A stretch of 64,000 nt of DNA, taken from positions 4,526,001 to 4,590,000 of the forward strand of contig NZ_CP070225.1 in assembly GCF_021631985.1 (NCBI RefSeq). Reading direction: 5' to 3'. Below are positions 1 through 64,000 of the stretch, one piece after another. The position numbers and the translations under genes were made by a program. Each line of letters begins with the position of its first letter. Position 1 is the stretch's first letter. This DNA is from Sandaracinus amylolyticus. GTDB lineage: Bacteria > Myxococcota_A > Polyangia > Polyangiales > Sandaracinaceae. The notes beneath the pieces were generated by a model. The model was not told the DNA's origin. It saw only the letters and a list, made by a program, of their open reading frames with translations, and did not search any database.

Positions 1-568
1 CGACTTCCTTGCTCGACTGCCACGCTCGAAGGCGCTCCTCGAGATTGGTGGACGTCTGCAGCACACGATCGAGATCGTTCGTCGTGACCGGCTGCGTGCA
101 GGTGTCGCCCTCGCGCGCGAGGCAGAACTGGAATCCGTCGAGCCGCGCGCTCTGCTGCGCCTCGGCGGCGACGCGCGCACGCGCGAGATCGGGACGCGTC
201 TGGGGCGCGGACGCTGCGAGATAGAGCATCTGCCGCAGCTGGCGCACGGTCAGCGGATCGAGCTGGTCCTGCTGCTCGAGCAGTGCGCGCGCGCGGCGGA
301 TGACCTCGGCGTTGCCCGCGAACGCGGCGAACGCCGTGTCCGCGCCGGTGCGCTGGCCCGTGTGCTCCTCGGAGACGTCGGTCGCCGCGACCCACGCGGC
401 GCGCGCCGACTCGGTGTAGAGCGCGACGTAGATCGGATCGTAGAGCGCGAGCAGCTCGTCGGCCTGCGCCTGGGGCGAGAGGTCGGCCGCGCTGCGTGGG
501 GCGGGGGCGCTGCCGGCGCACGCGACGCTCGCGAGCGCCGCGATCACTGCGAAGAATCGTGAACGCAT
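1..568 (-). CDS. M2-family (ACE-like) peptidase, N-terminal part, runs off the left edge
   Basis: Reading leftward from the ATG at 568, the frame stays open to the window edge, giving at least 189 residues. The N-terminus is a lipoprotein-type signal: MRSRFFAVI, a hydrophobic stretch and then a Cys near residue 19. The remainder (LLALYDPIYVALYTESARA, then LRQMLYLAA, then LQTSTNLEERLRAWQSSKEV at the edge) resembles the helical N-terminal region of bacterial peptidyl-dipeptidases of family M2. The zinc-binding HExxH would lie beyond the window, so activity cannot be judged. The gene is divergent from the glutaredoxin-like gene, with about 70 bases between them. Family assignment is from remembered M2 sequences. 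Confidence 0.75.
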   Translation of the reverse strand, partial: MRSRFFAVIAALASVACAGSAPAPRSAADLSPQAQADELLALYDPIYVALYTESARAAWVAATDVSEEHTGQRTGADTAFAAFAGNAEVIRRARALLEQQDQLDPLTVRQLRQMLYLAASAPQTRPDLARARVAAEAQQSARLDGFQFCLAREGDTCTQPVTTNDLDRVLQTSTNLEERLRAWQSSKEV

Positions 569-639
569 GGCGCGCGAACTTGCCAACGCAGGATGGTGAA
601 GACAAGCACTGCGGGATTTTCTGCCACGGGGTGTGAGAG

Positions 640-1008
640 ATGCCGCGCGACGTGCTCGACGAGTCGAAGATCCATCCTGCAGTCCGCGAGAAGATCGCGA
701 CGCATCACCGCGACATCGTCGACGAGGTGAAGGCCGCCGTCGCGAAGCACGACGTGGTGGTGGTCGGGATGTCGCAGAACCCGAACCCGCGGCGCGCGCG
801 TGCGCTGCTCAAGAAGCTCGGGATCGAGCACGAGTACCTCGGCTACGGCAGCTATCTCTCGCTCTGGCGCCGCCGCAACGCGCTGAAGATGTGGACCGGC
901 TGGCCCACGTTCCCGATGGTGTTCGTGAAGGGCACGCTCGTCGGCGGGGCCGACGATCTCGAGAAGCTCGCGGAGAGCGGCGAGCTCGCGAAGATGCTCG
1001 GGCGCTGA
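640..1008 (+). CDS. glutaredoxin-fold protein without active-site cysteine
   Basis: A 122-residue protein resembling monothiol glutaredoxins (Grx4/GrxD type). The cis-Pro loop is present as WPTFPMVFVKGTLVGG near residues 87-102, followed by the family's closing DDLEKLAESGEL helix. Where a glutaredoxin has its CGFS or CPYC active site, this protein reads VVGMSQNPNPRRARALL, and there is no cysteine anywhere in the chain. It therefore cannot do thiol-disulfide chemistry or ligate an Fe-S cluster in the usual way. A binding or regulatory role is possible, but the substrate is unknown. It is divergent from the M2 peptidase gene and precedes lhr by 69 bases. Confidence 0.8.
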   Translation: MPRDVLDESKIHPAVREKIATHHRDIVDEVKAAVAKHDVVVVGMSQNPNPRRARALLKKLGIEHEYLGYGSYLSLWRRRNALKMWTGWPTFPMVFVKGTLVGGADDLEKLAESGELAKMLGR

Positions 1009-1039
1009 AGAGCCCGGACGCTCTCGTGCGAGCCCTGCG

Positions 1040-1074
1040 CTGAACACAGCGCTGAACACTGGTATGGTGTTCAG
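1040..1074 (+). promoter_or_regulatory. CTGAACAC half-site array upstream of lhr
   Basis: CTGAACAC occurs at 1040-1047 and again at 1052-1059. The second copy forms a perfect 8-bp inverted repeat with GTGTTCAG at 1067-1074 across a 7-base spacer, ending three bases before the lhr start codon. The GTTCAG core recalls sites reported for myxobacterial LexA, but spacing and flanks do not fit that consensus exactly. It looks like a repressor operator; the identity of the protein is inference. Confidence 0.5.
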
Positions 1075-1077
1075 TCC

Positions 1078-4000
1078 ATGTCCGCTCCGTCGTTCCATCC
1101 TGCGGTCCAGCGTTGGTTCGAGCGCGCGCTGGGCGCACCGACACCGCCGCAGCGCGAGGGCTGGGCCCACGTCGCGGCGGGGCGGCACGTCCTGATCGCA
1201 GCGCCCACTGGCTCGGGCAAGACGCTCGCCGCGTTCCTCGCGACGATCGACGCGCTCGTGCGCGAGTCGCGCGAGCACGCGCTGCCCGACGAGACGCGCG
1301 TGCTCTACGTCTCGCCGCTCAAGGCGCTGAGCCACGACATCGAGGTGAACCTGCGCGCGCCGCTCGAGGGCATCGACGCGGCGCTCGCGGAGCTCGGCGA
1401 AGGCGGACACGGGATCCGCGTCGGACTGCGCACCGGCGACACGCCCGCGAAGGAGCGCGCGAAGGCGAGCAAGCGCCCGCCGCACGTGTTCGTCACGACG
1501 CCCGAGTCGCTCGGGATCCTGCTCACGAGCGCGAGCGGGCGGCGGATGCTGAGCACGGTGCGCACCGTGATCGTCGACGAGATCCACGCCGTGGTCGGGA
1601 GCAAGCGCGGCGCGCACCTCGCGCTCTCGCTCGAGCGGCTCGTCGATCTGATCGGGGGACGGCTGCAGCGCGTGGGGCTCTCTGCGACGCAGAAGCCGAT
1701 CGAAGAGGTCGCGCGCTTCCTCGTGGGCACGGCGGGCGTGTCGAGCGAGGGCGTGCCCGACTGCGCGATCGTCGACGTCGGTCACGCGCGCACGATCGAT
1801 CTCGCGCTCGAGATGCCGGACTCGCCGCTCGAGGCGGTGATGGCGAACGACGTGTGGGGCGAGATCCACGCGCGCCTCGCGTCGCTGGTGCAGGCGCATC
1901 GCACGACGATCGTGTTCGTGCCGCAGCGTCGATTGTGCGAGCGGCTCGCGCGCGCGCTCGGGGAGATCCTGGGCGAGGACATGGTCGCGGCGCACCACGG
2001 ATCGATGTCGCGCGAGATGCGGCACGAGGCCGAGCACAAGCTGAAGCACGGCGAGGTGCGCTGCGTGATCGCGACGAGCTCGCTCGAGCTCGGCATCGAC
2101 GTGGGGCACGTCGATCTCGTGTGTCAGATCGGATCGCCGCGCGCGATCGCGGCGCTCCTGCAGCGCGTGGGGCGCAGCGGGCACTTCCTCGGCGGCGTGC
2201 CGAAGGGACGTCTCTTCCCGACGAGCCGCGACGATCTGGTCGAGTCGCTCGCGCTGCTCGATGCGATCGCGCGCGGAGAGCTCGACGCGGTGTGCGTGCC
2301 CGACGCACCGCTCGACGTGCTCGCGCAGCAGATCATCGCGGAGGTCGCGGGACGCGACGACGCGACCTCGATCGACGGGCTCTTCGAGACGACGCGGCGC
2401 GCATGGCCGTACCGCGCGATCGAGCGCGCATCGTTCGACGCGATCGTGAGCACGTTGGGCGATGCGTTCGGGGTGCGTCGCGGCCGGCGCGGCGCGAGCG
2501 TGCACGTCGATCTCGCGACGAACGTGCTGCGCCCGCGGCGCGGCGCGCGGCTGCTCGCGACGAGCTCGGGCGGCGCGATCCCCGACAACCAGAGCTACGA
2601 CGTGGTGCTCGAGCCCGAGGGCACGAAGCTCGGCAACATCCACGAGGACTTCGCGGTCGAGAGCATGCCGGGCGACATCTTCCAGCTCGGCACCGCGAGC
2701 TGGAAGATCGTGCGCGTGCAGCCCGGCGTGGTGCGCGTCGCCGACGCGAAGGGCCAGCCGCCCACCCTGCCCTTCTGGTTCGGCGAGGGACCGGCGCGCA
2801 CGCGCGAGCTCTCGACGTCGGTGACCCGTCTGGTCGGCGAGATCGATCGCGAGCTCGCGGCGAACGGACCGGCGCACGCGATCGATCGACTGCGCGCGAA
2901 GCTCGCGATCGCGCACGAGCCGGCGCGACAGGCGATCGAGTACCTCGACGAGGCGCGCGCCGCGCTCGGCGTGCTGCCCGACGGACGCACCGTGGTCGCA
3001 GAGCGTTTCTTCGACGAGGCCGCGAACACGCATCTCGTGCTTCACACGCGCTTCGGTGCGCGCGTGAACCGCGCGTGGGGCCTCGCGCTGCGCAAGGCGT
3101 TCTGCCGCAGCTTCGACTTCGAGCTCCAGGCGGCCGCGACCGACGACGCGATCGTGCTCTCGCTCGGACCGACCCACAGCTTCCCGCTCGACGAGGTGTT
3201 CGGGTTCCTCAAGAGCGGGCGCGCGGCGCACATGCTGACGCAGGCGGTGCTCGACGCGCCGCTCTTCGGGACGCGATGGCGCTGGGCCGCGACGATCTCG
3301 CTCGCAGTGCCGCGCAGCCGCGGCGGCAAGAAGAGCCCGCCGGCGCGACAGCGCATCGATGCCGAGGATCTGCTGAGCGTCGTGTTCCCCGATGCGCAGG
3401 CGTGCTTCGAGAACATCCAGGGCGAGCGCGAGGTGCCGGATCATCCGCTGGTGCACCAAGCGCTTCGCGACTGCCTCGAGGACGCGATGGACGTGCACGG
3501 CCTCGTCGACGTGCTGGCGCGGATCGAGCGCGGCGAGATCACGTGCATCGCGCGCGATCTGCCGCAGCCGTCCGCGCTCGCAGCGGAGATCCTCGGTGCG
3601 CGGCCGTGGGCGTACCTCGACGACGCGCCGCTCGAGGAGCGACGCACGCAAGCGGTGATGATGCGTCGCCTCGACGATCGCGCGCGGCTGCGCGATCTCG
3701 CGGCGCTCGATCCCGACGCGATCGCGCGGGTGCGCGAGGAAGCGTGGCCCGATCCGCGCGACGCGGACGAGCTGCACGACGCGCTCGGCACGCTCGGTTG
3801 GATGCGCGACGAGGAGATCGCGCGCGTCGATCGTGATGGATCGTGGCGCGCGTCGCTGGCGCGTGAAGGACGCGTGACGCGCCTCGCGCTCGGGGTATGG
3901 GTCGCGGCGGAGCGGCTCGCGGAGTTCCGCGCGATCCACGCGAACGCGCTGTGGTCGCCGGCGATCGCGATCCCGAGCGCGCACGCGTCGCGCACGATCG

Positions 4001-5331
4001 AGCGCGAGCACGCGCTGCGCGAGCTGGTGCGGAGCCGGCTCGAGGGCGTGGGGCCGGTGCGCGCATCGGTGCTCGCGGCCGACCTCGCGGTGAGCGAGGG
4101 CGACGTCGACGGCGCGCTGCACGCGCTCGAGGCCGAGGGCTTCGTGATGCGCGGGAGGTTCGAGACGCAAGACGCGCTCGAGTGGTGCGAGCGTCGCCTG
4201 CTCGCGCGCATCCATCGCGCGACGGTCGAGACGCTGCGGCGCGCGATCGAGCCGGTGACGACCGCGGACTATCTCCGCTTCCTCTTCGAGTGGCAGCACG
4301 TCGCGCCGGGATCGCGGCTCTCGGGCGACGATGCGGTGCACACGATCGTGCAGCAGCTCGAGGGGTTCGAGGCGCCCGCGGGGGCGTGGGAGGAAGAGCT
4401 CCTCGCGTCGCGGGCGATCGGCGAGGTCGGGCGCTCGCTCGATGCGCTGTGTCTCTCGGGTCGTGTCGCGTGGGCGCGCGGAGGAGCTCCGACGCTCGAT
4501 CAGGATCGGGTGCCCGCGCCGGTGCGCGCGACGCGCGTGGTGCTGCTCGATCGTGGTCGGCTCGAGACGTGGGCCGCGGTGCGCCCGGCGTGGCCCTCGT
4601 TGCCCGAGGCATCACGCGCGGCGCGCGAGATCGAGCGCGTGCTCGATGCGCGCGGTGCGTCGTTCTTCCACGAGCTCGAGCGCGCGACGGGGCTCGATCG
4701 CGGCGCGGTGGAGGCCGGCCTCGCAGAGCTGGTCGCGCGGGGCGCAGTGAGCTCGGACGCGTGGAGCGGCCTGCGCGCGCTGATCGCGCCCCAGGCCGAG
4801 CGCGGCATCGAGAGCGTGACGACGGCGCGGCGCCGAGGGCCTTCGCTCTCCGCGATGGAGTCGGCCGGCCGATGGTCGCTGGTGCGCACCGCGGGCGCGC
4901 GCGACGGAGAGCGCGTCGACGAGCACGCGGTCGAAGAAGTCGCGCGCGTGCTGCTCGCGCGCTGGGGCGTGATCGTGCGGCGAGTGCTGGAGCGCGAGGG
5001 CATGGCGCCGCCGTGGCGCGAGCTGGTGCGGGTGCTGCGCCGGCTCGAGGCGCGCGGCGAGATCCGCGGAGGACGCTTCGTCGCAGGCCAGAGCGGCGAG
5101 CAGTTCGCGCTGCCCGAGGCACTGGAGAAGCTGCGCGAGGTGCGGCGCAAGCCGGGGCGCGGCGACGCGATCACGATCAGCGCGATCGATCCGCTCAACC
5201 TCGTGGGCATCCTCACGCCGGGCGCGCGCGTCCCCGCGATCGCGTCGCATCGCATCGTGTGGTGCGACGGAGTGCCGTTCGCGGTGCGTGATGGACAAGG
5301 CGTGCGCGCGATGGCCGAGGGGGCGGCATGA
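1078..5331 (+). CDS. lhr: Lhr-type large superfamily 2 ATP-dependent helicase
   Basis: A 1417-residue protein with the Lhr layout. Two RecA-like helicase domains come first: Walker A APTGSGKT at residues 42-49, motif II DEIH at 167-170, and the VGRSGHFLGG motif VI region near 365. They are followed by a winged-helix/Lhr core and a long C-terminal extension ending in VPAIASHRIVWCDGVPFAV. The length matches the long bacterial Lhr form. Known Lhr proteins are 3'-to-5' ssDNA-dependent translocases and helicases linked to DNA repair, induced by mitomycin C in mycobacteria. The ATG lies right behind an inverted repeat, and the stop overlaps the next start as ATGA. A long antisense open frame across this gene is a composition artefact. 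Confidence 0.95.
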   Translation: MSAPSFHPAVQRWFERALGAPTPPQREGWAHVAAGRHVLIAAPTGSGKTLAAFLATIDALVRESREHALPDETRVLYVSPLKALSHDIEVNLRAPLEGIDAALAELGEGGHGIRVGLRTGDTPAKERAKASKRPPHVFVTTPESLGILLTSASGRRMLSTVRTVIVDEIHAVVGSKRGAHLALSLERLVDLIGGRLQRVGLSATQKPIEEVARFLVGTAGVSSEGVPDCAIVDVGHARTIDLALEMPDSPLEAVMANDVWGEIHARLASLVQAHRTTIVFVPQRRLCERLARALGEILGEDMVAAHHGSMSREMRHEAEHKLKHGEVRCVIATSSLELGIDVGHVDLVCQIGSPRAIAALLQRVGRSGHFLGGVPKGRLFPTSRDDLVESLALLDAIARGELDAVCVPDAPLDVLAQQIIAEVAGRDDATSIDGLFETTRRAWPYRAIERASFDAIVSTLGDAFGVRRGRRGASVHVDLATNVLRPRRGARLLATSSGGAIPDNQSYDVVLEPEGTKLGNIHEDFAVESMPGDIFQLGTASWKIVRVQPGVVRVADAKGQPPTLPFWFGEGPARTRELSTSVTRLVGEIDRELAANGPAHAIDRLRAKLAIAHEPARQAIEYLDEARAALGVLPDGRTVVAERFFDEAANTHLVLHTRFGARVNRAWGLALRKAFCRSFDFELQAAATDDAIVLSLGPTHSFPLDEVFGFLKSGRAAHMLTQAVLDAPLFGTRWRWAATISLAVPRSRGGKKSPPARQRIDAEDLLSVVFPDAQACFENIQGEREVPDHPLVHQALRDCLEDAMDVHGLVDVLARIERGEITCIARDLPQPSALAAEILGARPWAYLDDAPLEERRTQAVMMRRLDDRARLRDLAALDPDAIARVREEAWPDPRDADELHDALGTLGWMRDEEIARVDRDGSWRASLAREGRVTRLALGVWVAAERLAEFRAIHANALWSPAIAIPSAHASRTIEREHALRELVRSRLEGVGPVRASVLAADLAVSEGDVDGALHALEAEGFVMRGRFETQDALEWCERRLLARIHRATVETLRRAIEPVTTADYLRFLFEWQHVAPGSRLSGDDAVHTIVQQLEGFEAPAGAWEEELLASRAIGEVGRSLDALCLSGRVAWARGGAPTLDQDRVPAPVRATRVVLLDRGRLETWAAVRPAWPSLPEASRAAREIERVLDARGASFFHELERATGLDRGAVEAGLAELVARGAVSSDAWSGLRALIAPQAERGIESVTTARRRGPSLSAMESAGRWSLVRTAGARDGERVDEHAVEEVARVLLARWGVIVRRVLEREGMAPPWRELVRVLRRLEARGEIRGGRFVAGQSGEQFALPEALEKLREVRRKPGRGDAITISAIDPLNLVGILTPGARVPAIASHRIVWCDGVPFAVRDGQGVRAMAEGAA

Positions 5332-5573
5332 GCGATCCGATCGACGGCGCGTCGCACGTCCCGCTCGGCGAGGGCCTCGTGGTCCGACGGTTGCGTATGC
5401 AACCGTCGGACATCGTGCGGCTGCGCGGGATCCTCGCGGGCTACGACGGGCTGGCGAGCGCGCATGGAGATCGCACCGGCGTGGTGGTGCTGGTGACGAC
5501 GACGGATCGCGAGGCCGAGCTCGACGAATGGCTCGAGGACGTCGCGCGCGAGATCGACCTCGAGATCCTCTAG
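5328..5573 (+). CDS. small DUF4911-like protein coupled to lhr
   Basis: An 81-residue protein whose ATG overlaps the lhr stop (ATGA), so it is probably translated by coupling. The body (VVRRLRMQPSDIVRLRGILAGYDG, then a beta strand VVVLVTTTDREAELDEWLEDVAREI) resembles the short deltaproteobacterial DUF4911 family as I remember it. That family has no known activity. There is no signal peptide or membrane segment, so it should be cytoplasmic. The C-terminal acidic helix and the pairing with lhr suggest, but do not show, a role alongside the helicase. Confidence 0.7.
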   Translation: MSDPIDGASHVPLGEGLVVRRLRMQPSDIVRLRGILAGYDGLASAHGDRTGVVVLVTTTDREAELDEWLEDVAREIDLEIL

Positions 5574-6193
5574 GCCGGTGGGATCCGCGCGATCCGGTAG
5601 TAGCCGAGCGGCCCGTCCTCGATCGTGCGCGCGTGACGCTCGAGCACGCCGGACGGCAGGGGCGTGACGTGGAACGCCTCTAGCCAGGCGCGCAGCGCCG
5701 GCGCGAGCGGGCCGCGCAATCCACGCAGATCGCCGAAGTCGACGACCACGATCTCACCGCGCGGCGAGACCATCTCGCGCGCGTTCTCGATCGCGCGCTC
5801 GACGTCCTGGACCATCGAGAGCGTGTACGAGACGAGCACGCGATCGGGCGGTGCACCGAGGAGCTCGCGGTACTCGGCGTCCTCGGCGAAGCCCTCTTCG
5901 AAGATCGCCCACGGACAGCGAGCGCGCGCGCGCTCGAGCATGGCGCTCGAGGCCTCGATGCCTCCGTAGAGCGCGACGGGGCGCTCGGCGTGCAGCTTGC
6001 GCAGGTTGCGGCCGGTGCCGGGCCCGATCTCGACGAGCCTGTTCCACGGCTCGCGCAGGAGCTGGTCGATCACCCGGTCGCGACCGAGCAGGTAGTAGCG
6101 GCGCGTGACGTCGTACACGTCGCGCGCCCAGCCGTAGTACGCGTCGAGGAAGCGCTTGTGGTCGTCGCGCGAGACCGGCGAGACGATCTCCAT
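5570..6193 (-). CDS. btaB: BtaB-like SAM-dependent N-methyltransferase
   Basis: A 207-residue class I methyltransferase. The SAM-binding motif I is LVEIGPGTGRNLRKL near residues 53-67, preceded by HKRFLDAYYGWARDVYDVTRRYYLLGRD, which is the typical BtaB/PmtA-type N-terminus. In characterised systems BtaB trimethylates diacylglyceryl-homoserine to the betaine lipid DGTS. The start codon shares one base with the stop of the upstream btaA gene (TGATG), supporting a two-gene operon. The function call leans on that pairing; alone it could be another phospholipid N-methyltransferase. It converges on the small gene ending at 5573. Confidence 0.82.
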   Translation of the reverse strand: MEIVSPVSRDDHKRFLDAYYGWARDVYDVTRRYYLLGRDRVIDQLLREPWNRLVEIGPGTGRNLRKLHAERPVALYGGIEASSAMLERARARCPWAIFEEGFAEDAEYRELLGAPPDRVLVSYTLSMVQDVERAIENAREMVSPRGEIVVVDFGDLRGLRGPLAPALRAWLEAFHVTPLPSGVLERHARTIEDGPLGYYRIARIPPA

Positions 6194-7323
6194 CAGTGCG
6201 CCACCTGGTAGAAGCGCACCGCGCGGTACTGGCGAGAGCGATCGGCCTGCGTCGCGTGCTCGGTGCGGTCGCGCAGCGGGACGAACCGACGCTCGTACCC
6301 GAGGCGCGTCGCCATGCACTCGTCCTCGACCGAGCGGTACAGCACGATCGCGCCGTCCTCGCTGGTCCGGAGGATCTCGTCGAGCAGCTGGCGCTGCGTG
6401 CGCTCCGGCATCCAGTCGGGCGCGTCGCAGAGCGTGTAGTGCGTGTAGGAGCGCTGCGGCGAGCGCTCGAGCACGTCGAAGAGGTTCGCGCGGTGGTAGC
6501 GCACCTCGGTGCTCGCCTCGATCGAGCGCGCGTGACGATCGGGCCGCAGGTAGGGCGGCACCGCGTCGGTGGTGCGCTCGTGATCGAAGTGCCCCGCGAT
6601 CGCCCACCAGATGAACCAGTTCGTCGCGACGTCGGTGCGCGCGAGGCGACGCAGGTGATCGAGCACGAACGCCGCGAGATCGGGCGAGTCCTCGGTCGCG
6701 AGGATGCGATCGCGCTGCGAGAAGTTGATGCCGAGCGCGACGAGCTGCGCGGGCGACGAGAAGTACGCGCGCGCGAGCGGGCTCAGCAGCACCGGCGCGA
6801 TGTGATCGTCGACCGCGGCGACGCGCTCGTCGGGAGACAGGCGCATCGCCCAGCGCAGCCAGTCGGCGTCGAGCCCGGTGAAGCGCCGGAACGCGCCGAG
6901 CATCACGGCGGTGAGGCCCTCGCGGTACACGCTGCGGTCGAAGCGGCCGTGGTGGCGCGACCAGTAGCGCTGCATCCACGAGGGCATCGTGCGCGCGAGC
7001 TGCGCGATCGTGCGCTCGGGATCGGGCTGCCACCCGCGCCCGCAGAGATCGTAGAAGCGCGAGTACGATCGCATCGTCTTCGCCGCGGTGCACTTCAGCG
7101 CGGTGAGCGCGAGGTGGTGCGGGTTGATGTCGACGGCATCGATCGACCGCGGATCGCGGCTCAACATGCCCGCGACGCCGCAGCCCGCACCGGTGATCGA
7201 GAGCACGCGCGAGCGCTCGTCGATCCCGAGGTGCGTCTCGTCGACCTCCGCGTCCTCGAACAGGATGTTGTAGACGAACAGGCGCTGGAACGTGTGCTCG
7301 AAGGCGACGTCGCGGAGCTGCAT
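6193..7323 (-). CDS. btaA: BtaA-like SAM:diacylglycerol 3-amino-3-carboxypropyltransferase
   Basis: A 376-residue protein of the DUF3419/BtaA family. It opens with the characteristic FQRLFVYNILFEDAEVDE and the SAM site VLSITGAGCGVAGMLSRDP, then AVDINPHHLALTALK. In Rhodobacter-type systems BtaA transfers the aminocarboxypropyl group of SAM to diacylglycerol, giving the DGHS precursor of betaine lipids. The ATG at 7323 has a strong AGGAGG ribosome-binding site. It is followed directly by btaB. Upstream lie two phased direct repeats (7367-7403). In alphaproteobacteria these genes respond to phosphate starvation; that may apply here but is inference. Confidence 0.85.
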   Translation of the reverse strand: MQLRDVAFEHTFQRLFVYNILFEDAEVDETHLGIDERSRVLSITGAGCGVAGMLSRDPRSIDAVDINPHHLALTALKCTAAKTMRSYSRFYDLCGRGWQPDPERTIAQLARTMPSWMQRYWSRHHGRFDRSVYREGLTAVMLGAFRRFTGLDADWLRWAMRLSPDERVAAVDDHIAPVLLSPLARAYFSSPAQLVALGINFSQRDRILATEDSPDLAAFVLDHLRRLARTDVATNWFIWWAIAGHFDHERTTDAVPPYLRPDRHARSIEASTEVRYHRANLFDVLERSPQRSYTHYTLCDAPDWMPERTQRQLLDEILRTSEDGAIVLYRSVEDECMATRLGYERRFVPLRDRTEHATQADRSRQYRAVRFYQVAH

Positions 7324-7366
7324 CGGCCCCTCCTCTCTCTCGACCTCGCATGGCTATCGCGCGTGC

Positions 7367-7403
7367 GTGAATCGCGGATGGCGCGGATGTGAATCGCGAA
7401 TGG
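7367..7403. promoter_or_regulatory. two 15-bp direct repeats, 22 bp apart, upstream of btaAB
   Basis: GTGAATCGCGGATGG at 7367-7381 recurs as GTGAATCGCGAATGG at 7389-7403, differing by one base. The repeats lie 44-80 bases before the btaA start, where an activator would bind. A 22-bp period is two helical turns and recalls the phasing of PHO boxes, although the sequence does not match the enterobacterial PHO consensus. Confidence 0.4.
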
Positions 7404-7417
7404 AGCGTGCGTGAGGA

Positions 7418-9031
7418 TCACGCCTCGAGCGGCCAGTACACGCGCAGCAGCGTGCGCGCCGCGCAGTCGTCGAGCTCGAGGACCACACGATCTCCGCCGA
7501 CGTCCCGGTGACAGCGGAGTGGCGTCTCCTGTCCGGTCGCGAGGTCCGTCGTGCTCGCGAACGCGCTCCCCGCGTGCGCGCCGAGCCCCTCGAGCACCAG
7601 CCGCGATCGCCGCGCGCGATAGCGGTTCATCAGGCCGATCCACTCGAAGGGCGAGCTCGCTGCGCCGCGCACGCGCGACGCCTCGTCGAGGCTCCGGCAC
7701 ACACCACCATCGACGCGATAGCGGGTGAGCCCGCCGAGCCCGAGCTCGAGCTGCGCCGGCGTCGCGCGCGCCGGTGACGCGCGATCGAGCGACTCGAGCA
7801 GCGCACCGCGCGCGCCTTCGATCGTCTCGACGTAGCGCCGCGGTCCCCGGCCGTTGGGCTCGACGCGGCGCTCGCACTCGTAGTCCCAGCGCCGCGCGCC
7901 GAAGCGCCGCGCGTTCATGAGGCGAACCCGCGACTCGTTCGTGATCAGCTTCGGACCGCTGCGCGGATGCGCGCCTTCGATCGGATGGAGGCGCCACCTC
8001 GCGCCCTCGCGCTCGGCCCAGACCAGCGGGCGATACGCCGTCTCGCCCGCAGAGCGGCCCTTCCATCCGAACGACACCGCCTCGATCGTGATCGCGTCGC
8101 CCTCGAGCTCGATCACGTTGAACGAGGGCCAGAGGCGCGCGGTGTCACGCGGTGACGTCGGGCTCCAGCGCTGCGCCGTCCCCGCGCTCCCCGCCGACAC
8201 CAGCAGCACGTCGCCCTGCCCTGCCTCGGTCGCCTCGAGCTTGCGCGCGGTCGCGTAGTGCTTGTGGCCGTGCAGCACGAGCACCGCGCGCCGCAGATCG
8301 TGCAGCGTCGAGAGCGCCGTGCCCGCGCCCAGCGCGGTCATCGTGAGCTCCTCGCGATCGGCGTGCGCGACGAGGACCGGCAGGATCCGGTGCAACATCC
8401 AGCACAGCGCCGGATGCATGCGATGCGTCTCGATGGGACCGAGATCGGTGAGCGGCGTCGGGACGAGGTGGTGGTGCAAGAGGAACAGCACCGGCCAGTC
8501 GGGCTCGGCATCGCCGATCTGCGCGGCCGCGTGCAGCAGATCTTCGTGGCGCACCACGCCGCCCGCGCTGAGCCAGCCGTGGGGCAGGTACGTCGAGTCG
8601 TAGGCGATCGCCCAGAGCGGCTGCGCGTGGAACGCGGGCGGGACGACCTTCGCGAGGAACGGCGTGTCGCAGCCGTGGATCAACATGCGCGCGCCGAGCG
8701 CCTCGCGGACCGCGCGGAAGAGCCCGTCCTGGTGCGGTCCGAAGAGCCCGATCCGGCGGCGATCGTGGTTCCCGGGCACGACGATCGTGGGCACGTCGTC
8801 GCCCAGCGCGCGCGTGATGCACTTGTGGAGCGCGTCGAGCTCGCGCACCGCGACGCGAGGATCGATCGTCGCGCTGTCGAAGACGTCGCCGGTGATCGCG
8901 ATCAGATCGACGCGGCGACCGCGGCGCGCGCGCTCCTTCTCGAGCGCGGTGATCAGCGAGGCCAGGATCGCATCCTGCTCGCGGGGCTCGCCGAGCAGGT
9001 GGAGATCGGAGAGGTGCAGGACGAGCGACAC
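7418..9031 (-). CDS. calcineurin-like metallophosphoesterase
   Basis: A 537-residue protein with all the metal-binding blocks of the family: HLSDLHLLG at the N-terminus, ITGDVFD, VVPGNHD, the LHHHL block and LHGHKHYAT. Such enzymes hydrolyse phosphodiesters or phosphomonoesters at a two-metal centre; the substrate is not predictable here. The GTG start at 9031 is chosen because the protein then begins right at SLVLHLSDLHL and has GGAGAG upstream. ATGs at 9070 and 9157 are alternatives. The roughly 280 residues after the catalytic domain form an uncharacterised C-terminal region. The gene is divergent from the YncE/phosphoesterase lipoprotein. Confidence 0.88.
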   Translation of the reverse strand: MSLVLHLSDLHLLGEPREQDAILASLITALEKERARRGRRVDLIAITGDVFDSATIDPRVAVRELDALHKCITRALGDDVPTIVVPGNHDRRRIGLFGPHQDGLFRAVREALGARMLIHGCDTPFLAKVVPPAFHAQPLWAIAYDSTYLPHGWLSAGGVVRHEDLLHAAAQIGDAEPDWPVLFLLHHHLVPTPLTDLGPIETHRMHPALCWMLHRILPVLVAHADREELTMTALGAGTALSTLHDLRRAVLVLHGHKHYATARKLEATEAGQGDVLLVSAGSAGTAQRWSPTSPRDTARLWPSFNVIELEGDAITIEAVSFGWKGRSAGETAYRPLVWAEREGARWRLHPIEGAHPRSGPKLITNESRVRLMNARRFGARRWDYECERRVEPNGRGPRRYVETIEGARGALLESLDRASPARATPAQLELGLGGLTRYRVDGGVCRSLDEASRVRGAASSPFEWIGLMNRYRARRSRLVLEGLGAHAGSAFASTTDLATGQETPLRCHRDVGGDRVVLELDDCAARTLLRVYWPLEA

Positions 9032-9164
9032 GCGCGCGAACTCTCCGCGCACGTCGCGGCGCGCGCGCATCGTGTCGGTGACGAGCGGCGCACGCCTCGG
9101 TGACCCCGATTCGTCACCGGCCCGGCCTTGCGCGGCGCGGGAGCGTCGATCGACCATCGCGCGC

Positions 9165-11720
9165 GTGCGCAGGACATCGAAGGGGGCGATCGCGCTGGGG
9201 CTGGTGTGCGGCGCGCTCGCCGCGTGCGGCGACGACGACGCGGTGATCGAGGCCGACGCGGGGACCGACTCGGGCCCACCGCCGAGCTGTCTCGCGAGCG
9301 CGGGCGACTTCCCGACGCCCAGCCCGGGCGCGTGCAGCGCGACGGTGCTCGAGGGCGCCACGCTCGCGGCGGGGGCCGAGGGCGAGTCCGGGTGGATCAT
9401 CCCGGGCGGTGAGCGGCTCGTTCGCGTCGGCCGCAACCTGCCGCCCGGCGGGTTCCCGATGCGCGTCATCGCGGTGCCGGGGACGCGCTACGTCGTCGTG
9501 AGCGACGGGGGCCTGCGCGAAGAGACGCTCTCGGTCGTCGATCTCGACACGCTCACCGTCGTGGGCGAGGACGAGTTCGCCTACACCGAGAGCGAAGCGC
9601 TCTTCCTCGGTCTCGCGATCTCCGACGACGGCCGGCGGCTCTGGGCGTCGGGCGGCGGCACCGATCGCATCCTCGCCTACGACCTCGATCCCGCGACCGG
9701 CGCGATCACCGCGAGCGCGGCGCGCACGATCACGGTGAGCGCGACCGAGGGCCGCGCGTACGTCTCGGGGCTCGCGCTGCGCGACGACGGGACGCTCGTC
9801 GCGGCGCTGATGTTCGAGCACGCGCTCGCGCTCTTCGACTCGAGCACCGGCGCGGAGATCGCGCGCGTGCCGCTCGAGGCCGCGAGCTCGCCGTACGACG
9901 TGGTGCTCTCGCCCGATGGCGCGACGGCGTTCGTGTCGCTGTGGGCCGATTCGGCGGTCGCGGTGGTCGATCTCGCGACGCGCGCGGTGACCAGCACCAT
10001 CGCGGTCGGGAAGAACCCGATGGGCCTCGCGCTCTCGCCCGACGGCGCGACGCTCGCGGTCGCGTGCTCCGATTCCGATCACGTCGCGCTGATCGACGTC
10101 GCGACGCGCGCGGTGGGCGAGCGCTTCTACGTCGTCGGCGAGGACGCGCCGCGCGGCGCGGCGCCGGGGGCGCTGCGCTTCGGCGAGGACGGTCGGCTCT
10201 ACGTCGCCGACGCGCTCGAGAACGCGATCGACGTGCTCGAGCGGAGCGGCAGCGCGTGGACGCGCGTCGGCCGCGTGCCGACGATGTGGCACCCGAGCGA
10301 CGTGCTCCCGCTGGGCGACGTCGCGGGCGGCACCGGCTCGCTGGTGTTCCTCAACGCGCGCCACGTCGGCACCGGCGCGAACACGACGCCGGACAGCACC
10401 GACATCACCCAGCTCATGGCGGGCAGCATGAGCGTCGTCGATCCCGGCACGTTCGACGACGCGCAGCTCGCGACGTGGGCGAGCGAGATCGCGGAGAACA
10501 ACGCGCGCATGAGCGATCTCGTGACCGTCGAGTGCGAGGGCGGTGCGGCGAACGACTTCCCGATCCCGCGTCCCGGTGAGGGCGCGTCCTCGCGCATCCG
10601 CCACGTCGTGCTCGTGATCCGCGAGAACAAGACGTACGACGCGTACCTCGGGAACCTCACCGACGAGAGCGGCGTGCCGCACGGCAACGGCGATCCCGCG
10701 CTCACGCTGATCCCGGGCGCGGAGATCGATCAGGTGATCCCGAACACGCGCGCGCTCGCGCTCGGGTTCGCGCTCGGCGACAACTACTACTCGCACGCCG
10801 AGCAGTCGGTGCAGGGCCACGTGTGGACCAGCATGGGCCGCACCACCGAGTTCGTGGAGCGCAGCTGGCTGACGACGTGGGGCCGCGGCTACTACGCGGT
10901 CCCGCCGCAGGGCACCGCATCTCCGCTCGGCTATCCGGAGGAGGGCAGCGGCTTCGACCGACTCGCGCAGGCGGGCGTCACGATCTCGAACTTCGGCGAG
11001 ATCATCGGCTCGCGCATGGCGCGCCTCGATCCGCGTTATCCGGGGCTCACGTACAGCTACCTGCCAGACGTCGACAAGGCCGAGTTCCTCGGCGGGCGCG
11101 TCGAGAGCTGCATGCTGCAGTCGTTCACGTACGTCGTGCTGCCGAACGATCACACGCGGGGTCGCGATCCCGGCGCGCCCACGCCGCGCTCGATGATCGC
11201 CGACAACGACGAGGCGGTCGGCATCATCGTCGACCGACTGAGCCACAGCACGTACTGGCCCGAGACCGCGATCATCGTCATCGAGGACGACCCGCAGGAC
11301 GGCGGCGATCACGTCGACAACCACCGCTCGCCGCTGCTCGTGATCTCGCCGTGGGCGCGGCGCGGGCACGTGAGCTCGACGCACGTCAGCGAGGCCTCGA
11401 TCTGGCGGACCATCTCGCTGATCTTCGGGATCGAGGAGGACACGCAGAGCCTCGGCTGGCAGCGGGCCGCGCCGCTCTACGACTTCTTCACGTCGACGCC
11501 CGACTACACGCCCTACGACCACATCGAGCGTCGCTGGCCCGAGGAGACGAACCCGCGCGACGGCAGCGCCGACGCGCTGCTCAGCGCGAATTACGACTGG
11601 TCGCGCCCCGACGAGCAGCCCGGGCTCTCGCGCCTGCTCTGGCGTCACTTCCACGGCGGTGCCGAGCCGCCCTGGCCCGCGGCAGCGGAGAGCCCGTTCG
11701 AGGCAGAAGACGACGACTGA
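9165..11720 (+). CDS. YncE-like beta-propeller / phosphoesterase lipoprotein
   Basis: An 851-residue lipoprotein from a GTG start, with signal MRRTSKGAIALGLVCGALAAC and a DAGTDSG-type linker. The first half is a YVTN/YncE propeller (repeats such as VVLSPDGATAFVSLW and MGLALSPDGATLAVACSDSD). The second half is an alkaline-phosphatase-superfamily phosphoesterase: HVVLVIRENKTYDAYLGNL carries the metal-ligand and nucleophile region, and VIEDDPQDGGDHVDNHRSP carries later ligands. This matches proteins known as bifunctional YncE/alkaline phosphatase family. It probably sits on the outer membrane or periplasmic face and acts on a phosphorylated substrate that is not known. Its stop abuts the stop of the convergent next gene. 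Confidence 0.9.
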   Translation: MRRTSKGAIALGLVCGALAACGDDDAVIEADAGTDSGPPPSCLASAGDFPTPSPGACSATVLEGATLAAGAEGESGWIIPGGERLVRVGRNLPPGGFPMRVIAVPGTRYVVVSDGGLREETLSVVDLDTLTVVGEDEFAYTESEALFLGLAISDDGRRLWASGGGTDRILAYDLDPATGAITASAARTITVSATEGRAYVSGLALRDDGTLVAALMFEHALALFDSSTGAEIARVPLEAASSPYDVVLSPDGATAFVSLWADSAVAVVDLATRAVTSTIAVGKNPMGLALSPDGATLAVACSDSDHVALIDVATRAVGERFYVVGEDAPRGAAPGALRFGEDGRLYVADALENAIDVLERSGSAWTRVGRVPTMWHPSDVLPLGDVAGGTGSLVFLNARHVGTGANTTPDSTDITQLMAGSMSVVDPGTFDDAQLATWASEIAENNARMSDLVTVECEGGAANDFPIPRPGEGASSRIRHVVLVIRENKTYDAYLGNLTDESGVPHGNGDPALTLIPGAEIDQVIPNTRALALGFALGDNYYSHAEQSVQGHVWTSMGRTTEFVERSWLTTWGRGYYAVPPQGTASPLGYPEEGSGFDRLAQAGVTISNFGEIIGSRMARLDPRYPGLTYSYLPDVDKAEFLGGRVESCMLQSFTYVVLPNDHTRGRDPGAPTPRSMIADNDEAVGIIVDRLSHSTYWPETAIIVIEDDPQDGGDHVDNHRSPLLVISPWARRGHVSSTHVSEASIWRTISLIFGIEEDTQSLGWQRAAPLYDFFTSTPDYTPYDHIERRWPEETNPRDGSADALLSANYDWSRPDEQPGLSRLLWRHFHGGAEPPWPAAAESPFEAEDDD

Positions 11721-12113
11721 TCAATCGGGCGCGAGCCCGTCCTCGATCCGATCCTCGCCGCGCTGGCGATCCTCGCTCAGCGCGTCGAGGCGCTGCTCGC
11801 GCTCTGCCGCGAGCGACTCGAGCCGCTGATCGCGGCGGCGCTCGATCTGGTCCTCCATCCGCACGCGCTCGCGCGCGAGCTCCTCTTCGAGCTCGGCCTC
11901 GCGGCGCATGCGCAACTGCTCGATGCGCTGATCGATCTCGCCGAGCTGCACCTCGCTGTCGTCGGCGACCTGCTGCTCGCGATGCCCGTAGCGCTCCTCG
12001 AGCCGCACACGACGCTCGTCCATCCGGCGCTCAAACGCGTTCTCCGCCTCCGAGTCACACGCCGCGCACGAGAGCGCGCCGATGAGCGAGAGCACGATTC
12101 CGACGCGCGACAT
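11721..12113 (-). CDS. small coiled-coil lipoprotein
   Basis: A 130-residue protein beginning MSRVGIVLSLIGALSCAAC, a clear lipoprotein signal with Cys 19 as the lipidation site. The rest is almost entirely charged heptad-like helix (RMDERRVRLEERYGHREQ, RRDQRLESLAAEREQRL), so an extended coiled coil anchored to a membrane is expected. The ATG at 12113 has GGAGG upstream. No enzymatic motif is seen. The gene ends base-to-base against the convergent YncE-type gene. Confidence 0.8.
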   Translation of the reverse strand: MSRVGIVLSLIGALSCAACDSEAENAFERRMDERRVRLEERYGHREQQVADDSEVQLGEIDQRIEQLRMRREAELEEELARERVRMEDQIERRRDQRLESLAAEREQRLDALSEDRQRGEDRIEDGLAPD

Positions 12114-12165
12114 GACGCGACCTCCGCCGCGGAAGGACGCATCCCGCATGCCCGACCACGGAATT

Positions 12166-12260
12166 TCTGAGGAGAGCAGGAGTGTTAGGAAAGCAGGAGT
12201 GGGAGCCTCGAGCTCTCCCTCTCCTGCCTTCCTGCTCTCCTTCGAGGATTTCTCCTCAGA
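12166..12260 (-). terminator. long imperfect hairpin after the beta-barrel gene
   Basis: TCTGAGGAGA at 12166-12175 pairs with TCTCCTCAGA at 12251-12260, which includes the stop codon of the minus-strand gene. Inside it, GGAGAGCAGGA (12171-12181) matches TCCTGCTCTCC (12230-12240), and further GCAGGAG/CTCCTGC pairs continue the arms. It sits between two genes of the same strand, as a terminator or mRNA-stabilising structure would. No clear U-tract follows. Confidence 0.5.
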
Positions 12261-13641
12261 ACTGCGCGGTCACGTTCGCGGCGACGTCGATCTGCGTGAG
12301 GCTCTCGATGCGGAAGCGCTGCCCGGGCAGATCGATCACCGCGCGATGGTGCGGGTTGATGATCCCGCTGCGGCACGTGCCCACACGGTTCGGATCGTCG
12401 CTGCTCGCGTTCGGATTGCACGCATCCGCCTGCGTCAGCCCGTACGACGGCGAGTGGAAGATCGCGGTCGTCACGCCGAAGCGCACGTAGCGCGCGGCCT
12501 GGAGCTCGAGCGTGACCTGCCCACCGAGGCGCGCGTGCGCCTGCGTGTCGGTGAGCCCCGTGAAGTCGACCTGCTCGTAGCCCGCCCCCTGACACGTCGC
12601 GCCGCCGGTCACGCCCTCGCACGCCGGGCTCGTCAGGTACGGGTTCGTCGACGAGCCGAGCGCGTCGAAGAGCGGCGAGTAGTCGCGCCCCTCGCTCACG
12701 TAGTCGCCCATGAAGCGCAGATCGATCGAGAAGCGCTGCCAGTGCTGGCGATCCTCCCACGGCATGATCGCGACGCCGGCGGTGAGCCGCCCCTGGATCG
12801 GCGGGCGCTGGTTGATGTACCCCGCGAGGTTGCCGCCCTGGGTGAAGAGGTCCGCCGCGTTCCCCGGGAATTCGATCTGGAACGCGAGGCCGGCGTAGGG
12901 CTCCACGTAGCGATCGCGCCACGATCCGCGCGTCTCGAAGCGCAGCGCGTTGGTGCCGCGCGAGATCCCGGGCTCGCTCCCGCCGCCCTGACACACCACG
13001 TCGCCGCCGTCGCGACGGCACGCGCGCATCGGCTCGTCGATGTTGAAGCGCCCCTCGAGCATGAGCATCCACGTGGGCGCGTGGGGATCGCGCTGCTGGT
13101 TCAGGATCGACCACGCGAGCCCGACGCTCACCCAGTCGAGCCCCGAGCGCGTCGGCGAGCGGAAGCCGTCGCCCGCGGGCACGTCGAAGAGCGGCGCCGG
13201 CGTCATGCTGCGATCGAGCAGCACGGTCGAGGGATCGTCGTTGCCGATGCGCGCCAGCGAGCGATCGTCGCTGAGGACCAGCGGGAGCCGCCCGTAGAGC
13301 GCGAGGTCGCGGAAGATGCCGATGTCGAGCCCGAAGACGAGCTGGTTCACCTCGCGCGAGTAGTCCGCGACGTCGCGCCACTCCCGCGACATCCGCGCGT
13401 CACCCGTGCCCGGCTCGCGCTGGATGCGCCCGAGCTCCCAGGTGCGCACGTAGCCGATCGAGATGTTGAGATCGAAGGGATCCTGATCGTCGAACGCGTC
13501 GATCACGTCGACGAACGACGCGGGCTCGCGCATCAGCACCAGCTCGTCGTCGTCCGCCATCGCGCGTGTGGGCACGAGCAGCGCTGGACCTGCCGCGAAG
13601 AGCACCGAGGCGAGGGCCACGATCCGTGTGATCACGCGCAT
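12256..13641 (-). CDS. predicted outer-membrane beta-barrel protein, unknown function
   Basis: A 461-residue exported protein with an N-terminal signal peptide ([18 protein letters not shown]... to about residue 29). Alternating amphipathic strands follow ([48 protein letters not shown]). The chain ends in NVTAQF; a C-terminal Phe is the usual Bam signal of outer-membrane barrels. Four cysteines lie in presumed loops. I do not recognise a specific family; similar putative barrels are common in myxobacteria. It is divergent from hutH with about 90 bases between the starts. Confidence 0.75.
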
Positions 13642-13732
13642 TTCGCGGGCGAGGATAGGCAGTGCGGATTCGCAGCGTCAACGGGGCCCAGGCGTTGCTC
13701 CTGCCCTGTGCCCGCGGCAGGCTCGCCGGCCC

Positions 13733-15286
13733 ATGACCCGGCCTCAGGTGCGCCTCGGAGACGCGATTTCCCTCGAGACCCTCGACCTCGTCGCGCGCGG
13801 CGAAGCGACGGTGGTGCTGACCGACGAAGTGCGCGCCCGCATCGATCGTGCGCGCGCCGCGGTGGATCGCCTCGCCGAGGGTGGTGATCGCGCGCCCAAC
13901 GTGTATGGCGTGAACACCGGCTTCGGTGCGCTCGCGGAGACGCGCATCGCGCACGATCAGATCCGCGCGCTGCAGCGCAACCTCGTGCGCAGCCACGCGT
14001 GCGGTGTGGGCCCGCTCCTCCCGCGCGAGGCAGTGCGCGCGATGATGTTCCTGCGCGCGCAGACGATCGCGATGGGCAACTCGGGCGCCCGCGCGAAGAT
14101 CGTCGATCTCGTGATCGCGATGCTCGAGCGCGGCGTGCACCCGTGCATCCCGTCGCAGGGCTCGGTGGGCGCGTCGGGCGATCTCGCGCCGCTGGCTCAC
14201 TTGGCGTTGGTGCTGATCGGCGAGGGCGAGGCCGAGCACCAGGGCACGATCATGCCGGGCGACAAGGCGCTCGCCGCAGCGGGCCTGACGCCGGTCGAGC
14301 TCGAGGCGAAGGAAGGCCTCGCGATGATCAACGGCACGCAGCTGATCACCGCGATCGGCGCGCTCGCCGTGATCCGCGGAGAGCGGCTCTGCACGAACGC
14401 CGACGTCGTGGGCGCGATGTCGCTCGAGGCGCTCAAGGGCACGGGACGTCCCTTCGATCCGCGGGTGCAGCAGGTCCGCCCGCACCCCGGCCAGGCCACG
14501 ACCGCCGCGAACCTGCGCGCGCTCCTCGAGGGCAGCGCGATCATGGAGAGCCACCGCGACTGCGGGAAGGTGCAGGACCCCTACTCGCTGCGCTGCATGC
14601 CGCAGATCCACGGCGCGACGCGCGACGCGCTCGCGTGGGCGCGCCAGGTGATCGAGCGCGAGATCATCGCGTCGGTCGACAACCCGCTGGTGTTCGTCGA
14701 CGAGCGCGGCGAGGCGGACTTCGTGAGCGGCGGCAACTTCCACGGGCAGCCGCTCGCCATCGCGCTCGACACCGCGGCGATCGCGATCGCGGAGCTCGCG
14801 AACTGCGCGGAGCGCCGCCTCGAGCAGCTCGTGAACCCGGCGATGTCGAGCGGCCTGCCGCCCTTCCTCGCGCCGCGCAGCGGGCTCGACTCGGGCTTCA
14901 TGATGGCGCAGGTGACCGCGGCCGCGCTGGTCAGCGAGAACAAGGTCCTCTGCCATCCCTCGAGCGTCGACTCGATCCCGAGCAGCGCGGGCAAGGAGGA
15001 TCACGTCTCGATGGGCAGCATCTCCGCGCGCAAGTGCATGCAGGTCGCGGAGCACGTGCGGACGGTCCTCGCGATCGAGGCGATGGTCGCGGGCCAGGGC
15101 CTCGATCTGCGCCTGCCGCTCGAGCCCGGTGTGGGCGTGCGCGCGGCGCACCTCGCGCTGCGCGAGCACGTGCCCACGCTCACCGAGGATCGCGTGCTGC
15201 ACCCCGACATCGTCCGCTGCTGCGAGCTCGTCGATCGCGGCGTGCTCGTCACCGCGGCCGAGCGCGTCTGCGGTCAGCTGAGCTAA
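13733..15286 (+). CDS. hutH: histidine ammonia-lyase
   Basis: A 517-residue enzyme, the usual length for HutH, converting histidine to urocanate and ammonia in the cytoplasm. The self-cyclising Ala-Ser-Gly triad that forms the MIO cofactor is at residues 147-149 within [28 protein letters not shown] near the N-terminus and the conserved [21 protein letters not shown] segment are also present. The ATG at 13733 begins [14 protein letters not shown]. No other hut gene is nearby, so the rest of histidine degradation must be encoded elsewhere. engB follows after only nine bases. Confidence 0.95.
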
Positions 15287-15295
15287 GACAGCGCG

Positions 15296-15940
15296 ATGCA
15301 GGTCGACATCCGCGATGCTCGCTTCGTCGCGAGCGCGATGCGGCAGGATCAGCTCCCGCCGCCCGCCTTCGCCGAGATCGCGTTCGCGGGTCGATCGAAC
15401 GTGGGCAAGAGCAGCCTGATCAACAGGCTGGTGGTGCGGCGCAAGCTGGTGCGCACCAGCTCGACGCCCGGCGCGACCCGCGGACTGCTGCTCTTCCGCA
15501 CCGCTCTCGCGATCCAGCGCGCGGGCAAGGAGCCGCAGCTCGCGACGCTCGATCTCGTCGATCTGCCCGGCTACGGCTTCGCGAAGCGCAGCAAGGTCGA
15601 GCGTCGCTCGTGGGGCCCGATGATCGAGGGCTATCTCGAGAACCGCGTCGGGCTGCGCGCGGTGGTGGTGATCGTCGACGTGCGCCGTGGGCTCGAGGAC
15701 GACGATCGCCAGCTGCTCGAGTTCCTCGATCACATCCGGCGCCCCGCGGTGCTCGTCGCGACCAAGCTCGACAAGCTGCCCGCGAGCCAGCGCCTGCTCG
15801 AGGTCGCGAAGCTCAAGTCGAGCGCGGGACGTCCCGTGGTCGGCGTGAGCTCGGAGACCGGTGATGGCCGCGACCGCCTGTGGTCGCGCCTGATCGCCGC
15901 GGCCGGCATCGCGCCCGCCGACCTCACGACGCCGAGCTGA
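15296..15940 (+). CDS. engB: ribosome biogenesis GTPase EngB (YihA/YsxC)
   Basis: A 214-residue GTPase of the TrmE-Era-EngA-EngB-Septin group. G1 is GRSNVGKS at residues 32-39, G2 lies in the STPGATRG loop, G3 is DLPGYG at 89-94, G4 is TKLDK at 156-160 and G5 is VSSETG. EngB acts in late assembly of the large ribosomal subunit and is usually essential. It lies nine bases after hutH and is probably co-transcribed with it, an unusual pairing. There is no sign of truncation. Confidence 0.95.
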   Translation: MQVDIRDARFVASAMRQDQLPPPAFAEIAFAGRSNVGKSSLINRLVVRRKLVRTSSTPGATRGLLLFRTALAIQRAGKEPQLATLDLVDLPGYGFAKRSKVERRSWGPMIEGYLENRVGLRAVVVIVDVRRGLEDDDRQLLEFLDHIRRPAVLVATKLDKLPASQRLLEVAKLKSSAGRPVVGVSSETGDGRDRLWSRLIAAAGIAPADLTTPS

Positions 15941-16069
15941 TCCAACTCCGCCGCTCTTCCACCGCGCGGGTGTCGCTCGTCGTGAGCGCGCTCACCGGCG
16001 CCGTGGGGGTCGCTTGATCTCGTCGCGCCGTTTGTTGAAAGTTCGACTTCCTACTTCTTAGGAGTCGTC

Positions 16070-17179
16070 GTGACGAACCGCCCGCTTTCGGCGCTCTCGC
16101 TGCTCGTCGTGCTCGCCCTCGTCGCCTGCGACGCGGAGGACGAGGCGTGCCCCGCGGCGCCGTTCGCGACCCCGGGCCCGTTCGTCGCCGGGGTCACGAC
16201 GCTCGACGTCGACGGGCTCGCGGTCGAGGTCTGGTACCCCGCGACCCCCGGAAGCGAAGCCGGCGCGCCGCGCGACACCTACGACATGCGCGACCTGCTC
16301 CCGCCCGAGCTCGCGCCGTCGATCCCCGAGGACGCGCCGACGACGTTCGCCACGCCCGCGCACCGCGACGTGCCGATCGCCAGCGGCCCGTTCCCGGTCG
16401 TGTACTTCAGCCACGGCCTCGGCGGCTATCGCCAGCAGTCGTCGGCGATCACCGCGCACCTCGCGTCGTGGGGCTTCGTCGTCGCCGCGCCCGAGCACGC
16501 CGAGCGGAACCTCGCGACCGTCCTGCTCGTCGCGATGGGCACGCCGGGCGTGTCGATCAGCGACGACGCGTACGATCAGATCCTCGCGGCGCACGCGCGC
16601 CTCGCGATCGAAGAGCGCTTCGCGGGCGCGCTCGATCTCTCGCGCGTCGCGGTGATGGGCCACTCGGCGGGCGGGGGCGCGGTGCAGGCGCTCGTCGATC
16701 GCTCGCCGCTCGAGGCCGACGCGTGGATCGGCATGGCGACGGTCGCTGCGCCGCTCGAGTCGACGGTGCCCGGCCTCTTGCTCGGAGGCAGCCTCGATCA
16801 GCTCGCGACCGTCGCGTCGATGGACGAGCTCTTCGATCACGACGTCGTCGCGTCGCCCGCGCGGCTCGTGCGCATCGAGGGCGCGGGACACCTCGCCTTC
16901 AGCGACATCTGCGTGATCGGCCGCGAGCGCGGCGGCGTGCTCGCGATCGCGCAGGAGGCGGGCCTCGAGATCGACGAGCTCGTCGTGACCCTCGCGACCG
17001 ACGGATGTCAGCCGCAGGCGCTGCCCGCCGAAGAGGCGTGGCCGATCGTCGGTCACTACGCGGTCGCGCACCTGCGCGACGCGCTCGGCGCGACCACGCC
17101 CGCGACGCCGATCACCGGGCTCGAGCCCGACGCCGCCGCGTGCTTCGGCGCGCGCATCGGACGCAACGACGCGCGCTGA
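16070..17179 (+). CDS. alpha/beta-hydrolase lipoprotein (PAF-acetylhydrolase/dienelactone hydrolase-like)
   Basis: A 369-residue protein from a GTG start with GGAG five bases upstream. It has a lipoprotein signal, LLVVLALVACDAED. The hydrolase core shows the oxyanion-hole region VYFSHGLGGYRQQ, the nucleophile elbow VMGHSAGGGAV and a late His in IEGAGHLAFSDIC. It resembles plasma PAF-acetylhydrolase-like or chlorophyllase-like secreted hydrolases, so an ester bond is the likely target. It opens a run of five tightly spaced exported proteins that ends at 19842. Confidence 0.82.
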   Translation: MTNRPLSALSLLVVLALVACDAEDEACPAAPFATPGPFVAGVTTLDVDGLAVEVWYPATPGSEAGAPRDTYDMRDLLPPELAPSIPEDAPTTFATPAHRDVPIASGPFPVVYFSHGLGGYRQQSSAITAHLASWGFVVAAPEHAERNLATVLLVAMGTPGVSISDDAYDQILAAHARLAIEERFAGALDLSRVAVMGHSAGGGAVQALVDRSPLEADAWIGMATVAAPLESTVPGLLLGGSLDQLATVASMDELFDHDVVASPARLVRIEGAGHLAFSDICVIGRERGGVLAIAQEAGLEIDELVVTLATDGCQPQALPAEEAWPIVGHYAVAHLRDALGATTPATPITGLEPDAAACFGARIGRNDAR

Positions 17180-17200
17180 GAGCGCGCCTGGAGGGGGACG

Positions 17201-17836
17201 ATGAAGAAGGTCGCGCTCGCGTGGCTGTGCTCGCTCGCGCTCGTCGCGTGCGGTGGTGGGGACGACGATGGCCCCAGCGGAGTCGATGGGGGTCGAATCG
17301 GCGTCGACGCGCAGGTGCCTCCAGGCATCGACGGTGGCCCGCAGCCCGATGCGTGGGTCGCGCCGGGCACCGATGCGGGCGGTGTCGACGCGTACGTCGC
17401 GCCCGGCACCGATGGCGGCGGAGGAGGTGGAAGCGAGCGCGATCCGCGCCTCCAGACCGATCCCGATCCCGGCGAGGTCGGCTGCGGATCGATGACGTGC
17501 AACGTCCCCGCGCAGACGTGCTGCACCCAGCTCTCGGGACAGAGCTGCGTCGCGCCGGCATCGTGCAGCGGGGGCCTCGCGGCGCCGGGCAACTGCGACG
17601 GCCCCGAGGACTGCAGCGGCGGCCAGCTCTGCTGCGCGCCGACGGGCCTCGCGGACCTGACCACCGGCACCACGTGCGCGGCGTCGTGCGGCTCGCGCCA
17701 CCAGATGTGCCAGACCGACGCCGACTGCAGTGGCGGCGCGACCTGCCACACGTGCCGTCCGCCCGGCGGAATGGGCGGCGTGGTCGGCCTCTGCAACGCC
17801 GGCGCGAGCTGTCCCGGCTCGTACACGTCGCTGTGA
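17201..17836 (+). CDS. cysteine-rich lipoprotein, unknown function
   Basis: A 211-residue protein with signal MKKVALAWLCSLALVAC, then a long Asp/Gly/Ala linker (GIDGGPQPDAW, PGTDAGGVDAY) of the kind that follows myxobacterial lipoboxes. A C-terminal half is rich in cysteines (CGSMTCNVPAQTCC, CDGPEDCSGGQLCC, CQTDADCSGGATC). The CxxxxDCxxGxxC pattern recurs and suggests small disulfide-bonded modules. No catalytic motif is seen. The ATG lies after GGAGGGGGACG. Its stop overlaps a possible GTG start of the next gene. Confidence 0.8.
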   Translation: MKKVALAWLCSLALVACGGGDDDGPSGVDGGRIGVDAQVPPGIDGGPQPDAWVAPGTDAGGVDAYVAPGTDGGGGGGSERDPRLQTDPDPGEVGCGSMTCNVPAQTCCTQLSGQSCVAPASCSGGLAAPGNCDGPEDCSGGQLCCAPTGLADLTTGTTCAASCGSRHQMCQTDADCSGGATCHTCRPPGGMGGVVGLCNAGASCPGSYTSL

Positions 17837-17841
17837 TCGCG

Positions 17842-18351
17842 ATGCGCACGCCGATCACGATCGCGCTCTTCCTCGTCGCGTGCGGCGCCGAGACGCCCGG
17901 CGCCGGGCTCGAGGTGCGTCCGGGCGAAGGCATCGGACCGGTGCGGATCGGCATGCGCTACGCCGACGTGCGCGAGGCGCTCGGTCCGCTCGAGGGCGCG
18001 TTCACGAGCGATCGTCTCGCGTTCGGGCGCTACGCGTCGCTCGGGCTCGAGGTCGTGCTCGTCTCGAGCGAGGACGCGAGCGTCAGCGACGACGCGATCG
18101 TGATCGGCGTCGGCGCGCTGAGGAGCGACGGATTCGTCGGTCCCGTCGTGCCCGGCATGACGCGCGACGCGCTCGAGGACGCGTTCGGCGAGCCCGACGA
18201 CGAAGCGGGCGACACCGCCTTCTACGTCGAGGGCTTCAGCGTCGAGCGCGACGGGGACGCGGTGCTCGAGGTCGGCGTGTTCCGGCCCTACGCGCACGAG
18301 CCCACGCCACCTCCGATGCGCGCCGCCGCGACACGACGGGAGGGCACGTGA
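17842..18351 (+). CDS. lipoprotein with two SmpA/BamE-like repeats
   Basis: A 169-residue protein with a short lipoprotein signal MRTPITIALFLVAC. The body has two similar segments, GIGPVRIGMRYADVREALGP and VGPVVPGMTRDALEDAFGEP. Both resemble the GMTxxxVxxxLGxP motif of the SmpA/OmlA/BLIP-like fold, which usually mediates protein contacts in the envelope. A GTG at 17833 that overlaps the previous stop is an alternative start giving a slightly longer signal. Its stop overlaps the next GTG start (GTGA), so it belongs to the surrounding operon. Confidence 0.75.
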   Translation: MRTPITIALFLVACGAETPGAGLEVRPGEGIGPVRIGMRYADVREALGPLEGAFTSDRLAFGRYASLGLEVVLVSSEDASVSDDAIVIGVGALRSDGFVGPVVPGMTRDALEDAFGEPDDEAGDTAFYVEGFSVERDGDAVLEVGVFRPYAHEPTPPPMRAAATRREGT

Positions 18352-19415
18352 GACGGCTCGCGACCACGCTGATCCTCGCGGCGATCACGATCGCGAGCGA
18401 TGCACGCGCCGAGATCGAGATCGACGGCGAGCGCGTGGAGGTCATCGACATGCACCTCCACCCCGGGCACTACGCGAACATGGCGACCGAAGGTCGCCGG
18501 TTCATCACCGAGAGCCTCCCGCCCTTCGCGAGGATGTACGCGCCCGCGCTGATCGAGACGCTGCTCGATCCCTACGGCGAGCACGTCGGGATCCGCGCGC
18601 AGACCGAGATGGCGGGCGTCGATCACGCCGTGCTCTTCGCGGTGTACGCGCCGCGCTCGACGGGCTTCTACACGAACGAAGAGCTCGAGCGCGTGCTCGA
18701 CGACCCGCGCAACGCGGGCTGGGCCTGGGGCATGGTCAGCATCGACTACGAGGGCTTCCTCGACGAAGGCGTCGCGCAGCCGCGCCTCGACGCGCTCGCG
18801 TCGTACTTCGAGCGGCGCCCCGATCTCTTCGTCGGCATCAAGCTCGCGCACGCGCACCAGGCCGTGACCCTCGACGACACGCGCTACCTCGGCGTCTACG
18901 ACGTCGCGGCGCGCTTCGGCGTGCCGGTGCTGCTCCACACCGGATTCAGCCCATTTCCCGGCACCCAGACCGATCCTGCGTACTACGACCCCGAGGGCCT
19001 CGAGTCCGTCGTCACCGCGTACGACGGCGCGCATGGAATGCCGCGCGTCGACTTCGTCCTCTCGCACGTCGGCCAGGGCGATCCGCGCGCGGTCGAGCAC
19101 GCGCTCGCGCTCGCCGAGGCGCACGACAACGTGTGGCTCGAGATCAGCGCGCTGAATCGCCCTTTCCTCCTCGACGACGAGGGCGAGCCGATCGCGAGCA
19201 CCGAGCCGCAGTATCCGGCCGTGCTGCGCAGCATCCGCGCGCGCGGCCTCGTGGAGCGCACGCTCTTCGCGACCGATGGGCCGCAGTTCTCGGGGATGGT
19301 GCGCAGCTACGTGCAGCGGATGGTCCTCGGCATGCGCGAGGCCGAGTACTCGCTGGGCGAGATCCGCCGCGTGACGAGCGGGACCTTCTCCCGCCTGTAC
19401 CTGCAGAGCGAGTGA
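18348..19415 (+). CDS. secreted amidohydrolase (TIM-barrel, amidohydrolase-2 type)
   Basis: A 355-residue protein beginning at a GTG that overlaps the previous stop. The signal peptide is RRLATTLILAAITIASDARA. The metal-binding motif VIDMHLHPGHY follows directly after it. Later blocks are GVPVLLHTGFSPFPG, FVLSHVGQGDPRA and LFATDGPQFSG, the metal His/Asp pattern of the amidohydrolase-2 superfamily. Export is unusual for this family, whose members are mostly cytosolic hydrolases or decarboxylases. The substrate is unknown. It lies inside the 16.1-19.8 kb run of exported proteins. Confidence 0.82.
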   Translation: MRRLATTLILAAITIASDARAEIEIDGERVEVIDMHLHPGHYANMATEGRRFITESLPPFARMYAPALIETLLDPYGEHVGIRAQTEMAGVDHAVLFAVYAPRSTGFYTNEELERVLDDPRNAGWAWGMVSIDYEGFLDEGVAQPRLDALASYFERRPDLFVGIKLAHAHQAVTLDDTRYLGVYDVAARFGVPVLLHTGFSPFPGTQTDPAYYDPEGLESVVTAYDGAHGMPRVDFVLSHVGQGDPRAVEHALALAEAHDNVWLEISALNRPFLLDDEGEPIASTEPQYPAVLRSIRARGLVERTLFATDGPQFSGMVRSYVQRMVLGMREAEYSLGEIRRVTSGTFSRLYLQSE

Positions 19416-19425
19416 GGAGACGACG

Positions 19426-19842
19426 ATGACGCCGAGGACGATGCTCGCGCTCGCGATCGCGCTGAGCGCGTGCGACGAGCGCGCGACCACCACGATCGAC
19501 GGGGGCGACGACGCGCGCCCGACATCGACGCGCGGCACGATCACCGGGACAATCCTCTACGCGGGGAGCGGCGCCGGTCGTCTCACCGTCGGCGTGTGGC
19601 CGCAGACGCCGCCCGCGGGCCCACCCAGCGAGATCTTCGTGCGCGACGATCCGACGTTCCCGATCGACTACGAGCTCACCGGGCTCGGCGTCGGCACGTA
19701 CTACCTCGGCGTCGTGCTCGATCTCGGCTCGAACCATCCGACGATCCCGGGCGCCGAAGATCCGCGGATCTTCCCGAGCGATCCGATCGTGATCGAGGGC
19801 GGCGATGCCCACGACGTCGACGTCACGCTGATCGATCCGTGA
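19426..19842 (+). CDS. small lipoprotein with a beta-sandwich-like body
   Basis: A 138-residue protein with signal MTPRTMLALAIALSAC and a TIDGGDDARPTSTRG linker. The body (GTITGTILYAGSG, LTVGVWPQT, FPIDYELTGLGVGTYYLGVVLDLG) has the strand pattern of a carboxypeptidase-regulatory-like or prealbumin-like domain. No catalytic residues stand out. The ATG follows GAGGAGACG. It is the last gene of the exported-protein run. It is followed by a 66-base gap before the MerR gene. Confidence 0.72.
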   Translation: MTPRTMLALAIALSACDERATTTIDGGDDARPTSTRGTITGTILYAGSGAGRLTVGVWPQTPPAGPPSEIFVRDDPTFPIDYELTGLGVGTYYLGVVLDLGSNHPTIPGAEDPRIFPSDPIVIEGGDAHDVDVTLIDP

Positions 19843-19908
19843 CTGCTCTTTACGCCCTCGCCGGGCGACGCCATCATCCGCGCTCGAAAGCGAGACGTCG
19901 GACGTTCG

Positions 19909-20685
19909 ATGGACGAGGACTCGGAGCTCGAGGATCACGGGCGCCGCGTGAAGGTGAGCGCGCTCGCGAAGATGTCGGGCGTCCCCGCGGCGACGATCAA
20001 GCACTACGTGCGCGAGGGCCTGCTCCCGGAGCCGTCGCGGACCAGCAAGAACATGGCGTACTACGACGTGTCGCTGGTCCCTCGCATCAAGAAGATCAAG
20101 GAGCTCCAGCGCACGCGCTTCCTGCCGCTGAAGGTGATCAAGTCGGTCCTCGACGAGTCCGAGCTGGAGAGCGAGGACGAGACCGTCGGCGCCACGATCG
20201 CGCGGGTGCTCGAGCAGACCGCGCCCACCGAGCGCCGGACGCGCGAGGAGCTGCTCGCAGCGGGGATGCCGAAGGAGCAGCTCGACTGGCTGCGCGGCGC
20301 CGGGCTGATCACGCCGCTCGCCGAGACGAAGGGCGAGGTCTACGCGGGTGACGATCTCGAGCTGCTGCGCGTGCTCGGCGCGTCGCGCAAGGCGGGGATC
20401 AGTGCGGAGATGCTCCCGGTGACGATCCTCGGCGAGTACGCGCAGGCGCTGCGCGCGCTCGTCGAGATCGAGCTGCGCATGTTCCGCGACGGCGTCATGC
20501 CGCGCGCGGGAGAAGATCTTCCGGGCCTCACCGAGGCCGCGACGACGCTCTCGGAGCGCCTCGTCGTGCTGCTTCGTCGGCGCATGCTGGTGCCCACGAT
20601 GCGCGCGCTCGCCGAGGAGGCGAAGCGCTCGCGCTCGAGCCCGCCGCCCGCCACGACGAAGCGCCCGCGAGGCAAGAGCGGCTGA
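19909..20685 (+). CDS. MerR-family transcriptional regulator
   Basis: A 258-residue protein with an N-terminal MerR winged helix: VSALAKMSGVPAATIKHY, then REGLLPEPSRTSKNMAYYD, then VPRIKKIKELQ, near residues 11-64. A helical region and a variable C-terminal effector half follow. There are no metal-binding cysteines, so the signal is probably an organic molecule or a protein. A second wHTH-like segment at about 115-150 (AAGMPKEQLDWLRGAGLI) makes it resemble two-headed MerR-like regulators. The target is unknown. The same frame after the stop encodes a repeat-rich basic tail (see the repeat entry). Confidence 0.85.
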   Translation: MDEDSELEDHGRRVKVSALAKMSGVPAATIKHYVREGLLPEPSRTSKNMAYYDVSLVPRIKKIKELQRTRFLPLKVIKSVLDESELESEDETVGATIARVLEQTAPTERRTREELLAAGMPKEQLDWLRGAGLITPLAETKGEVYAGDDLELLRVLGASRKAGISAEMLPVTILGEYAQALRALVEIELRMFRDGVMPRAGEDLPGLTEAATTLSERLVVLLRRRMLVPTMRALAEEAKRSRSSPPPATTKRPRGKSG

Positions 20686-20703
20686 GGGGGCGCCTCACGT
20701 CTC

Positions 20704-20840
20704 GAGACGCAAGCGCCCGTCGAGACGCGCGCTCCGACCGAGACGCGCGCGCCCGTCGCGACGCAGCCCCCGCCGAGACGCAAGCGCCCGTCGAGACGCG
20801 CGCGCCGCCCGACCAAGAAGCGCGCCGCCCGAGACGCAAG
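20704..20840 (+). repeat. degenerate 18-bp tandem repeat after the MerR gene
   Basis: About seven units of GAGACGCAAGCGCCCGTC-like sequence run head to tail. Most are 18 bp, with one 17-bp and one 20-bp variant. Units 1 and 5 (20704 and 20775) are identical. The repeat lies in the MerR reading frame, 18 bases after its stop, and would encode ETQAPVETRAPTETRAPV followed by an Arg/Lys-rich tail. Confidence 0.75.
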
Positions 20841-20904
20841 GGGGCGTAGGGCCCCCCGCGCCAGCGCGGAGCGGCCGGGGGTCGACAGGGGGGCGGAGCC
20901 CCCC
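20840..20904. terminator. two G/C hairpins between convergent genes
   Basis: Hairpin 1 is GGGGGC (20840-20845), loop GTAGG, GCCCCC (20851-20856). Hairpin 2 is GGGGGGC (20888-20894), loop GGA, GCCCCCC (20898-20904). They separate the MerR gene and its repeat from the convergent gene ending at 20912. Both lack U-tracts but are very stable. Confidence 0.55.
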
Positions 20905-20911
20905 GGGGCAA

Positions 20912-21592
20912 TCAATGCGTCGCGGTCGACGCGTGGCCCGAGTCGGCGAGGAAGCGCGACCGGCCGCGGCCCTGCAGGTAGCTGCGCATCGTCGTCGGCA
21001 CGCGGAGCATCCACGCGTGCAGCTGCGGGCGGACCAGGCCGCCGAGGATTCCCTCGTCCACCGCCGCGAGGATTCCCCACGTCACCAGCGTGCGCCCAGG
21101 GTTGTCCGGCCACTCGCTCAGCGTCATGAAGCCGCGCGCCGAGCGCACGTCGTTGGGGCGCGTCGCGTCGAGGTCGAACGTCAGATCGTGGCGCCCGTCG
21201 GCGAAGCGCAGGCGCAGGTGGTACGCGGCGCGGATGAGCCCGTACGCGTGCTCGATCCGGATCACGCCCTCGTGCTCGCCGCGCGACACGACCGAGACCG
21301 ACTCGACCTGCGGCAGCAGGTTCCCGTAGTTCGCGGGGTCGCGCACCGCGCGCCAGACCTCGGCGAGCGGGCGATCGACGGTCTGGAAGCTCGTGCCGCC
21401 GAAGTGCACGAGGTTCCCGCGCTGCTCCATCCGACGGCGCGCGATCAGACGGCCCGCCGCGAGCACCGAGCGCTCGGCGTCGGTGAACCCGCGATCCTGC
21501 GCGCCGATCGTCTCCGCCGTCGAGAGCGGCAACAGCACGCCGAGGGCGCATGCGAGGGCCGCGGTCACGGCCGCGCGGCGAGCGAGACGCAT
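20912..21592 (-). CDS. exported SRPBCC/START-like protein
   Basis: A 226-residue protein with an N-terminal signal peptide (MRLARRAAVTAALACALGVLLPLSTAE). A START/polyketide-cyclase-like ligand-binding fold follows: VDRPLAEVWRAVRDPANYGNLLPQVE, VIRIEHAYGLIRAAYHL, then the closing long helix near LVRPQLHAWMLRVPTTMRSY. Such domains bind a hydrophobic ligand in a cavity; export suggests handling of a lipid in the envelope, which is inference. There is no strong ribosome-binding site before the ATG, and a GTG about eight codons upstream is possible. Confidence 0.75.
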   Translation of the reverse strand: MRLARRAAVTAALACALGVLLPLSTAETIGAQDRGFTDAERSVLAAGRLIARRRMEQRGNLVHFGGTSFQTVDRPLAEVWRAVRDPANYGNLLPQVESVSVVSRGEHEGVIRIEHAYGLIRAAYHLRLRFADGRHDLTFDLDATRPNDVRSARGFMTLSEWPDNPGRTLVTWGILAAVDEGILGGLVRPQLHAWMLRVPTTMRSYLQGRGRSRFLADSGHASTATH

Positions 21593-21657
21593 CGACGGAG
21601 AACGATGAGGGATCACACGCGACGACGCCAGGAATAATTGCCCACGACCTGGGCCAG

Positions 21658-22752
21658 TCAGCGGCACACGGGGACCTGTCGCTGGGCGCGCCCCGGCTCG
21701 AGGACCAGCGGCAGCGCGAAGTCGAGATATCCGCCCGGCGCATCGAACCCCAGCTCGAGCGCCGCCCGCGACAGACATGCCCGCAGCGCCGCGTCGCCGG
21801 TCGAGTCCTCCATCACGCACGCGTCGCTCACCCGGCCGTCCGGGGCGATGCGCACCGCGAGCGAGACGCGACCGCCCGCGGCGCCCGGCCCCGTGCTCGT
21901 GCCGACACAGAGCTCCGCGCTCGACTGCAGCGGCGCGAGCGCCGCGCGGATCGACGACGCCGGCAGATCGCCGAGCGGCGCGTCCTCCGTGAGCGCCGGC
22001 AGTCCGTCGGGGCAGAGCTGTCCGCGCTCCGCGGTGCCGTCGATCGCCGGCGGCGCATCGGGCAGGCGGGTGCCCGCCGCGAGCGGCACCGCGAGCGTGA
22101 TCCGCCCCGCGAGCGACGCCGGCAGTGCCTCGAGCAGCGAGACCAGCGTGGTGATCGGCACGCGCGCCTCCGCGGTCACGACGACGAGATCGAACGCGCT
22201 CCACTCGGTGTGCTCGATCACCCACGCCACGCGCGACGGATCGCGCTCGCCGCCCGCCTGATCGCTGCGCCGCGTGTAGACGCCCTCGGGCGTGAGGAAG
22301 AGCGCGAGCGCGGTGCCGCGCGTCGGCGGCAGCGTGGTGCTCGTCGCGACGAGACCCATCTGCGCGGCGCCGGTGCCGTAGCTCCCGTAGCGCGTGAGCA
22401 CGCGGACGGGCCCGGGATCGTTCGCGAGTCGTTGATCGAGATCGGCCTCGGGCTCGGCGAGCGGGCGCACCGCGACCGCGAGATCGGCGCGCAGCTCGAA
22501 GCCGCTCGGCGTCACGGCGATGAGGCACGCCGCGTCGGACTCCTGGTCGCGACGATCGTCGAGGGTGCGCGCAGCCGCGATCAGATCCGCGAACGTCGCG
22601 TCGCGCGCGAGCGTGCGAGGCGACGTCGGGATCGTGCTCGGTCGCTCCTCGCGCGGCGCGGGCGCTTCGGGCGCGGTCGTCGGGGCCGTGGTCGAGGACG
22701 CGCCGCCGCATCCGACGAGCAGCGCGGCGAGCGCGAGGTGATGGGCACGCAC
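21658..22752 (-). CDS. AgmX/TonB-C-like lipoprotein
   Basis: A 364-residue lipoprotein from a GTG start (VRAHHLALAALLVGCGGASS). A Thr/Pro/Ala linker comes next, then a central region of unknown fold. The C-terminal segment is SLAVRIAPDGRVSDACVMED and then ALRACLSRAALELGF, the pattern of the AgmX/PglI or TonB C-terminal domain, with its two cysteines. The longer ATG reading frame upstream lacks a signal peptide, so the GTG was preferred. It is divergent from mepA. The role is probably structural within an envelope complex; the partner is unknown. Confidence 0.72.
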   Translation of the reverse strand: MRAHHLALAALLVGCGGASSTTAPTTAPEAPAPREERPSTIPTSPRTLARDATFADLIAAARTLDDRRDQESDAACLIAVTPSGFELRADLAVAVRPLAEPEADLDQRLANDPGPVRVLTRYGSYGTGAAQMGLVATSTTLPPTRGTALALFLTPEGVYTRRSDQAGGERDPSRVAWVIEHTEWSAFDLVVVTAEARVPITTLVSLLEALPASLAGRITLAVPLAAGTRLPDAPPAIDGTAERGQLCPDGLPALTEDAPLGDLPASSIRAALAPLQSSAELCVGTSTGPGAAGGRVSLAVRIAPDGRVSDACVMEDSTGDAALRACLSRAALELGFDAPGGYLDFALPLVLEPGRAQRQVPVCR

Positions 22753-22813
22753 GACGCCGAGCGTAGTCCGTTTTCTTGCGTCGTCGCGCTCGCGCGAAGT
22801 ACTGCCGATCGCG

Positions 22814-23632
22814 ATGCGTCGCAGCGCCGCCGTGCTCCTCGCGATCGCGATCGCGCTCCTCGCGACGGTCGCGCGCGCCACGCCCGGCGATCACGACGAT
22901 CCGCGCCCGCGACGCGCGCGTCGCGCGACGCCCTCCACGTCGGTCGGGCTTCCGTTCCGCGGGCGCCTGCGCAACGGCGTGCTGCTGCGCGAGTCCGAGC
23001 ACGTGCGCTACGCCGGTGAGTACCGCGAGGGCGGGCGCTTCTACGGCACCGACGAGCTCGTGCAGCTGATCGAGCGATCCGCCGCGCGCGTGTCGCAGCG
23101 GCTGCCCGGCGCGCGCCTCTCGGTGGGCGAGCTCTCGGCGCGACAGGGAGGTCGCGTCAGCGGCCATCGCTCGCACCAGAACGGGCGCGACGTCGACATC
23201 GCGTTCTACATGATCGATCGCGACGGTCGTCCCTACGACCCGTGGGGCTTCGCGGCGTTCGATCGCCACGGCAACGGGATGCCGCCCAACGACGCGCTGC
23301 GCTTCGACGACGCGCGCAACTGGGAGCTCGTCGCGCGCCTGGTCGCCGATCCCGACGCGCGCGTGCAGTACGTCTTCGTCGCCGACACGCTGCGCCGGCG
23401 CCTGCTCGCGACCGCGCGCCGCCGCCGCGCCCCCGCGTCGATCGTCGCGCGCGCCGAGCAGCTCCTCGTGCAGCCCTCGCACGGGCACCCGCACCGCAAT
23501 CACTTCCACGTGCGCATCTACTGCCCGCCCGCGGATCGACCGACCTGCGAGGATCGCGAGCCCTTCCACGCGTGGTACCCGGGCACGCCGCCGCGCAGCG
23601 AGAGCGCGAGCGCCGAGGACGCCGCCGACTGA
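22814..23632 (+). CDS. mepA: penicillin-insensitive murein endopeptidase (family M74)
   Basis: A 272-residue periplasmic protein with signal peptide MRRSAAVLLAIAIALLATVARA. The M74 zinc site SGHRSHQNGRDVDIAFY has His 118, His 121 and Asp 126/128. The second ligand block PHRNHFHVRIYCPP lies near residues 231-244. MepA cuts the D-Ala-meso-DAP cross-link of peptidoglycan. The length and motif order fit the family. It is divergent from the AgmX-like lipoprotein and is followed by the D-aminoacylase gene, which could use released D-amino-acid derivatives, though that link is inference. Confidence 0.9.
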   Translation: MRRSAAVLLAIAIALLATVARATPGDHDDPRPRRARRATPSTSVGLPFRGRLRNGVLLRESEHVRYAGEYREGGRFYGTDELVQLIERSAARVSQRLPGARLSVGELSARQGGRVSGHRSHQNGRDVDIAFYMIDRDGRPYDPWGFAAFDRHGNGMPPNDALRFDDARNWELVARLVADPDARVQYVFVADTLRRRLLATARRRRAPASIVARAEQLLVQPSHGHPHRNHFHVRIYCPPADRPTCEDREPFHAWYPGTPPRSESASAEDAAD

Positions 23633-23704
23633 TCGTCGGCTCGAGGCGCGAGCGCGCATCCTCGGAAATCGCCGCCGCCCCACGGATCCACTAGGCTCGC
23701 GCGC

Positions 23705-25339
23705 ATGCGCGTGCTCCTTCGCGATGCGACGATCATCGACGGCACCGGCGCCGAGGCCGACGCGGGCGACGTCCTGCTCGAAGACGATCACATCGCCGAG
23801 ATCGGCGCGACCACGCTCGCGCCCGACGAGGTGATCGACGCGCGCGGGCTCGTCGTCGCGCCCGGCTTCATCGACGTGCACTCGCACTCCGACTTCACGT
23901 TGCCCGGCGACCCCGAGGCGCGCGCGAAGGTGATGCAGGGCGTGACGAGCGAGGTCGTCGGCAACTGCGGCCTCGGGCTCTTCCCCTCGAACGAGACGGT
24001 CGAGCGCTTCTACGCGCTCCTCTCGCCGATGCTCTTCGGCGAGCCGGGAGGCGGATGCTTCCGCGACATCGCGTCGTACCGCGCGCGGCTCGAGGAACGC
24101 GGCGTGAGCGTCAACGTCGTGCCCCTCGTGCCCCACGGCAACGTGCGCTGCGAGGCGATGGGGCTCGCGGAGCGCGCCGCGCGTCCCGACGAGATCGCGC
24201 GCATGCGCGACAGCGTCGACACGAACATGCGGCAGGGCGCGTTCGGGCTCTCGACCGGGCTCGTCTACGCGCCGGGCGCGTTCGCCGACACCGAGGAGAT
24301 CGTCGAGCTCGCGAAGGTGAGCGCGGCGCACGGCGGCATCTACGCGTCGCACATGCGCGACGAGGGATCGCGCCTCGTGCAGTCGGTCGAGGAGACGCTG
24401 CGCATCGGACGCGAGGCGAAGATCCCCGTGCAGATCTCGCATCACAAGGCGGCCGGTCGCTGGAACTGGGGCAAGGTCGAGACGACGCTCGCGATGGTCG
24501 ATCGCGCGCGCGCCGAGGGCCTCGACGTGCACAGCGACGTCTACCCGTACACCGCGGGATCGACGGTGCTGAGCGCGATGTTCCTGCCGCTCTGGGCGTT
24601 CGAGGGCTCGCAGGATCGACTGCTCGAGCGGCTGCGCGATCCCGAGGTGCGCAAGCAGATCGTGGAGGGCAGCAAGGAGCGCATGATGAAGCTCGCACAG
24701 CTGCCGGGCGTGCTCGATCGCATCGTGCCCAAGCGCTTGATCCTGCCCTTCGTGCTCTTCGAGCTGAGCCGCCTCGTGGTGGTGAGCTCGCTGAAGAACC
24801 AGCAGCAGTACGAGGGCATGACGCTGCGCGAGATCGCGAAGGCGCGAAAGCAGAAGCTCTACGACATGCTGCTCGATCTGCTGGTCGAGGAAGAGCTCGC
24901 GATCGCGGCGATCGCGCACGTGATGAGCGAGGACGACGTGCAGCGCGTGATGGCGCACGACGCGACGATGATCGGCACCGATGGCTTCCCGCAGCGCGAG
25001 GGCAAGCCGCACCCGCGCGCGTTCGGCACCTATGCGCGCGTGATCGAGCACTACGTGCGCGAGCGACGTCTCTTCGGGATCGAGACCGCGATCCACAAGA
25101 TGACGGGCATGGTCGCGAAGAAGCTCGGGCTGCGCGATCGCGGTGTGCTGCGAGCGGGCGCGAAGGCGGACGTGGTGGTGCTCGACGCGGCGAGAGTGAA
25201 GGACCGCGCGACGTACGCGAGCCCGAAGAACCACCCCGAAGGCATCGTGCACGTGTTCGTGAACGGCGTGCACACGGTGAAGGACGGGAAGCACACCGGA
25301 GCGCGCGGCGGGCGCGTGCTGCACCGCGCGGCGGGCTGA
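23705..25339 (+). CDS. N-acyl-D-amino-acid deacylase (D-aminoacylase)
   Basis: A 544-residue amidohydrolase-3-type protein. It begins with the small beta domain (LLRDATIIDGTGAEADAGDVLLED) and the metal site APGFIDVHSHSDF near residues 53-65. Then come VVGNCGLGLFPS, the ASHMRDEGSRLVQSV block, VQISHHKAAG, the DVYPYTAGST segment and the C-terminal GTDGFPQREGKPHPRAFGTY. These are the conserved blocks of D-aminoacylases, which hydrolyse N-acyl-D-amino acids to free D-amino acids. No signal peptide is present, so it is cytoplasmic. The ATG is well placed. Confidence 0.92.
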   Translation: MRVLLRDATIIDGTGAEADAGDVLLEDDHIAEIGATTLAPDEVIDARGLVVAPGFIDVHSHSDFTLPGDPEARAKVMQGVTSEVVGNCGLGLFPSNETVERFYALLSPMLFGEPGGGCFRDIASYRARLEERGVSVNVVPLVPHGNVRCEAMGLAERAARPDEIARMRDSVDTNMRQGAFGLSTGLVYAPGAFADTEEIVELAKVSAAHGGIYASHMRDEGSRLVQSVEETLRIGREAKIPVQISHHKAAGRWNWGKVETTLAMVDRARAEGLDVHSDVYPYTAGSTVLSAMFLPLWAFEGSQDRLLERLRDPEVRKQIVEGSKERMMKLAQLPGVLDRIVPKRLILPFVLFELSRLVVVSSLKNQQQYEGMTLREIAKARKQKLYDMLLDLLVEEELAIAAIAHVMSEDDVQRVMAHDATMIGTDGFPQREGKPHPRAFGTYARVIEHYVRERRLFGIETAIHKMTGMVAKKLGLRDRGVLRAGAKADVVVLDAARVKDRATYASPKNHPEGIVHVFVNGVHTVKDGKHTGARGGRVLHRAAG

Positions 25340-25547
25340 CACGCGCGTGCCGTCGACTCCACGCTCACCACCGTCGCCGCGCTGACGCGCGTGCAGTCGC
25401 CTCTGCTTCTGCCAATCAGGGCGACTGCGCAGCAGAGCCCGAACCGCGAGCGTCCGGGCCGCGGCGAAGCGCGGACCGGACGCTCGCCGCCTCAGCCCAA
25501 CCAAGCGAGACGGCAGAACCGCGGTATCCGGCGCCTCTCACCGAGAC

Positions 25548-27437
25548 CTATCCAGACGTCCACCCCTCGCACCAAGACCAGTTCCCCCCGGCCGGCACCA
25601 TGCACACCTGAAGATCGAACCGCGGCCAGCTCCACCCCCGAGGCACGTAGAACACCACCCGTCGCGCCCCCTCGATCACCCCACGCACCGATCGGATCTC
25701 GGTGTCGCTCACCATCCGATCGCGCCGCACCCGCAGCGCCCAGGTCGCGCCCTCGGGCGCATCGCGATCGAGCGTCGCGACCACCGTCGTCGCCTCGTCG
25801 TCGCGCGCCGTCACCGCCGCGCCCGCGCGCGGCAGCGCCTCGATCGCGTCCGCGTGATCGCGCGCCACCTCGTCGATCACGCGCTCCATCGCCCCGCGCG
25901 CCGCGACCTCGCTGCACCCGATCGACTGCAGCGCGTCCTGCCACAGCGCGAGCGGCTCGAGATCCTGCGGCGCATCGCTGCGCCCGATCGCGCGCATCAC
26001 GTCGCCCACCGCGCGCTCGCCGCACGCCCGCGCGATGCCCTCGGTGAGCACCTCGCCCAGCGAGTACGCGAGCGACGTGTCGAAGCGCTGCCGCAGCGAC
26101 TCGTCGTCGAGCACGTCCTCGAGCTGTAGCCGATGCCGCGTCCATCCCGCCGCCGCGACGATGCGCGACTCCGTCAGCGCCGCCTCGTTCGGCACCACCT
26201 GGTACGCGACCCACTCCGCCGAGCCCTCGACGAACGCGCGCGTCCCGCGCTGCGTCATCAACCGTCGATCGGACTCGCGCCCCTGCAGCACGTGCGTGCT
26301 CTCGTGCGCGAGCACGTGGCGCAGCCGCACCTCGTCGTCCTGCCCCACGAGGCCCATCCGGATGCGCGTCCCCGCCGCGATGCCCTCGTGGTGCGCGCTC
26401 GTCTCCGCGAGATCGACCGTGATGAACGGCACCTCGCGCGCTCCGACCACGCGCGCCACCGATTCCGCGATCTCGTCGGCGCTCCCCACCAGGCGCAACG
26501 CGCGCGCCCGCAAGTTCGTCGGGTACACGAACGCGTAGTGCTCGGTGCGCGCCTCCGCGGTCTGCCACGCGATGCCCTCGGGCTCGTCGCTCGGCATCCC
26601 GTCCTCCTCGACGGAGCGCACCGCGAGGAACGTCATCACCGCGAGCCCCGCGAACACGACCAGCGCGGTGCCGCACCCGAACGCGATCGCCGCCCCTCGC
26701 GCGTCGCGCTTCGGTGCCAGCGCGTCGCGCAGCTGCTCGAAGGGACCCATCCACACCGCGTACGAGATCCCCAGCGCCGCGATCGCGATCGGCACGTGCA
26801 CCGCGATGTCGCCCCACGGCACCAGCAGCACCTGCCCGCGGTACGCGAGCCGACAGATCGACGCGGGGTTCAGCCACGCGAGCGAGGGCTCGATCTCCTC
26901 CGCCGCGAGGATCACGAACATCACCAGCGCGTACGGCAGCAACCCGAAGCGGCGCATCGTCGACGCGAGCACGCCGTGCGCGTAGAGCACGAGCACGAAG
27001 GTCGCCTGCAGCGCGCCCGCCCCGACCGCGACGTCGAGCCGGAACTGATCGCCGATGAAGCTCTGAGGGTTCGGCAGCTGGAGCAGCCAGTTCGTCACCT
27101 GGCCGAGCGCGGTGAAGAACACCAGCACGCCCGCGCCCGCGAGCATCTTCGCGCCGAAGATCGCGCGCCGCGTCACCGGCAGCGAGCGCAGGAAGTCGAT
27201 CGTCCCGTCGTCGTGCTCGCGCGGGAACGCGGCGTACGCGACGGCGAACGCGACGAGCGCGAGCATGAACGCGAGCTCGCCGCCCTCCCCCGGATCGATG
27301 CTCGCGATCGACGACCAGGTCGCGACGTCGAGCTGCTCGGTGAGCGGGCGCGAGATCACGTCGCCGCTGATCGCGAAGAAACACAGCAGCGCGTGCGGGG
27401 CCAGCGCGCGCAGCTCCTTGCGCAAGAGCGCGATCAC
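25548..27437 (-). CDS. ABC-2 permease fused to an HExxH peptidase-like domain
   Basis: A 629-residue protein from a GTG that overlaps the previous stop (GTGA). Residues 1 to about 290 form an ABC-2-type membrane domain with six or so helices (FLRSLPVTRRAIFGAKMLAG is the typical loop; LLPYALVMFVILAAEEIEP and ALVVFAGLAVMTFLAV are helices). The extracytoplasmic C-terminal half carries VLAHESTHVLQG with HESTH at residues 378-382. FVEGSAEWVAYQ follows with Glu 404, which fits the third ligand of gluzincin (Peptidase_MA/M1-like) zinc peptidases. Fusions of ABC permeases to M1-type peptidases are known. It forms an operon with a second, degenerate permease-peptidase and an ATPase. Confidence 0.85.
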   Translation of the reverse strand: MIALLRKELRALAPHALLCFFAISGDVISRPLTEQLDVATWSSIASIDPGEGGELAFMLALVAFAVAYAAFPREHDDGTIDFLRSLPVTRRAIFGAKMLAGAGVLVFFTALGQVTNWLLQLPNPQSFIGDQFRLDVAVGAGALQATFVLVLYAHGVLASTMRRFGLLPYALVMFVILAAEEIEPSLAWLNPASICRLAYRGQVLLVPWGDIAVHVPIAIAALGISYAVWMGPFEQLRDALAPKRDARGAAIAFGCGTALVVFAGLAVMTFLAVRSVEEDGMPSDEPEGIAWQTAEARTEHYAFVYPTNLRARALRLVGSADEIAESVARVVGAREVPFITVDLAETSAHHEGIAAGTRIRMGLVGQDDEVRLRHVLAHESTHVLQGRESDRRLMTQRGTRAFVEGSAEWVAYQVVPNEAALTESRIVAAAGWTRHRLQLEDVLDDESLRQRFDTSLAYSLGEVLTEGIARACGERAVGDVMRAIGRSDAPQDLEPLALWQDALQSIGCSEVAARGAMERVIDEVARDHADAIEALPRAGAAVTARDDEATTVVATLDRDAPEGATWALRVRRDRMVSDTEIRSVRGVIEGARRVVFYVPRGWSWPRFDLQVCMVPAGGNWSWCEGWTSG

Positions 27438-29326
27438 GGCACCTCCACGCGCGCTTCGGCGAGACGCGCGGGCGCGCCGAGCGGCGTGCCCTCGAGGTCG
27501 AGCGCGACCCACACCCGCGAGCCCGGCCCGTAGCGGCCCGGCAGGCGCATCTCGATCGAGCGCTCGCCGTCGGGCCACGCGCGCTCCTCGCGCTGCGGCT
27601 CCCATGGCCAGACGAAGTCGTCGAAGGGCCCGTCGTCGAAGTGCGCCAGCGAGACCGTCGTGCCGGGCGGCGGCGGACGATCGAGCGTCGCCCGCGCGAC
27701 GATCGTGGGGAGGCCGTCGATGATCTCCACGTCGATGCGCGCCTCGACGCGCGGCACCCACGCGTCGCGGTGGCTCGCGCGCAGCGACGCGAGCCGCGCG
27801 TACCACGCCTCGATCAGCGCGCGCTCTTCGATGCCCGCCACCTCGCGCAGCGTGCGCGACAGCGGGTGCAACCAGCCGTGCACCACCGCGCGGAAGTCGT
27901 CGGGCGGCTCCTGCCCGTACAGCGCGCGCCCCAGCGCGAAGACCGCGTCGCGCCCGCGCTGCTCCTCGAGCACGTCGATCCCCACCGCGGCGAGCGCGCC
28001 CGCGACGCGCTCGCCTTCGCGCTGGATCGTGCGATCCCACGCGCGCAGCCGCGACGCGTCGGGCCCGCGCTCGCGGGTCGCCCACAGCGCGCGCTGCACG
28101 ATCGTCTGCGGCAGCTCGGCGTCGTCGCGATGCGGCCACCACGCCGCGATCCCGTCGCGCGGCCACTCGATCGGCTCCCACAGCGCGCGCCCGCCGGTCG
28201 CATCGTCGATCACGAGCCCGACGATCTCCGACAGCAGCGCGTCCTCGTCCCACTCCGGGCCGCGACGATAGTTCGCGCGCACGAGGATCCCGTCGTCCTC
28301 GCCGAGCGTCACGCGCTCGAACGTCGTCCCGTCGAGCCGCTCGGAGAGCGCGACGCGCACCTTCGGCAGCGCGTCCCAGCCCATCGCGTCGCGCAGCGGC
28401 GGTAGCTCCCTCGTGAAGCGGGCCATCAGCGCCTCGGCATCGGGCAGCGCGTCCTCGGTGCCGTACATGATCTCGATCGGCGCATCGCTCGCGCGCAGGA
28501 CGCCGCCCTCGGGCCACTCGTAGGGCGGACGCTGGTTCGGCGGCGAGAGCTCCACCCACGCGATCAGGATCGCGATCACGACGATCGCGAGGGTCACGCC
28601 CTCGCGCATGCTCATCCGCTTCGCGAGCGTCTCGGCGACCGACCCCTCGCGCACCGTCGCGAGCCCGATCGCGAGCAGCGCCCAGCCCACCGCGAGCGCG
28701 AGCGTCACGAGCAGCGGCTCGACCGGCCAGCGCGTGCGCTCGAGCACGAAGTCCTCGGCGACCAGCGCGATCGGCCCGAAGCGCGACACCTCGAGCTCGG
28801 TCGCGTCCGCGACCAGCGCGAGCCCGATCCCGATCGCGAGGTAGAGCGGCACGCGCAGCCGCCCGAGCAGGCCCATCGCGGTGAACCAGCACATCCCGAA
28901 GAGCGCGTAGGTCGCGGTGCGCGCCGCGAGGATGCCGACGAAGAGCGCGTCGATCGGCTCGCGCGTGACCGCGAGCACCAGCGTCGCGCCGAGCGAGCCC
29001 AGCGCGAGCGCTTCGATCACCAGCACGCCGAGCACGAGCTTCACGACGATCACGTCGGTGCGCCCGAGCGGCAGCGCCTCGAGGAAGCGCTGGGTGCGCC
29101 CGTGGTACTCCGCGACGACCAGCCGATTGCCGAGCGCGAGGCCCAGGACCGGCAGGAAGAACCGCATCAGCCAGGCGTGCACCTCGAGGTACGTCACGGT
29201 CGCGGGCTGCGCGAGGATGATCAGCGAGAGCAGCGCCCACGCGATGCCCATGAAGAGCACGAGCATCGCGAGCGCGACCGCGTGCTCCGCGACGTCCTTC
29301 AGCGCCAGCGCGGCGATGCGCTTCAT
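27434..29326 (-). CDS. ABC-2 permease with degenerate peptidase-like domain
   Basis: A 630-residue paralogue-like partner of the downstream gene. An N-terminal ABC-2 membrane region (FFLPVLGLALGNRLVVAEYH, QRFLEALPLGRTDVIVVKLV and further helices to about residue 270) is followed by a large extracytoplasmic region. Where the partner has HESTH, this protein reads LLSEIVGLVIDD, and the later EGSAEW is WPRDGIAAWW. The zinc ligands are therefore lost. The remaining C-terminal part looks like a beta-sandwich (TTVSLAHFDDGPFDDFVWPW). Its start overlaps the ATPase gene stop and its stop overlaps the next start, so the three genes are coupled. Confidence 0.82.
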   Translation of the reverse strand: MKRIAALALKDVAEHAVALAMLVLFMGIAWALLSLIILAQPATVTYLEVHAWLMRFFLPVLGLALGNRLVVAEYHGRTQRFLEALPLGRTDVIVVKLVLGVLVIEALALGSLGATLVLAVTREPIDALFVGILAARTATYALFGMCWFTAMGLLGRLRVPLYLAIGIGLALVADATELEVSRFGPIALVAEDFVLERTRWPVEPLLVTLALAVGWALLAIGLATVREGSVAETLAKRMSMREGVTLAIVVIAILIAWVELSPPNQRPPYEWPEGGVLRASDAPIEIMYGTEDALPDAEALMARFTRELPPLRDAMGWDALPKVRVALSERLDGTTFERVTLGEDDGILVRANYRRGPEWDEDALLSEIVGLVIDDATGGRALWEPIEWPRDGIAAWWPHRDDAELPQTIVQRALWATRERGPDASRLRAWDRTIQREGERVAGALAAVGIDVLEEQRGRDAVFALGRALYGQEPPDDFRAVVHGWLHPLSRTLREVAGIEERALIEAWYARLASLRASHRDAWVPRVEARIDVEIIDGLPTIVARATLDRPPPPGTTVSLAHFDDGPFDDFVWPWEPQREERAWPDGERSIEMRLPGRYGPGSRVWVALDLEGTPLGAPARLAEARVEVP

Positions 29327-30222
29327 GCGCTGCGCCGCACCATCGCGATGAACACTTCTTCCAGCGGGAGCAGCTCGATCACCGCGTCGGGGATCATCGG
29401 TGCGAGCGCGTCGAAGCGCCCCGGATCGTCGCTCTCCACGACGATGCGGCGCTCGCCCTCGCGCACCTCCTCGTGTCGCACCGCGAGCTGCAGCTCCGTG
29501 ATCGCCGCGTGCAGCGGCGCGGGATCCGCGAGCTCGCTCGCGCGCACCACTCGCACGCGCTGCACCAGCTCGTCGATGCTGCCCTCGTAGCGCGTCCTTC
29601 CCCCGTCGACGACGCCGACCCGGTTCGCGACGAGCTCGATCTCGTCGACGAGATGGCTCGAGAAGAACGTGGTGCGCCCGCTGTGCTCCGCCTCGTGCCG
29701 CACGATCTCGAGGAACTCGCGGCGCGCGACGGGATCGAGCCCCGCGGTCGGCTCGTCGAGGAGCAGGAGCGGCGGGCGATGCGCGAGCGCCAGCGCGAGC
29801 GCGAGCTTCACCTTCGTGCCGCCCGAGAACGTGCGGATGCGCTGCGCGCTCGGCACGTCGAGCACGCGCAAGAGGCGCGTGTACTCCGCGTCGTCCCACC
29901 GCGGGAAGAACGAGCGCACGAAGCGCGCGATCGAGACCGGCGTCATCCAGCCGTAGAACGACTGCTCCTGCGCGACGTACCCGATGCGCTGTCGCCACGA
30001 CACGAGGTCGCGTCCGCCCGCCTCGCCGAACATCCGCACCGAGCCCCCGCTCGGCCGCGTGATGCCCATGAGGATGCGGATGGTCGTCGACTTCCCCGCG
30101 CCGTTGCGCCCGAGGAACCCGTACACGTCCCCGGGCCGCACGGTGAGATCCAACCCGCGCAGCGCCTCGATCGCGCCGTAGCGCTTCGTCAGCCCGCGCA
30201 CCTCGATGACGTCGGGATCCAC
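29323..30222 (-). CDS. ABC transporter ATP-binding protein
   Basis: A 299-residue nucleotide-binding subunit. Walker A is FLGRNGAGKSTT near residues 36-47, the Q-loop is YVAQEQ, the signature is FSGGTKVKLALALALAH, Walker B is LLLLDEPTAGLDP and the switch His is in FSSHLVDEIE. The C-terminal 80 residues form the extra domain typical of ATPases that pair with ABC-2 permeases (YEGSIDELVQRVRVV). It is the first gene of the exporter operon and overlaps the first permease gene by four bases. The cargo is unknown; the fused peptidase-like domains suggest a peptide or protein. Confidence 0.93.
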   Translation of the reverse strand: MDPDVIEVRGLTKRYGAIEALRGLDLTVRPGDVYGFLGRNGAGKSTTIRILMGITRPSGGSVRMFGEAGGRDLVSWRQRIGYVAQEQSFYGWMTPVSIARFVRSFFPRWDDAEYTRLLRVLDVPSAQRIRTFSGGTKVKLALALALAHRPPLLLLDEPTAGLDPVARREFLEIVRHEAEHSGRTTFFSSHLVDEIELVANRVGVVDGGRTRYEGSIDELVQRVRVVRASELADPAPLHAAITELQLAVRHEEVREGERRIVVESDDPGRFDALAPMIPDAVIELLPLEEVFIAMVRRSA

Positions 30223-30253
30223 GCGCCACGCGTTCTAACACGCGTGGCCGGCG

Positions 30254-30625
30254 TCACCTCTTGTTGTAGCGGGCGAGGTAGTGCGCGAACGCGTCGTCGA
30301 GCACGCGATCGAGCCGCGACTGCTCGCGCGGATCACGCAGCTGCTTGACGACGATGTTGCGGAAGTGCTTCGCGATCTCGCGCGCCGCCGCGGCACGCTT
30401 GTCGGGCGGCATCGAGCCGATGCTGTCCGCGGTCGTCGAGTGCTCGACCTGCCACGCGCGCACCGCCATCAGCCAGAAGCCGCGACACGGGAACGGATCC
30501 AGCCCGATCTTCGTGCCGACGAGGTTCCCGAGATCCTTCACCAGCGCTTCTTGCACCGGCTGGAGCTGGACGCTCTCGTAGGCCTTCGCTGCATCTCGAA
30601 CGGCGCCGGAGTCGAACTCGAACAT
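30254..30625 (-). CDS. hypothetical protein
   Basis: A 123-residue protein that I do not recognise. It is mostly helical (VQPVQEALVKDLGNL-like and AAREIAKHFRNIVVKQL segments), with a single Cys in DPFPCRGFWLMAVRAW and a basic C-terminus ending LARYNKR. There is no signal peptide or membrane helix, so it is expected in the cytoplasm. It stands alone between the exporter operon and the divergent MYXO-CTERM protease gene. A frame with consistent composition and no better overlapping gene supports its reality. Confidence 0.6.
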   Translation of the reverse strand: MFEFDSGAVRDAAKAYESVQLQPVQEALVKDLGNLVGTKIGLDPFPCRGFWLMAVRAWQVEHSTTADSIGSMPPDKRAAAAREIAKHFRNIVVKQLRDPREQSRLDRVLDDAFAHYLARYNKR

Positions 30626-30711
30626 GCAGTGTCCCCCTCTCGCGCCTCCAGACTATCCGAGGTCGGGGGACCAGCGATACGGAGTCTCCGCTCGTGCTAC
30701 GCCGTCCGGTC

Positions 30712-32163
30712 ATGCTCGCCCGCCGCACCGCTCTCGGACTCGCGCTCACCACGCTCGTCGCCTGCGCGCCGGGGCCCAGCCCATCGGTCACCAGCGAGCC
30801 GGTCGTGTACGGCGAGGACGGTCGGCGCGAGGCCTACGAGGTGGACGCGACGCTGCGCGCGCTCGCGCTCGGCAGCTCGGCCGCGATCTTCGATCCCGCG
30901 AGCCTCGATCGCCGCGACCCGAGCGCGATCACGCCGTCGGGGCGCCGCCTCCAGAGCGACGAGGACCTCTGCGACGATCAGCGCTTCCTCGATCAGCCCA
31001 CCGCCGCGTCGTGCTCGGGCACGCTGATCGACGACGACCTCTATCTCACCGCGGGCCACTGCGTGGAGACCGAGGAGGAGTGCCGCGCGCTGCGCTTCGT
31101 CTTCGACTACGCGTATGCGAGCGACGGCGTGCTCGAGACGATCGGCGAGGACGACGTCTACGGCTGTCGTCGCCTGGTCGCGCACCGCTACCAGGACTCG
31201 CCCTGGCGCGATCACTCGATCATCCAGCTCGATCGCCCGGTGGTGGGCCGCACCCCCGCGACGCTGCGGCGCGGCGCGGTCACCCAGGGCGAGCCGCTCG
31301 TGCTGATCGGATACCCCGACGTGATCCCGATGAAGATCGATGCGAGCGGGCACGTGAACGATCCGCGCGCCGCCGAGCTCGATCGCTTCTACGCGAGCGT
31401 CGACGCGTTCGGCGGTAACTCGGGCTCCGGTGTGTTCGACGCCGAGGGCCAGCTCGTCGGCGTGCTCTCGGGCGGCGAGGACGACTACGCGCGCCGCGGC
31501 GACTGCAACGTCGTCAACGTGGTCGACGAGGCGTGCCCCGGCGGCGACTGCACCGGGCACGGCGAGTACATCGGCTACGCGCAGAACGCGATCGACGATC
31601 TCTGCGCGAGCGGGTGGCCGAGCGCGCGCCTCTGCGGCCGCCCCGCGACCTGCGGCGACGGCACCTGCAGCGGCACCGAGACGAGCGAGACCTGCGCCGC
31701 CGACTGCGAGGCCCCGCGCTGCGGCGACGACGTGTGCGATCGCGGCGAGAGCGCGACGTGCGCGGGCGACTGCGGCCCGATCGTGCCCGACGAGTGGACC
31801 TGCGAAGTGCGCTGGTACGCCGCGTACGACGACTGCGACTGCGCGTGCGGCGCGCCCGATCCCGACTGCGACGATGCGCGCCTTCGCGTCGTCAACTGCG
31901 AGCGCGGCGAGACGTGCGTCGAGGGTGTGTGCACCGCCGCGCCCGACGCAGGTGCCACGACGCGCGATGCCGGCGTGCGCCCCGAGCCCGATGCGTCCCT
32001 CGCGGTCGACGCCGGGACGACGGTGCGCGATGCCGGCCCCACGGTCGTGCCCGCCGGTGACGAAGGCTGCGGTTGCCGCGTCGCGCCGCGCCGCGCGCCC
32101 TCGCCGATGCTCTTCGTGATGCTCGCGCTCGTCGCGCTGGCGATCCGCGCGCGCCGTTCCTGA
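30712..32163 (+). CDS. secreted trypsin-like serine protease with MYXO-CTERM tail
   Basis: A 483-residue protein. It has a signal of lipoprotein type (RRTALGLALTTLVACAPG) and a chymotrypsin-fold domain. The triad is visible as His 116 in LTAGHC, Asp 167 in RDHSIIQLDRP and Ser 237 in GGNSGSGV. Cys-rich repeats follow (CGDGTCSGTETSETCAADC, CGDDVCDRGESATCAGDC), then a DAG-type linker. The C-terminus GCGCRVAPRRAP, a hydrophobic helix and RARRS form a MYXO-CTERM sorting signal, so the protein is probably handled by a myxosortase and displayed on the cell surface. A GTG at 30694 is an alternative start. Confidence 0.88.
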   Translation: MLARRTALGLALTTLVACAPGPSPSVTSEPVVYGEDGRREAYEVDATLRALALGSSAAIFDPASLDRRDPSAITPSGRRLQSDEDLCDDQRFLDQPTAASCSGTLIDDDLYLTAGHCVETEEECRALRFVFDYAYASDGVLETIGEDDVYGCRRLVAHRYQDSPWRDHSIIQLDRPVVGRTPATLRRGAVTQGEPLVLIGYPDVIPMKIDASGHVNDPRAAELDRFYASVDAFGGNSGSGVFDAEGQLVGVLSGGEDDYARRGDCNVVNVVDEACPGGDCTGHGEYIGYAQNAIDDLCASGWPSARLCGRPATCGDGTCSGTETSETCAADCEAPRCGDDVCDRGESATCAGDCGPIVPDEWTCEVRWYAAYDDCDCACGAPDPDCDDARLRVVNCERGETCVEGVCTAAPDAGATTRDAGVRPEPDASLAVDAGTTVRDAGPTVVPAGDEGCGCRVAPRRAPSPMLFVMLALVALAIRARRS

Positions 32164-32241
32164 TCGCCCGGACCTTCACCTCTTGCGACCTGTGGTATGG
32201 AGCACGTCCGGCCCGGCTCGCGGCGCCGGAGGGGGATCGAC

Positions 32242-33735
32242 ATGACGCGCCATCTGCTCGCGATCGATCAGGGCACGACCGGCAGCACCGTCCTGGTGCT
32301 GGACACCGAGGCTCGCATCCTCGGTCGTGCCACGCGCGAGTTCCCGCAGCACTTCCCCACGCCGGGCGAGGTCGAGCACGACGCGGAGGAGATCTGGGCC
32401 TCGGTCGAGCACGCCATCGAGGGCGCGTATCGCGAGGCGGGCGTCGACCCGAAGCAGTGCGCGGGCATCGGCATCACGAACCAGCGCGAGACCACGATGC
32501 TGTGGGATCGCAAGACGGGCGCGCACGTGCACCGCGCGATCGTCTGGCAGGACCGTCGCACCGCCGCGCGCTGTCGCGGCCTCGAGGCCGAGGGCCTGCT
32601 CTCGCTCTACCGCAAGAAGACCGGCCTCGTCCTCGATCCCTACTTCAGCGGCACGAAGCTCGAGTGGCTGCTCGACAACGTCGACGACGTGCGCAAGCGC
32701 GCCGAGGACGGCGAGCTCGCGTTCGGCACCGTCGACTCGTTCCTCGTGTGGCGCCTCAGCGGCGGCACCGCGCACGTGACCGACGTGACGAACGCGTCGC
32801 GCACCCTGCTCTTCGACATCCACCGCCTCGCGTGGGACGACGAGCTCTGTCGTCACCTCCACGTGCCGCGCGCGGTGCTGCCCGCGGTGAAGAGCTCGAG
32901 CGAGGTCTACGCGCGCACCAAGGGCCTGCGCGTGCTCCCCGACGGCATCCCGATCGCGGGCATCGCCGGCGATCAGCAGGCCGCGTTGTTCGGCCAGACG
33001 TGCTTCGAGATCGGCGACGCGAAGTGCACCTACGGCACCGGCGCGTTCCTCCTCGTGAACACCGGCGAGCGCGCGCCCGAGTCGCAGAACGGCCTCGTCA
33101 CCACGGTCGCGTGGAAGCTCGGCGATCAGGTCCGCTACGCGCTCGAGGGCTCGGCGTTCGTCGCAGGCGCCGCGGTGCAGTGGCTGCGCGATCAGCTCGG
33201 CATCATCAAGAGCAGCAGCGACATCGAGGGCCTCGCCGCGAAGGTCCAGACCAGCGGCGGCGTCGTGTTCGTGCCCGCGCTCTCGGGCCTCGGTGCGCCG
33301 CACTGGGACCCCGAGGCGCGCGGCACGCTCTTCGGGCTCACCCGCGGATCGAGCGCCGCGCACATCGCGCGCGCCACGCTCGAGGGCATCGCGTTCCAGG
33401 TCGCCGAGCTCGGCCGCGCGATGGAGGCCGACATGGGCCGTCGCATCGCGCGCCTGCGCGTCGACGGCGGTGCGTCGCAGAACGAGCTGCTCATGCAGTT
33501 CCAGGCGGACGTGCTCGACGTCGCGATCGAGCGCCCCGCGAACACCGAGACCACCGCGCTCGGCGCGGCCTACCTCGCCGGCCTCGCGGTCGGCGTGTTC
33601 CCCGATCTCCAGGCGATCGAGCGCGCGCATCGCACCGCGCGGCGCATCGAGCCGGGGATGCGCGAGGGCGAGCGGCGCGAGCACCTCGCGCGCTGGAACG
33701 ACGGCGTCCGACGCGCGCGCGGGAAGCTCGTATGA
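32242..33735 (+). CDS. glpK: glycerol kinase
   Basis: A 497-residue FGGY-family kinase that phosphorylates glycerol to glycerol-3-phosphate. The ATP phosphate-binding loop [16 protein letters not shown] is at the N-terminus. The substrate region [16 protein letters not shown] follows, then [13 protein letters not shown] with the catalytic Asp and [19 protein letters not shown] near the end. The ATG at 32242 is used because GGAGGGGGATCGAC precedes it; an in-frame ATG 15 codons upstream adds only a basic stretch. No glpF or glpD is adjacent. A hairpin at 33803-33842 follows the gene. Confidence 0.95.
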
Positions 33736-33802
33736 GCGCCGATCGCACGAGGAACCGCCTCGCCGATGGGGTTGTCCGAGCCCTCGGCGGGGACGAACAA
33801 TT

Positions 33803-33842
33803 GAACGAGGGGCCGGACGCCACTCACCCGGCGGCCTCGTTC
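33803..33842 (+). terminator. hairpin between glpK and the UPF0158 gene
   Basis: GAACGAGG at 33803-33810 pairs with CCTCGTTC at 33835-33842, and an inner GCCGG/CCGGC stem extends it with small mismatches. It lies 68 bases after the glpK stop and 8 bases before the next ATG. It could end glpK transcripts or influence translation of the following cassette. There is no U-tract. Confidence 0.45.
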
Positions 33843-33850
33843 GGGGTACG

Positions 33851-34693
33851 ATGCGGATCGAGCGCGTGATGAGCCGGGACGACCACGACACCCGAGACGA
33901 GAAACCCGCGACCGCCGTCGCGCCTGGTACCCCGATCCGTCAGGTCCCGATCGCGTGGGAAGCGCTGGAGGACGCGTTCGAGAACAACGCGCCCGAGGTC
34001 CACAGCTACCTGCACCTCGAGACCGGCGAGGTCATTCGCATCGTCGACGGCATCGCCGATCCGCAGATGCACCAGCGCGTGATGAACGACACGACCTATC
34101 TGCGGGTCGAGCCGGTGAGCTCGCGCGAGCAGTACCGCTGGATGGAGCGTTTCATCGCGACCGTCGAGGAGAGCGAGTTCCGCGACAAGCTCGTCCAGGC
34201 GATCGACGGCAAGGGCGCGTTCCGCCGCTTCAAGGACGTGCTGATGAGCTACCCGGTGGATCGCGAGCGCTGGTTCGCGTTCCGCAGCGAGCGCCTGCGC
34301 TCGTGCATGGAGGGTTGGCTCCAGGCGCACGCGATCGAGGCGGTGCAGCGCCAGCAGTGGCGCGTGCCGACCGCGGAAGAGGTGCGCCCCGCCGCCGAGG
34401 AGAGCGACAAGCCGGCGCGCCGCAACCGTGCGGCGATCGCCGAGGCGCATCGCCGTCGTCTGCACGAGCTCGCCGATCAGCTCCCGGCGCGCGAGCTCGA
34501 CGCCGCCGTGGCGTTCCTCGAGTTCCTGCGCGAGCGCAAGCACCTGCCGCGTCCGAAGGCGAAGGGCGAAGGCACGCTCGAGGCGGGCGACACCACCGCG
34601 TCGGGCGAGACCGCGCTCGACCTCGCGTCCGACGCCCCGCCGCGTGGGCCGAACGGCACGAACGACGAACGTGCGGACGAGCCGCAGGCCTGA
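33851..34693 (+). CDS. UPF0158 family protein
   Basis: A 280-residue protein whose core (WEALEDAFENNAPEVHSYLH, LETGEVIRIVDG, MERFIATVEESEFRDKL, FKDVLMSYPVDRERWFAF) matches the uncharacterised UPF0158 family. The C-terminal third is a charged, low-complexity extension beyond the usual family length. An in-frame ATG at 33869 is an alternative start. It opens a cassette of four overlapping genes (through rimI) that are probably translated together. The family function is unknown. No membrane segment is present. Confidence 0.82.
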   Translation: MRIERVMSRDDHDTRDEKPATAVAPGTPIRQVPIAWEALEDAFENNAPEVHSYLHLETGEVIRIVDGIADPQMHQRVMNDTTYLRVEPVSSREQYRWMERFIATVEESEFRDKLVQAIDGKGAFRRFKDVLMSYPVDRERWFAFRSERLRSCMEGWLQAHAIEAVQRQQWRVPTAEEVRPAAEESDKPARRNRAAIAEAHRRRLHELADQLPARELDAAVAFLEFLRERKHLPRPKAKGEGTLEAGDTTASGETALDLASDAPPRGPNGTNDERADEPQA

Positions 34694-35453
34694 CGCGCCG
34701 CGGCTGCTCGCGGCGAGCGCGCTGCTGCTGCACGCGCTCGTCGTCGTCGCGCCTGCGCGCGCGCAGAGCGACCAGGTCCCGCACGCGGTCGACGGCATCG
34801 TCGCGATCGTCGGCGGGCACACGCCCTCGCCCACCACCGACGTCGTGCTGCGCAGCGACGTCGAGCTCCGCGCCGTGCTCGCGCTCGCCGCGCGCACCCA
34901 CGATCCCGCGCCCGCCGAGCTCCCGCCCGAGCTGCTCGCGGCGACGCTCCAGGAGATCGTCGGCGAGCTCGTGATCGCGCGCGAGGCCACGCGCCTCCAC
35001 GCGCCCGAGCCCACCGACTCGCAGATCGATCGTCACCACGAGGAGCTCGTGCGCTCGGTCGGCGGCGAAGAGCGCTTCGCGCGCCTGCTCGAGCGCCACG
35101 CCTTCGCGGTCTCCGAGATCGACGCGATCACGCGCCGCCGCGCGCTGGTCGACGCGTTCCTCCGCGCGAACCTCGAGGGCAGCACGCTGATCTCCGACGC
35201 GCGCGTCGAGGAGACCTACGCGAGCGGTGATCACCCGTTCGCCGATCGCCCGCTCGACGAAGTGCGCGAGCCGCTGCGCGCGTGGCTCGCGCAGACCGCG
35301 CTGCAGCGCGACGTGCGTCGCTGGGTCGAGGTCCTTCGGAGTCGCACGCCGGTGCGCGTCGTCGTACCTTTCGCCGCCCTCTTCGAGGAAGACGCCGCGG
35401 ATCGCGGCGTCGAGGAGGCGGAGGAACGAGGAGATGTCGGCTCCGAGCGGTGA
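34671..35453 (+). CDS. SurA N-terminal-like periplasmic chaperone lacking PPIase domains
   Basis: A 260-residue exported protein from a GTG that lies 23 bases inside the end of the UPF0158 gene. The signal peptide is RLLAASALLLHALVVVAPARAQ. The body matches the SurA N-terminal chaperone segment: HAVDGIVAIVGGHTP, VVLRSDVELRAVLALA, LLAATLQEIVGELVIAREATRL, then a closing C-terminal helix (DEVREPLRAWLAQTAL). No parvulin domain lies between, so it should be a holdase rather than a prolyl isomerase. It overlaps the following transporter gene by 20 bases. Confidence 0.8.
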   Translation: MRTSRRPDAPRLLAASALLLHALVVVAPARAQSDQVPHAVDGIVAIVGGHTPSPTTDVVLRSDVELRAVLALAARTHDPAPAELPPELLAATLQEIVGELVIAREATRLHAPEPTDSQIDRHHEELVRSVGGEERFARLLERHAFAVSEIDAITRRRALVDAFLRANLEGSTLISDARVEETYASGDHPFADRPLDEVREPLRAWLAQTALQRDVRRWVEVLRSRTPVRVVVPFAALFEEDAADRGVEEAEERGDVGSER

Positions 35454-36423
35454 AGGCGACAGCCTTCGCGTGGTCATTGCAGCGCTGACCGGGAACCTGC
35501 TGATCGCGATCAGCAAATTCGTCGCGGCGTTCTTCTCGGGCAGCGCGGCGACGCTCGCCGAGGCAGTGCACAGCGTCGCCGACACCGTGAACCAGGTGCT
35601 GCTGATGGTCGGCCTGCGTCGCGCCGCGCGCCGCCCGACGTTGCTGCATCCGTTCGGGCACGCGGTCGAGAGCTACTTCTGGCCGTTCCTCGTCTCGATC
35701 ATGATCTTCCTCCTCGGCGGCGCGTTCGCGATCTACGAGGGCATCGAGGATCTCCACGAGCTCTTCGCGGGGCACCCCGTGGAGCCGCCCGGCTCGCGCA
35801 TCTGGAGCTACGCGGTCCTCGGCACCTCGTTCGCGTTCGAGAGCTACTCGTGCTTCGTCGCGGCGCGCGAGTTCCAGAAGATGCGCAAGGGCCGGAGCGT
35901 CTGGGAGACCCTTATGCACGCGAAGGATCCGACGATCCCCGTCGTGCTGATGGAGGACACCGCGGCGCTGCTCGGCCTCGGCATCGCGCTCGTCTCGGTC
36001 GCGCTCAGCCACGTGACCGGCTGGAGCGGCTTCGACGCGATCGGCTCGCTGCTGATCGGCTGCGTGCTCGGCGGGGTCGCGTGGGTGCTCGCGCGCCGCA
36101 CCCACTCGCTGCTCCTCGGCGAAGCGGCGAGCCCCGAGGACCGCGCGCTGGTCGAGACGATCGCGCGCGAGGTCCCGGGCGTCGACGCGGTCACGCAGCT
36201 GCTGTCGATGCACCTCGGCCCGCAGCACGTGCTGCTCGCGCTGAAGGTCGGCTTCGATCGCAACCTCGCGATCGAGGGGGTCGAGGCCGCGATCGACACG
36301 CTCGAGTCGCGCATCCGCGAGGCCCTGCCCCACATGCGCTTCATCTTCGTCGAGCCCGACTCGGACTATCTCCTCGAGCGCGATCCCGAGCGCCCGGTGC
36401 CGGTCCGCGGCTTCACGAAGTGA
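35434..36423 (+). CDS. cation diffusion facilitator family transporter
   Basis: A 329-residue membrane protein with the CDF layout. Helix 1 is LRVVIAALTGNLLIAISKFVAAFFSG and helix 2 contains AEAVHSVADTVNQVLL with the metal-binding HSVAD. HPFGHAVESYFWPFLVSI comes next, a later helix contains VLMEDTAALLG, and a ferredoxin-like cytoplasmic C-terminal domain ends the chain. The ESYFWPFLVS and EDTAALLG blocks make it closer to the SLC30A9-like branch than to FieF. It would export divalent cations such as zinc; the metal cannot be fixed from sequence. The ATG follows GAACGAGGAG. Confidence 0.88.
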   Translation: MSAPSGEGDSLRVVIAALTGNLLIAISKFVAAFFSGSAATLAEAVHSVADTVNQVLLMVGLRRAARRPTLLHPFGHAVESYFWPFLVSIMIFLLGGAFAIYEGIEDLHELFAGHPVEPPGSRIWSYAVLGTSFAFESYSCFVAAREFQKMRKGRSVWETLMHAKDPTIPVVLMEDTAALLGLGIALVSVALSHVTGWSGFDAIGSLLIGCVLGGVAWVLARRTHSLLLGEAASPEDRALVETIAREVPGVDAVTQLLSMHLGPQHVLLALKVGFDRNLAIEGVEAAIDTLESRIREALPHMRFIFVEPDSDYLLERDPERPVPVRGFTK

Positions 36424-36872
36424 TTCGGATCGAAGCCATGACCGCGCGCGATCTCGACGAGGTCGCGGGGATCGCGCGGAGCGGGTTCGAGCACGCGTGG
36501 ACGCGCGATGCGTTCGCGGACGAGCTGGCGCGCGACGTCGCGCACTGCCGCGTGGTGCGCACCGAGCCCGGAGGACCGATCCGCGCGTACGCCGTGTGGT
36601 GGCTCGTCGCCGGCGAGCAGAGCCTGCTCACCGTCTCGACTGCGCCCGACGCGCGACGCCAGGGCCTCGCGCGCGCGCTGCTTCGCGAGATGCTCGACGA
36701 GGGCCGCGCGCACGGCGCCGACGCGTGCTTCCTCGAGGTCCGCCCCTCGAACGCGCCGGCGATCGCGCTCTACCGCAGCCTCGGCTTCGAGCCTTTCGAC
36801 GTGCGCCCGCGGTACTACGACGATGGCGAGGACGCGTGGATCCTGCGCGCGCCGGTCGCGGACCCGCGATGA
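36420..36872 (+). CDS. rimI: GNAT acetyltransferase, RimI-like
   Basis: A 150-residue GNAT protein from a GTG overlapping the previous stop (GTGA). The N-terminal VIRIEAMTARDLDEVAGIARSGF and WTRDAFADEL are typical of RimI. The acetyl-CoA site is VSTAPDARRQGLARALLREML near residues 74-95, followed by FLEVRPSNAPAIALYRSLGFEPF. RimI acetylates the N-terminus of ribosomal protein S18 and related substrates. It closes the four-gene overlapping cassette. Other N-terminal acetyltransferases of the same fold cannot be excluded. Confidence 0.85.
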   Translation: MIRIEAMTARDLDEVAGIARSGFEHAWTRDAFADELARDVAHCRVVRTEPGGPIRAYAVWWLVAGEQSLLTVSTAPDARRQGLARALLREMLDEGRAHGADACFLEVRPSNAPAIALYRSLGFEPFDVRPRYYDDGEDAWILRAPVADPR

Positions 36873-36993
36873 GCGACGCGCGCAGGGAGCGTGTGACCGA
36901 CTGCCCCGCGTGAGGCGAATCGCCGCGACGTGTGATTGCGCTGGGGACACCCGAATATCCGTCGCAGGCGTGAGATTCCGCCGTCGCCTGAAA

Positions 36994-37009
36994 CGGCACA
37001 TCCGTTGCT
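36994..37009 (+). promoter_or_regulatory. sigma-54-like -24/-12 promoter upstream of a Ser/Thr kinase
   Basis: CGGCACATCCGTTGCT has GG at 36995-36996 and GC at 37007-37008 with exactly ten bases between. It matches most of the sigma-54 consensus (TGGCAC, then TTGCW). It lies about 170 bases before the kinase start, inside a 308-base gap (36873-37180) that holds no other gene I can support. Confidence 0.45.
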
Positions 37010-37180
37010 GAACAGGAGCCCGCGACCGCGATCGTCGCGTCTGCCGGGGGGCTGACGCGCGAACGCGTGCCGCGCGTCGTGCTCGTGCGTCTCGCTCACA
37101 TCGGGCGTGCGAGCACGACGCGCGCGCTCGCCGCGACCCGCGGCGAGGCGCGGACGTCTGCGTCGACCGGAGGACAGAGC

Positions 37181-38602
37181 ATGAACGCGAGCCTCGCTGC
37201 TCCCGACCATCCCGCGCGCATCGGGCCCTTCCCGGTGCTCGCGCGTCTCGCGTGCGGAGGCATGGCGGAGATCTTCCTCGCCAAGCGCACGTGCGTCGGC
37301 GGCTTCGAGCGGCGCGTGGTCGTGAAGCGGATGCTCCCGCACCTCGCGCGCGATCCCTGGCTCGCCCACGCGCTCGCCGACGAAGGTCGGGTGATGGCGC
37401 GGCTGCGTCATCCCAACGTCGTCGCGGTCGAGGAGCTCGGCCACGACGACGTGTCGCTCTACCTCGTGATGGAGCACCTCGTCGGCGCGAGCCTCTCGGC
37501 GATCGCGCGCGGGATGCGCGCCGCGAAGGATCGCATGCACCCCGCGCTCGCGATGCACGTGGTGGCCGAGCTCTGCGCCGGCCTGCACGCGGCGCACGAG
37601 CTCCGCGACGAGAAGGGACGCTGGCTCGCGCTCGTGCATCGCGACGTCTCGCCGCACAACGTGTTCGTCACCGCGTTCGGCGAGGTGAAGCTGCTCGACT
37701 TCGGCATCGCGTACTCGAAGGAGTCGCGCGGGCACGCGAACGGCAGCGTCGCGCAGGGAAAGCTCGGATACATGGCGGCCGAGCAGTTCACGGAGGCGCA
37801 TCCCGATCGACGCACCGACGTCTACGCGGCCGGCGTGGTGCTCCACGAGCTGCTCACCGGCGAGCGCCTGTTCGGTCGCGCGACCGACTCCGAGACCGTG
37901 AACGCAGTGTTGCTCGAGCGCGTCCCTCGCCCGAGCGAGCGGGTGCCGGGGCTCGCGATCTCGCGCGAGGTCGAGGACATCGTCATGTGCGCGCTCTCGC
38001 GCGATCCCGCGCAGCGCTTCGAGACCGCGGAGCAGATGCGCGATGCGCTGCGCATGCACCTCGGGCCCGTCCCGCCGGAGCTGCGCGATGCGCTCGGGCA
38101 GCTCGCGATCGCGCACGGTCCGCCCGAGCTCACACGCCCTGCCCCGCGCGCGAAGGAGAGCGCGACGGTGCCCGCGGTCCGCCGCACCGACGTGCCGCCC
38201 CACTCGGGGATCCGTCGCGTGATGACCGAGGACGTCGACGGGGCCACGCGACCTCCGCGTCCTTCCGTCGCGCGGCCGCCGCCGAGGCGCGCCCGATGGC
38301 TCCTCGCGGGCGCGCTCGCCACCGCGCTCGGCCTCGCCGCACTGGCGAGCAGCGAACCGACGACCACGAGCACCGAGCGCGTGCACCTCGTCATCGAGAG
38401 CGTTCCGTCGGCCGCCGAGGTGCGCGTCGACGATCGCGTGCTCGGCCGCACCCCGATCGCGCTCGAGCTCGATCGCGAGGAGACGCCCGTGGTGATCGCG
38501 CTCCGCAGCGCCGATCACCTCACCGTGACCACGATGGTCGTGCCCGACGCCGACCGCACGCTCCGCATCGAGATGCCGCGCGCGACGATCGACGCGCCCT
38601 AG
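37181..38602 (+). CDS. membrane Ser/Thr protein kinase with PEGA domain
   Basis: A 473-residue Hanks-type kinase. The Gly-rich loop is [10 protein letters not shown], the catalytic Lys is residue 49 in VVVKRM, the HRD loop [10 protein letters not shown] has HRD at 153-155 and DFG is at 173-175. The DVSPHN form is common in myxobacterial kinases. A Pro/Arg-rich linker leads to one membrane helix ([17 protein letters not shown], near 366-382) and then a periplasmic PEGA domain ([30 protein letters not shown]). The ATG at 37181 follows GGAGGACAGAGC. A sigma-54-like promoter lies upstream. The stop overlaps that of the convergent gene. Confidence 0.93.
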
Positions 38603-38904
38603 AGCGGCGCTTCGGGCGCGGGCGACATCAGCACCGCGACGACGAGCGCGAGAAAGAGCGCGAGCAGCACGCCGGCCGCGATGCCGAGCGGACGGAAGCC
38701 GCGCGCTCCGAGCTTGTCCGCGAGCGCCATCCCGCCGAACGCGCCGAGCAGGAACGCGACGAAGGTCGTGGGCACCGTCGGATATCCCTCGCCCACCGCG
38801 AGGAACCCGAGGTAGTTGAGCAGCAGCCCGAGCGCGCCGCCCGCGATCCAGCCGAAGACGGTCGTCAGCCGCTTGCGCCGATCGTCCCCATCGTTCGCCG
38901 ACAT
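38599..38904 (-). CDS. small integral membrane protein
   Basis: A 101-residue protein with a short charged N-terminus ([15 protein letters not shown]) and three predicted membrane helices: [39 protein letters not shown] and [21 protein letters not shown]. The Gly-rich second helix suggests tight packing. I do not recognise a named family. It converges on the kinase gene, and the two stop codons share the palindrome CTAG at 38599-38602. Confidence 0.75.
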
Positions 38905-39087
38905 CGCGCCGACCCTAGCGCGCGCCGCGGCGCACGTCATGGATGCGCGCGCCCGTTTCGTGGGACGCGTTCTCTCACCCGGGGCGCGATGCACCACGTT
39001 CGTGCTTGCCACCAGAACGCGACGGGACCAGAAAGCGGGCTCCGATCTACCGTCGTCCAGCGTTTTTCCCCTCAGGGAGGTGATTCG

Positions 39088-39711
39088 ATGACCGTTCGCG
39101 TGCAGAAGCCGGCGCCCGACTTCCAGGCAGAGGGCGTTCGCGGCCTCGAGTTCGTCGACGTGAAGCTCTCGGACTACAAGGCGGGCGGCAAGCTCGGCGG
39201 CAAGGACGGCAAGTACGTCGTCCTCTACTTCTACCCGCTCGACTTCACCTTCGTGTGCCCCACCGAGATCATCTCGTTCGACGAGAAGCTCGAGGAGTAC
39301 AAGAAGCGCAACGCCGAGGTCATCGGCGTGTCGGTGGACTCGAAGTTCTCGCACCTCGCGTGGCAGAAGGTTCCGCGCGCGCAGGGCGGCCTCGGCAACG
39401 TCCGCTACACGCTGGTCGCGGACATCACGAAGTCGATCGCGCGCGACTACGGCGTGCTCGTCGAGGACGGCGGCGACGCCGGCGTGGCGCTCCGCGGCAC
39501 GTTCGTGATCGACAAGCAGGGCAACGTCCGCCATGTGACGATCAACGACCTCCCGCTCGGCCGCAACATCGACGAGCCGCTGCGCCTGATCGACGCGATC
39601 GAGTTCAACGAGAAGCACGGCGAGGTCTGCCCGGCGAACTGGCAGGCCGGTCAGGAAGGCATGAAGGCCGACCCGACGGGCTCGCAGGAGTACTTCAAGA
39701 AGCACGGCTGA
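39088..39711 (+). CDS. typical 2-Cys peroxiredoxin (AhpC/TSA)
   Basis: A 207-residue cytoplasmic peroxidase that reduces H2O2 and organic peroxides. The peroxidatic Cys 57 is in [13 protein letters not shown] and the resolving Cys 181 in HGEVCPANW, with the C-terminal YF-type motif as EYFKKHG. The GGLGNVRY segment is the GGLG motif of sensitive (robustness-limited) 2-Cys peroxiredoxins. The ATG has an excellent AGGGAGGTGATTCG leader. No dedicated reductase (AhpF) is adjacent, so thioredoxin is the probable donor. A terminator follows. Confidence 0.95.
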
Positions 39712-39744
39712 GCCGATCGGGCGGGGTCGAGCACACGTATGGGG

Positions 39745-39780
39745 AGGGCGTCGGTGACGAGCCGGCGCCCTTGTCGTTTT
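39745..39780 (+). terminator. intrinsic terminator after the peroxiredoxin gene
   Basis: AGGGCGTCGG (39745-39754) pairs with CCGGCGCCCT (39762-39771), with one G-U pair and a 7-base loop. The T-rich tail TTGTCGTTTT runs from 39771 to 39780. It lies 33 bases after the stop codon. Confidence 0.75.
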
Positions 39781-39919
39781 CGACGGGTCGACTCATCGCT
39801 CTCCAAGGACTGCCGAGACCCCCGGGTCTTCTCACGGCGCGCGTGCTTTCCCCGCGCGGGCCTGTGCTAGGGTGCCGGCTTTCGTTGGGGATGGGCTTTC
39901 GCGCCGAGAGGTCGAGGAC

Positions 39920-41176
39920 GTGAGCCAGAACAAGATCGAGGACCAGGACTTCGACGAGAGCGCGCTCGCCGCGCTCGTGCGCCCCTCGCTCGCCCCGTCG
40001 TCGCCGAAGGACGAGCAGGACGACGACGGCAAGCTCGACCTGCGCGCGCTCGTCGCGTCGACGCCCCCGCCCGCGCCCGACGCACCGGTCGTCGCCGCGG
40101 CCGAGCCGGCGAAGGCCAAGAGCGAGCCCGCGAAGGCCGCACCGGCCGCGAAGAGCGAGCCCGCGAAGAAGAAGAAGGCCGCCAGCGTCGAGGCCGCGCC
40201 GGTCGCGGAGATCGCCCAGCCGGTCGAGCCCGCGCCCGCGAAGAGCGGAGGCAACAACGGCCTGTGGATCGGCCTCGGGATCGGCGCCGCGGCGTGTGTC
40301 GGCGTCTATTTCTTCGTGACCGGGCAGGCTGCGCAGCCGACCGCCCAGGCCGCGACCCCGACGCCCACGAGCATCGTCGAGACCGCGAGCGCGCCGAGCG
40401 CGGCCGAGCCCCGCGTCGCGGCCGAGCCCGCGCCCGCCGTCGAGCCCGCGCCCGAGCCCGAGGTCGCCGCGGCCGAGCCCGCCGCGGAGCCCACGCCTGC
40501 GGTCGAGCCCGCGCCCGCCGTCGAGCCGACGCCCGCCGTCGCCGCCGCGGAGCCCGCGCCCACCGCCGACGATCGTCGCAGCGCCCGCACCCGCGAGCGC
40601 ACCACGACCGCGACCGCCTCGACCACCGCGAGCGCCTCGACCACCGCGAGCGCGCCCGTGGCCGCCGCGACCCCGACGCCCGCCCGCGAAGAGCGCACTG
40701 CGCCGGCAGCCGAGCCCGCGCCCGCCGCTCCGACCGCGACGGCGACCGCGTCGACCAGCGCCCGTGGCGGCGCCGCGCTCGACTCGGTGCTCGATCAGGC
40801 GCTCGGTGGTCGCCCCGATCGCAGCGGCACGCGCACCGTCCCGACGACGACCGCGAGCGCGCCGCCCACCGCCGCCGCGGCCGCACCGCGCGGTGATCTC
40901 CCCGAGACGCCGAGCCAGACCGACGTCCGTCGAATTCTGGGCGGCCTGATGCCGCGCATCCGCGAGTGCGCGGGCGAGCAGGCGGGCATGGCGGTCGCGA
41001 CGATCATGGTCCGCAACGACGGCACCGTGGCGAGCGTCGCGATCGGTGGCAGCCCGTTCGGTGGCACGCCGCAGGGTCAGTGCATGGAAGGCGCGCTCCG
41101 CGGCGCGCAGTTCCCGGCGTTCCGCCAGACCCAGTTCCGCGTGCAGTACCCGATGTCGATCCGTCCGACGCCCTGA
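39920..41176 (+). CDS. AgmX/PglI C-terminal domain protein with Ala/Pro/Glu-rich linker
   Basis: A 418-residue protein from a GTG start preceded by GAGGTCGAGGAC. A cytoplasmic acidic and Lys/Ala-rich N-terminus leads to one membrane helix (LWIGLGIGAAACVGVYFFV, near 113-131). A long periplasmic Pro/Ala/Glu and Thr/Ser/Ala linker follows, and the C-terminal domain is DVRRILGGLMPRIRECAG, then VATIMVRNDGTVASVAIGG and a second Cys in GQCMEGALRG. This is the TonB-like layout of AgmX-type proteins, which in Myxococcus include gliding-related components. Its role here is unknown. A strong terminator follows. Confidence 0.82.
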   Translation: MSQNKIEDQDFDESALAALVRPSLAPSSPKDEQDDDGKLDLRALVASTPPPAPDAPVVAAAEPAKAKSEPAKAAPAAKSEPAKKKKAASVEAAPVAEIAQPVEPAPAKSGGNNGLWIGLGIGAAACVGVYFFVTGQAAQPTAQAATPTPTSIVETASAPSAAEPRVAAEPAPAVEPAPEPEVAAAEPAAEPTPAVEPAPAVEPTPAVAAAEPAPTADDRRSARTRERTTTATASTTASASTTASAPVAAATPTPAREERTAPAAEPAPAAPTATATASTSARGGAALDSVLDQALGGRPDRSGTRTVPTTTASAPPTAAAAAPRGDLPETPSQTDVRRILGGLMPRIRECAGEQAGMAVATIMVRNDGTVASVAIGGSPFGGTPQGQCMEGALRGAQFPAFRQTQFRVQYPMSIRPTP

Positions 41177-41204
41177 GCCGTACGTTCGACGTGCATCCTC
41201 GACG

Positions 41205-41246
41205 ACAGCCCGCGCGCGCTCCGGCGCCGCGGGCTGTTTCGTTCTT
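41205..41246 (+). terminator. intrinsic terminator after the AgmX-like gene
   Basis: ACAGCCCGCG (41205-41214) and CGCGGGCTGT (41228-41237) form a perfect 10-bp stem with a 13-base loop. The tail TTCGTTCTT follows. It lies 28 bases after the stop and is the clearest rho-independent terminator in the window. Confidence 0.85.
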
Positions 41247-41283
41247 GGCGCCGACACGCCCGCGTGCTCTACGTTCGCGCGTC

Positions 41284-41871
41284 ATGGCCCCGCGCGCCGC
41301 GCTCGCGCTCGTCCTCCTCGTCGCTGCGTGCAGCGGTCCAGGCGCGGTCGCGCCCGCGCGCCCGACGACGCCGCTGGTGATGCCCACCGAGGTCGCCGCG
41401 CGGCACGCCGCGATGGACGCGTTCGGCGCGCGCCTCTTCGCGGCCCTCGCCGCCGGTCGGCCCGCCGACGTGATGCTCGGCGACGACGAGCTTCGCGTGC
41501 TGCTCGAGAGCGACGCCGCCACCCGCATCGGCGCGCACCGCGCGACCGTCGGGATGCGCCTCGGCGACGAGGTCGGCCGCGTCCCGCTCGGCCTCGACGG
41601 CTCGCAGTACCTCGGGGTCTGCCTCCAGGACGCGCGCGACGAGCCCGCCGCGGGACCGCTCGGCCTGCGCGCCGACGGCTGGACCTTCCGGCGCGTGCTC
41701 GTCGCCGCGGAGCGCCCGGGCGGGCGTCGCGTCGCGCTCTGGGTCGACGGGCTCTTCGTGTTCACCGACGCCGGCTTCGGCGCGCTCGACCTGGAGCGGG
41801 TCGAGAGCCCCCGCCCCGAGCACTCCGATCTCGAGATCGCCCCCTGCGACATGGCGACGCGGCTCCGGTAG
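41284..41871 (+). CDS. lipoprotein, unknown function
   Basis: A 195-residue protein with signal MAPRAALALVLLVAACSGPG, lipidated at Cys 16. The mature part is alternating helix and strand (EVAARHAAMDAFGARLFAAL, RRVLVAAERPGGRRVALWVDGLFV), with two lone cysteines. I do not recognise a family. The C-terminal half (WTFRRVLVAAE and FVFTDAGFGALDLERVE) might be a small beta-sheet domain. It is bounded by a terminator upstream and a hairpin downstream, so it is probably monocistronic. Confidence 0.75.
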   Translation: MAPRAALALVLLVAACSGPGAVAPARPTTPLVMPTEVAARHAAMDAFGARLFAALAAGRPADVMLGDDELRVLLESDAATRIGAHRATVGMRLGDEVGRVPLGLDGSQYLGVCLQDARDEPAAGPLGLRADGWTFRRVLVAAERPGGRRVALWVDGLFVFTDAGFGALDLERVESPRPEHSDLEIAPCDMATRLR

Positions 41872-41895
41872 CGGCTGCGGTAGCGACCGGGATCC

Positions 41896-41916
41896 ACCAC
41901 CACGGGTTGTGGTGGT
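41896..41916. terminator. hairpin between the lipoprotein gene and smc
   Basis: ACCACCAC (41896-41903), loop GGGTT, and GTGGTGGT (41909-41916) form a perfect 8-bp stem. It begins 25 bases after the stop of the lipoprotein gene and about 130 before smc. No U-tract follows. Confidence 0.5.
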
Positions 41917-42043
41917 CACCGGAAGACCCCCACCAGGAATCGCACAAGATAATTGCGATCGCCGAACCGCGATCGTACAAGGGTTCGCCTCGGGCGATCA
42001 CGCTCGACACGGGGGCCCCGGAATTGCGGGGAAAGGCGCGCCG

Positions 42044-45000
42044 ATGAAGATCAAGAAGGTCGAGATCTGCGGCTTCAAGTCGTTCGTGGACCGCACCGTC
42101 GTCCTCTTCGACCACGACGTCACCGCCATCGTCGGCCCGAACGGCTGCGGCAAATCGAACGTCGTCGACGCCATCCGTTGGACGATGGGCGAGCAGTCCG
42201 CGAAGAACCTCCGCGGCAAGTCGATGGACGACGTCATCTTCAACGGCAGCGAGACGCGGGGGCCGCACTCGTTCGCCGAGGTGACGCTCACCTTCGACAA
42301 CACCGACGGCCTCGCCTCGCCCGAGTACCGCGCGTACGCCGAGATCGCGGTCACGCGCCGCCTCGATCGCCAGGGCAACAGCGACTACTTCATCAACAAG
42401 ACGCCGGTCCGCCTGATGGACGTGACCGAGCTCTTCCTCGGCACCGGCATCGGCGCGAAGGCCTACTCGATCATCGAGCAGGGCAAGATCGGCTACATCG
42501 TCAGCGCGAAGCCCGAGGACCGCCGCGGCCTGATCGAAGAGGCCGCGGGCATCACGAAGTTCAAGGCCAAGAAGAAGGCCGCCGAGCGCAAGATGGACGC
42601 GACGCGGCAGAACCTGCTGCGCATCGGCGACATCGTCGCGGAGATCGAGAAGAACCTCGCGAGCCTCAAGCGCCAGGCCCAGAAGGCCGAGCGCTACAAG
42701 GCGTACCGCGCCGAGATTCGCGACCTCGAGCTGCTCGTCGCGTCGCATCGCTGGATGGAGCTCACGGTCACGCGCCGCGTGATCGACGAGGAGCTCACCC
42801 ACGCGAGCGGCGCGCTCGAGGGTCATCGCTACGCGCTGCGCATCCGCGAGGCCGAGCTCGAGGGCGAGCGGCTCGCGGTGCAGCGCGCGGAGACCGAGGT
42901 CGAGCGCGCCCAGCGCGTCTCGTACGAGCTCGACAACTCGGTGCGCATGCTCGAGGGCAAGGTCGAGCAGCACAAGGAGCGCCTCCAGGGCCTGCGCGAC
43001 AGCGAGCGCCTCGCGGAGCGCGAGCTCGAGGCGCTGAGCGCGCGTCGTGCGGTGCTCGCGCAGGAGCGCGACGGACTGCTCTCGACCATCGCGGAGCTCG
43101 AGGAGATCGAGCGCACCGAGCAGGACGAGCTCGATCGCGAGGTCTCGATCCTCGACGAGCGCAAGCTCGCGGCGCAGGAGGCCGAGCAGACCGTGAGCTC
43201 GGCGCGGGCGCGCGTGAGCGAGTCGGCGCAGCGCATCGCGCGCGCGGAGGCGGTGCTCAAGGGCTACGAGCGTCGTCGCGACGAGGCGCGCACGCGGCTC
43301 GATCGGATGCGCAGCGAGCGCGAGGAGCTCGAGGGCCGTCTCGTCGAGCTCGCGCAGGAAGCGGACGAGCTCCGCACGCGCCTCGAGGGTCTGCGCGAGG
43401 GCAAGAACACGACGGCCGAGCGCAAGGAGCAGCTCGAGACCGAGCTCAAGGATCTGCGGGTGCAGATCACCGAGAGCGAGCGCACCGTCGACAAGCTGCG
43501 CAGCGAGCTCGCGGAGAAGCGCTCGCGCCTGCGCTCGCTCGAGGAGATCACGAAGAAGTTCGAGGGCGTCGGCGCGGGCGTGCGCTCGGTGATGCTCCGT
43601 TTCGCCAGTGCCGGAGAAGAATCGGGCGTGCTCGGCCTCGTCGCGGATCGCATCGAGTGCCCCGAGGCGTACACCCAGGCGCTCGCGGGCGCGCTGGGCG
43701 AGCGCCTCCAGCACGTCGTGGTGAGCGACGTCGACGCGGGCCTGCGCGTGCTCGAGTTCCTCGAGCAGGGCGACCGTGGTCGTGCCACCGCGATCCCGCG
43801 CACGCCGCGTCGCGCGGTCGGTCCGCTCGCGCAGCTGCCGAACGACGAGGGCATCGTCGGGTGGCTCGCCGATCTCGTCCGTGGTGATCGCGAGACCCAG
43901 CAGGACGAGGCGCTGGTGCGGCACCTCCTCGAGGGCGTGCTGGTGGTGCGCGACCTCGCGTCGGCGAAGCGCCTCTACGACGCAGGCGTGAACGCCTCGA
44001 CGTTCGTGACCGAGCGCGGCGAGGTGCTCGGCGCGGGCGGTGCGATCACCGGCGGGCGCGGCGAGCAGGTCGGCGCGCACATGATCGCGGTGAAGCGCGA
44101 GATCCGCGATCTGCACGGCATCGTCGCGAAGCTCGACGCCGACATGACCGCGGCGGTCGCGCGCCACGGCGAGCTGCGCAACGGCATCGCGTCGCGCCAG
44201 GCCGCGCTCGACTCGGCGCGCAACGAGGCGCACGACGCGGAGATCTCGATCGTGAAGGCGGACAAGGATCTCCGCCGCGCCGAGGACGAGCTGAACCGCA
44301 CCCGCCAGCGCGTCGAGAAGGTCGCGATGGACGCGGACGACCTCGCGATGCAGCTCGCGGATGCGCAGGGCGAGGGCAACGACGCGCAGGCCGAGATCGA
44401 GTCGGCGAGCAAGTCGAAGCACGACGCCGAGGGCGCGCTCGAGTCGAACGAGATGATCTACGAGGAGCGCCGCTCGCTCGTCGATCAGCAGAACGCGCGC
44501 GTGACCGACGTGCGGGTGCGCGCGGCGCAGGCGCGGCAGCGCGCGGAGGGTGATCGCCAGGCGCTCGATCGCCTCGACAAGTCGGTGCAGGAGCTCGGCG
44601 AGCGCGAGAAGCGCCTGCGCGGCGACCTCGAGCGCGGCGCGAAGCAGCAGGGCGAGACGGCGGGCGCGCTCGTCGTCACGAAGGAAGAGCTGGTCGACAA
44701 GGTCGAGCGCGCGATGAAGGCGCACGAGGTGCTCGGCGGGGCACGCGAGCGCTACGACGTCGCGAAGCTCGAGCTCGGCACCCGCGAGGCGGACCTCAAG
44801 GAGATCCGCAGCAAGATCGACGAGGGCCAGGGGCGCGTCTCGTCGCTCACGATCGAGGAGCGCGAGCTCGCGATGGCGATCGAGCACCTGCTCGATCAGG
44901 TCAACGAGCGTCACCGCGTCGACCTGCGGCGCGTGCTCGGCGACTACCACTTCCGCGACATCCCCGACGACTCGGTGAAGACGCGCATCGACGAGCTGCT

Positions 45001-45655
45001 TCGTCTCGTCGAGCGCATGGGCGAGATCAACCTCACCGCGATCGAGGAGTACGAGGAGCAGAGCAAGCGCTTCGAGTACCTCAACAGTCAGAAGCTCGAC
45101 CTCGAGCAGGCGCTCGATCAGCTCGACAAGGCGATCAAGCAGATGAACCGGGAGAGCAAGAAGCTCTTCCGCGAGGCGTTCGACGCGATCAACGAGCGCT
45201 TCCAGCAGGCCTTCCCGCGCCTCTTCGGCGGAGGCAAGGCGGAGCTCAAGCTCACGAACGCCGACGACCTGCTCGAGACCGGCATCGACATCCTCGCGCA
45301 GCCGCCGGGCAAGAAGCTCGGCTCGATCGAGCTGATGAGCGGCGGTGAGAAGGCGCTGACCGCGGTCTCGCTGATCTTCTCGATCTTCCAGTACAAGCCG
45401 AGCCCGTTCTGTCTCCTCGACGAGGTCGACGCACCGCTCGACGAGGCGAACATCGGTCGCTACTGCGAGGCCATCCGCGCGATGACCAAGCACTCGCAGT
45501 TCATCGTCATCACGCACAGCAAGAAGACCATGCAGATGGCCGACGTGCTCTACGGCGTGACGATGGAGACGCCCGGCATCTCGAAGCTCGTCAGCGTCGA
45601 GCTCCGCCAGAAGCAGCGCCAGGCCGCGCACGACGCGTCGCACGCGGTGGCGTGA
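42044..45655 (+). CDS. smc: chromosome segregation protein SMC
   Basis: A 1203-residue SMC ATPase. The N-terminal head begins MKIKKVEICGFKSF, with Walker A VGPNGCGKSN at about residues 31-40. Two long coiled coils flank a hinge near residues 525-690 (FEGVGAGVRSVMLRFA to GGAITGGRGEQVG). The C-terminal head has the signature MSGGEKALTAVSL and Walker B FCLLDEVDAPLDEAN. SMC with ScpA/ScpB organises and segregates the chromosome; the kleisin genes are not in this window. The ATG at 42044 gives the canonical SMC N-terminus. A long antisense open frame over this gene is a composition shadow. Confidence 0.97.
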   Translation: MKIKKVEICGFKSFVDRTVVLFDHDVTAIVGPNGCGKSNVVDAIRWTMGEQSAKNLRGKSMDDVIFNGSETRGPHSFAEVTLTFDNTDGLASPEYRAYAEIAVTRRLDRQGNSDYFINKTPVRLMDVTELFLGTGIGAKAYSIIEQGKIGYIVSAKPEDRRGLIEEAAGITKFKAKKKAAERKMDATRQNLLRIGDIVAEIEKNLASLKRQAQKAERYKAYRAEIRDLELLVASHRWMELTVTRRVIDEELTHASGALEGHRYALRIREAELEGERLAVQRAETEVERAQRVSYELDNSVRMLEGKVEQHKERLQGLRDSERLAERELEALSARRAVLAQERDGLLSTIAELEEIERTEQDELDREVSILDERKLAAQEAEQTVSSARARVSESAQRIARAEAVLKGYERRRDEARTRLDRMRSEREELEGRLVELAQEADELRTRLEGLREGKNTTAERKEQLETELKDLRVQITESERTVDKLRSELAEKRSRLRSLEEITKKFEGVGAGVRSVMLRFASAGEESGVLGLVADRIECPEAYTQALAGALGERLQHVVVSDVDAGLRVLEFLEQGDRGRATAIPRTPRRAVGPLAQLPNDEGIVGWLADLVRGDRETQQDEALVRHLLEGVLVVRDLASAKRLYDAGVNASTFVTERGEVLGAGGAITGGRGEQVGAHMIAVKREIRDLHGIVAKLDADMTAAVARHGELRNGIASRQAALDSARNEAHDAEISIVKADKDLRRAEDELNRTRQRVEKVAMDADDLAMQLADAQGEGNDAQAEIESASKSKHDAEGALESNEMIYEERRSLVDQQNARVTDVRVRAAQARQRAEGDRQALDRLDKSVQELGEREKRLRGDLERGAKQQGETAGALVVTKEELVDKVERAMKAHEVLGGARERYDVAKLELGTREADLKEIRSKIDEGQGRVSSLTIEERELAMAIEHLLDQVNERHRVDLRRVLGDYHFRDIPDDSVKTRIDELLRLVERMGEINLTAIEEYEEQSKRFEYLNSQKLDLEQALDQLDKAIKQMNRESKKLFREAFDAINERFQQAFPRLFGGGKAELKLTNADDLLETGIDILAQPPGKKLGSIELMSGGEKALTAVSLIFSIFQYKPSPFCLLDEVDAPLDEANIGRYCEAIRAMTKHSQFIVITHSKKTMQMADVLYGVTMETPGISKLVSVELRQKQRQAAHDASHAVA

Positions 45656-45668
45656 TCGCGATCGTGGT

Positions 45669-45696
45669 GCCCTCGCCGATGTCGATCGGCGAGGGC
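45669..45696. terminator. bidirectional terminator hairpin between smc and the SDR gene
   Basis: GCCCTCGCCGAT (45669-45680), loop GTCG, and ATCGGCGAGGGC (45685-45696) form a perfect 12-bp stem. It sits 13 bases after each of the two convergent stop codons (smc at 45655 and the SDR gene at 45710). Confidence 0.75.
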
Positions 45697-45709
45697 GCTG
45701 CGCGTTCCG

Positions 45710-46471
45710 TCAGGCGGCGATCACCGCCACGCCGGTCCGGCCGCCGTCCACGTCGAGCACGATGCCGTGGACGAACGAGGCCTCCTCGCTCGCGAGATAG
45801 ACGGCAGCGTTCCCGATCGCCTCGGGCGAGCCGCTCGTGCCCGCGGGCGTGCCTCGCATCATCACGTCGCCGGGATGCGGCGAGTCGCTCTCTTCGTGCA
45901 CGACGCCCGGTGAGATCGCGTTCACGCGCACGCCCGACGCCCCGAGCTCCGCGGCCCACGCGCGGGTGAGCGTCTCGACCGCGCCCTTGCTGGAGGCGTA
46001 GACGCTGCCGCGCGGGACGCCGAGCCGCACGATCCACGACCCGAGGTTGATGATCGCGCCGCCGCCGCGCGCGACCATGCCGGGCGCGATCGCCTGGGTG
46101 AGGAAGTACGGCGCCTTCACGTTCACCGACATGATGCGATCGAACGTCGCCTCGTCGGTGTCGGCGAGGTTGGGCGCCGGATAGATGCCGGCGTTGTTGA
46201 CCAGCACGTCGACGCGGCCGCCCAGCACCCGCGCGGCCTCCTCGGCGAGCGCGCGCGAGGCCGCGAGCGAGCCGTCGAGATCCACCAGCACCGACTCCGC
46301 CCGTCCGCCCGCCTCGCGGATCGCGGTGACCACCTCGGCGGCGCGCGCCGCGTCGCGCCCGTGCACCGCCACGTGCGCGCCCTCGCGCGCGAGCGCGACC
46401 GCGATCGCACGGCCGATGTTGCTCGTCGCGCCGGTCACCAGCGCGGTCTTGTTCGCGAGCCTGTTCGTCAT
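45710..46471 (-). CDS. short-chain dehydrogenase/reductase
   Basis: A 253-residue classical SDR. The dinucleotide site is ALVTGATSNIGRAIA near residues 10-24, where the usual second Gly of the motif is Ser-Asn. The NNAG motif is VLVNNAGIYPAPN and the catalytic residues are Ser in INLGSWIV and YASSK (Tyr/Lys). The substrate is unknown. It is divergent from a TetR gene, with two operator-like palindromes between them. That arrangement suggests it is the regulator's target. Confidence 0.92.
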   Translation of the reverse strand: MTNRLANKTALVTGATSNIGRAIAVALAREGAHVAVHGRDAARAAEVVTAIREAGGRAESVLVDLDGSLAASRALAEEAARVLGGRVDVLVNNAGIYPAPNLADTDEATFDRIMSVNVKAPYFLTQAIAPGMVARGGGAIINLGSWIVRLGVPRGSVYASSKGAVETLTRAWAAELGASGVRVNAISPGVVHEESDSPHPGDVMMRGTPAGTSGSPEAIGNAAVYLASEEASFVHGIVLDVDGGRTGVAVIAA

Positions 46472-46486
46472 GCCGTTCCTCCAGTT

Positions 46487-46502
46487 TGGACCAAGTGGTC
46501 CA
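46487..46502. promoter_or_regulatory. operator-like palindrome 1 between SDR and TetR genes
   Basis: TGGACCAAGTGGTCCA has perfect 6-bp arms (TGGACC/GGTCCA) around a 4-base centre. It lies 15 bases upstream of the SDR start codon. A matching site lies exactly 30 bp away. Confidence 0.6.
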
Positions 46503-46516
46503 CTTCATGGGTCGAA

Positions 46517-46532
46517 TGGACCGCTTAGTCCA
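46517..46532. promoter_or_regulatory. operator-like palindrome 2 between SDR and TetR genes
   Basis: TGGACCGCTTAGTCCA repeats the layout of the first site, with one mismatch in the arms. It lies 20 bases before the TetR start. The two centres are 30 bp apart, about three helical turns, so two dimers would bind on the same face. Confidence 0.6.
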
Positions 46533-46552
46533 GAGGCGGTACGCTGAACGGC

Positions 46553-47161
46553 ATGGAAGAGTCCTCGCGCCTCACGTCCAAGGGCCTCGCCACGCGGCAG
46601 CGGATCGTGGAAGCCGCCGCCGATCTGGTGCTCGCGCGCGGCGTCGGAGCGACGACGCTCGACGACATCCGGGCCGGCACCTCGACCAGCAAGAGCCAGC
46701 TCTTCCACTACTTCCCGGGCGGCAAGAACGAGCTCGTGGCCGCGATCGCGGTGTTCCAGAGCGAGCGCCTGCTCGACGCGCAGCGCCCCCACCTCGACGC
46801 GCTCGACACGTGGCCCTCGTGGGAGGCGTGGCGCGACGCGGTGGTCGCGCACTACGCGAGCCAGCCGCACTGGGGCTGTCCGATCGGCGCGCTGGTGAGC
46901 GAGCTGTCGCGGAGCGACCCCGAGCTCGCCGCGATCGCGAAGGCGCAGATGGACAAGTGGCAAGGGCATCTGCGCCGCGGGCTCGCACGCATGCGGCGCG
47001 CGGAGCGACTGCGGCCCGACGCGAGCCCGACGCGGCTCGCGCTCGCGACGTTCGCGTCGCTCCAGGGCGGGCTCCTGCTCACCCACGCGGCGGAGTCGAT
47101 CGCGCCGCTCGAAGCGGCCCTCGACGGAGCGCTGGTCGCGCTGCGAGCACACGCCGCGTGA
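46553..47161 (+). CDS. TetR/AcrR-family repressor
   Basis: A 202-residue regulator. The N-terminal HTH is TRQRIVEAAADLVLARG, then VGATTLDDIRAGTSTSKSQL and FHYFPGGKNELVAAI. The ligand domain begins WPSWEAWRDAVVAHYASQ and contains HWGCPIGALVSELSRSDPEL, a pattern seen in TetR repressors of oxidoreductase genes. It is divergent from the SDR gene and presumably represses both through the paired palindromes. The ligand is unknown. Confidence 0.92.
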   Translation: MEESSRLTSKGLATRQRIVEAAADLVLARGVGATTLDDIRAGTSTSKSQLFHYFPGGKNELVAAIAVFQSERLLDAQRPHLDALDTWPSWEAWRDAVVAHYASQPHWGCPIGALVSELSRSDPELAAIAKAQMDKWQGHLRRGLARMRRAERLRPDASPTRLALATFASLQGGLLLTHAAESIAPLEAALDGALVALRAHAA

Positions 47162-47368
47162 GCGCGTTGCGCCGGCCGCGGCGCGTGACAGATTCGGCAG
47201 TGCGTCGCTCCCGCGACGCGATCATGGCCTGACGTCTCTCTCCACCCGTTCGTCGGCGCTGCGCCCTCCGTCTCGAGGGCGCGCGACCCCGTGTGCGTGA
47301 GCTGAACGTCCGCCGCCGCTGCGCGATCTGCGCGGCGCGCCCTTCCATTCGCAAGAGGAGCATCGACG

Positions 47369-48493
47369 ATGCCCGAACCCCGATCGACTCGCCCCGCTCG
47401 ACATCCCGCCGCGCTCGTGAACGTCCTTCCGACCCCGCCGCCCGGAACGATCCTCGCCGACGTGCACGCGCACCTCGCGCGCGCCGGCGCGCCTCCGTAC
47501 CGCTACCGTCAGCTCGTCCTCGCGCTGCAGCGCGGCGCCCAGCGCTTCGACGACGTCGGCGAGCTGCCGCGCTCGCTCCGCGACGAGCTGAGCGCGCGCT
47601 TCGGCCCGACGGTGCTGCCGCTCGAGCTCGTGACGGTCCGCTCCGCGCCTCAGGTGGAGAAGGTCCTGTTCGAGACGCGCTCGGGCGCGCGGCTCGAGAC
47701 CGTGCTCTCGCGCTATCGCGCGGGGTGGTCCTCGGTCTGCGTGTCGACCCAGGCCGGCTGCGGGCTCGGCTGCTCGTTCTGCGCGACCGGCGCGCTCGGG
47801 CTCTCTCGCAACCTCAGCGCCGACGAGATCTGCGCGCAGGTCGTGCACCGTCGCTGGCAGAGCGCCGCGGCGGCGGCGCCCGACAGCGTGGCGTTCATGG
47901 GGATGGGCGAGGCGCTCGCGAACCCGAACGTCTTCACCGCGCTGCAGCTGCTGACGACCGCGGGGTACGGCGGGCTCTCGCCGCGGCGGATCACGGTGTC
48001 GACCGTCGGCTTCGCGCCCAGCCTCGAGCGGCTCACCCGGGAGCATCCCCAGGTCACGATCACGCTCTCGGTGCACTCGCCGTTTCCCGCGCAGCGCGCC
48101 GAGCTCGTTCCGCTCGAGCGCCGGTTCTCGCTCGCGGAGAACCTCGCGATCCTCGATTGCCACGTCGTCGCGGTCCGGCGGAAGGTGTATCTCGCGTACC
48201 TGCTGATCGCGGGCGTCAACGACTCCGACGATCACCTGCAGGCGCTCGTGCAGCTCGCGAGGTCACGTGCGCGTCCCGAGCTCTTCCACGTCAGCGTGAT
48301 CCGCTACAACGACGCGTCCGGCGCCGACCCGTCGCATCGAGCGCCCAGCTCCGAGCGCGTCGACGACTTCGTCTCGCGGCTCCGCGCAGCGGGCGTTCGC
48401 GCGACTCGCCGGCAGCAGCTCGGCGCCTCGATCGACGCCGCGTGTGGGCAGCTTCATGCCCGCTCGCTGCTGCGCGATCGCCGGCCCAGCTGA
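47369..48493 (+). CDS. Cfr/RlmN-family radical SAM 23S rRNA A2503 methyltransferase, Cfr-like
   Basis: A 374-residue radical SAM enzyme. The [4Fe-4S] motif is CGLGCSFC (Cys 131, 135, 138). Both catalytic cysteines of the family are in place: Cys 124, seven residues before the cluster motif, and Cys 359 in DAACGQLH. It has GMGEALAN, HSPF, RKVYLAYLL and VIRYN, which agree with remembered Cfr sequences, where RlmN has GMGEPL, HAP and INLIPWN. RlmN methylates C2 of A2503; Cfr methylates C8 and gives resistance to phenicols, lincosamides, oxazolidinones, pleuromutilins and streptogramin A. C8 specificity is inferred. The ATG follows AAGAGGAG. Confidence 0.88.
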   Translation: MPEPRSTRPARHPAALVNVLPTPPPGTILADVHAHLARAGAPPYRYRQLVLALQRGAQRFDDVGELPRSLRDELSARFGPTVLPLELVTVRSAPQVEKVLFETRSGARLETVLSRYRAGWSSVCVSTQAGCGLGCSFCATGALGLSRNLSADEICAQVVHRRWQSAAAAAPDSVAFMGMGEALANPNVFTALQLLTTAGYGGLSPRRITVSTVGFAPSLERLTREHPQVTITLSVHSPFPAQRAELVPLERRFSLAENLAILDCHVVAVRRKVYLAYLLIAGVNDSDDHLQALVQLARSRARPELFHVSVIRYNDASGADPSHRAPSSERVDDFVSRLRAAGVRATRRQQLGASIDAACGQLHARSLLRDRRPS

Positions 48494-48565
48494 GTCCTCA
48501 CGAAGCGCGCTCGGCGCGCACGCGGACGATCGCGATCACCGGGCAGCGATTCCACGGCGCGACGC

Positions 48566-48705
48566 GACGATTCGAGTCGTCGATCCTGGATTTCAGGTCC
48601 AGGGAGAGACGATCGTGATCGTCGATCCGGGATTTCACGCCGCGACCGGATGATCGCGATCGTCGATCCTGGATTTCAGGTCCTGGTCCGACGATTCGAG
48701 TCGTC
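48566..48705. repeat. 140-bp repeat island bracketed by two identical palindromic 16-mers
   Basis: GACGATTCGAGTCGTC occurs at 48566-48581 and 48690-48705. Between and overlapping them are three copies of a 20-24-bp element beginning TCGTCGATCC: 48577-48600 and 48660-48683 are identical over 24 bases, and 48619-48638 is a diverged copy. The 352-base gap 48494-48845 otherwise holds no gene I can support; a short frame through copies 1 and 2 encodes only the repeat. Confidence 0.8.
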
Positions 48706-48845
48706 CGGCTGTGCCGGATCGGCTCGTTTCGTCGTTGCGTGTTCACAGCCGCGCTCGTCGGCGTCACGAGATCCCATCGCAATCCCCGCGGCACGCTCTC
48801 TGCTGAGGCCGCCGCATTCCTCGCTTCGGTCCAGCCTCGTTCGCC

Positions 48846-49847
48846 TTGGTCGCGCTCCTCCTGGTGGCGCCGGACGCGGAGGCCCAGCGCGCGGAGCGCC
48901 GCGTCGTCCCGCACGTTCCCGGCGGCGAGGTCGCGATCGAGCTCGGCGAGGGCGAGGAGCTGCACGCCGCGACCTGCGGGGTCGCCGGCGCGACGTTCTC
49001 CGGCGACACGACGCTCGCGCTGATCGCGCCCGACGGAAGCCGCGTCGCGTTCAACGACGACGCGTGCTTCTCGCTCGGCTCGGCGTTCCGCTTCGTCGTG
49101 CGACGCAGCGGCCGCTACGTCGTCCAGACCGAGTGCTACGGATCCAGCCAGGACTGCGGCGGAACGCTGGCGCTCGAGGTCGGCCCGCCCTCCCCCGAGA
49201 CGCGCATCCCGCCGGTGCGCATCGCCGCGAGCGCGCGCGGCGTGCTCGGGCTCGAGGGCGAGCAGGGAGCGCTCGTCGGCGACCTCCTCGTCGAGGCGCG
49301 TCCGCTCGCCCCGCTGCTCGTGCGGCTCGGCGGCTCGCCGCTCGGCATCGGCGGCGGAGACCGAGGTGGGCTCGCGGGCGGCTCGCTCTCGCTCGTCGTC
49401 GGGTTCGACGAAGGGCTCGTCGCAGTCGCCGCCGGCGCCGGCATCTCGGTGCTCGCCACCCGGCTCGACGGCCAGCGCGCCCAGGAGACGCCGGCGTTCG
49501 TGACGTTCGCGCGCATCGGGCGGCTCCATCTCTTCCACTTCGAGGCGCAGCTCGCGGTCTGGGCGTTCGGCGACACGCTCGAGGTGCTCTCGTTCCACGC
49601 GCTGGCGCGGCTGCCGCTCGGACCGGTCGAGCTCTTCGCGCGCGGCGCCGGCGGTCACGACGGCATCGCGCTCGGCGAGCTCGGCACCGTCGTGTGGCTC
49701 GGGCGCGAACGCACGATCGGAGTCTCGGTGCACGTCGGGGGAGCCGGCGTGTTCCACCAACCGCTGTGCCGGTTCGACGTCCCGTGCCGGGACGCGCGCT
49801 GGATCGTCGGCCCCGCGCTGGGCGTGGGGATCGAGCTGAGACCGTGA
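48846..49847 (+). CDS. exported PPC-domain-like protein, unknown function
   Basis: About 333 residues. The N-terminal mature part (ATFSGDTTLALIAPDGSRVA, FNDDACFSLGSAFRFVVRR, SGRYVVQTECY) resembles a bacterial pre-peptidase (PPC) domain. A region of repeated beta strands follows (LVVGFDEGLVAVAAGAG, VELFARGAGGHDG) and could form a small barrel. The TTG at 48846 gives a signal peptide (VALLLVAPDAEA) with no basic n-region. The open frame extends to 48807 and would supply RRIPRFGPASFA, so the true start may be an unusual ATT at 48816. It lies 14 bases before the cytochrome lipoprotein gene. Confidence 0.7.
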   Translation: MVALLLVAPDAEAQRAERRVVPHVPGGEVAIELGEGEELHAATCGVAGATFSGDTTLALIAPDGSRVAFNDDACFSLGSAFRFVVRRSGRYVVQTECYGSSQDCGGTLALEVGPPSPETRIPPVRIAASARGVLGLEGEQGALVGDLLVEARPLAPLLVRLGGSPLGIGGGDRGGLAGGSLSLVVGFDEGLVAVAAGAGISVLATRLDGQRAQETPAFVTFARIGRLHLFHFEAQLAVWAFGDTLEVLSFHALARLPLGPVELFARGAGGHDGIALGELGTVVWLGRERTIGVSVHVGGAGVFHQPLCRFDVPCRDARWIVGPALGVGIELRP

Positions 49848-49861
49848 GGAGAGGAGAGCCG

Positions 49862-51691
49862 ATGCGACCCATCCAACGACGTCCTGCCGCCACGCTGGCG
49901 CTCGTCGCGACCTTCGGCACCGCCGCGTGCGGTCTCAACGCGAACGATCCCTACCGCGACACGCCGGTGGTCAGCCTCGACGATCCGCCGCCACCGATCA
50001 GCGGCGGCACCCTCGCAGCCGACGCGCGCATCGCGATCGCCGCCGATCCCGACCGCGACCGGGTGCTCGTCGTCGACCTCGACACCCACGACGTCCGCGC
50101 GATCGAGATCGCCGCCGGCGCCGATCCCGGGCGCGTCGTGCTCGCTCCCGAAGGACGCGCGTTCGTCGCGCTGCGGCGCGCCGGTGCCGTGCTCGAGATC
50201 GACGTCGAGCACGCGACGATCGTCGCGGAGCACGCGGTGTGCTCGAGCCCGCGCGGGCTCGCCGCCGCGCCCGGCCGCCTCCACGTCGCGTGCGCCGACG
50301 GAGCGCTGGTCACCCTGGAGCGCGACGCGTCGGGCGCGCTGCTCGACGAGCTCGCACGCGCGCAGCTCGAGCCCGACCTGCGCGACGTCGTCGTCACGAG
50401 CGGAGGTCTGCTCGTCAGCCGCTTCCGCCGCGCCGAGCTCGTGCTGGTGGACGAGACCGGCGCCGCGCACACGCGTTCGATCCCCGAGGCGCGCCTCGAG
50501 GGCATCACGGCCGACGGGTCCCTGTCCGGCCTCGAGCAGCGCTACGAGCCCGGGGTCGCGGTGCGCACGACCAGCGCTCCCGGCGGCGGCGCGATCGTGC
50601 TCCATCAGCGCGCGCGCATCGGCACCGAGGCGGTCTTCGCCGACGTGCCGCGCCCCACGAGCAGCTACACGTACTCGAACGAGCCGGTCGAGAACGATCA
50701 GGGCGACGTGTGGCGCGACCCCTGCGGCAACGCGGTCGTGCACGCCGCTGCGACGCTCGTCGGTGCGGAAGGCGTGGCGCTGCACACCGCGCCGTCGATC
50801 GCGCGCGGCGTGGTGCCGGTCGACGTCGCGGTCTCGTCGAGCGGTCGGGTCGCGATCGCGTTCGCGGGCGAGCCCGGCGGAGAGTTCCGGCTCGGGCCCC
50901 AGGTCGTCACGAGCTCGCTCGCGGTCGCGGAGCGCGACGACCCGCAGGGCTGCCTCGAGCCCGACGCCGATCGCCGCTTCGACGGTCAGGTGATCGCGGT
51001 CGCGTTCGCCGGCGAGCGCGAGCTGGTGCAGCTGCGCGAGCCCGCGCGTCTGGTCGTCGACGGAGAGGTGATCGAGCTCGGCGGCGCGAGCGTGCGCGAC
51101 AGCGGGCACGACGTCTTCCACCTCGACACCGGCGGCGCGATCGCGTGCGCGTCGTGTCATCCCGAGGGCGGCGACGACGGTCACGTGTGGACGTTCTCGG
51201 CGATCGGCGCGGTGCGCACCCAGTCGCTCGAGGGCGTCGTCGGCCTCACGCCCTATCACCGCCGCGGCGACGTGCCGAGCTTCCCGGTGCTGATCGACGC
51301 GCTGCAGGAGCAGATGGCCGGCCCGCGGCTCGCGCCCGAGGTCGTGAGCGCGGCCGAGCGCTGGCTCGCGCGCCTGCCCGCGCCGCCCGCGGGCCCCGCG
51401 CTCGATCACGACGCCGTGGAGCGCGGCCGCGCGATCTTCGAGCGCGACGACGTCGGCTGCGCGAGCTGCCACGCGGGCGAGCTCGGCACCGACGGGCTCT
51501 CGCACACCGTCGGCGACGACACCTGGCAGACCCCGCCGCTGCGCGGCGTCGCGCTCCGCGCGCCCTACCTCCACGACGGTCGCGCCGGTGATCTCCGCGC
51601 CGCGCTCACCGGCGCGGTGGGCCACGGGCACATCGAGCACCTCGGCGACGGCGAGCTCGGCGACCTCGAGGCCTACGTGCGCGCGCGCTGA
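49862..51691 (+). CDS. di-haem c-type cytochrome lipoprotein with beta-propeller-like region
   Basis: A 609-residue lipoprotein (signal RRPAATLALVATFGTAAC). Residues 50-400 have YncE-like propeller strands (RIAIAADPDRDRVLVVDLDT). Two CASCH haem-binding motifs lie at residues 429-433 and 533-537. The C-terminal part (FERDDVGCASCHAGEL, TPPLRGVALRAPYLHDGRAG, DGELGDLEAYVRAR) matches the MauG/cytochrome c peroxidase-like di-haem family. It would act in periplasmic electron transfer or peroxide chemistry. The ATG has GAGGAGAGGAG upstream. It is probably co-transcribed with the preceding PPC-like gene. Confidence 0.85.
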   Translation: MRPIQRRPAATLALVATFGTAACGLNANDPYRDTPVVSLDDPPPPISGGTLAADARIAIAADPDRDRVLVVDLDTHDVRAIEIAAGADPGRVVLAPEGRAFVALRRAGAVLEIDVEHATIVAEHAVCSSPRGLAAAPGRLHVACADGALVTLERDASGALLDELARAQLEPDLRDVVVTSGGLLVSRFRRAELVLVDETGAAHTRSIPEARLEGITADGSLSGLEQRYEPGVAVRTTSAPGGGAIVLHQRARIGTEAVFADVPRPTSSYTYSNEPVENDQGDVWRDPCGNAVVHAAATLVGAEGVALHTAPSIARGVVPVDVAVSSSGRVAIAFAGEPGGEFRLGPQVVTSSLAVAERDDPQGCLEPDADRRFDGQVIAVAFAGERELVQLREPARLVVDGEVIELGGASVRDSGHDVFHLDTGGAIACASCHPEGGDDGHVWTFSAIGAVRTQSLEGVVGLTPYHRRGDVPSFPVLIDALQEQMAGPRLAPEVVSAAERWLARLPAPPAGPALDHDAVERGRAIFERDDVGCASCHAGELGTDGLSHTVGDDTWQTPPLRGVALRAPYLHDGRAGDLRAALTGAVGHGHIEHLGDGELGDLEAYVRAR

Positions 51692-51744
51692 GGCGGAACA
51701 CCCGCGCGATGCGCTCGGTTCGCTCTCTCCGGGAGGGAGGGGGC

Positions 51745-53262
51745 ATGCTCCGCACGGCGGGTCGGGTGTGGGTGCTCGGGCTGAAGGCGCTCGCGTTCGC
51801 GCTGATGCTCGCGGTGCCGCTGCTCGGGGTGTGGGCCGCGTCGAGCCTCGCGGCGTACTCCGACGGGCCGCTCGAAGCGACGATCGCGGCGGGCGTGCTG
51901 CTGTTCCCAGTGCTCCCGCTGGCGTGGGAGGGCTGGAGCGCGTGGCGGCGCAAGCGCGCGAAGGACGCGCGCGAGCCGATCCTCACGTTCGGCGATCGCC
52001 TGGTGCTGCGCACGCTCGCGCTGAACGGGGCGTTCCTGGCGGTGTTCCTGATCGGCTGGCCCGAGGCGATCTTCACCGCGCTCTCGACGCGCGGCGACTG
52101 GTTCCTCGAGCACGTACCGGGCGCGGAGCCGGCACGTCGTGGCGTGCTCACCGCGGCCGACGAGCTCGCGTGGATGTACGAAGCCGCGCACGACAACCCG
52201 TACGCGCGCGACGACGTCGACCACGACGAGATCCCCGCGCCGAACGCCGGAGCCGGCGTCGCCATCGCGCTGCGCGACGACGCCGACGATGGCGCGCCGC
52301 AGACCGAGACCACTGCGCAGACCGAGACCACTGCGCAGACCGAGACCACTGCGCAGATCGAGACCACTGCGCAGACCGACGTCGCGTCGTCGCGCACCTG
52401 GCCGCTCGACGACAAGGTGCACCCGCTGATCACCACGCTGCCCTCGGAGACCGAGGCCTCGATCGACTCCGTCGGCGCGTACCTCGCCTCGCACATCGCC
52501 GATCCCTTCGAGCGCGCGAAGGCCGTGCACGACTACGTCGCGACGCGCGTCGCGTACGACGTGCCCTCGTATCGCAACCACTCGTTCCCGCCGCAGGACG
52601 CGCAGACCGTGTTCACGACGCGCATCGCGGTGTGCGCCGGCTACGCGCAGCTCTTCGAGGCGCTCGCGCGCGCCGCCGGTCTGAACGCGCTCTACGTCGT
52701 CGGCGATGCGCGCCACGCCGGTGACGACACCGATGGCGAGGGCCACGCGTGGAACGCGATCGAGCTCGAGGGCGGCTGGTACCTCGTCGATGCCACCTGG
52801 GACGCGGGCTACGTCGACGATCACGACGGGTTCGTGCGGCGCTACTCGACGCTCTACTTCCTCACCCCGCCCGAGACGTTCGGCCTGAACCACTTCCCCG
52901 AGCGCGACGAGTGGCAGCTGCGCGAGCACCCGATCACGCGCGGCGAGTTCCATCGACAGCCCAACGTGTCGCCGCGCTTCGTCGCCGCGGGGCTCGAGCT
53001 CGTCGCGCCGACCCGCTCGCAGGTCGAGGTCGATCGCGCCCTCGACGCGACGCTGACCAGCACGCGCGGCCGCTTCGTGAGCGCGGAGGCGTTGCCGCGC
53101 GACGGCGGCGCGCGCGTGGAGTGCGACGTGCAGGGCGAGCGCAGCGTCCGGATCCACTGCGAGCTCCCGCGCGCCGGCCGCTACGACGTGTGGTTCTTCG
53201 CGGGCACGCAGCGCGAGGGCATCTACACCGGCGTCGGCTCCGTCGAGGTGATCCGGCGATGA
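51745..53262 (+). CDS. membrane-anchored transglutaminase-like protein
   Basis: A 505-residue protein. Two or three N-terminal membrane helices (VWVLGLKALAFALMLAVPLL, GVLLFPVLPLAW, GAFLAVFLIGWPEAIF) precede a linker with a TETTAQ tandem repeat. A transglutaminase/cysteine-protease-like domain follows: Cys in TTRIAVCAGYAQLFEALA, His in GEGHAWNAIEL and Asp in WYLVDATWD form the triad. The C-terminal region is probably a beta-sandwich. Bacterial proteins of this type act as peptidases or cross-linkers on the cell surface. The ATG at 51745 is preferred over 51709 for its GGGAGGGAGGGGGC leader. The 88-bp repeat array starts within its stop codon. Confidence 0.88.
   Translation: MLRTAGRVWVLGLKALAFALMLAVPLLGVWAASSLAAYSDGPLEATIAAGVLLFPVLPLAWEGWSAWRRKRAKDAREPILTFGDRLVLRTLALNGAFLAVFLIGWPEAIFTALSTRGDWFLEHVPGAEPARRGVLTAADELAWMYEAAHDNPYARDDVDHDEIPAPNAGAGVAIALRDDADDGAPQTETTAQTETTAQTETTAQIETTAQTDVASSRTWPLDDKVHPLITTLPSETEASIDSVGAYLASHIADPFERAKAVHDYVATRVAYDVPSYRNHSFPPQDAQTVFTTRIAVCAGYAQLFEALARAAGLNALYVVGDARHAGDDTDGEGHAWNAIELEGGWYLVDATWDAGYVDDHDGFVRRYSTLYFLTPPETFGLNHFPERDEWQLREHPITRGEFHRQPNVSPRFVAAGLELVAPTRSQVEVDRALDATLTSTRGRFVSAEALPRDGGARVECDVQGERSVRIHCELPRAGRYDVWFFAGTQREGIYTGVGSVEVIRR
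52300..52379 (+). repeat. 18-bp in-frame minisatellite in the transglutaminase-like gene
   Basis: CAGACCGAGACCACTGCG occurs four times head to tail from 52300 (unit 4 has one substitution), plus a partial fifth. It encodes QTETTA repeats in the linker. The first three units are identical, so recent expansion is likely. Confidence 0.9.
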
Positions 53263-53612
53263 GTCCTTGCCGGAGTGCTCGTCCCGCCGGTCCCGGACGG
53301 GAGCGCGCGCAGCGCGCGGACGGTAGGGGCCGGCGGGCGAGCCGATTTGACTCCTTGCCGGAGTGCTCGTCCCGCCGGTCCCGGACGGGAGCGCGCGCAG
53401 CGCGCGGACGGTAGGGACCGGCGGGCGAGCCGATTTGACTCCTTGCCGGAGTGCTCGTCCCGCCGGTCCCGGACGGGAGCGCGCGCAGCGCGCGGACGGT
53501 AGGGGCCGGCGGGCGAGCCGATTTGACCCCTTGCCGGAGTGCTCGTCCCGCAGGTCCCGGACGGGAGCGCGCGCAGCGCGCGGACGGTAGGGACCGGCGG
53601 GCGAGCCGATTT
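53261..53612. repeat. four tandem 88-bp units, each with nested hairpins
   Basis: Units start at 53261, 53349, 53437 and 53525, and four units fill 352 bases exactly. Each holds an outer stem CCCGCCGGTCCC with GGGACCGGCGGG (or GGGGCCGGCGGG), and an inner GCGCGCGC/GCGCGC stem. Units 1 and 3 share GGGGCC while 2 and 4 share GGGACC, so the array is (AB)2. It begins inside the stop codon of the transglutaminase-like gene. No gene is supported here. Confidence 0.9.
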
Positions 53613-53628
53613 TTCGACGGTCTTCGAC

Positions 53629-53997
53629 CTACGCGTACTCGGCGATCACCTCGATCACGCCCACGATCGCGTCGTTCAGCGCGTCGAGCTCCTCGGCGGG
53701 GATCCACAGCTCGGTGTGGTGGCGCGCGCCCACCGTCTGCTCGTCGTACTTCGCGATCGCATCCGCGCGCACCGCGAAGCGCGTCACGAAGCCGCCGCCG
53801 CTCTCGGGCACGTTCCAGCGCTCCGCGATCTCGCGCGCGTATCGCTCGTTCGTGACCGGATAGAAGATCGGCTGCTCCGGAAGCCGCGGCGGCCAGCGCT
53901 TCATCCCGCTCGCGCGCACCAGCGCCATCTCCGCAGGGCCCGCGGGCCGATAGAGCCAGATCACTTCGACACCCTCGACCACGGCGCGCTCGATCAT
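53629..53997 (-). CDS. hypothetical protein resembling 'ADP-ribosylation/crystallin J1' short family
   Basis: A 122-residue protein with compact conserved-looking blocks: VIWLYRPAGPAEMALVRASG, RWPPRLPEQPIFYPVTNERY, AREIAERWNVPESGGGFVTR and HHTELWIPAEELDALNDAI. I recall similar short proteins annotated as ADP-ribosylation/crystallin J1, but their activity is not established. The start at 53997 follows GGACGGAGCGG; an upstream in-frame ATG at 54129 adds an Arg-rich segment that looks non-coding. It is divergent from the aldehyde dehydrogenase gene and is followed by the 88-bp repeat array. Confidence 0.7.
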   Translation of the reverse strand: MIERAVVEGVEVIWLYRPAGPAEMALVRASGMKRWPPRLPEQPIFYPVTNERYAREIAERWNVPESGGGFVTRFAVRADAIAKYDEQTVGARHHTELWIPAEELDALNDAIVGVIEVIAEYA

Positions 53998-54153
53998 CCG
54001 CTCCGTCCTCGCTCGCGGTCTCTCCCCGAGCTCCGCGTTGGCGCAGCATCGCACGGGGCCCAGATCGCGCAGCTCGTCGTCTTGACGATCCCGCGACCTG
54101 GGGTCACCTAATAACCGACCCACGGTCATCTAACCCGCCGGAGCGAGAGCCTC

Positions 54154-55572
54154 ATGGACCAGTCGATCGATCACGAGATCCAGCGCGTCTTCTCGGCCCA
54201 GCGCGCGCGACGCTGGCACGTCGCGCAGTCGAGCGCGGCCGATCGCATCGCGAAGCTCCGCGCGCTCAAAGAGGCGATCCTCTCGCGTCGCGACGAGCTC
54301 GCGGCGGCCGTCCACAAGGACTTCCGCAAGAGCAAGGCGGAGTTCGAGCTCACCGAGATCCACCCGGTCGTCGACGAGATCAACCACGCGATCGAGCACC
54401 TCGCGGACTGGATGAAGCCCGAGAGCGTGACCACGCCGCTCGTGCTCGCCGGCGCGAAGAGCACCATCCGCTACGAGGCGCGCGGCGTCGTGCTGATCGT
54501 CTCGCCGTGGAACTACCCGTTCAATCTGCTCGCGGCGCCGCTCGTGGGCGCGATCGCCGCGGGCAACTGCGTCGTGCTCAAGCCCTCGAGCAAGACGGCG
54601 CACCTCGCGGAGGCGGTCGCGGAGCTGATCCGCTCGGTATTCCGCGAGGACGAGGTCGCGATCTTCACCGGCAGCCATCAGGTCGCCGACTCGTTGCTCG
54701 CCCTTCCCTTCGATCACGTGCTCTTCACCGGCAGCACGAACATCGGCAAGAAGGTGATGCACGCGGCGGCGGATCACCTCGCGACGATCACGCTCGAGCT
54801 CGGCGGCAAGTCGCCGGTGATCATCGATCGCTCGGCAGACGTCGAGGGCGCGGCGAAGCGGATCATGTGGGGCAAGTGCGTGAACGCGGGCCAGACCTGC
54901 ATCGCGCCCGATCACGCGTTCGTGCACCGCGACGTGCTCGATCGTTTCGTCGCGGCGGCGCGCGCGACCGTGGAGCGCTTCTACGGCGCGACCGAGGACG
55001 CGCGGAAGAAGAGCGACGACTTCCCGCGCCTGATCGACGACGCCGCGTTCCGTCGCGTGAGCACGCTGCTCGAGAAGAGCCTCGCGATGGGCGCCAAGGC
55101 GGAGTTCGGCGGCGGCACCGACGCGAGCGAGCGCTACGTCGCGCCGACGCTGCTCACCAACGTGCGGCACGACATGCCCATCATGGGCGAGGAGATCTTC
55201 GGACCGATCCTGCCGGTGCTCCCGATCGGCTCGGTCGAAGAGGCGTGCACGAAGATCCAGGCGGGCGACAAGCCGCTCGCGCTCTATCTGTTCGCGAGCG
55301 ATCGCGAGGTGATCGACCAGGTGTTCTCGAGCACGACGTCGGGCGGCGCGGTGCTCAACGACGTGTTCCTCCACGTCGCGAACCCGTACCTGCCCTTCGG
55401 CGGCGTGGGCGCGAGCGGCATGGGCCACTACCACGGGCACCACGGCTTCAAGACGTTCTCGCACGCGCGCGCGGTCGTCGATCGCATCGCGTCGGCGCTC
55501 CCGCTCTTCTACCCGCCCTACGACGAGGCGCGCCCCAAGGTCGCGGCGCAGCTGCTGCGCGTGCTCGAGTGA
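54154..55572 (+). CDS. aldehyde dehydrogenase, class-3-like
   Basis: A 472-residue NAD(P)-dependent aldehyde dehydrogenase. The cofactor region VVLIVSPWNYPFNLL is near residues 110-124. The general-base Glu is in ITLELGGKSPVI, the catalytic Cys in NAGQTCIAPDHA, and EEIFGPILPVLPI is the conserved late motif. The short N-terminus and the C-terminal PLFYPPYDEARPKVAAQLLRVL place it with the class 3 (ALDH3/fatty aldehyde) group. It would oxidise aldehydes to acids in the cytoplasm or at a membrane. It is bracketed by two repeat arrays, at 53.3 and 55.6 kb. Confidence 0.94.
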   Translation: MDQSIDHEIQRVFSAQRARRWHVAQSSAADRIAKLRALKEAILSRRDELAAAVHKDFRKSKAEFELTEIHPVVDEINHAIEHLADWMKPESVTTPLVLAGAKSTIRYEARGVVLIVSPWNYPFNLLAAPLVGAIAAGNCVVLKPSSKTAHLAEAVAELIRSVFREDEVAIFTGSHQVADSLLALPFDHVLFTGSTNIGKKVMHAAADHLATITLELGGKSPVIIDRSADVEGAAKRIMWGKCVNAGQTCIAPDHAFVHRDVLDRFVAAARATVERFYGATEDARKKSDDFPRLIDDAAFRRVSTLLEKSLAMGAKAEFGGGTDASERYVAPTLLTNVRHDMPIMGEEIFGPILPVLPIGSVEEACTKIQAGDKPLALYLFASDREVIDQVFSSTTSGGAVLNDVFLHVANPYLPFGGVGASGMGHYHGHHGFKTFSHARAVVDRIASALPLFYPPYDEARPKVAAQLLRVLE

Positions 55573-55583
55573 GCGCGGGGCGA

Positions 55584-55611
55584 TCACCCGCCGGCGCCGG
55601 CCGGCGGGTGA
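55584..55611 (+). terminator. terminator hairpin after the aldehyde dehydrogenase gene
   Basis: TCACCCGCCGG (55584-55594), loop CGCCGG, and CCGGCGGGTGA (55601-55611) form a perfect 11-bp stem, 12 bases after the stop codon. No U-tract follows. Confidence 0.7.
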
Positions 55612-55638
55612 CGATGCCGCGACCCTCTCGGTGAGAGC

Positions 55639-55914
55639 GCAGGGCCTCTTCGTGATCGCGCAGCGCCTCTTCCCGAGCGCGCAGGGCCTCTTCGTGATCG
55701 CGCCGACCCCTCTTCCCGAGCGCGCAGGGCCTCTTCGTGATCGCGCCGACCCCTCTTCCCGATCCTGCAGGGCCTCGTCGTGATCGCGCAGGGCCTCTTC
55801 CCGAGCGCGCCGACCCCTCTTCCCGAGCGCGCAGGGCCTCTTTCCGATCCCGCAGGGCCTCTTTCCGACCCCGCAGGGTCTCTTTCCGACCCCGCAGGGC
55901 CTCTTTCCGAGCGC
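55639..55914. repeat. thirteen tandem 21/22-bp repeats
   Basis: Ten 21-bp units related to GCAGGGCCTCTTCGTGATCG and three 22-bp units (GCCGACCCCTCTTCCCGAGC type) fill 276 bases exactly. All share a CCTCTT or near-identical core. The 22-bp units break any reading frame, so selection for coding is unlikely. The gap 55573-55970 contains only this array and two hairpins. Confidence 0.88.
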
Positions 55915-55950
55915 TTCGAGTGTGCGGAACGACTCCGGAATTCGGCGCGC

Positions 55951-55966
55951 GTCCTCGAACGAGGAC
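55951..55966. terminator. short hairpin at the end of the pur operon
   Basis: GTCCTCG (55951-55957) and CGAGGAC (55960-55966) form a perfect 7-bp stem with a 2-base centre, just beyond the VOC remnant. It may terminate the minus-strand purQL transcript. Confidence 0.4.
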
Positions 55967-55970
55967 ACCG

Positions 55971-56212
55971 CGGGCCGATCAGGTCCCAGCGGCCGCCATA
56001 CAGGTCCTCGAACACGGCTACCGTCCCGTACGTAGCGCTCGTGAGCGGTGCTTCGACGAAGCGCACGTCGCGCGCGAAGTCGTCGGTGTGGAGGAACCAG
56101 GTGACGCGCCGAGGTCGCGATCCTCGACGACCACGAACCCGAGCGCTCGAGTGAACCACTCGAGCGCTCGGTCGTAGTCGTCGACCAGGAACGCGACGTG
56201 GGCGAGCCTCAA
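55971..56212 (-). pseudogene. broken VOC/glyoxalase-family gene after purL
   Basis: From a TTG overlapping the purL stop, one frame reads [20 protein letters not shown], then TRALGFVVVEDRDLG, the start of a vicinal-oxygen-chelate protein. The next frame then continues with RVTWFLHTDDFARD, VRFVEAP, YGTVAVFEDLYGGRWDLIG, the family's C-terminal strand and metal ligand. The join is frameshifted. The middle of a normal VOC protein (roughly 60-70 residues, plus a few before VRFVEAP) is missing. No intact product is possible. Confidence 0.75.
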
Positions 56213-58545
56213 GAACCGACGATCGGCTCGAGGCAGCGCGCGTGCGCGTCGGCGAGCTGGGCGACCTGCACCTCGAGGCACTCCTCGATCGTCACCGTCT
56301 CGCCGCCGACCTCGCCGATCACCTCGAAGGGCACGCCGTGCTGCGCGCAGATGCGCTCCACCTCGGCACGCTGCTCCTTGCCGAAGCTCACGATCACGCG
56401 CGTCGGCTCTTCCGAGAAGAGGCGCGCCGCCTTCGCCATCGCCGGGTGGCCGGGGAGCGTCACGCGGCACCCGCGACCGCCCGCGATCGCGCTCTCGGTG
56501 AGCGCCACCGCGAAGCCGCCGTCGCTGAGATCGTGCGCCGAGCGCAGCACGTGGGCGCGCGCCAGCGCGAGCACGCACTGCTGGAGCTTCACCTCGGCGT
56601 CGAGGTCGATCCCGACCGGATCGCCACCGACGACACCGGTCTTGCGGGTGCGGAATTCCGAGCCACCGAGCGCGCCGCGCGAGCCGGTTCCGAGGTGCGC
56701 GATCAGATCGCCGTCGTTCGCGAACGCGAGGCCCAGCCGATCCTCGACCGACGCGAGCTGACCGACGATCGCGACCGTCGGGGTCGGCAGGATCGGGCGG
56801 CCCTCGGTCTCGTTGTAGAGCGACACGTTGCCGCTCACGACGGGAACGCCGAGCGCAGTGCACGCGTCGCGCAGGCCCTCGATCGCGCGCGCGAAGCGCC
56901 ACATCGTCTGGGGCTTCTGCGGGCTCGCGAAGTTGAGACAGTCGGTGAGGCCGAGCGGCTCGCCGCCCGAGCACACGATGTTGCGGGCGCACTCCGCGAC
57001 CGCCATCGCCGCGCCGTCGTGCGGATCGAGCAGGACGTGGCGCCCGTTGCAGTCGCTCGAGAGCGCGAGGTACTTCACCTTCGCGCCTTCGAACGCGGGA
57101 TCGCCGTCCTTGCCGCAGAACACGCGGACCACCGCGGCATCGCTCTCGCCCGGCCGGAAGACCGAGCCCGCGCGCACGATGTGATCGTACTGGCGCCAGA
57201 TCCACGCGCGCGATCCGATGTTCGGCGAGCCCACGAGCTCGACGAGCTCACGCGCGAGATCGAGCCCGTTCAGATCCCCGAGCGCCGGACCGCCCGCATC
57301 GCCCACCGGCGGCGGCGTCTCCTGCGGACGATCGTAGAGCGGCGCCTCGTCGGCGAGCGGACCGATCGGGATGTCGACCACGACCTGCGGGCTCTTCGGC
57401 GCGCTGCGGGGATCGAGCGGATCGTGCCCCGGCGTCGCCTTGCACACGAAGCGACCGGTGTCGGTCACGCGGCCCACCACCGCGTAGTCGAGATCCCACT
57501 TGCGGCAGATCTCGAAGACCTCTTCTTCGCGCCCCGCCTCCGAGACCATGAGCATGCGCTCCTGGGACTCGCTGAGGAGCATCTCGTACGGCGTGAGCCC
57601 GTAGGTGCGGCGCGGGATCGCGTCGAGGTCGAGCTCGAGCCCGTTGCCCGCGCGCGCCGCCATCTCGACGCTCGACGAGGTGAGGCCCGCCGCGCCCATG
57701 TCCTGGATGCCGACCAGGCAGCCCTTCGCGAAGATCTCGAGGCACGCCTCGAGCAGCAGCTTCTCGCGGAAGGGATCGCCGACCTGCACCGTCGGCAGCT
57801 TCTTCTCGCTCTCGGCGTCGAACTCGGCGCTCGCCATCGTCGCGCCGTGGATGCCGTCGCGCCCGGTGCGCGAGCCCACGTAGATCACGGGATTGCCCAG
57901 GCCCTCGGCCTTGCCGAAGAAGAGCCCCTCGCTGCGCGCGATGCCGACCGTGAACGCGTTGACGAGGATGTTCCCGTCGTAGCTCGCGTCGAACTGCACC
58001 TCGCCACCGACCGTGGGCACGCCGATCGAGTTGCCGTACCCGCCGATGCCCGCGACGACGCCGCGCAGCAGCTCGGGCGTGCGCGGATGATCGGGACGCC
58101 CGAAGCGCAGCGAGTTGAGGTTCGCGACCGGGCGCGCGCCCATCGTGAACACGTCGCGGAGGATGCCGCCCACGCCCGTCGCCGCGCCCTGGTAGGGCTC
58201 GATGTACGAGGGATGGTTGTGCGACTCCATCTTGAACACGGCGCAATAGCCGTCGCCGATGTCGACCGCGCCCGCGTTCTCCCCGGGGCCCTGCACGACC
58301 TTCGGGCCCTTGGTCGGCAGCTTGCGGAGGTGGATGCGCGAGCTCTTGTACGAGCAGTGCTCGCTCCACATCACGCTGAACACGCCGAGCTCGGCGTAGG
58401 TCGGCTCGCGCCCCAGCGCCTTGAGGATGCGCTGCCACTCGCTCTGATCGACGCCCATCGTCGCGGCGAGCTGCTCGCTGACCTGGGGCTCGCCGGGGAA
58501 CGGCACCGGTGCGCCGGGCAGCGTCGTCTCGGATTGCGTGCTCAC
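56209..58545 (-). CDS. purL: phosphoribosylformylglycinamidine synthase subunit PurL
   Basis: A 778-residue protein of the small (PurL of PurSQL) type, the ATP-dependent synthase that converts FGAR to FGAM in purine synthesis. Conserved blocks are [18 protein letters not shown], the ATP/Mg region [33 protein letters not shown]-like [28 protein letters not shown], and the late [20 protein letters not shown]. It begins with GTG overlapping the purQ stop (GTGA). purS was not seen in the window. A broken VOC gene overlaps its stop. Confidence 0.96.
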
Positions 58546-59249
58546 GCCGCCACCACCTTTCCGCCCTCGAGGTGCCGCTTCAGCGACTCGAAGATCCCGC
58601 GCCCGTCGGCGTTGCCGAGGATCGCCTCCGACGCGCGCTCGGGATGCGGCATCAGGCCCATCACGTTGCGCCGCGCGCTGTAGATCCCCGCGATGTCGTT
58701 CACCGAGCCGTTCGGCGTGGTCTCGCCGCAGGGCGCGCCGGTCGGATCGACGTAGCGCAGCGCGACGAGCCCGTCGCCCTCGAGCCGGGCGAGGGTCTCG
58801 GGATCGCACTCGTAGCGGCCCTCGCCGTGCGCGACCGGGAGGCGGATCACGTTCCCCACCGGGATCGCGCCGGTCCACGCGCCGTGGTTCTCGACCTTCA
58901 GCCACACGTCGCGGCACTCGAAGCGCAGGTGCGCGTTGCGCGAGAGCGCGCCGGGCAGGAGGTGCATCTCGGTGAGGATCTGGAAGCCGTTGCAGATCCC
59001 GAGCACCGGCCCGCCGCGCTCCGCGAACGCTCGGAGCGCCTCGCTGATCGGCGAGAAGCGCGCGATCGCGCCGCACCGCAGGTAGTCGCCGTAGGAGAAG
59101 CCGCCGGGGACGATCACCGCGTCCACCGGGCCGAGCTCGCGCTCCTTGTGGAACACGTACTTCGCGTCCGCGCCGAGCACGTCGCGCGCGGCGTGCAGCG
59201 CGTCCCAGTCGGCGTTGCTGCCGGGGAAGACGACGACCGCGACCTTCAT
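58542..59249 (-). CDS. purQ: phosphoribosylformylglycinamidine synthase glutaminase subunit PurQ
   Basis: A 235-residue class I glutamine amidotransferase that supplies ammonia to PurL. The N-terminus is [16 protein letters not shown]. The oxyanion region is [17 protein letters not shown], the nucleophile Cys is in [15 protein letters not shown], and the His-Glu pair is in [13 protein letters not shown]. The ATG follows AAGGGAGAGCGG. The gene overlaps purL by four bases. It is divergent from the second Ser/Thr kinase. Confidence 0.96.
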
Positions 59250-59437
59250 CCGCTCTCCCTTTCGTGCGCGCGAGCAGGCAGGGGGGCCCTCAGCGCGCGC
59301 GGAGGATACGGACGGAGGTGGGGTGCGGCAACGCCGCGAACGGGCGGGCGAGTGATCGCGCACGCCACGAGCATCCGGTGACGCTCGCCAGCGACCGCCG
59401 AGGTCGGGTACCGTTGAGAGATCGGGGGTCTCACCGT

Positions 59438-60823
<1,386 letters not shown>

Positions 60824-60891
60824 CGACGCAGTGTAACAACTGGGAATCGCGAAGTTTTCATGCGACGCAAGGGACCCTCACGCCGAGATCT

Positions 60892-60906
60892 TGACGCGAC
60901 GCGTCA
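60892..60906. promoter_or_regulatory. perfect TGACGCG palindrome with extra half-site
   Basis: TGACGCG (60892-60898), A, CGCGTCA (60900-60906) is a perfect 15-base palindrome. Its left arm overlaps a TTGACG that could be a -35 element. A further half-site TGCGTCA follows at 60921-60927. It looks like an operator for the small membrane gene or the ferrochelatase gene. Confidence 0.45.
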
Positions 60907-60929
60907 TGGCGCTTACGCATTGCGTCATC

Positions 60930-61169
60930 ATGACTCCCGACCCGAACCTCTGGAGCCTGGCCGGAACTGGGATGCTGCTGGTCGCCGCGAGCGTCGTGTG
61001 GCTCGCACCAGTGCTCCTCGCCGGCCTCGTGACGTGGATCAGCGAGAGCCTCCGCGCGGCGCGCCGCGCTCGACGTTTCTCGCGACGCCTGGTGCCCCGC
61101 CGCGTGCCGAGGGGCCGCCTCGCGGCGAGCCTGGGGACGCGTCGCGCCGCGACCTCGACGGCCCCGTGA
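60930..61169 (+). CDS. small single-helix membrane protein, uncertain
   Basis: A 79-residue frame (92 if a TTG at 60891 is used) with one or two hydrophobic stretches (LAGTGMLLVAASVVWLAPVLLAGLVTW). A strongly basic C-terminus rich in Arg follows ([21 protein letters not shown]). I do not recognise it, and there is no clear ribosome-binding site. It may be a genuine small membrane protein upstream of the ferrochelatase gene, or chance coding in GC-rich DNA. Confidence 0.4.
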   Translation: MTPDPNLWSLAGTGMLLVAASVVWLAPVLLAGLVTWISESLRAARRARRFSRRLVPRRVPRGRLAASLGTRRAATSTAP

Positions 61170-61190
61170 CCCCCGTCTAGAAAACGCGTC

Positions 61191-62195
61191 GTGACCTACG
61201 ACGCGCTCCTGGTCCTCTCGTTCGGCGGCCCCGAGGGCGAGGCCGACGTGATGCCCTTCCTCGAGAACGTCACGCGAGGTCGCGGCATCCCGCGCGAGCG
61301 CCTGCTCGAGGTCGCCGAGCACTACCACCACTTCGGCGGTGTCTCGCCGATCAACGGCCAGGTGCGCGCGCTGATCGAGGCGCTCGAGCGCGAGCTGCGC
61401 GCGCACGGCATCACGCTCCCGATCTACTGGGGCAACCGCAACTGGCACCCGATGCTCGAGGACACCGTGCGTCGCATGAAGGACGACGGTGTCCGGCGCG
61501 CCCTCGCGCTCGTGACCTCGGCGTTCGGCAGCTACTCGGGGTGCCGGCAGTACCGCGAGGACGTCGAGCGCGCGCGGGCGAGCGTCGGCGAGGGCGCGCC
61601 GGTGGTCGAGAAGCTGCGGCTCTACTTCGATCATCCGGGGTTCGCCGAGGCCTGGATCGCGCGGGTGCGTGACGCGCTCGCGACGATCGAGGGCGAGCAC
61701 GCGCGATTGCTCTTCACCGCGCACTCGGTGCCGGTCTCGATGGCGCGCACGGCGCCGTACGAAGCGCAGCTGCGCGCGATGTGCGAGCTCGTCGCGCGCG
61801 GCGTCGGGACCTCCGCATGGGAGCTCTGTTGGCAGAGCCGCAGCGGGCCGCCGCAGGTGCCGTGGCTCGAGCCCGACGTGCTCGACGTGCTGGCGCGGAT
61901 GGCGAGCGAGGATCGCGCGAGACCGGTGGTGGTGATCCCGATCGGCTTCACGTCGGACCACATGGAGGTGGTCTGGGATCTCGATCACGAGGCGAAGGCG
62001 CGCGCCGACGAGCTCGGTCTACGGCTCGTGCGCGCGGGCACGGTGGGCACGCATCCCGCGTTCGTCGCGGGGTTGCGCGAGCTGGTGCAGGAGAAGATCG
62101 CCGGCGCGCCGAAGCGCGCGCTCACGACGCTCGGGGTCGATCACGATCCGTGCGCCGCGTCGTGCTGTCCGGCGCCCCAGCGGCCCTCGCGCTGA
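61191..62195 (+). CDS. hemH: ferrochelatase
   Basis: A 334-residue protein from a GTG start. MTYDALLVLSFGGPEGEADV is the family's N-terminus, FTAHSVPVSMA holds the catalytic His, and WELCWQSRSGPPQVPWLEPDV with IPIGFTSDHMEVVWDLDHE are the other conserved blocks. It inserts Fe2+ into protoporphyrin or coproporphyrin. The chain ends DPCAASCCPAPQ, and the clustered cysteines recall the [2Fe-2S]-binding C-termini reported for some bacterial ferrochelatases. Whether the substrate is proto- or coproporphyrin is not decided by sequence alone. It overlaps the convergent next gene by 55 bases. Confidence 0.94.
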   Translation: MTYDALLVLSFGGPEGEADVMPFLENVTRGRGIPRERLLEVAEHYHHFGGVSPINGQVRALIEALERELRAHGITLPIYWGNRNWHPMLEDTVRRMKDDGVRRALALVTSAFGSYSGCRQYREDVERARASVGEGAPVVEKLRLYFDHPGFAEAWIARVRDALATIEGEHARLLFTAHSVPVSMARTAPYEAQLRAMCELVARGVGTSAWELCWQSRSGPPQVPWLEPDVLDVLARMASEDRARPVVVIPIGFTSDHMEVVWDLDHEAKARADELGLRLVRAGTVGTHPAFVAGLRELVQEKIAGAPKRALTTLGVDHDPCAASCCPAPQRPSR

Positions 62196-62644
62196 GCGCG
62201 ACGACGGCGCGCGAGCGGGAGCAGGAACCACGTGACCAGCGCGGCCGTGAGCACCACGAGCGCCGCGATCGTGCCGAGCGTGCGCTGGTAGACGAACGAG
62301 CCGACGACGAACATCGACGCGGAGAGCGCGATCGCGAGCAGCGCGAGCGCGGCGATCGTCTGATGGCCCGCGGTGCGCACGAGCCCGTGTTTGTCGTAGG
62401 GATGGCCGCGCAGCCGGTGGTACGCGCTCGGGCCGACGAGCAACACGATGGCGAGCCCCGACGCGAGGAACGCGGTGAAGAACACCGCGTGCTCGAGCTC
62501 CGGCAGCGCGTCCCAGCGATCCGCGAAGGGCACCGTGAGCAGGAACGCGAAGAGCACGGTCGCGCCGGGCAGGACCACACGGAGCTCGCCGACGAGCTCG
62601 TTCAGCTCGCGATCGTCGCGCTCGTGCCGGCTCTCTCTGCGCAT
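62141..62644 (-). CDS. DUF6328-like four-helix membrane protein
   Basis: A 167-residue protein with a charged N-terminus (RDDRELNELVGELRVVLPGATV). Four membrane helices follow: TVLFAFLLTVPFADRW, HAVFFTAFLASGLAIVLLVG, IAALALLAIALSASMFVVGSF and TIAALVVLTAALVTWFLLP. The C-terminus is basic. The RELNEL..ELRVVLPG opening matches the DUF6328 family as I recall it; the function is unknown. Its 3' end overlaps that of hemH. It lies 16 bases after the end of the ICMT-like gene in the same direction. Confidence 0.78.
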   Translation of the reverse strand: MRRESRHERDDRELNELVGELRVVLPGATVLFAFLLTVPFADRWDALPELEHAVFFTAFLASGLAIVLLVGPSAYHRLRGHPYDKHGLVRTAGHQTIAALALLAIALSASMFVVGSFVYQRTLGTIAALVVLTAALVTWFLLPLARRRRAQREGRWGAGQHDAAHGS

Positions 62645-62659
62645 GTCCCGAGCACATAG

Positions 62660-63259
62660 TCACGCGAGGCGCCCGAGGCCGGGCACGAAACGTCCGACGC
62701 GGCGCGCGTAGGCGCGATAGGCCTCGCCGTGCACCCGCGCGAGGTACGGCTCCTCGACGACGCGCACCTGGATCTCGAGCGCGACCAGCAGCGCGATCGG
62801 CGCGAGCAGCCCGAGCACGCTGGGGCACGCGAGCCCGAGGCCGAGGCTCGCGAGGATCATCGCCGTGAAGATCGGGTTGCGCACCAGACGGAAGGGACCG
62901 CGCACCACGAGCTCGGTGCGCGCGCCGGGATCGACGCCGATGCGCCACGAGTCGCGCATCGCGATCTGCGCGTGCAGGGTCGCGGCCGTGCCGAGCGCGA
63001 TCAGCGCGCCGCCGGTGAGCGCCAGCGGGGCGCTCTCGACCACGATCACGTCGAGCCCGAGCCACACCGCGATCGGCGCGAAGAGCGACGCGAGGAACGC
63101 GAGGACCATCAGCACGCCCGCGAAGCGCTCGAGCATCCCCGCGCCACGACGCAGACCGACGAACCCGCTCTCGCCGGTCGCGCGGATCTGCATCCACGTA
63201 CGCAGCCCGAACGCGATCCCCACGTAGACGATCCAACCGATCAGCGCGATCCCCGGCAT
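62660..63259 (-). CDS. isoprenylcysteine carboxyl methyltransferase-family membrane protein
   Basis: A 199-residue membrane protein with four or five helices (IALIGWIVYVGIAFGL, FAGVLMVLAFLASLFAPIAVWLG, LALTGGALIALGTAATL). It has the family's C-terminal signature LVVRGPFRLVRNPIFTAMI followed by EPYLARVHGEAYRAYARRVGRFVPG. This is the ICMT/PEMT-like fold, with SAM as methyl donor; bacterial members have varied or unknown substrates. The ATG has an AGGAGG leader. It is divergent from a TetR gene across a perfect palindrome and is the probable target of that repressor. Confidence 0.88.
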   Translation of the reverse strand: MPGIALIGWIVYVGIAFGLRTWMQIRATGESGFVGLRRGAGMLERFAGVLMVLAFLASLFAPIAVWLGLDVIVVESAPLALTGGALIALGTAATLHAQIAMRDSWRIGVDPGARTELVVRGPFRLVRNPIFTAMILASLGLGLACPSVLGLLAPIALLVALEIQVRVVEEPYLARVHGEAYRAYARRVGRFVPGLGRLA

Positions 63260-63287
63260 GCCGCACCTCCTCTCGACACGAGGAAGA

Positions 63288-63307
63288 ATCCGAGCAATTG
63301 CTCGGAT
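63288..63307. promoter_or_regulatory. perfect 20-bp palindrome, likely TetR operator
   Basis: ATCCGAGCAATTGCTCGGAT is a perfect palindrome located 28 bases from the ICMT-like start and 25 from the TetR start. A further half-like CTCGGATCCG follows at 63314. The position between divergent genes is what an autoregulated TetR operator would show. Confidence 0.75.
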
Positions 63308-63331
63308 CGACGACTCGGATCCGGAGGCCCG

Positions 63332-63967
63332 ATGGCGCGCGCGACCGCTGCTCGTTTCCGCCCCAGAAGAGCGCCGATCCAGCGACGATCGACGCAGACG
63401 GTCGAGGCCATCCTCGGCGCGGCTGCTCGGATCCTGGTGAGCCGCGGGTGGAGCGAGCTGACGACGAACCACGTCGCGAAGCGGGCGGGCGTGTCGATCG
63501 GAACGCTCTACGAGTACTTTCCGGGCAAGGAGGCGCTGGTGACCGCGCTGGTCGAGCGGCACCTCGAGCGCGCCGAGGCGCTCCTCGCGGCGCGCGCGAG
63601 CGAGCTCGCGACGGGATGCCCGAGCGTCGATGCCCTCTCGCGCGCGATCGTGGAGACGATGGTCGCGCTGCACGAGGACGCGCCGCGCCTTCACCGCGCG
63701 CTCTTCGAGGAAGTGCCGCACCCGCCGGCGGTCCGCGCGCGAGTGCGCGCGATCGAAGCGCGGCACACCGAGGCGCTCGCGATGCTGCTCGCAGCGATGC
63801 CCGACGTCGACGTGCCCGACGTGCACGTTGCCGCGCGCATCGTCGTCGACGTGCTCGAGTCCGCGGTGCACCGCTGGGCGTGCGATCCGTCGGGCGATCC
63901 GATCCCCCGCGAGCAGCTGATCGACGAGCTCGCGCGACTGGTGCGGCGCTACCTGTCGCGCGTCTGA
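63332..63967 (+). CDS. TetR/AcrR-family repressor
   Basis: A 211-residue regulator with a basic N-terminal arm (ARFRPRRAPIQRRSTQTVEA). The TetR HTH is ILGAAARILVSRGWSELTTN, HVAKRAGVSIGTLYEYFPGK and EALVTALVERHLERAE. The C-terminal ligand domain (LHRALFEEVPHPPAVRARV, ARIVVDVLESAVHRWACD) fits the AcrR-like branch. The ATG follows CCGGAGGCCCG. It probably represses itself and the divergent ICMT-like gene through the 20-bp palindrome. Confidence 0.93.
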   Translation: MARATAARFRPRRAPIQRRSTQTVEAILGAAARILVSRGWSELTTNHVAKRAGVSIGTLYEYFPGKEALVTALVERHLERAEALLAARASELATGCPSVDALSRAIVETMVALHEDAPRLHRALFEEVPHPPAVRARVRAIEARHTEALAMLLAAMPDVDVPDVHVAARIVVDVLESAVHRWACDPSGDPIPREQLIDELARLVRRYLSRV

Positions 63968-64000
63968 TCAGCGCGTCATCGCCACGGCACCACGAGCGCG

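Follow-up and report, generated by a model that had tools for sequence, protein, structure and literature searches.

The window analysed here (the whole stretch of 64,000 nucleotides, from a host genome of 10.96 Mb) contains on its reverse strand a three-gene operon, C, A and B (25548–30222), whose neighbouring starts and stops overlap. Gene C (29323–30222, GTG start) encodes an ABC-2-type exporter ATPase of 299 aa (PF00005, E 5e-27) in which the Walker A, signature, Walker B and H-loop motifs are all intact. Gene A (27434–29326) encodes a half-permease with a degenerate gluzincin-fold ectodomain (630 aa; homologous to the B protein along its length), and gene B (25548–27437, GTG start) a half-permease with a predicted catalytically intact gluzincin ectodomain (629 aa). 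The stop of C overlaps the start of A in ATGA and the stop of A overlaps the start of B in GTGA, as expected for translational coupling. B matches the ABC-2 permease profile PF12679 at 33.3 bits, above the cut-off of 27.2, and A scores 21.7 bits with the same profile, below the cut-off; a search with the profile of the A family finds NosY (E 0.0019). Judged by sequence and predicted structure, C-A-B is a complete ABC-2-type transporter.

Four bases before the ATPase start lies a perfect 8-bp inverted repeat (30226–30247; CCACGCGT, a 6-bp spacer and ACGCGTGG), a possible operator or hairpin that is statistically weak and has no exact copy in the corresponding region of the near relative. An ORF of 123 aa without any Pfam match (30254–30625, reverse strand), just upstream of the ATPase gene and on the same strand, was otherwise seen only in the same-genus relative and is therefore probably outside the system. 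Near the operon, on the other strand, are genes for a penicillin-insensitive murein endopeptidase (22814–23632; Peptidase_M74, E 4.5e-19) and an amidohydrolase-family protein that is D-aminoacylase-like by eye (23705–25339; convergent with gene B).

Hydropathy averaged over 22 homologues per subunit gave exactly seven hydrophobic segments in each permease, with family-average centres at 26, 62, 110, 139, 169, 214 and 253 in A and at 24, 63, 102, 149, 170, 220 and 260 in B, and lysine and arginine are enriched in the N-terminus and in loops 2–3, 4–5 and 6–7 of both families. The predicted arrangement in each permease is six segments of ABC-2 type plus a seventh (residues ~247–260 of A, 28547–28588; residues ~251–270 of B, 26628–26687; both reverse strand) which leads into a C-terminal domain of ~350 residues. 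The C-terminus of an ordinary six-segment ABC-2 permease would stay in the cytoplasm; we rejected a cytoplasmic ectodomain, the standard expectation, given the seventh segment and the K/R charge pattern. The seven-segment topology thus places both ectodomains outside the cytoplasm, in agreement with the sequence-only reading, which had given both ABC-2 permeases a large extracytoplasmic domain. Two cysteines of B, C472 (26022–26024) and C508 (25914–25916), occur jointly in Sandaracinaceae and most near relatives and are both missing in Massilia, as the two partners of a disulfide would be (one locus, L035, keeps one of them); a disulfide would fit an extracytoplasmic site.

The ectodomains were modelled alone, as single chains, with AlphaFold2 from 20-row family alignments, reaching a pLDDT of 94.1 for B (residues 287–629; 25551–26579, reverse strand) and 91.1 for A (residues 258–630; 27437–28555, reverse strand), each model consisting of a peptidase or pseudo-peptidase domain and, at its end, a further beta-rich C-terminal domain. 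The B model falls among M1 aminopeptidases in a Foldseek search against the PDB (E 6e-6, prob 1.00) and aligns with lugdulysin, LTA4 hydrolase and aminopeptidase N at Z ~14 over 214–258 residues (VIA-align). The best structural matches of the A model are the TFIID chain 7edx_B, aminopeptidases and clostridial collagenases (Z 12–13.6), and its Foldseek E-value against puromycin-sensitive aminopeptidase is 1.5e-5; 7edx_B is, we take it, TAF2, itself a dead M1 relative. Brr2 and Kir channels, also in the Foldseek list for A, were set aside at TM-scores of ~0.2, and a viral fold library gave only weak partial matches to the A domain. Both ectodomains are predicted with high confidence to have an M1-like gluzincin fold, the feature on whose presence the earlier proposal had been made to depend.

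In B, HESTH at residues 378–382 (26292–26306, reverse strand, as are the other positions in this paragraph) would provide zinc ligands and the catalytic Glu, EGSAEW at 404–409 (26211–26228) the third zinc ligand, E404, and Y458 (26064–26066) is, judged by its position, the likely gluzincin transition-state tyrosine. This is the full catalytic set, HExxH-x(20-22)-EGxA...YxxG, and H378, E379, H382, E404, G405, A407 and Y458 are all invariant among the 22 aligned B sequences, whose identity to the window protein goes down to 23%. Only 22 columns of the whole B protein are invariant, the active-site residues among them, and outside the membrane part the active site is the only strictly invariant cluster. 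HExxH and the downstream Glu ligand are found in B at 9 further loci as well, all with YxxG, so that the motif is present in every B homologue examined; homologues with a non-conserved HExxH, which would have refuted the earlier proposal, did not turn up among them. A chance motif was rejected on this strict conservation and on shuffling of the window's B ectodomain, in which HExxH-x(10-40)-EGxA arose in 9 of 20,000 shuffles. By all sequence and fold criteria, the B ectodomain is a predicted zinc metallopeptidase.

The corresponding positions of A read SEIVG at residues 366–370 (28217–28231, reverse strand), without ligand residues, and RDGIAAW at 390–396 (28139–28159, reverse strand), with the third ligand lost. 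The sequence-only reading had named both B motifs and both A counterparts, and all four were found, HESTH at the residues it had given; the pairing of RDGIAAW with EGSAEW is clear, and the register of SEIVG against HExxH is uncertain by ~4 residues owing to a gap. In a profile-profile comparison (hhalign) A and B align almost from end to end (probability 99.7, E 4e-27), and the ectodomains alone still align at a probability of 95 (E 3e-8). None of the 22 A homologues has the catalytic set, nor does A at 8 further loci, and the A columns that match the B active site are variable among the 22 sequences. Around the lost third ligand, R380 and W388 of A are invariant and G392 is kept in 21 of the 22, so the dead cleft is still constrained. 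The A ectodomain, as aligned and modelled, has kept the fold and lost the five catalytic residues.

A-B pairs were found in 31 genomes of Myxococcota, Pseudomonadota and Acidobacteriota (the 22 aligned pairs, one in genome G009 and 8 loci found through A), with HExxH in B in 31/31 and in A in 0/31. The nearest named relatives of the window among these loci are Sandaracinaceae (Myxococcota), and A and B are present and adjacent in 8 of the 9 other genomes searched from the window's family; one same-genus genome is without the operon, which indicates that the operon is dispensable. A scan of 84,980 species genomes gave 21 loci, of which 20 contain both permeases in unchanged order; by title they belong to Myxococcota, Acidobacteriota and Pseudomonadota (Granulosicoccaceae, Massilia and one gammaproteobacterium). 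Because the scan pattern included HExxH and was no fair test of its conservation, the search was repeated starting from A, whose sequence lacks HExxH. This yielded 8 more loci with both genes (one Myxococcota family contributed four and the Massilia family two, and the G542-centred and G545-centred samples added one apiece). At all 8, HExxH, EGxA and YxxG are present in the adjacent B and all missing from A, so ascertainment bias was rejected. At two loci (L037 and L041) the B gene is cut by the contig end, downstream of the active site. Outside the home family the pair is rare, with strong E-values in 3/195 Massilia-family genomes and in 3/347 and 2/321 genomes of two other samples. An ATPase gene of the same type lies just upstream in nearly all loci (none was recovered in L043), which answers the earlier question of whether intact and degenerate subunits always travel with the same ATPase. 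With 31 pairs, the predicted folds and the ATPase, the idea that one transporter unites a catalytic and a pseudo-catalytic subunit has good support as anatomy; the functional half of that proposal, in which cargo would be cut or checked or envelope peptides sensed, describes a putative role.

A 100/100 branch divides a maximum-likelihood tree of 44 rows into an A side and a B side, and distances among the A proteins track those among the B proteins (matrix correlation r 0.94, permutation p 1e-4). A and B are paralogues from one ancient duplication; tree and matrices together place it before the spread across phyla and imply that the pair moves together and that catalysis was lost in A, most simply, once. 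Between the window and its nearest relative, the ectodomain dN/dS is 0.18 for B and 0.21 for A, which indicates purifying selection on both, the dead domain included; the value for A and the ancient single origin led us to reject A as a decaying copy.

The nearest known architecture is a family of single-chain proteins of 1196–1247 aa in the Massilia family, which fuse an ABC-2-type membrane part to a C-terminal, probably periplasmic gluzincin and which presumably carry the database name 'ABC transporter permease/M1 family aminopeptidase'. Like C-A-B, these fusions have one live gluzincin per transporter. In the fusions, however, both half-permeases lie in one chain with about a dozen membrane segments and a single M1 domain over the Pfam cut-off, without a second, dead ectodomain, whereas the window has two genes and two ectodomains. 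The A profile gave no match to the fusions and the B profile a weak match to membrane segments only; C-A-B belongs to a different family. Massilia-family genomes (L207, L208, L209, L210 and L211) contain one or more fusions of ~1200 aa, and one genome (G541) has two of them besides A-B, so both designs coexist in one genome.

B has in common with M1 enzymes and other gluzincins (LTA4H, aminopeptidase N, the M30 peptidase lugdulysin and collagenase) the fold of the catalytic domain and HExxH with a downstream Glu. Unlike M1 aminopeptidases, it lacks the M1 N-terminal domain and the GxMEN exopeptidase motif, which is absent from 22/22 B and 22/22 A sequences. Peptidase_M1 (PF01433) has no match in the window protein at E 1 and one match (E 0.0012) among 20 homologue ectodomains; no relevant Pfam match for the window ectodomains reaches its cut-off, and the ectodomains are covered by no curated family. 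NosY and other ABC-2 permeases resemble A and B in their six membrane segments and separate ATPase gene, and differ in size: NosY has 276 aa, and A and B each add a seventh segment and the ectodomain. PCAT and HlyB-type exporters, too, have a peptidase or pseudo-peptidase built into an ABC exporter; there cargo is handled on the cytoplasmic side by a C39 domain, either active or dead, and substrate recruitment requires the dead, C39-like one (PMC6363468, PMC8277102). C39 is an N-terminal, cytoplasmic cysteine peptidase on a type IV exporter, whereas C-A-B has a C-terminal, extracytoplasmic metallopeptidase on an ABC-2 scaffold, and Pfam gave no C39 match in C-A-B at E 1. Membership in M1, in the ABC-2/M1 fusion family or in PCAT fails at a defining feature in each case.

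We consider coupled export and processing at the outer exit the most likely mechanism, at a probability of roughly 45%. The transporter would presumably assemble as C2-A-B, with C2 driving the A-B pore and the M1-like gluzincin domains on the periplasmic side near the translocation exit. A peptide, polypeptide or peptide-like compound would move outward and emerge between the ectodomains, which are assumed to face each other; the dead domain of A may capture or position the emerging chain, by analogy with the inactive C39-like domain that HlyB has on the cytoplasmic side, and that of B may cut it, which would couple export and processing in one complex. The anatomy rests on sequence and prediction; cargo, direction and proteolysis are inferred. 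In favour of this mechanism count the architecture of each subunit, a pump fused to a peptidase, across 31 genomes from several phyla, the catalytic set invariant in B and absent in A, the predicted gluzincin folds with intact ATPase motifs, the 100/100 branch with r 0.94 and dN/dS of 0.18–0.21, and the precedent of active and dead peptidase domains in PCAT and HlyB (PMC6363468, PMC8277102). Against it counts the genomic context: the flank comparison of loci found nothing conserved beyond C-A-B, and no conserved cargo gene, leader-peptide gene, or membrane-fusion or outer-membrane partner in the operon flanks compared.

A lopsided live/dead pair kept in at least three phyla suggests that the pump cuts or checks what moves through it. 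We found no earlier description of an active/dead gluzincin ABC-2 pair in the open-access literature, and propose tentatively, at somewhat less than even odds, that C-A-B represents a class of ABC exporter not yet described, which bears a 'processing head' outside the cytoplasm: one live and one dead M1-like peptidase domain in an obligate pair, of which the dead member would act as receptor for the cargo or as allosteric regulator and its live partner would process cargo at the exit. Known examples of cargo-processing ABC exporters have cysteine peptidase domains in the cytoplasm; in the C-A-B family a metallopeptidase would sit beyond the membrane together with a dead twin, an asymmetry kept across phyla. 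If true, the processing head would correspond, on the trans side, to the C39 domains of PCAT and HlyB and would have persisted since a single ancient duplication. As direct paralogues within a single predicted complex, the live and dead copies would also offer a clean natural case for the role of a pseudoenzyme inside a transporter.

The same genomic context bears on the foremost of three rivals, an unlikely one in our view, in which the pump extrudes antimicrobial or membrane-inserted peptides that B would destroy at the membrane surface, with A as a ligand trap. Three Sandaracinaceae have a TetR-family gene immediately upstream of the operon and in its orientation (L126:4501-5148, L125:4500-5141 and L124:11375-12028; Pfam confirms two of them and similarity the third), an arrangement common among inducible efflux pumps; the best NCBIfam model for the ATPase is the PSM exporter PmtA; and the operon is dispensable and rare outside its home family, all of which would suit such detoxification. 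The TetR linkage, however, is limited to these three genomes and absent in the window itself, the PmtA match is well below its cut-off and the similarity generic, and no resistance genes recur near the operon in the flank comparison. A role as a defence system was rejected separately, as PADLOC gave no permease match and generic ATPase matches only; plasmid carriage had no match, and no Rfam elements were found near the operon.

A still less probable rival is an ATP-gated envelope protease with little or no export, in which ATP hydrolysis would open and close the site of B on an envelope substrate and the domain of A would act as allosteric regulator, by mechanotransmission of FtsEX or MacB type. 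The active site as the sole strictly invariant cluster of B outside the membrane part, the conserved and constrained dead partner and the lack of a linked cargo gene are all consistent with it. FtsX and MacB have the four-segment type VII fold, however, and A and B are of the different ABC-2/NosY type and both keep the six transporter segments. Least probable, and in our view improbable, is a hydrolase for non-peptide cargo, in which the pump would move a lipid- or drug-like molecule and the gluzincin site of B would act on it. The best structural matches of B include LTA4 hydrolase (Z ~14), and ABC-2 pumps often move lipids, glycans or drugs; but LTA4 hydrolase doubles as an aminopeptidase that has this same site, B keeps the full peptidase set, and no biosynthetic genes recur nearby in the flank comparison.

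Some loci show features of their own. In Granulosicoccaceae a rhomboid protease gene precedes the operon, and in two Acidobacteriota loci a DoxX gene follows it. One metagenome-assembled genome carries, besides its A-B locus (L045), a stand-alone relative of the B ectodomain (L049:5965-7686) with HETAH and EGLA and without a permease part, in which a hydrophobic stretch stands at the N-terminus and Sel1-like repeats follow the peptidase; the B protein of L045 has a C-terminal extension that is, by eye, similar to that of this stand-alone protein.
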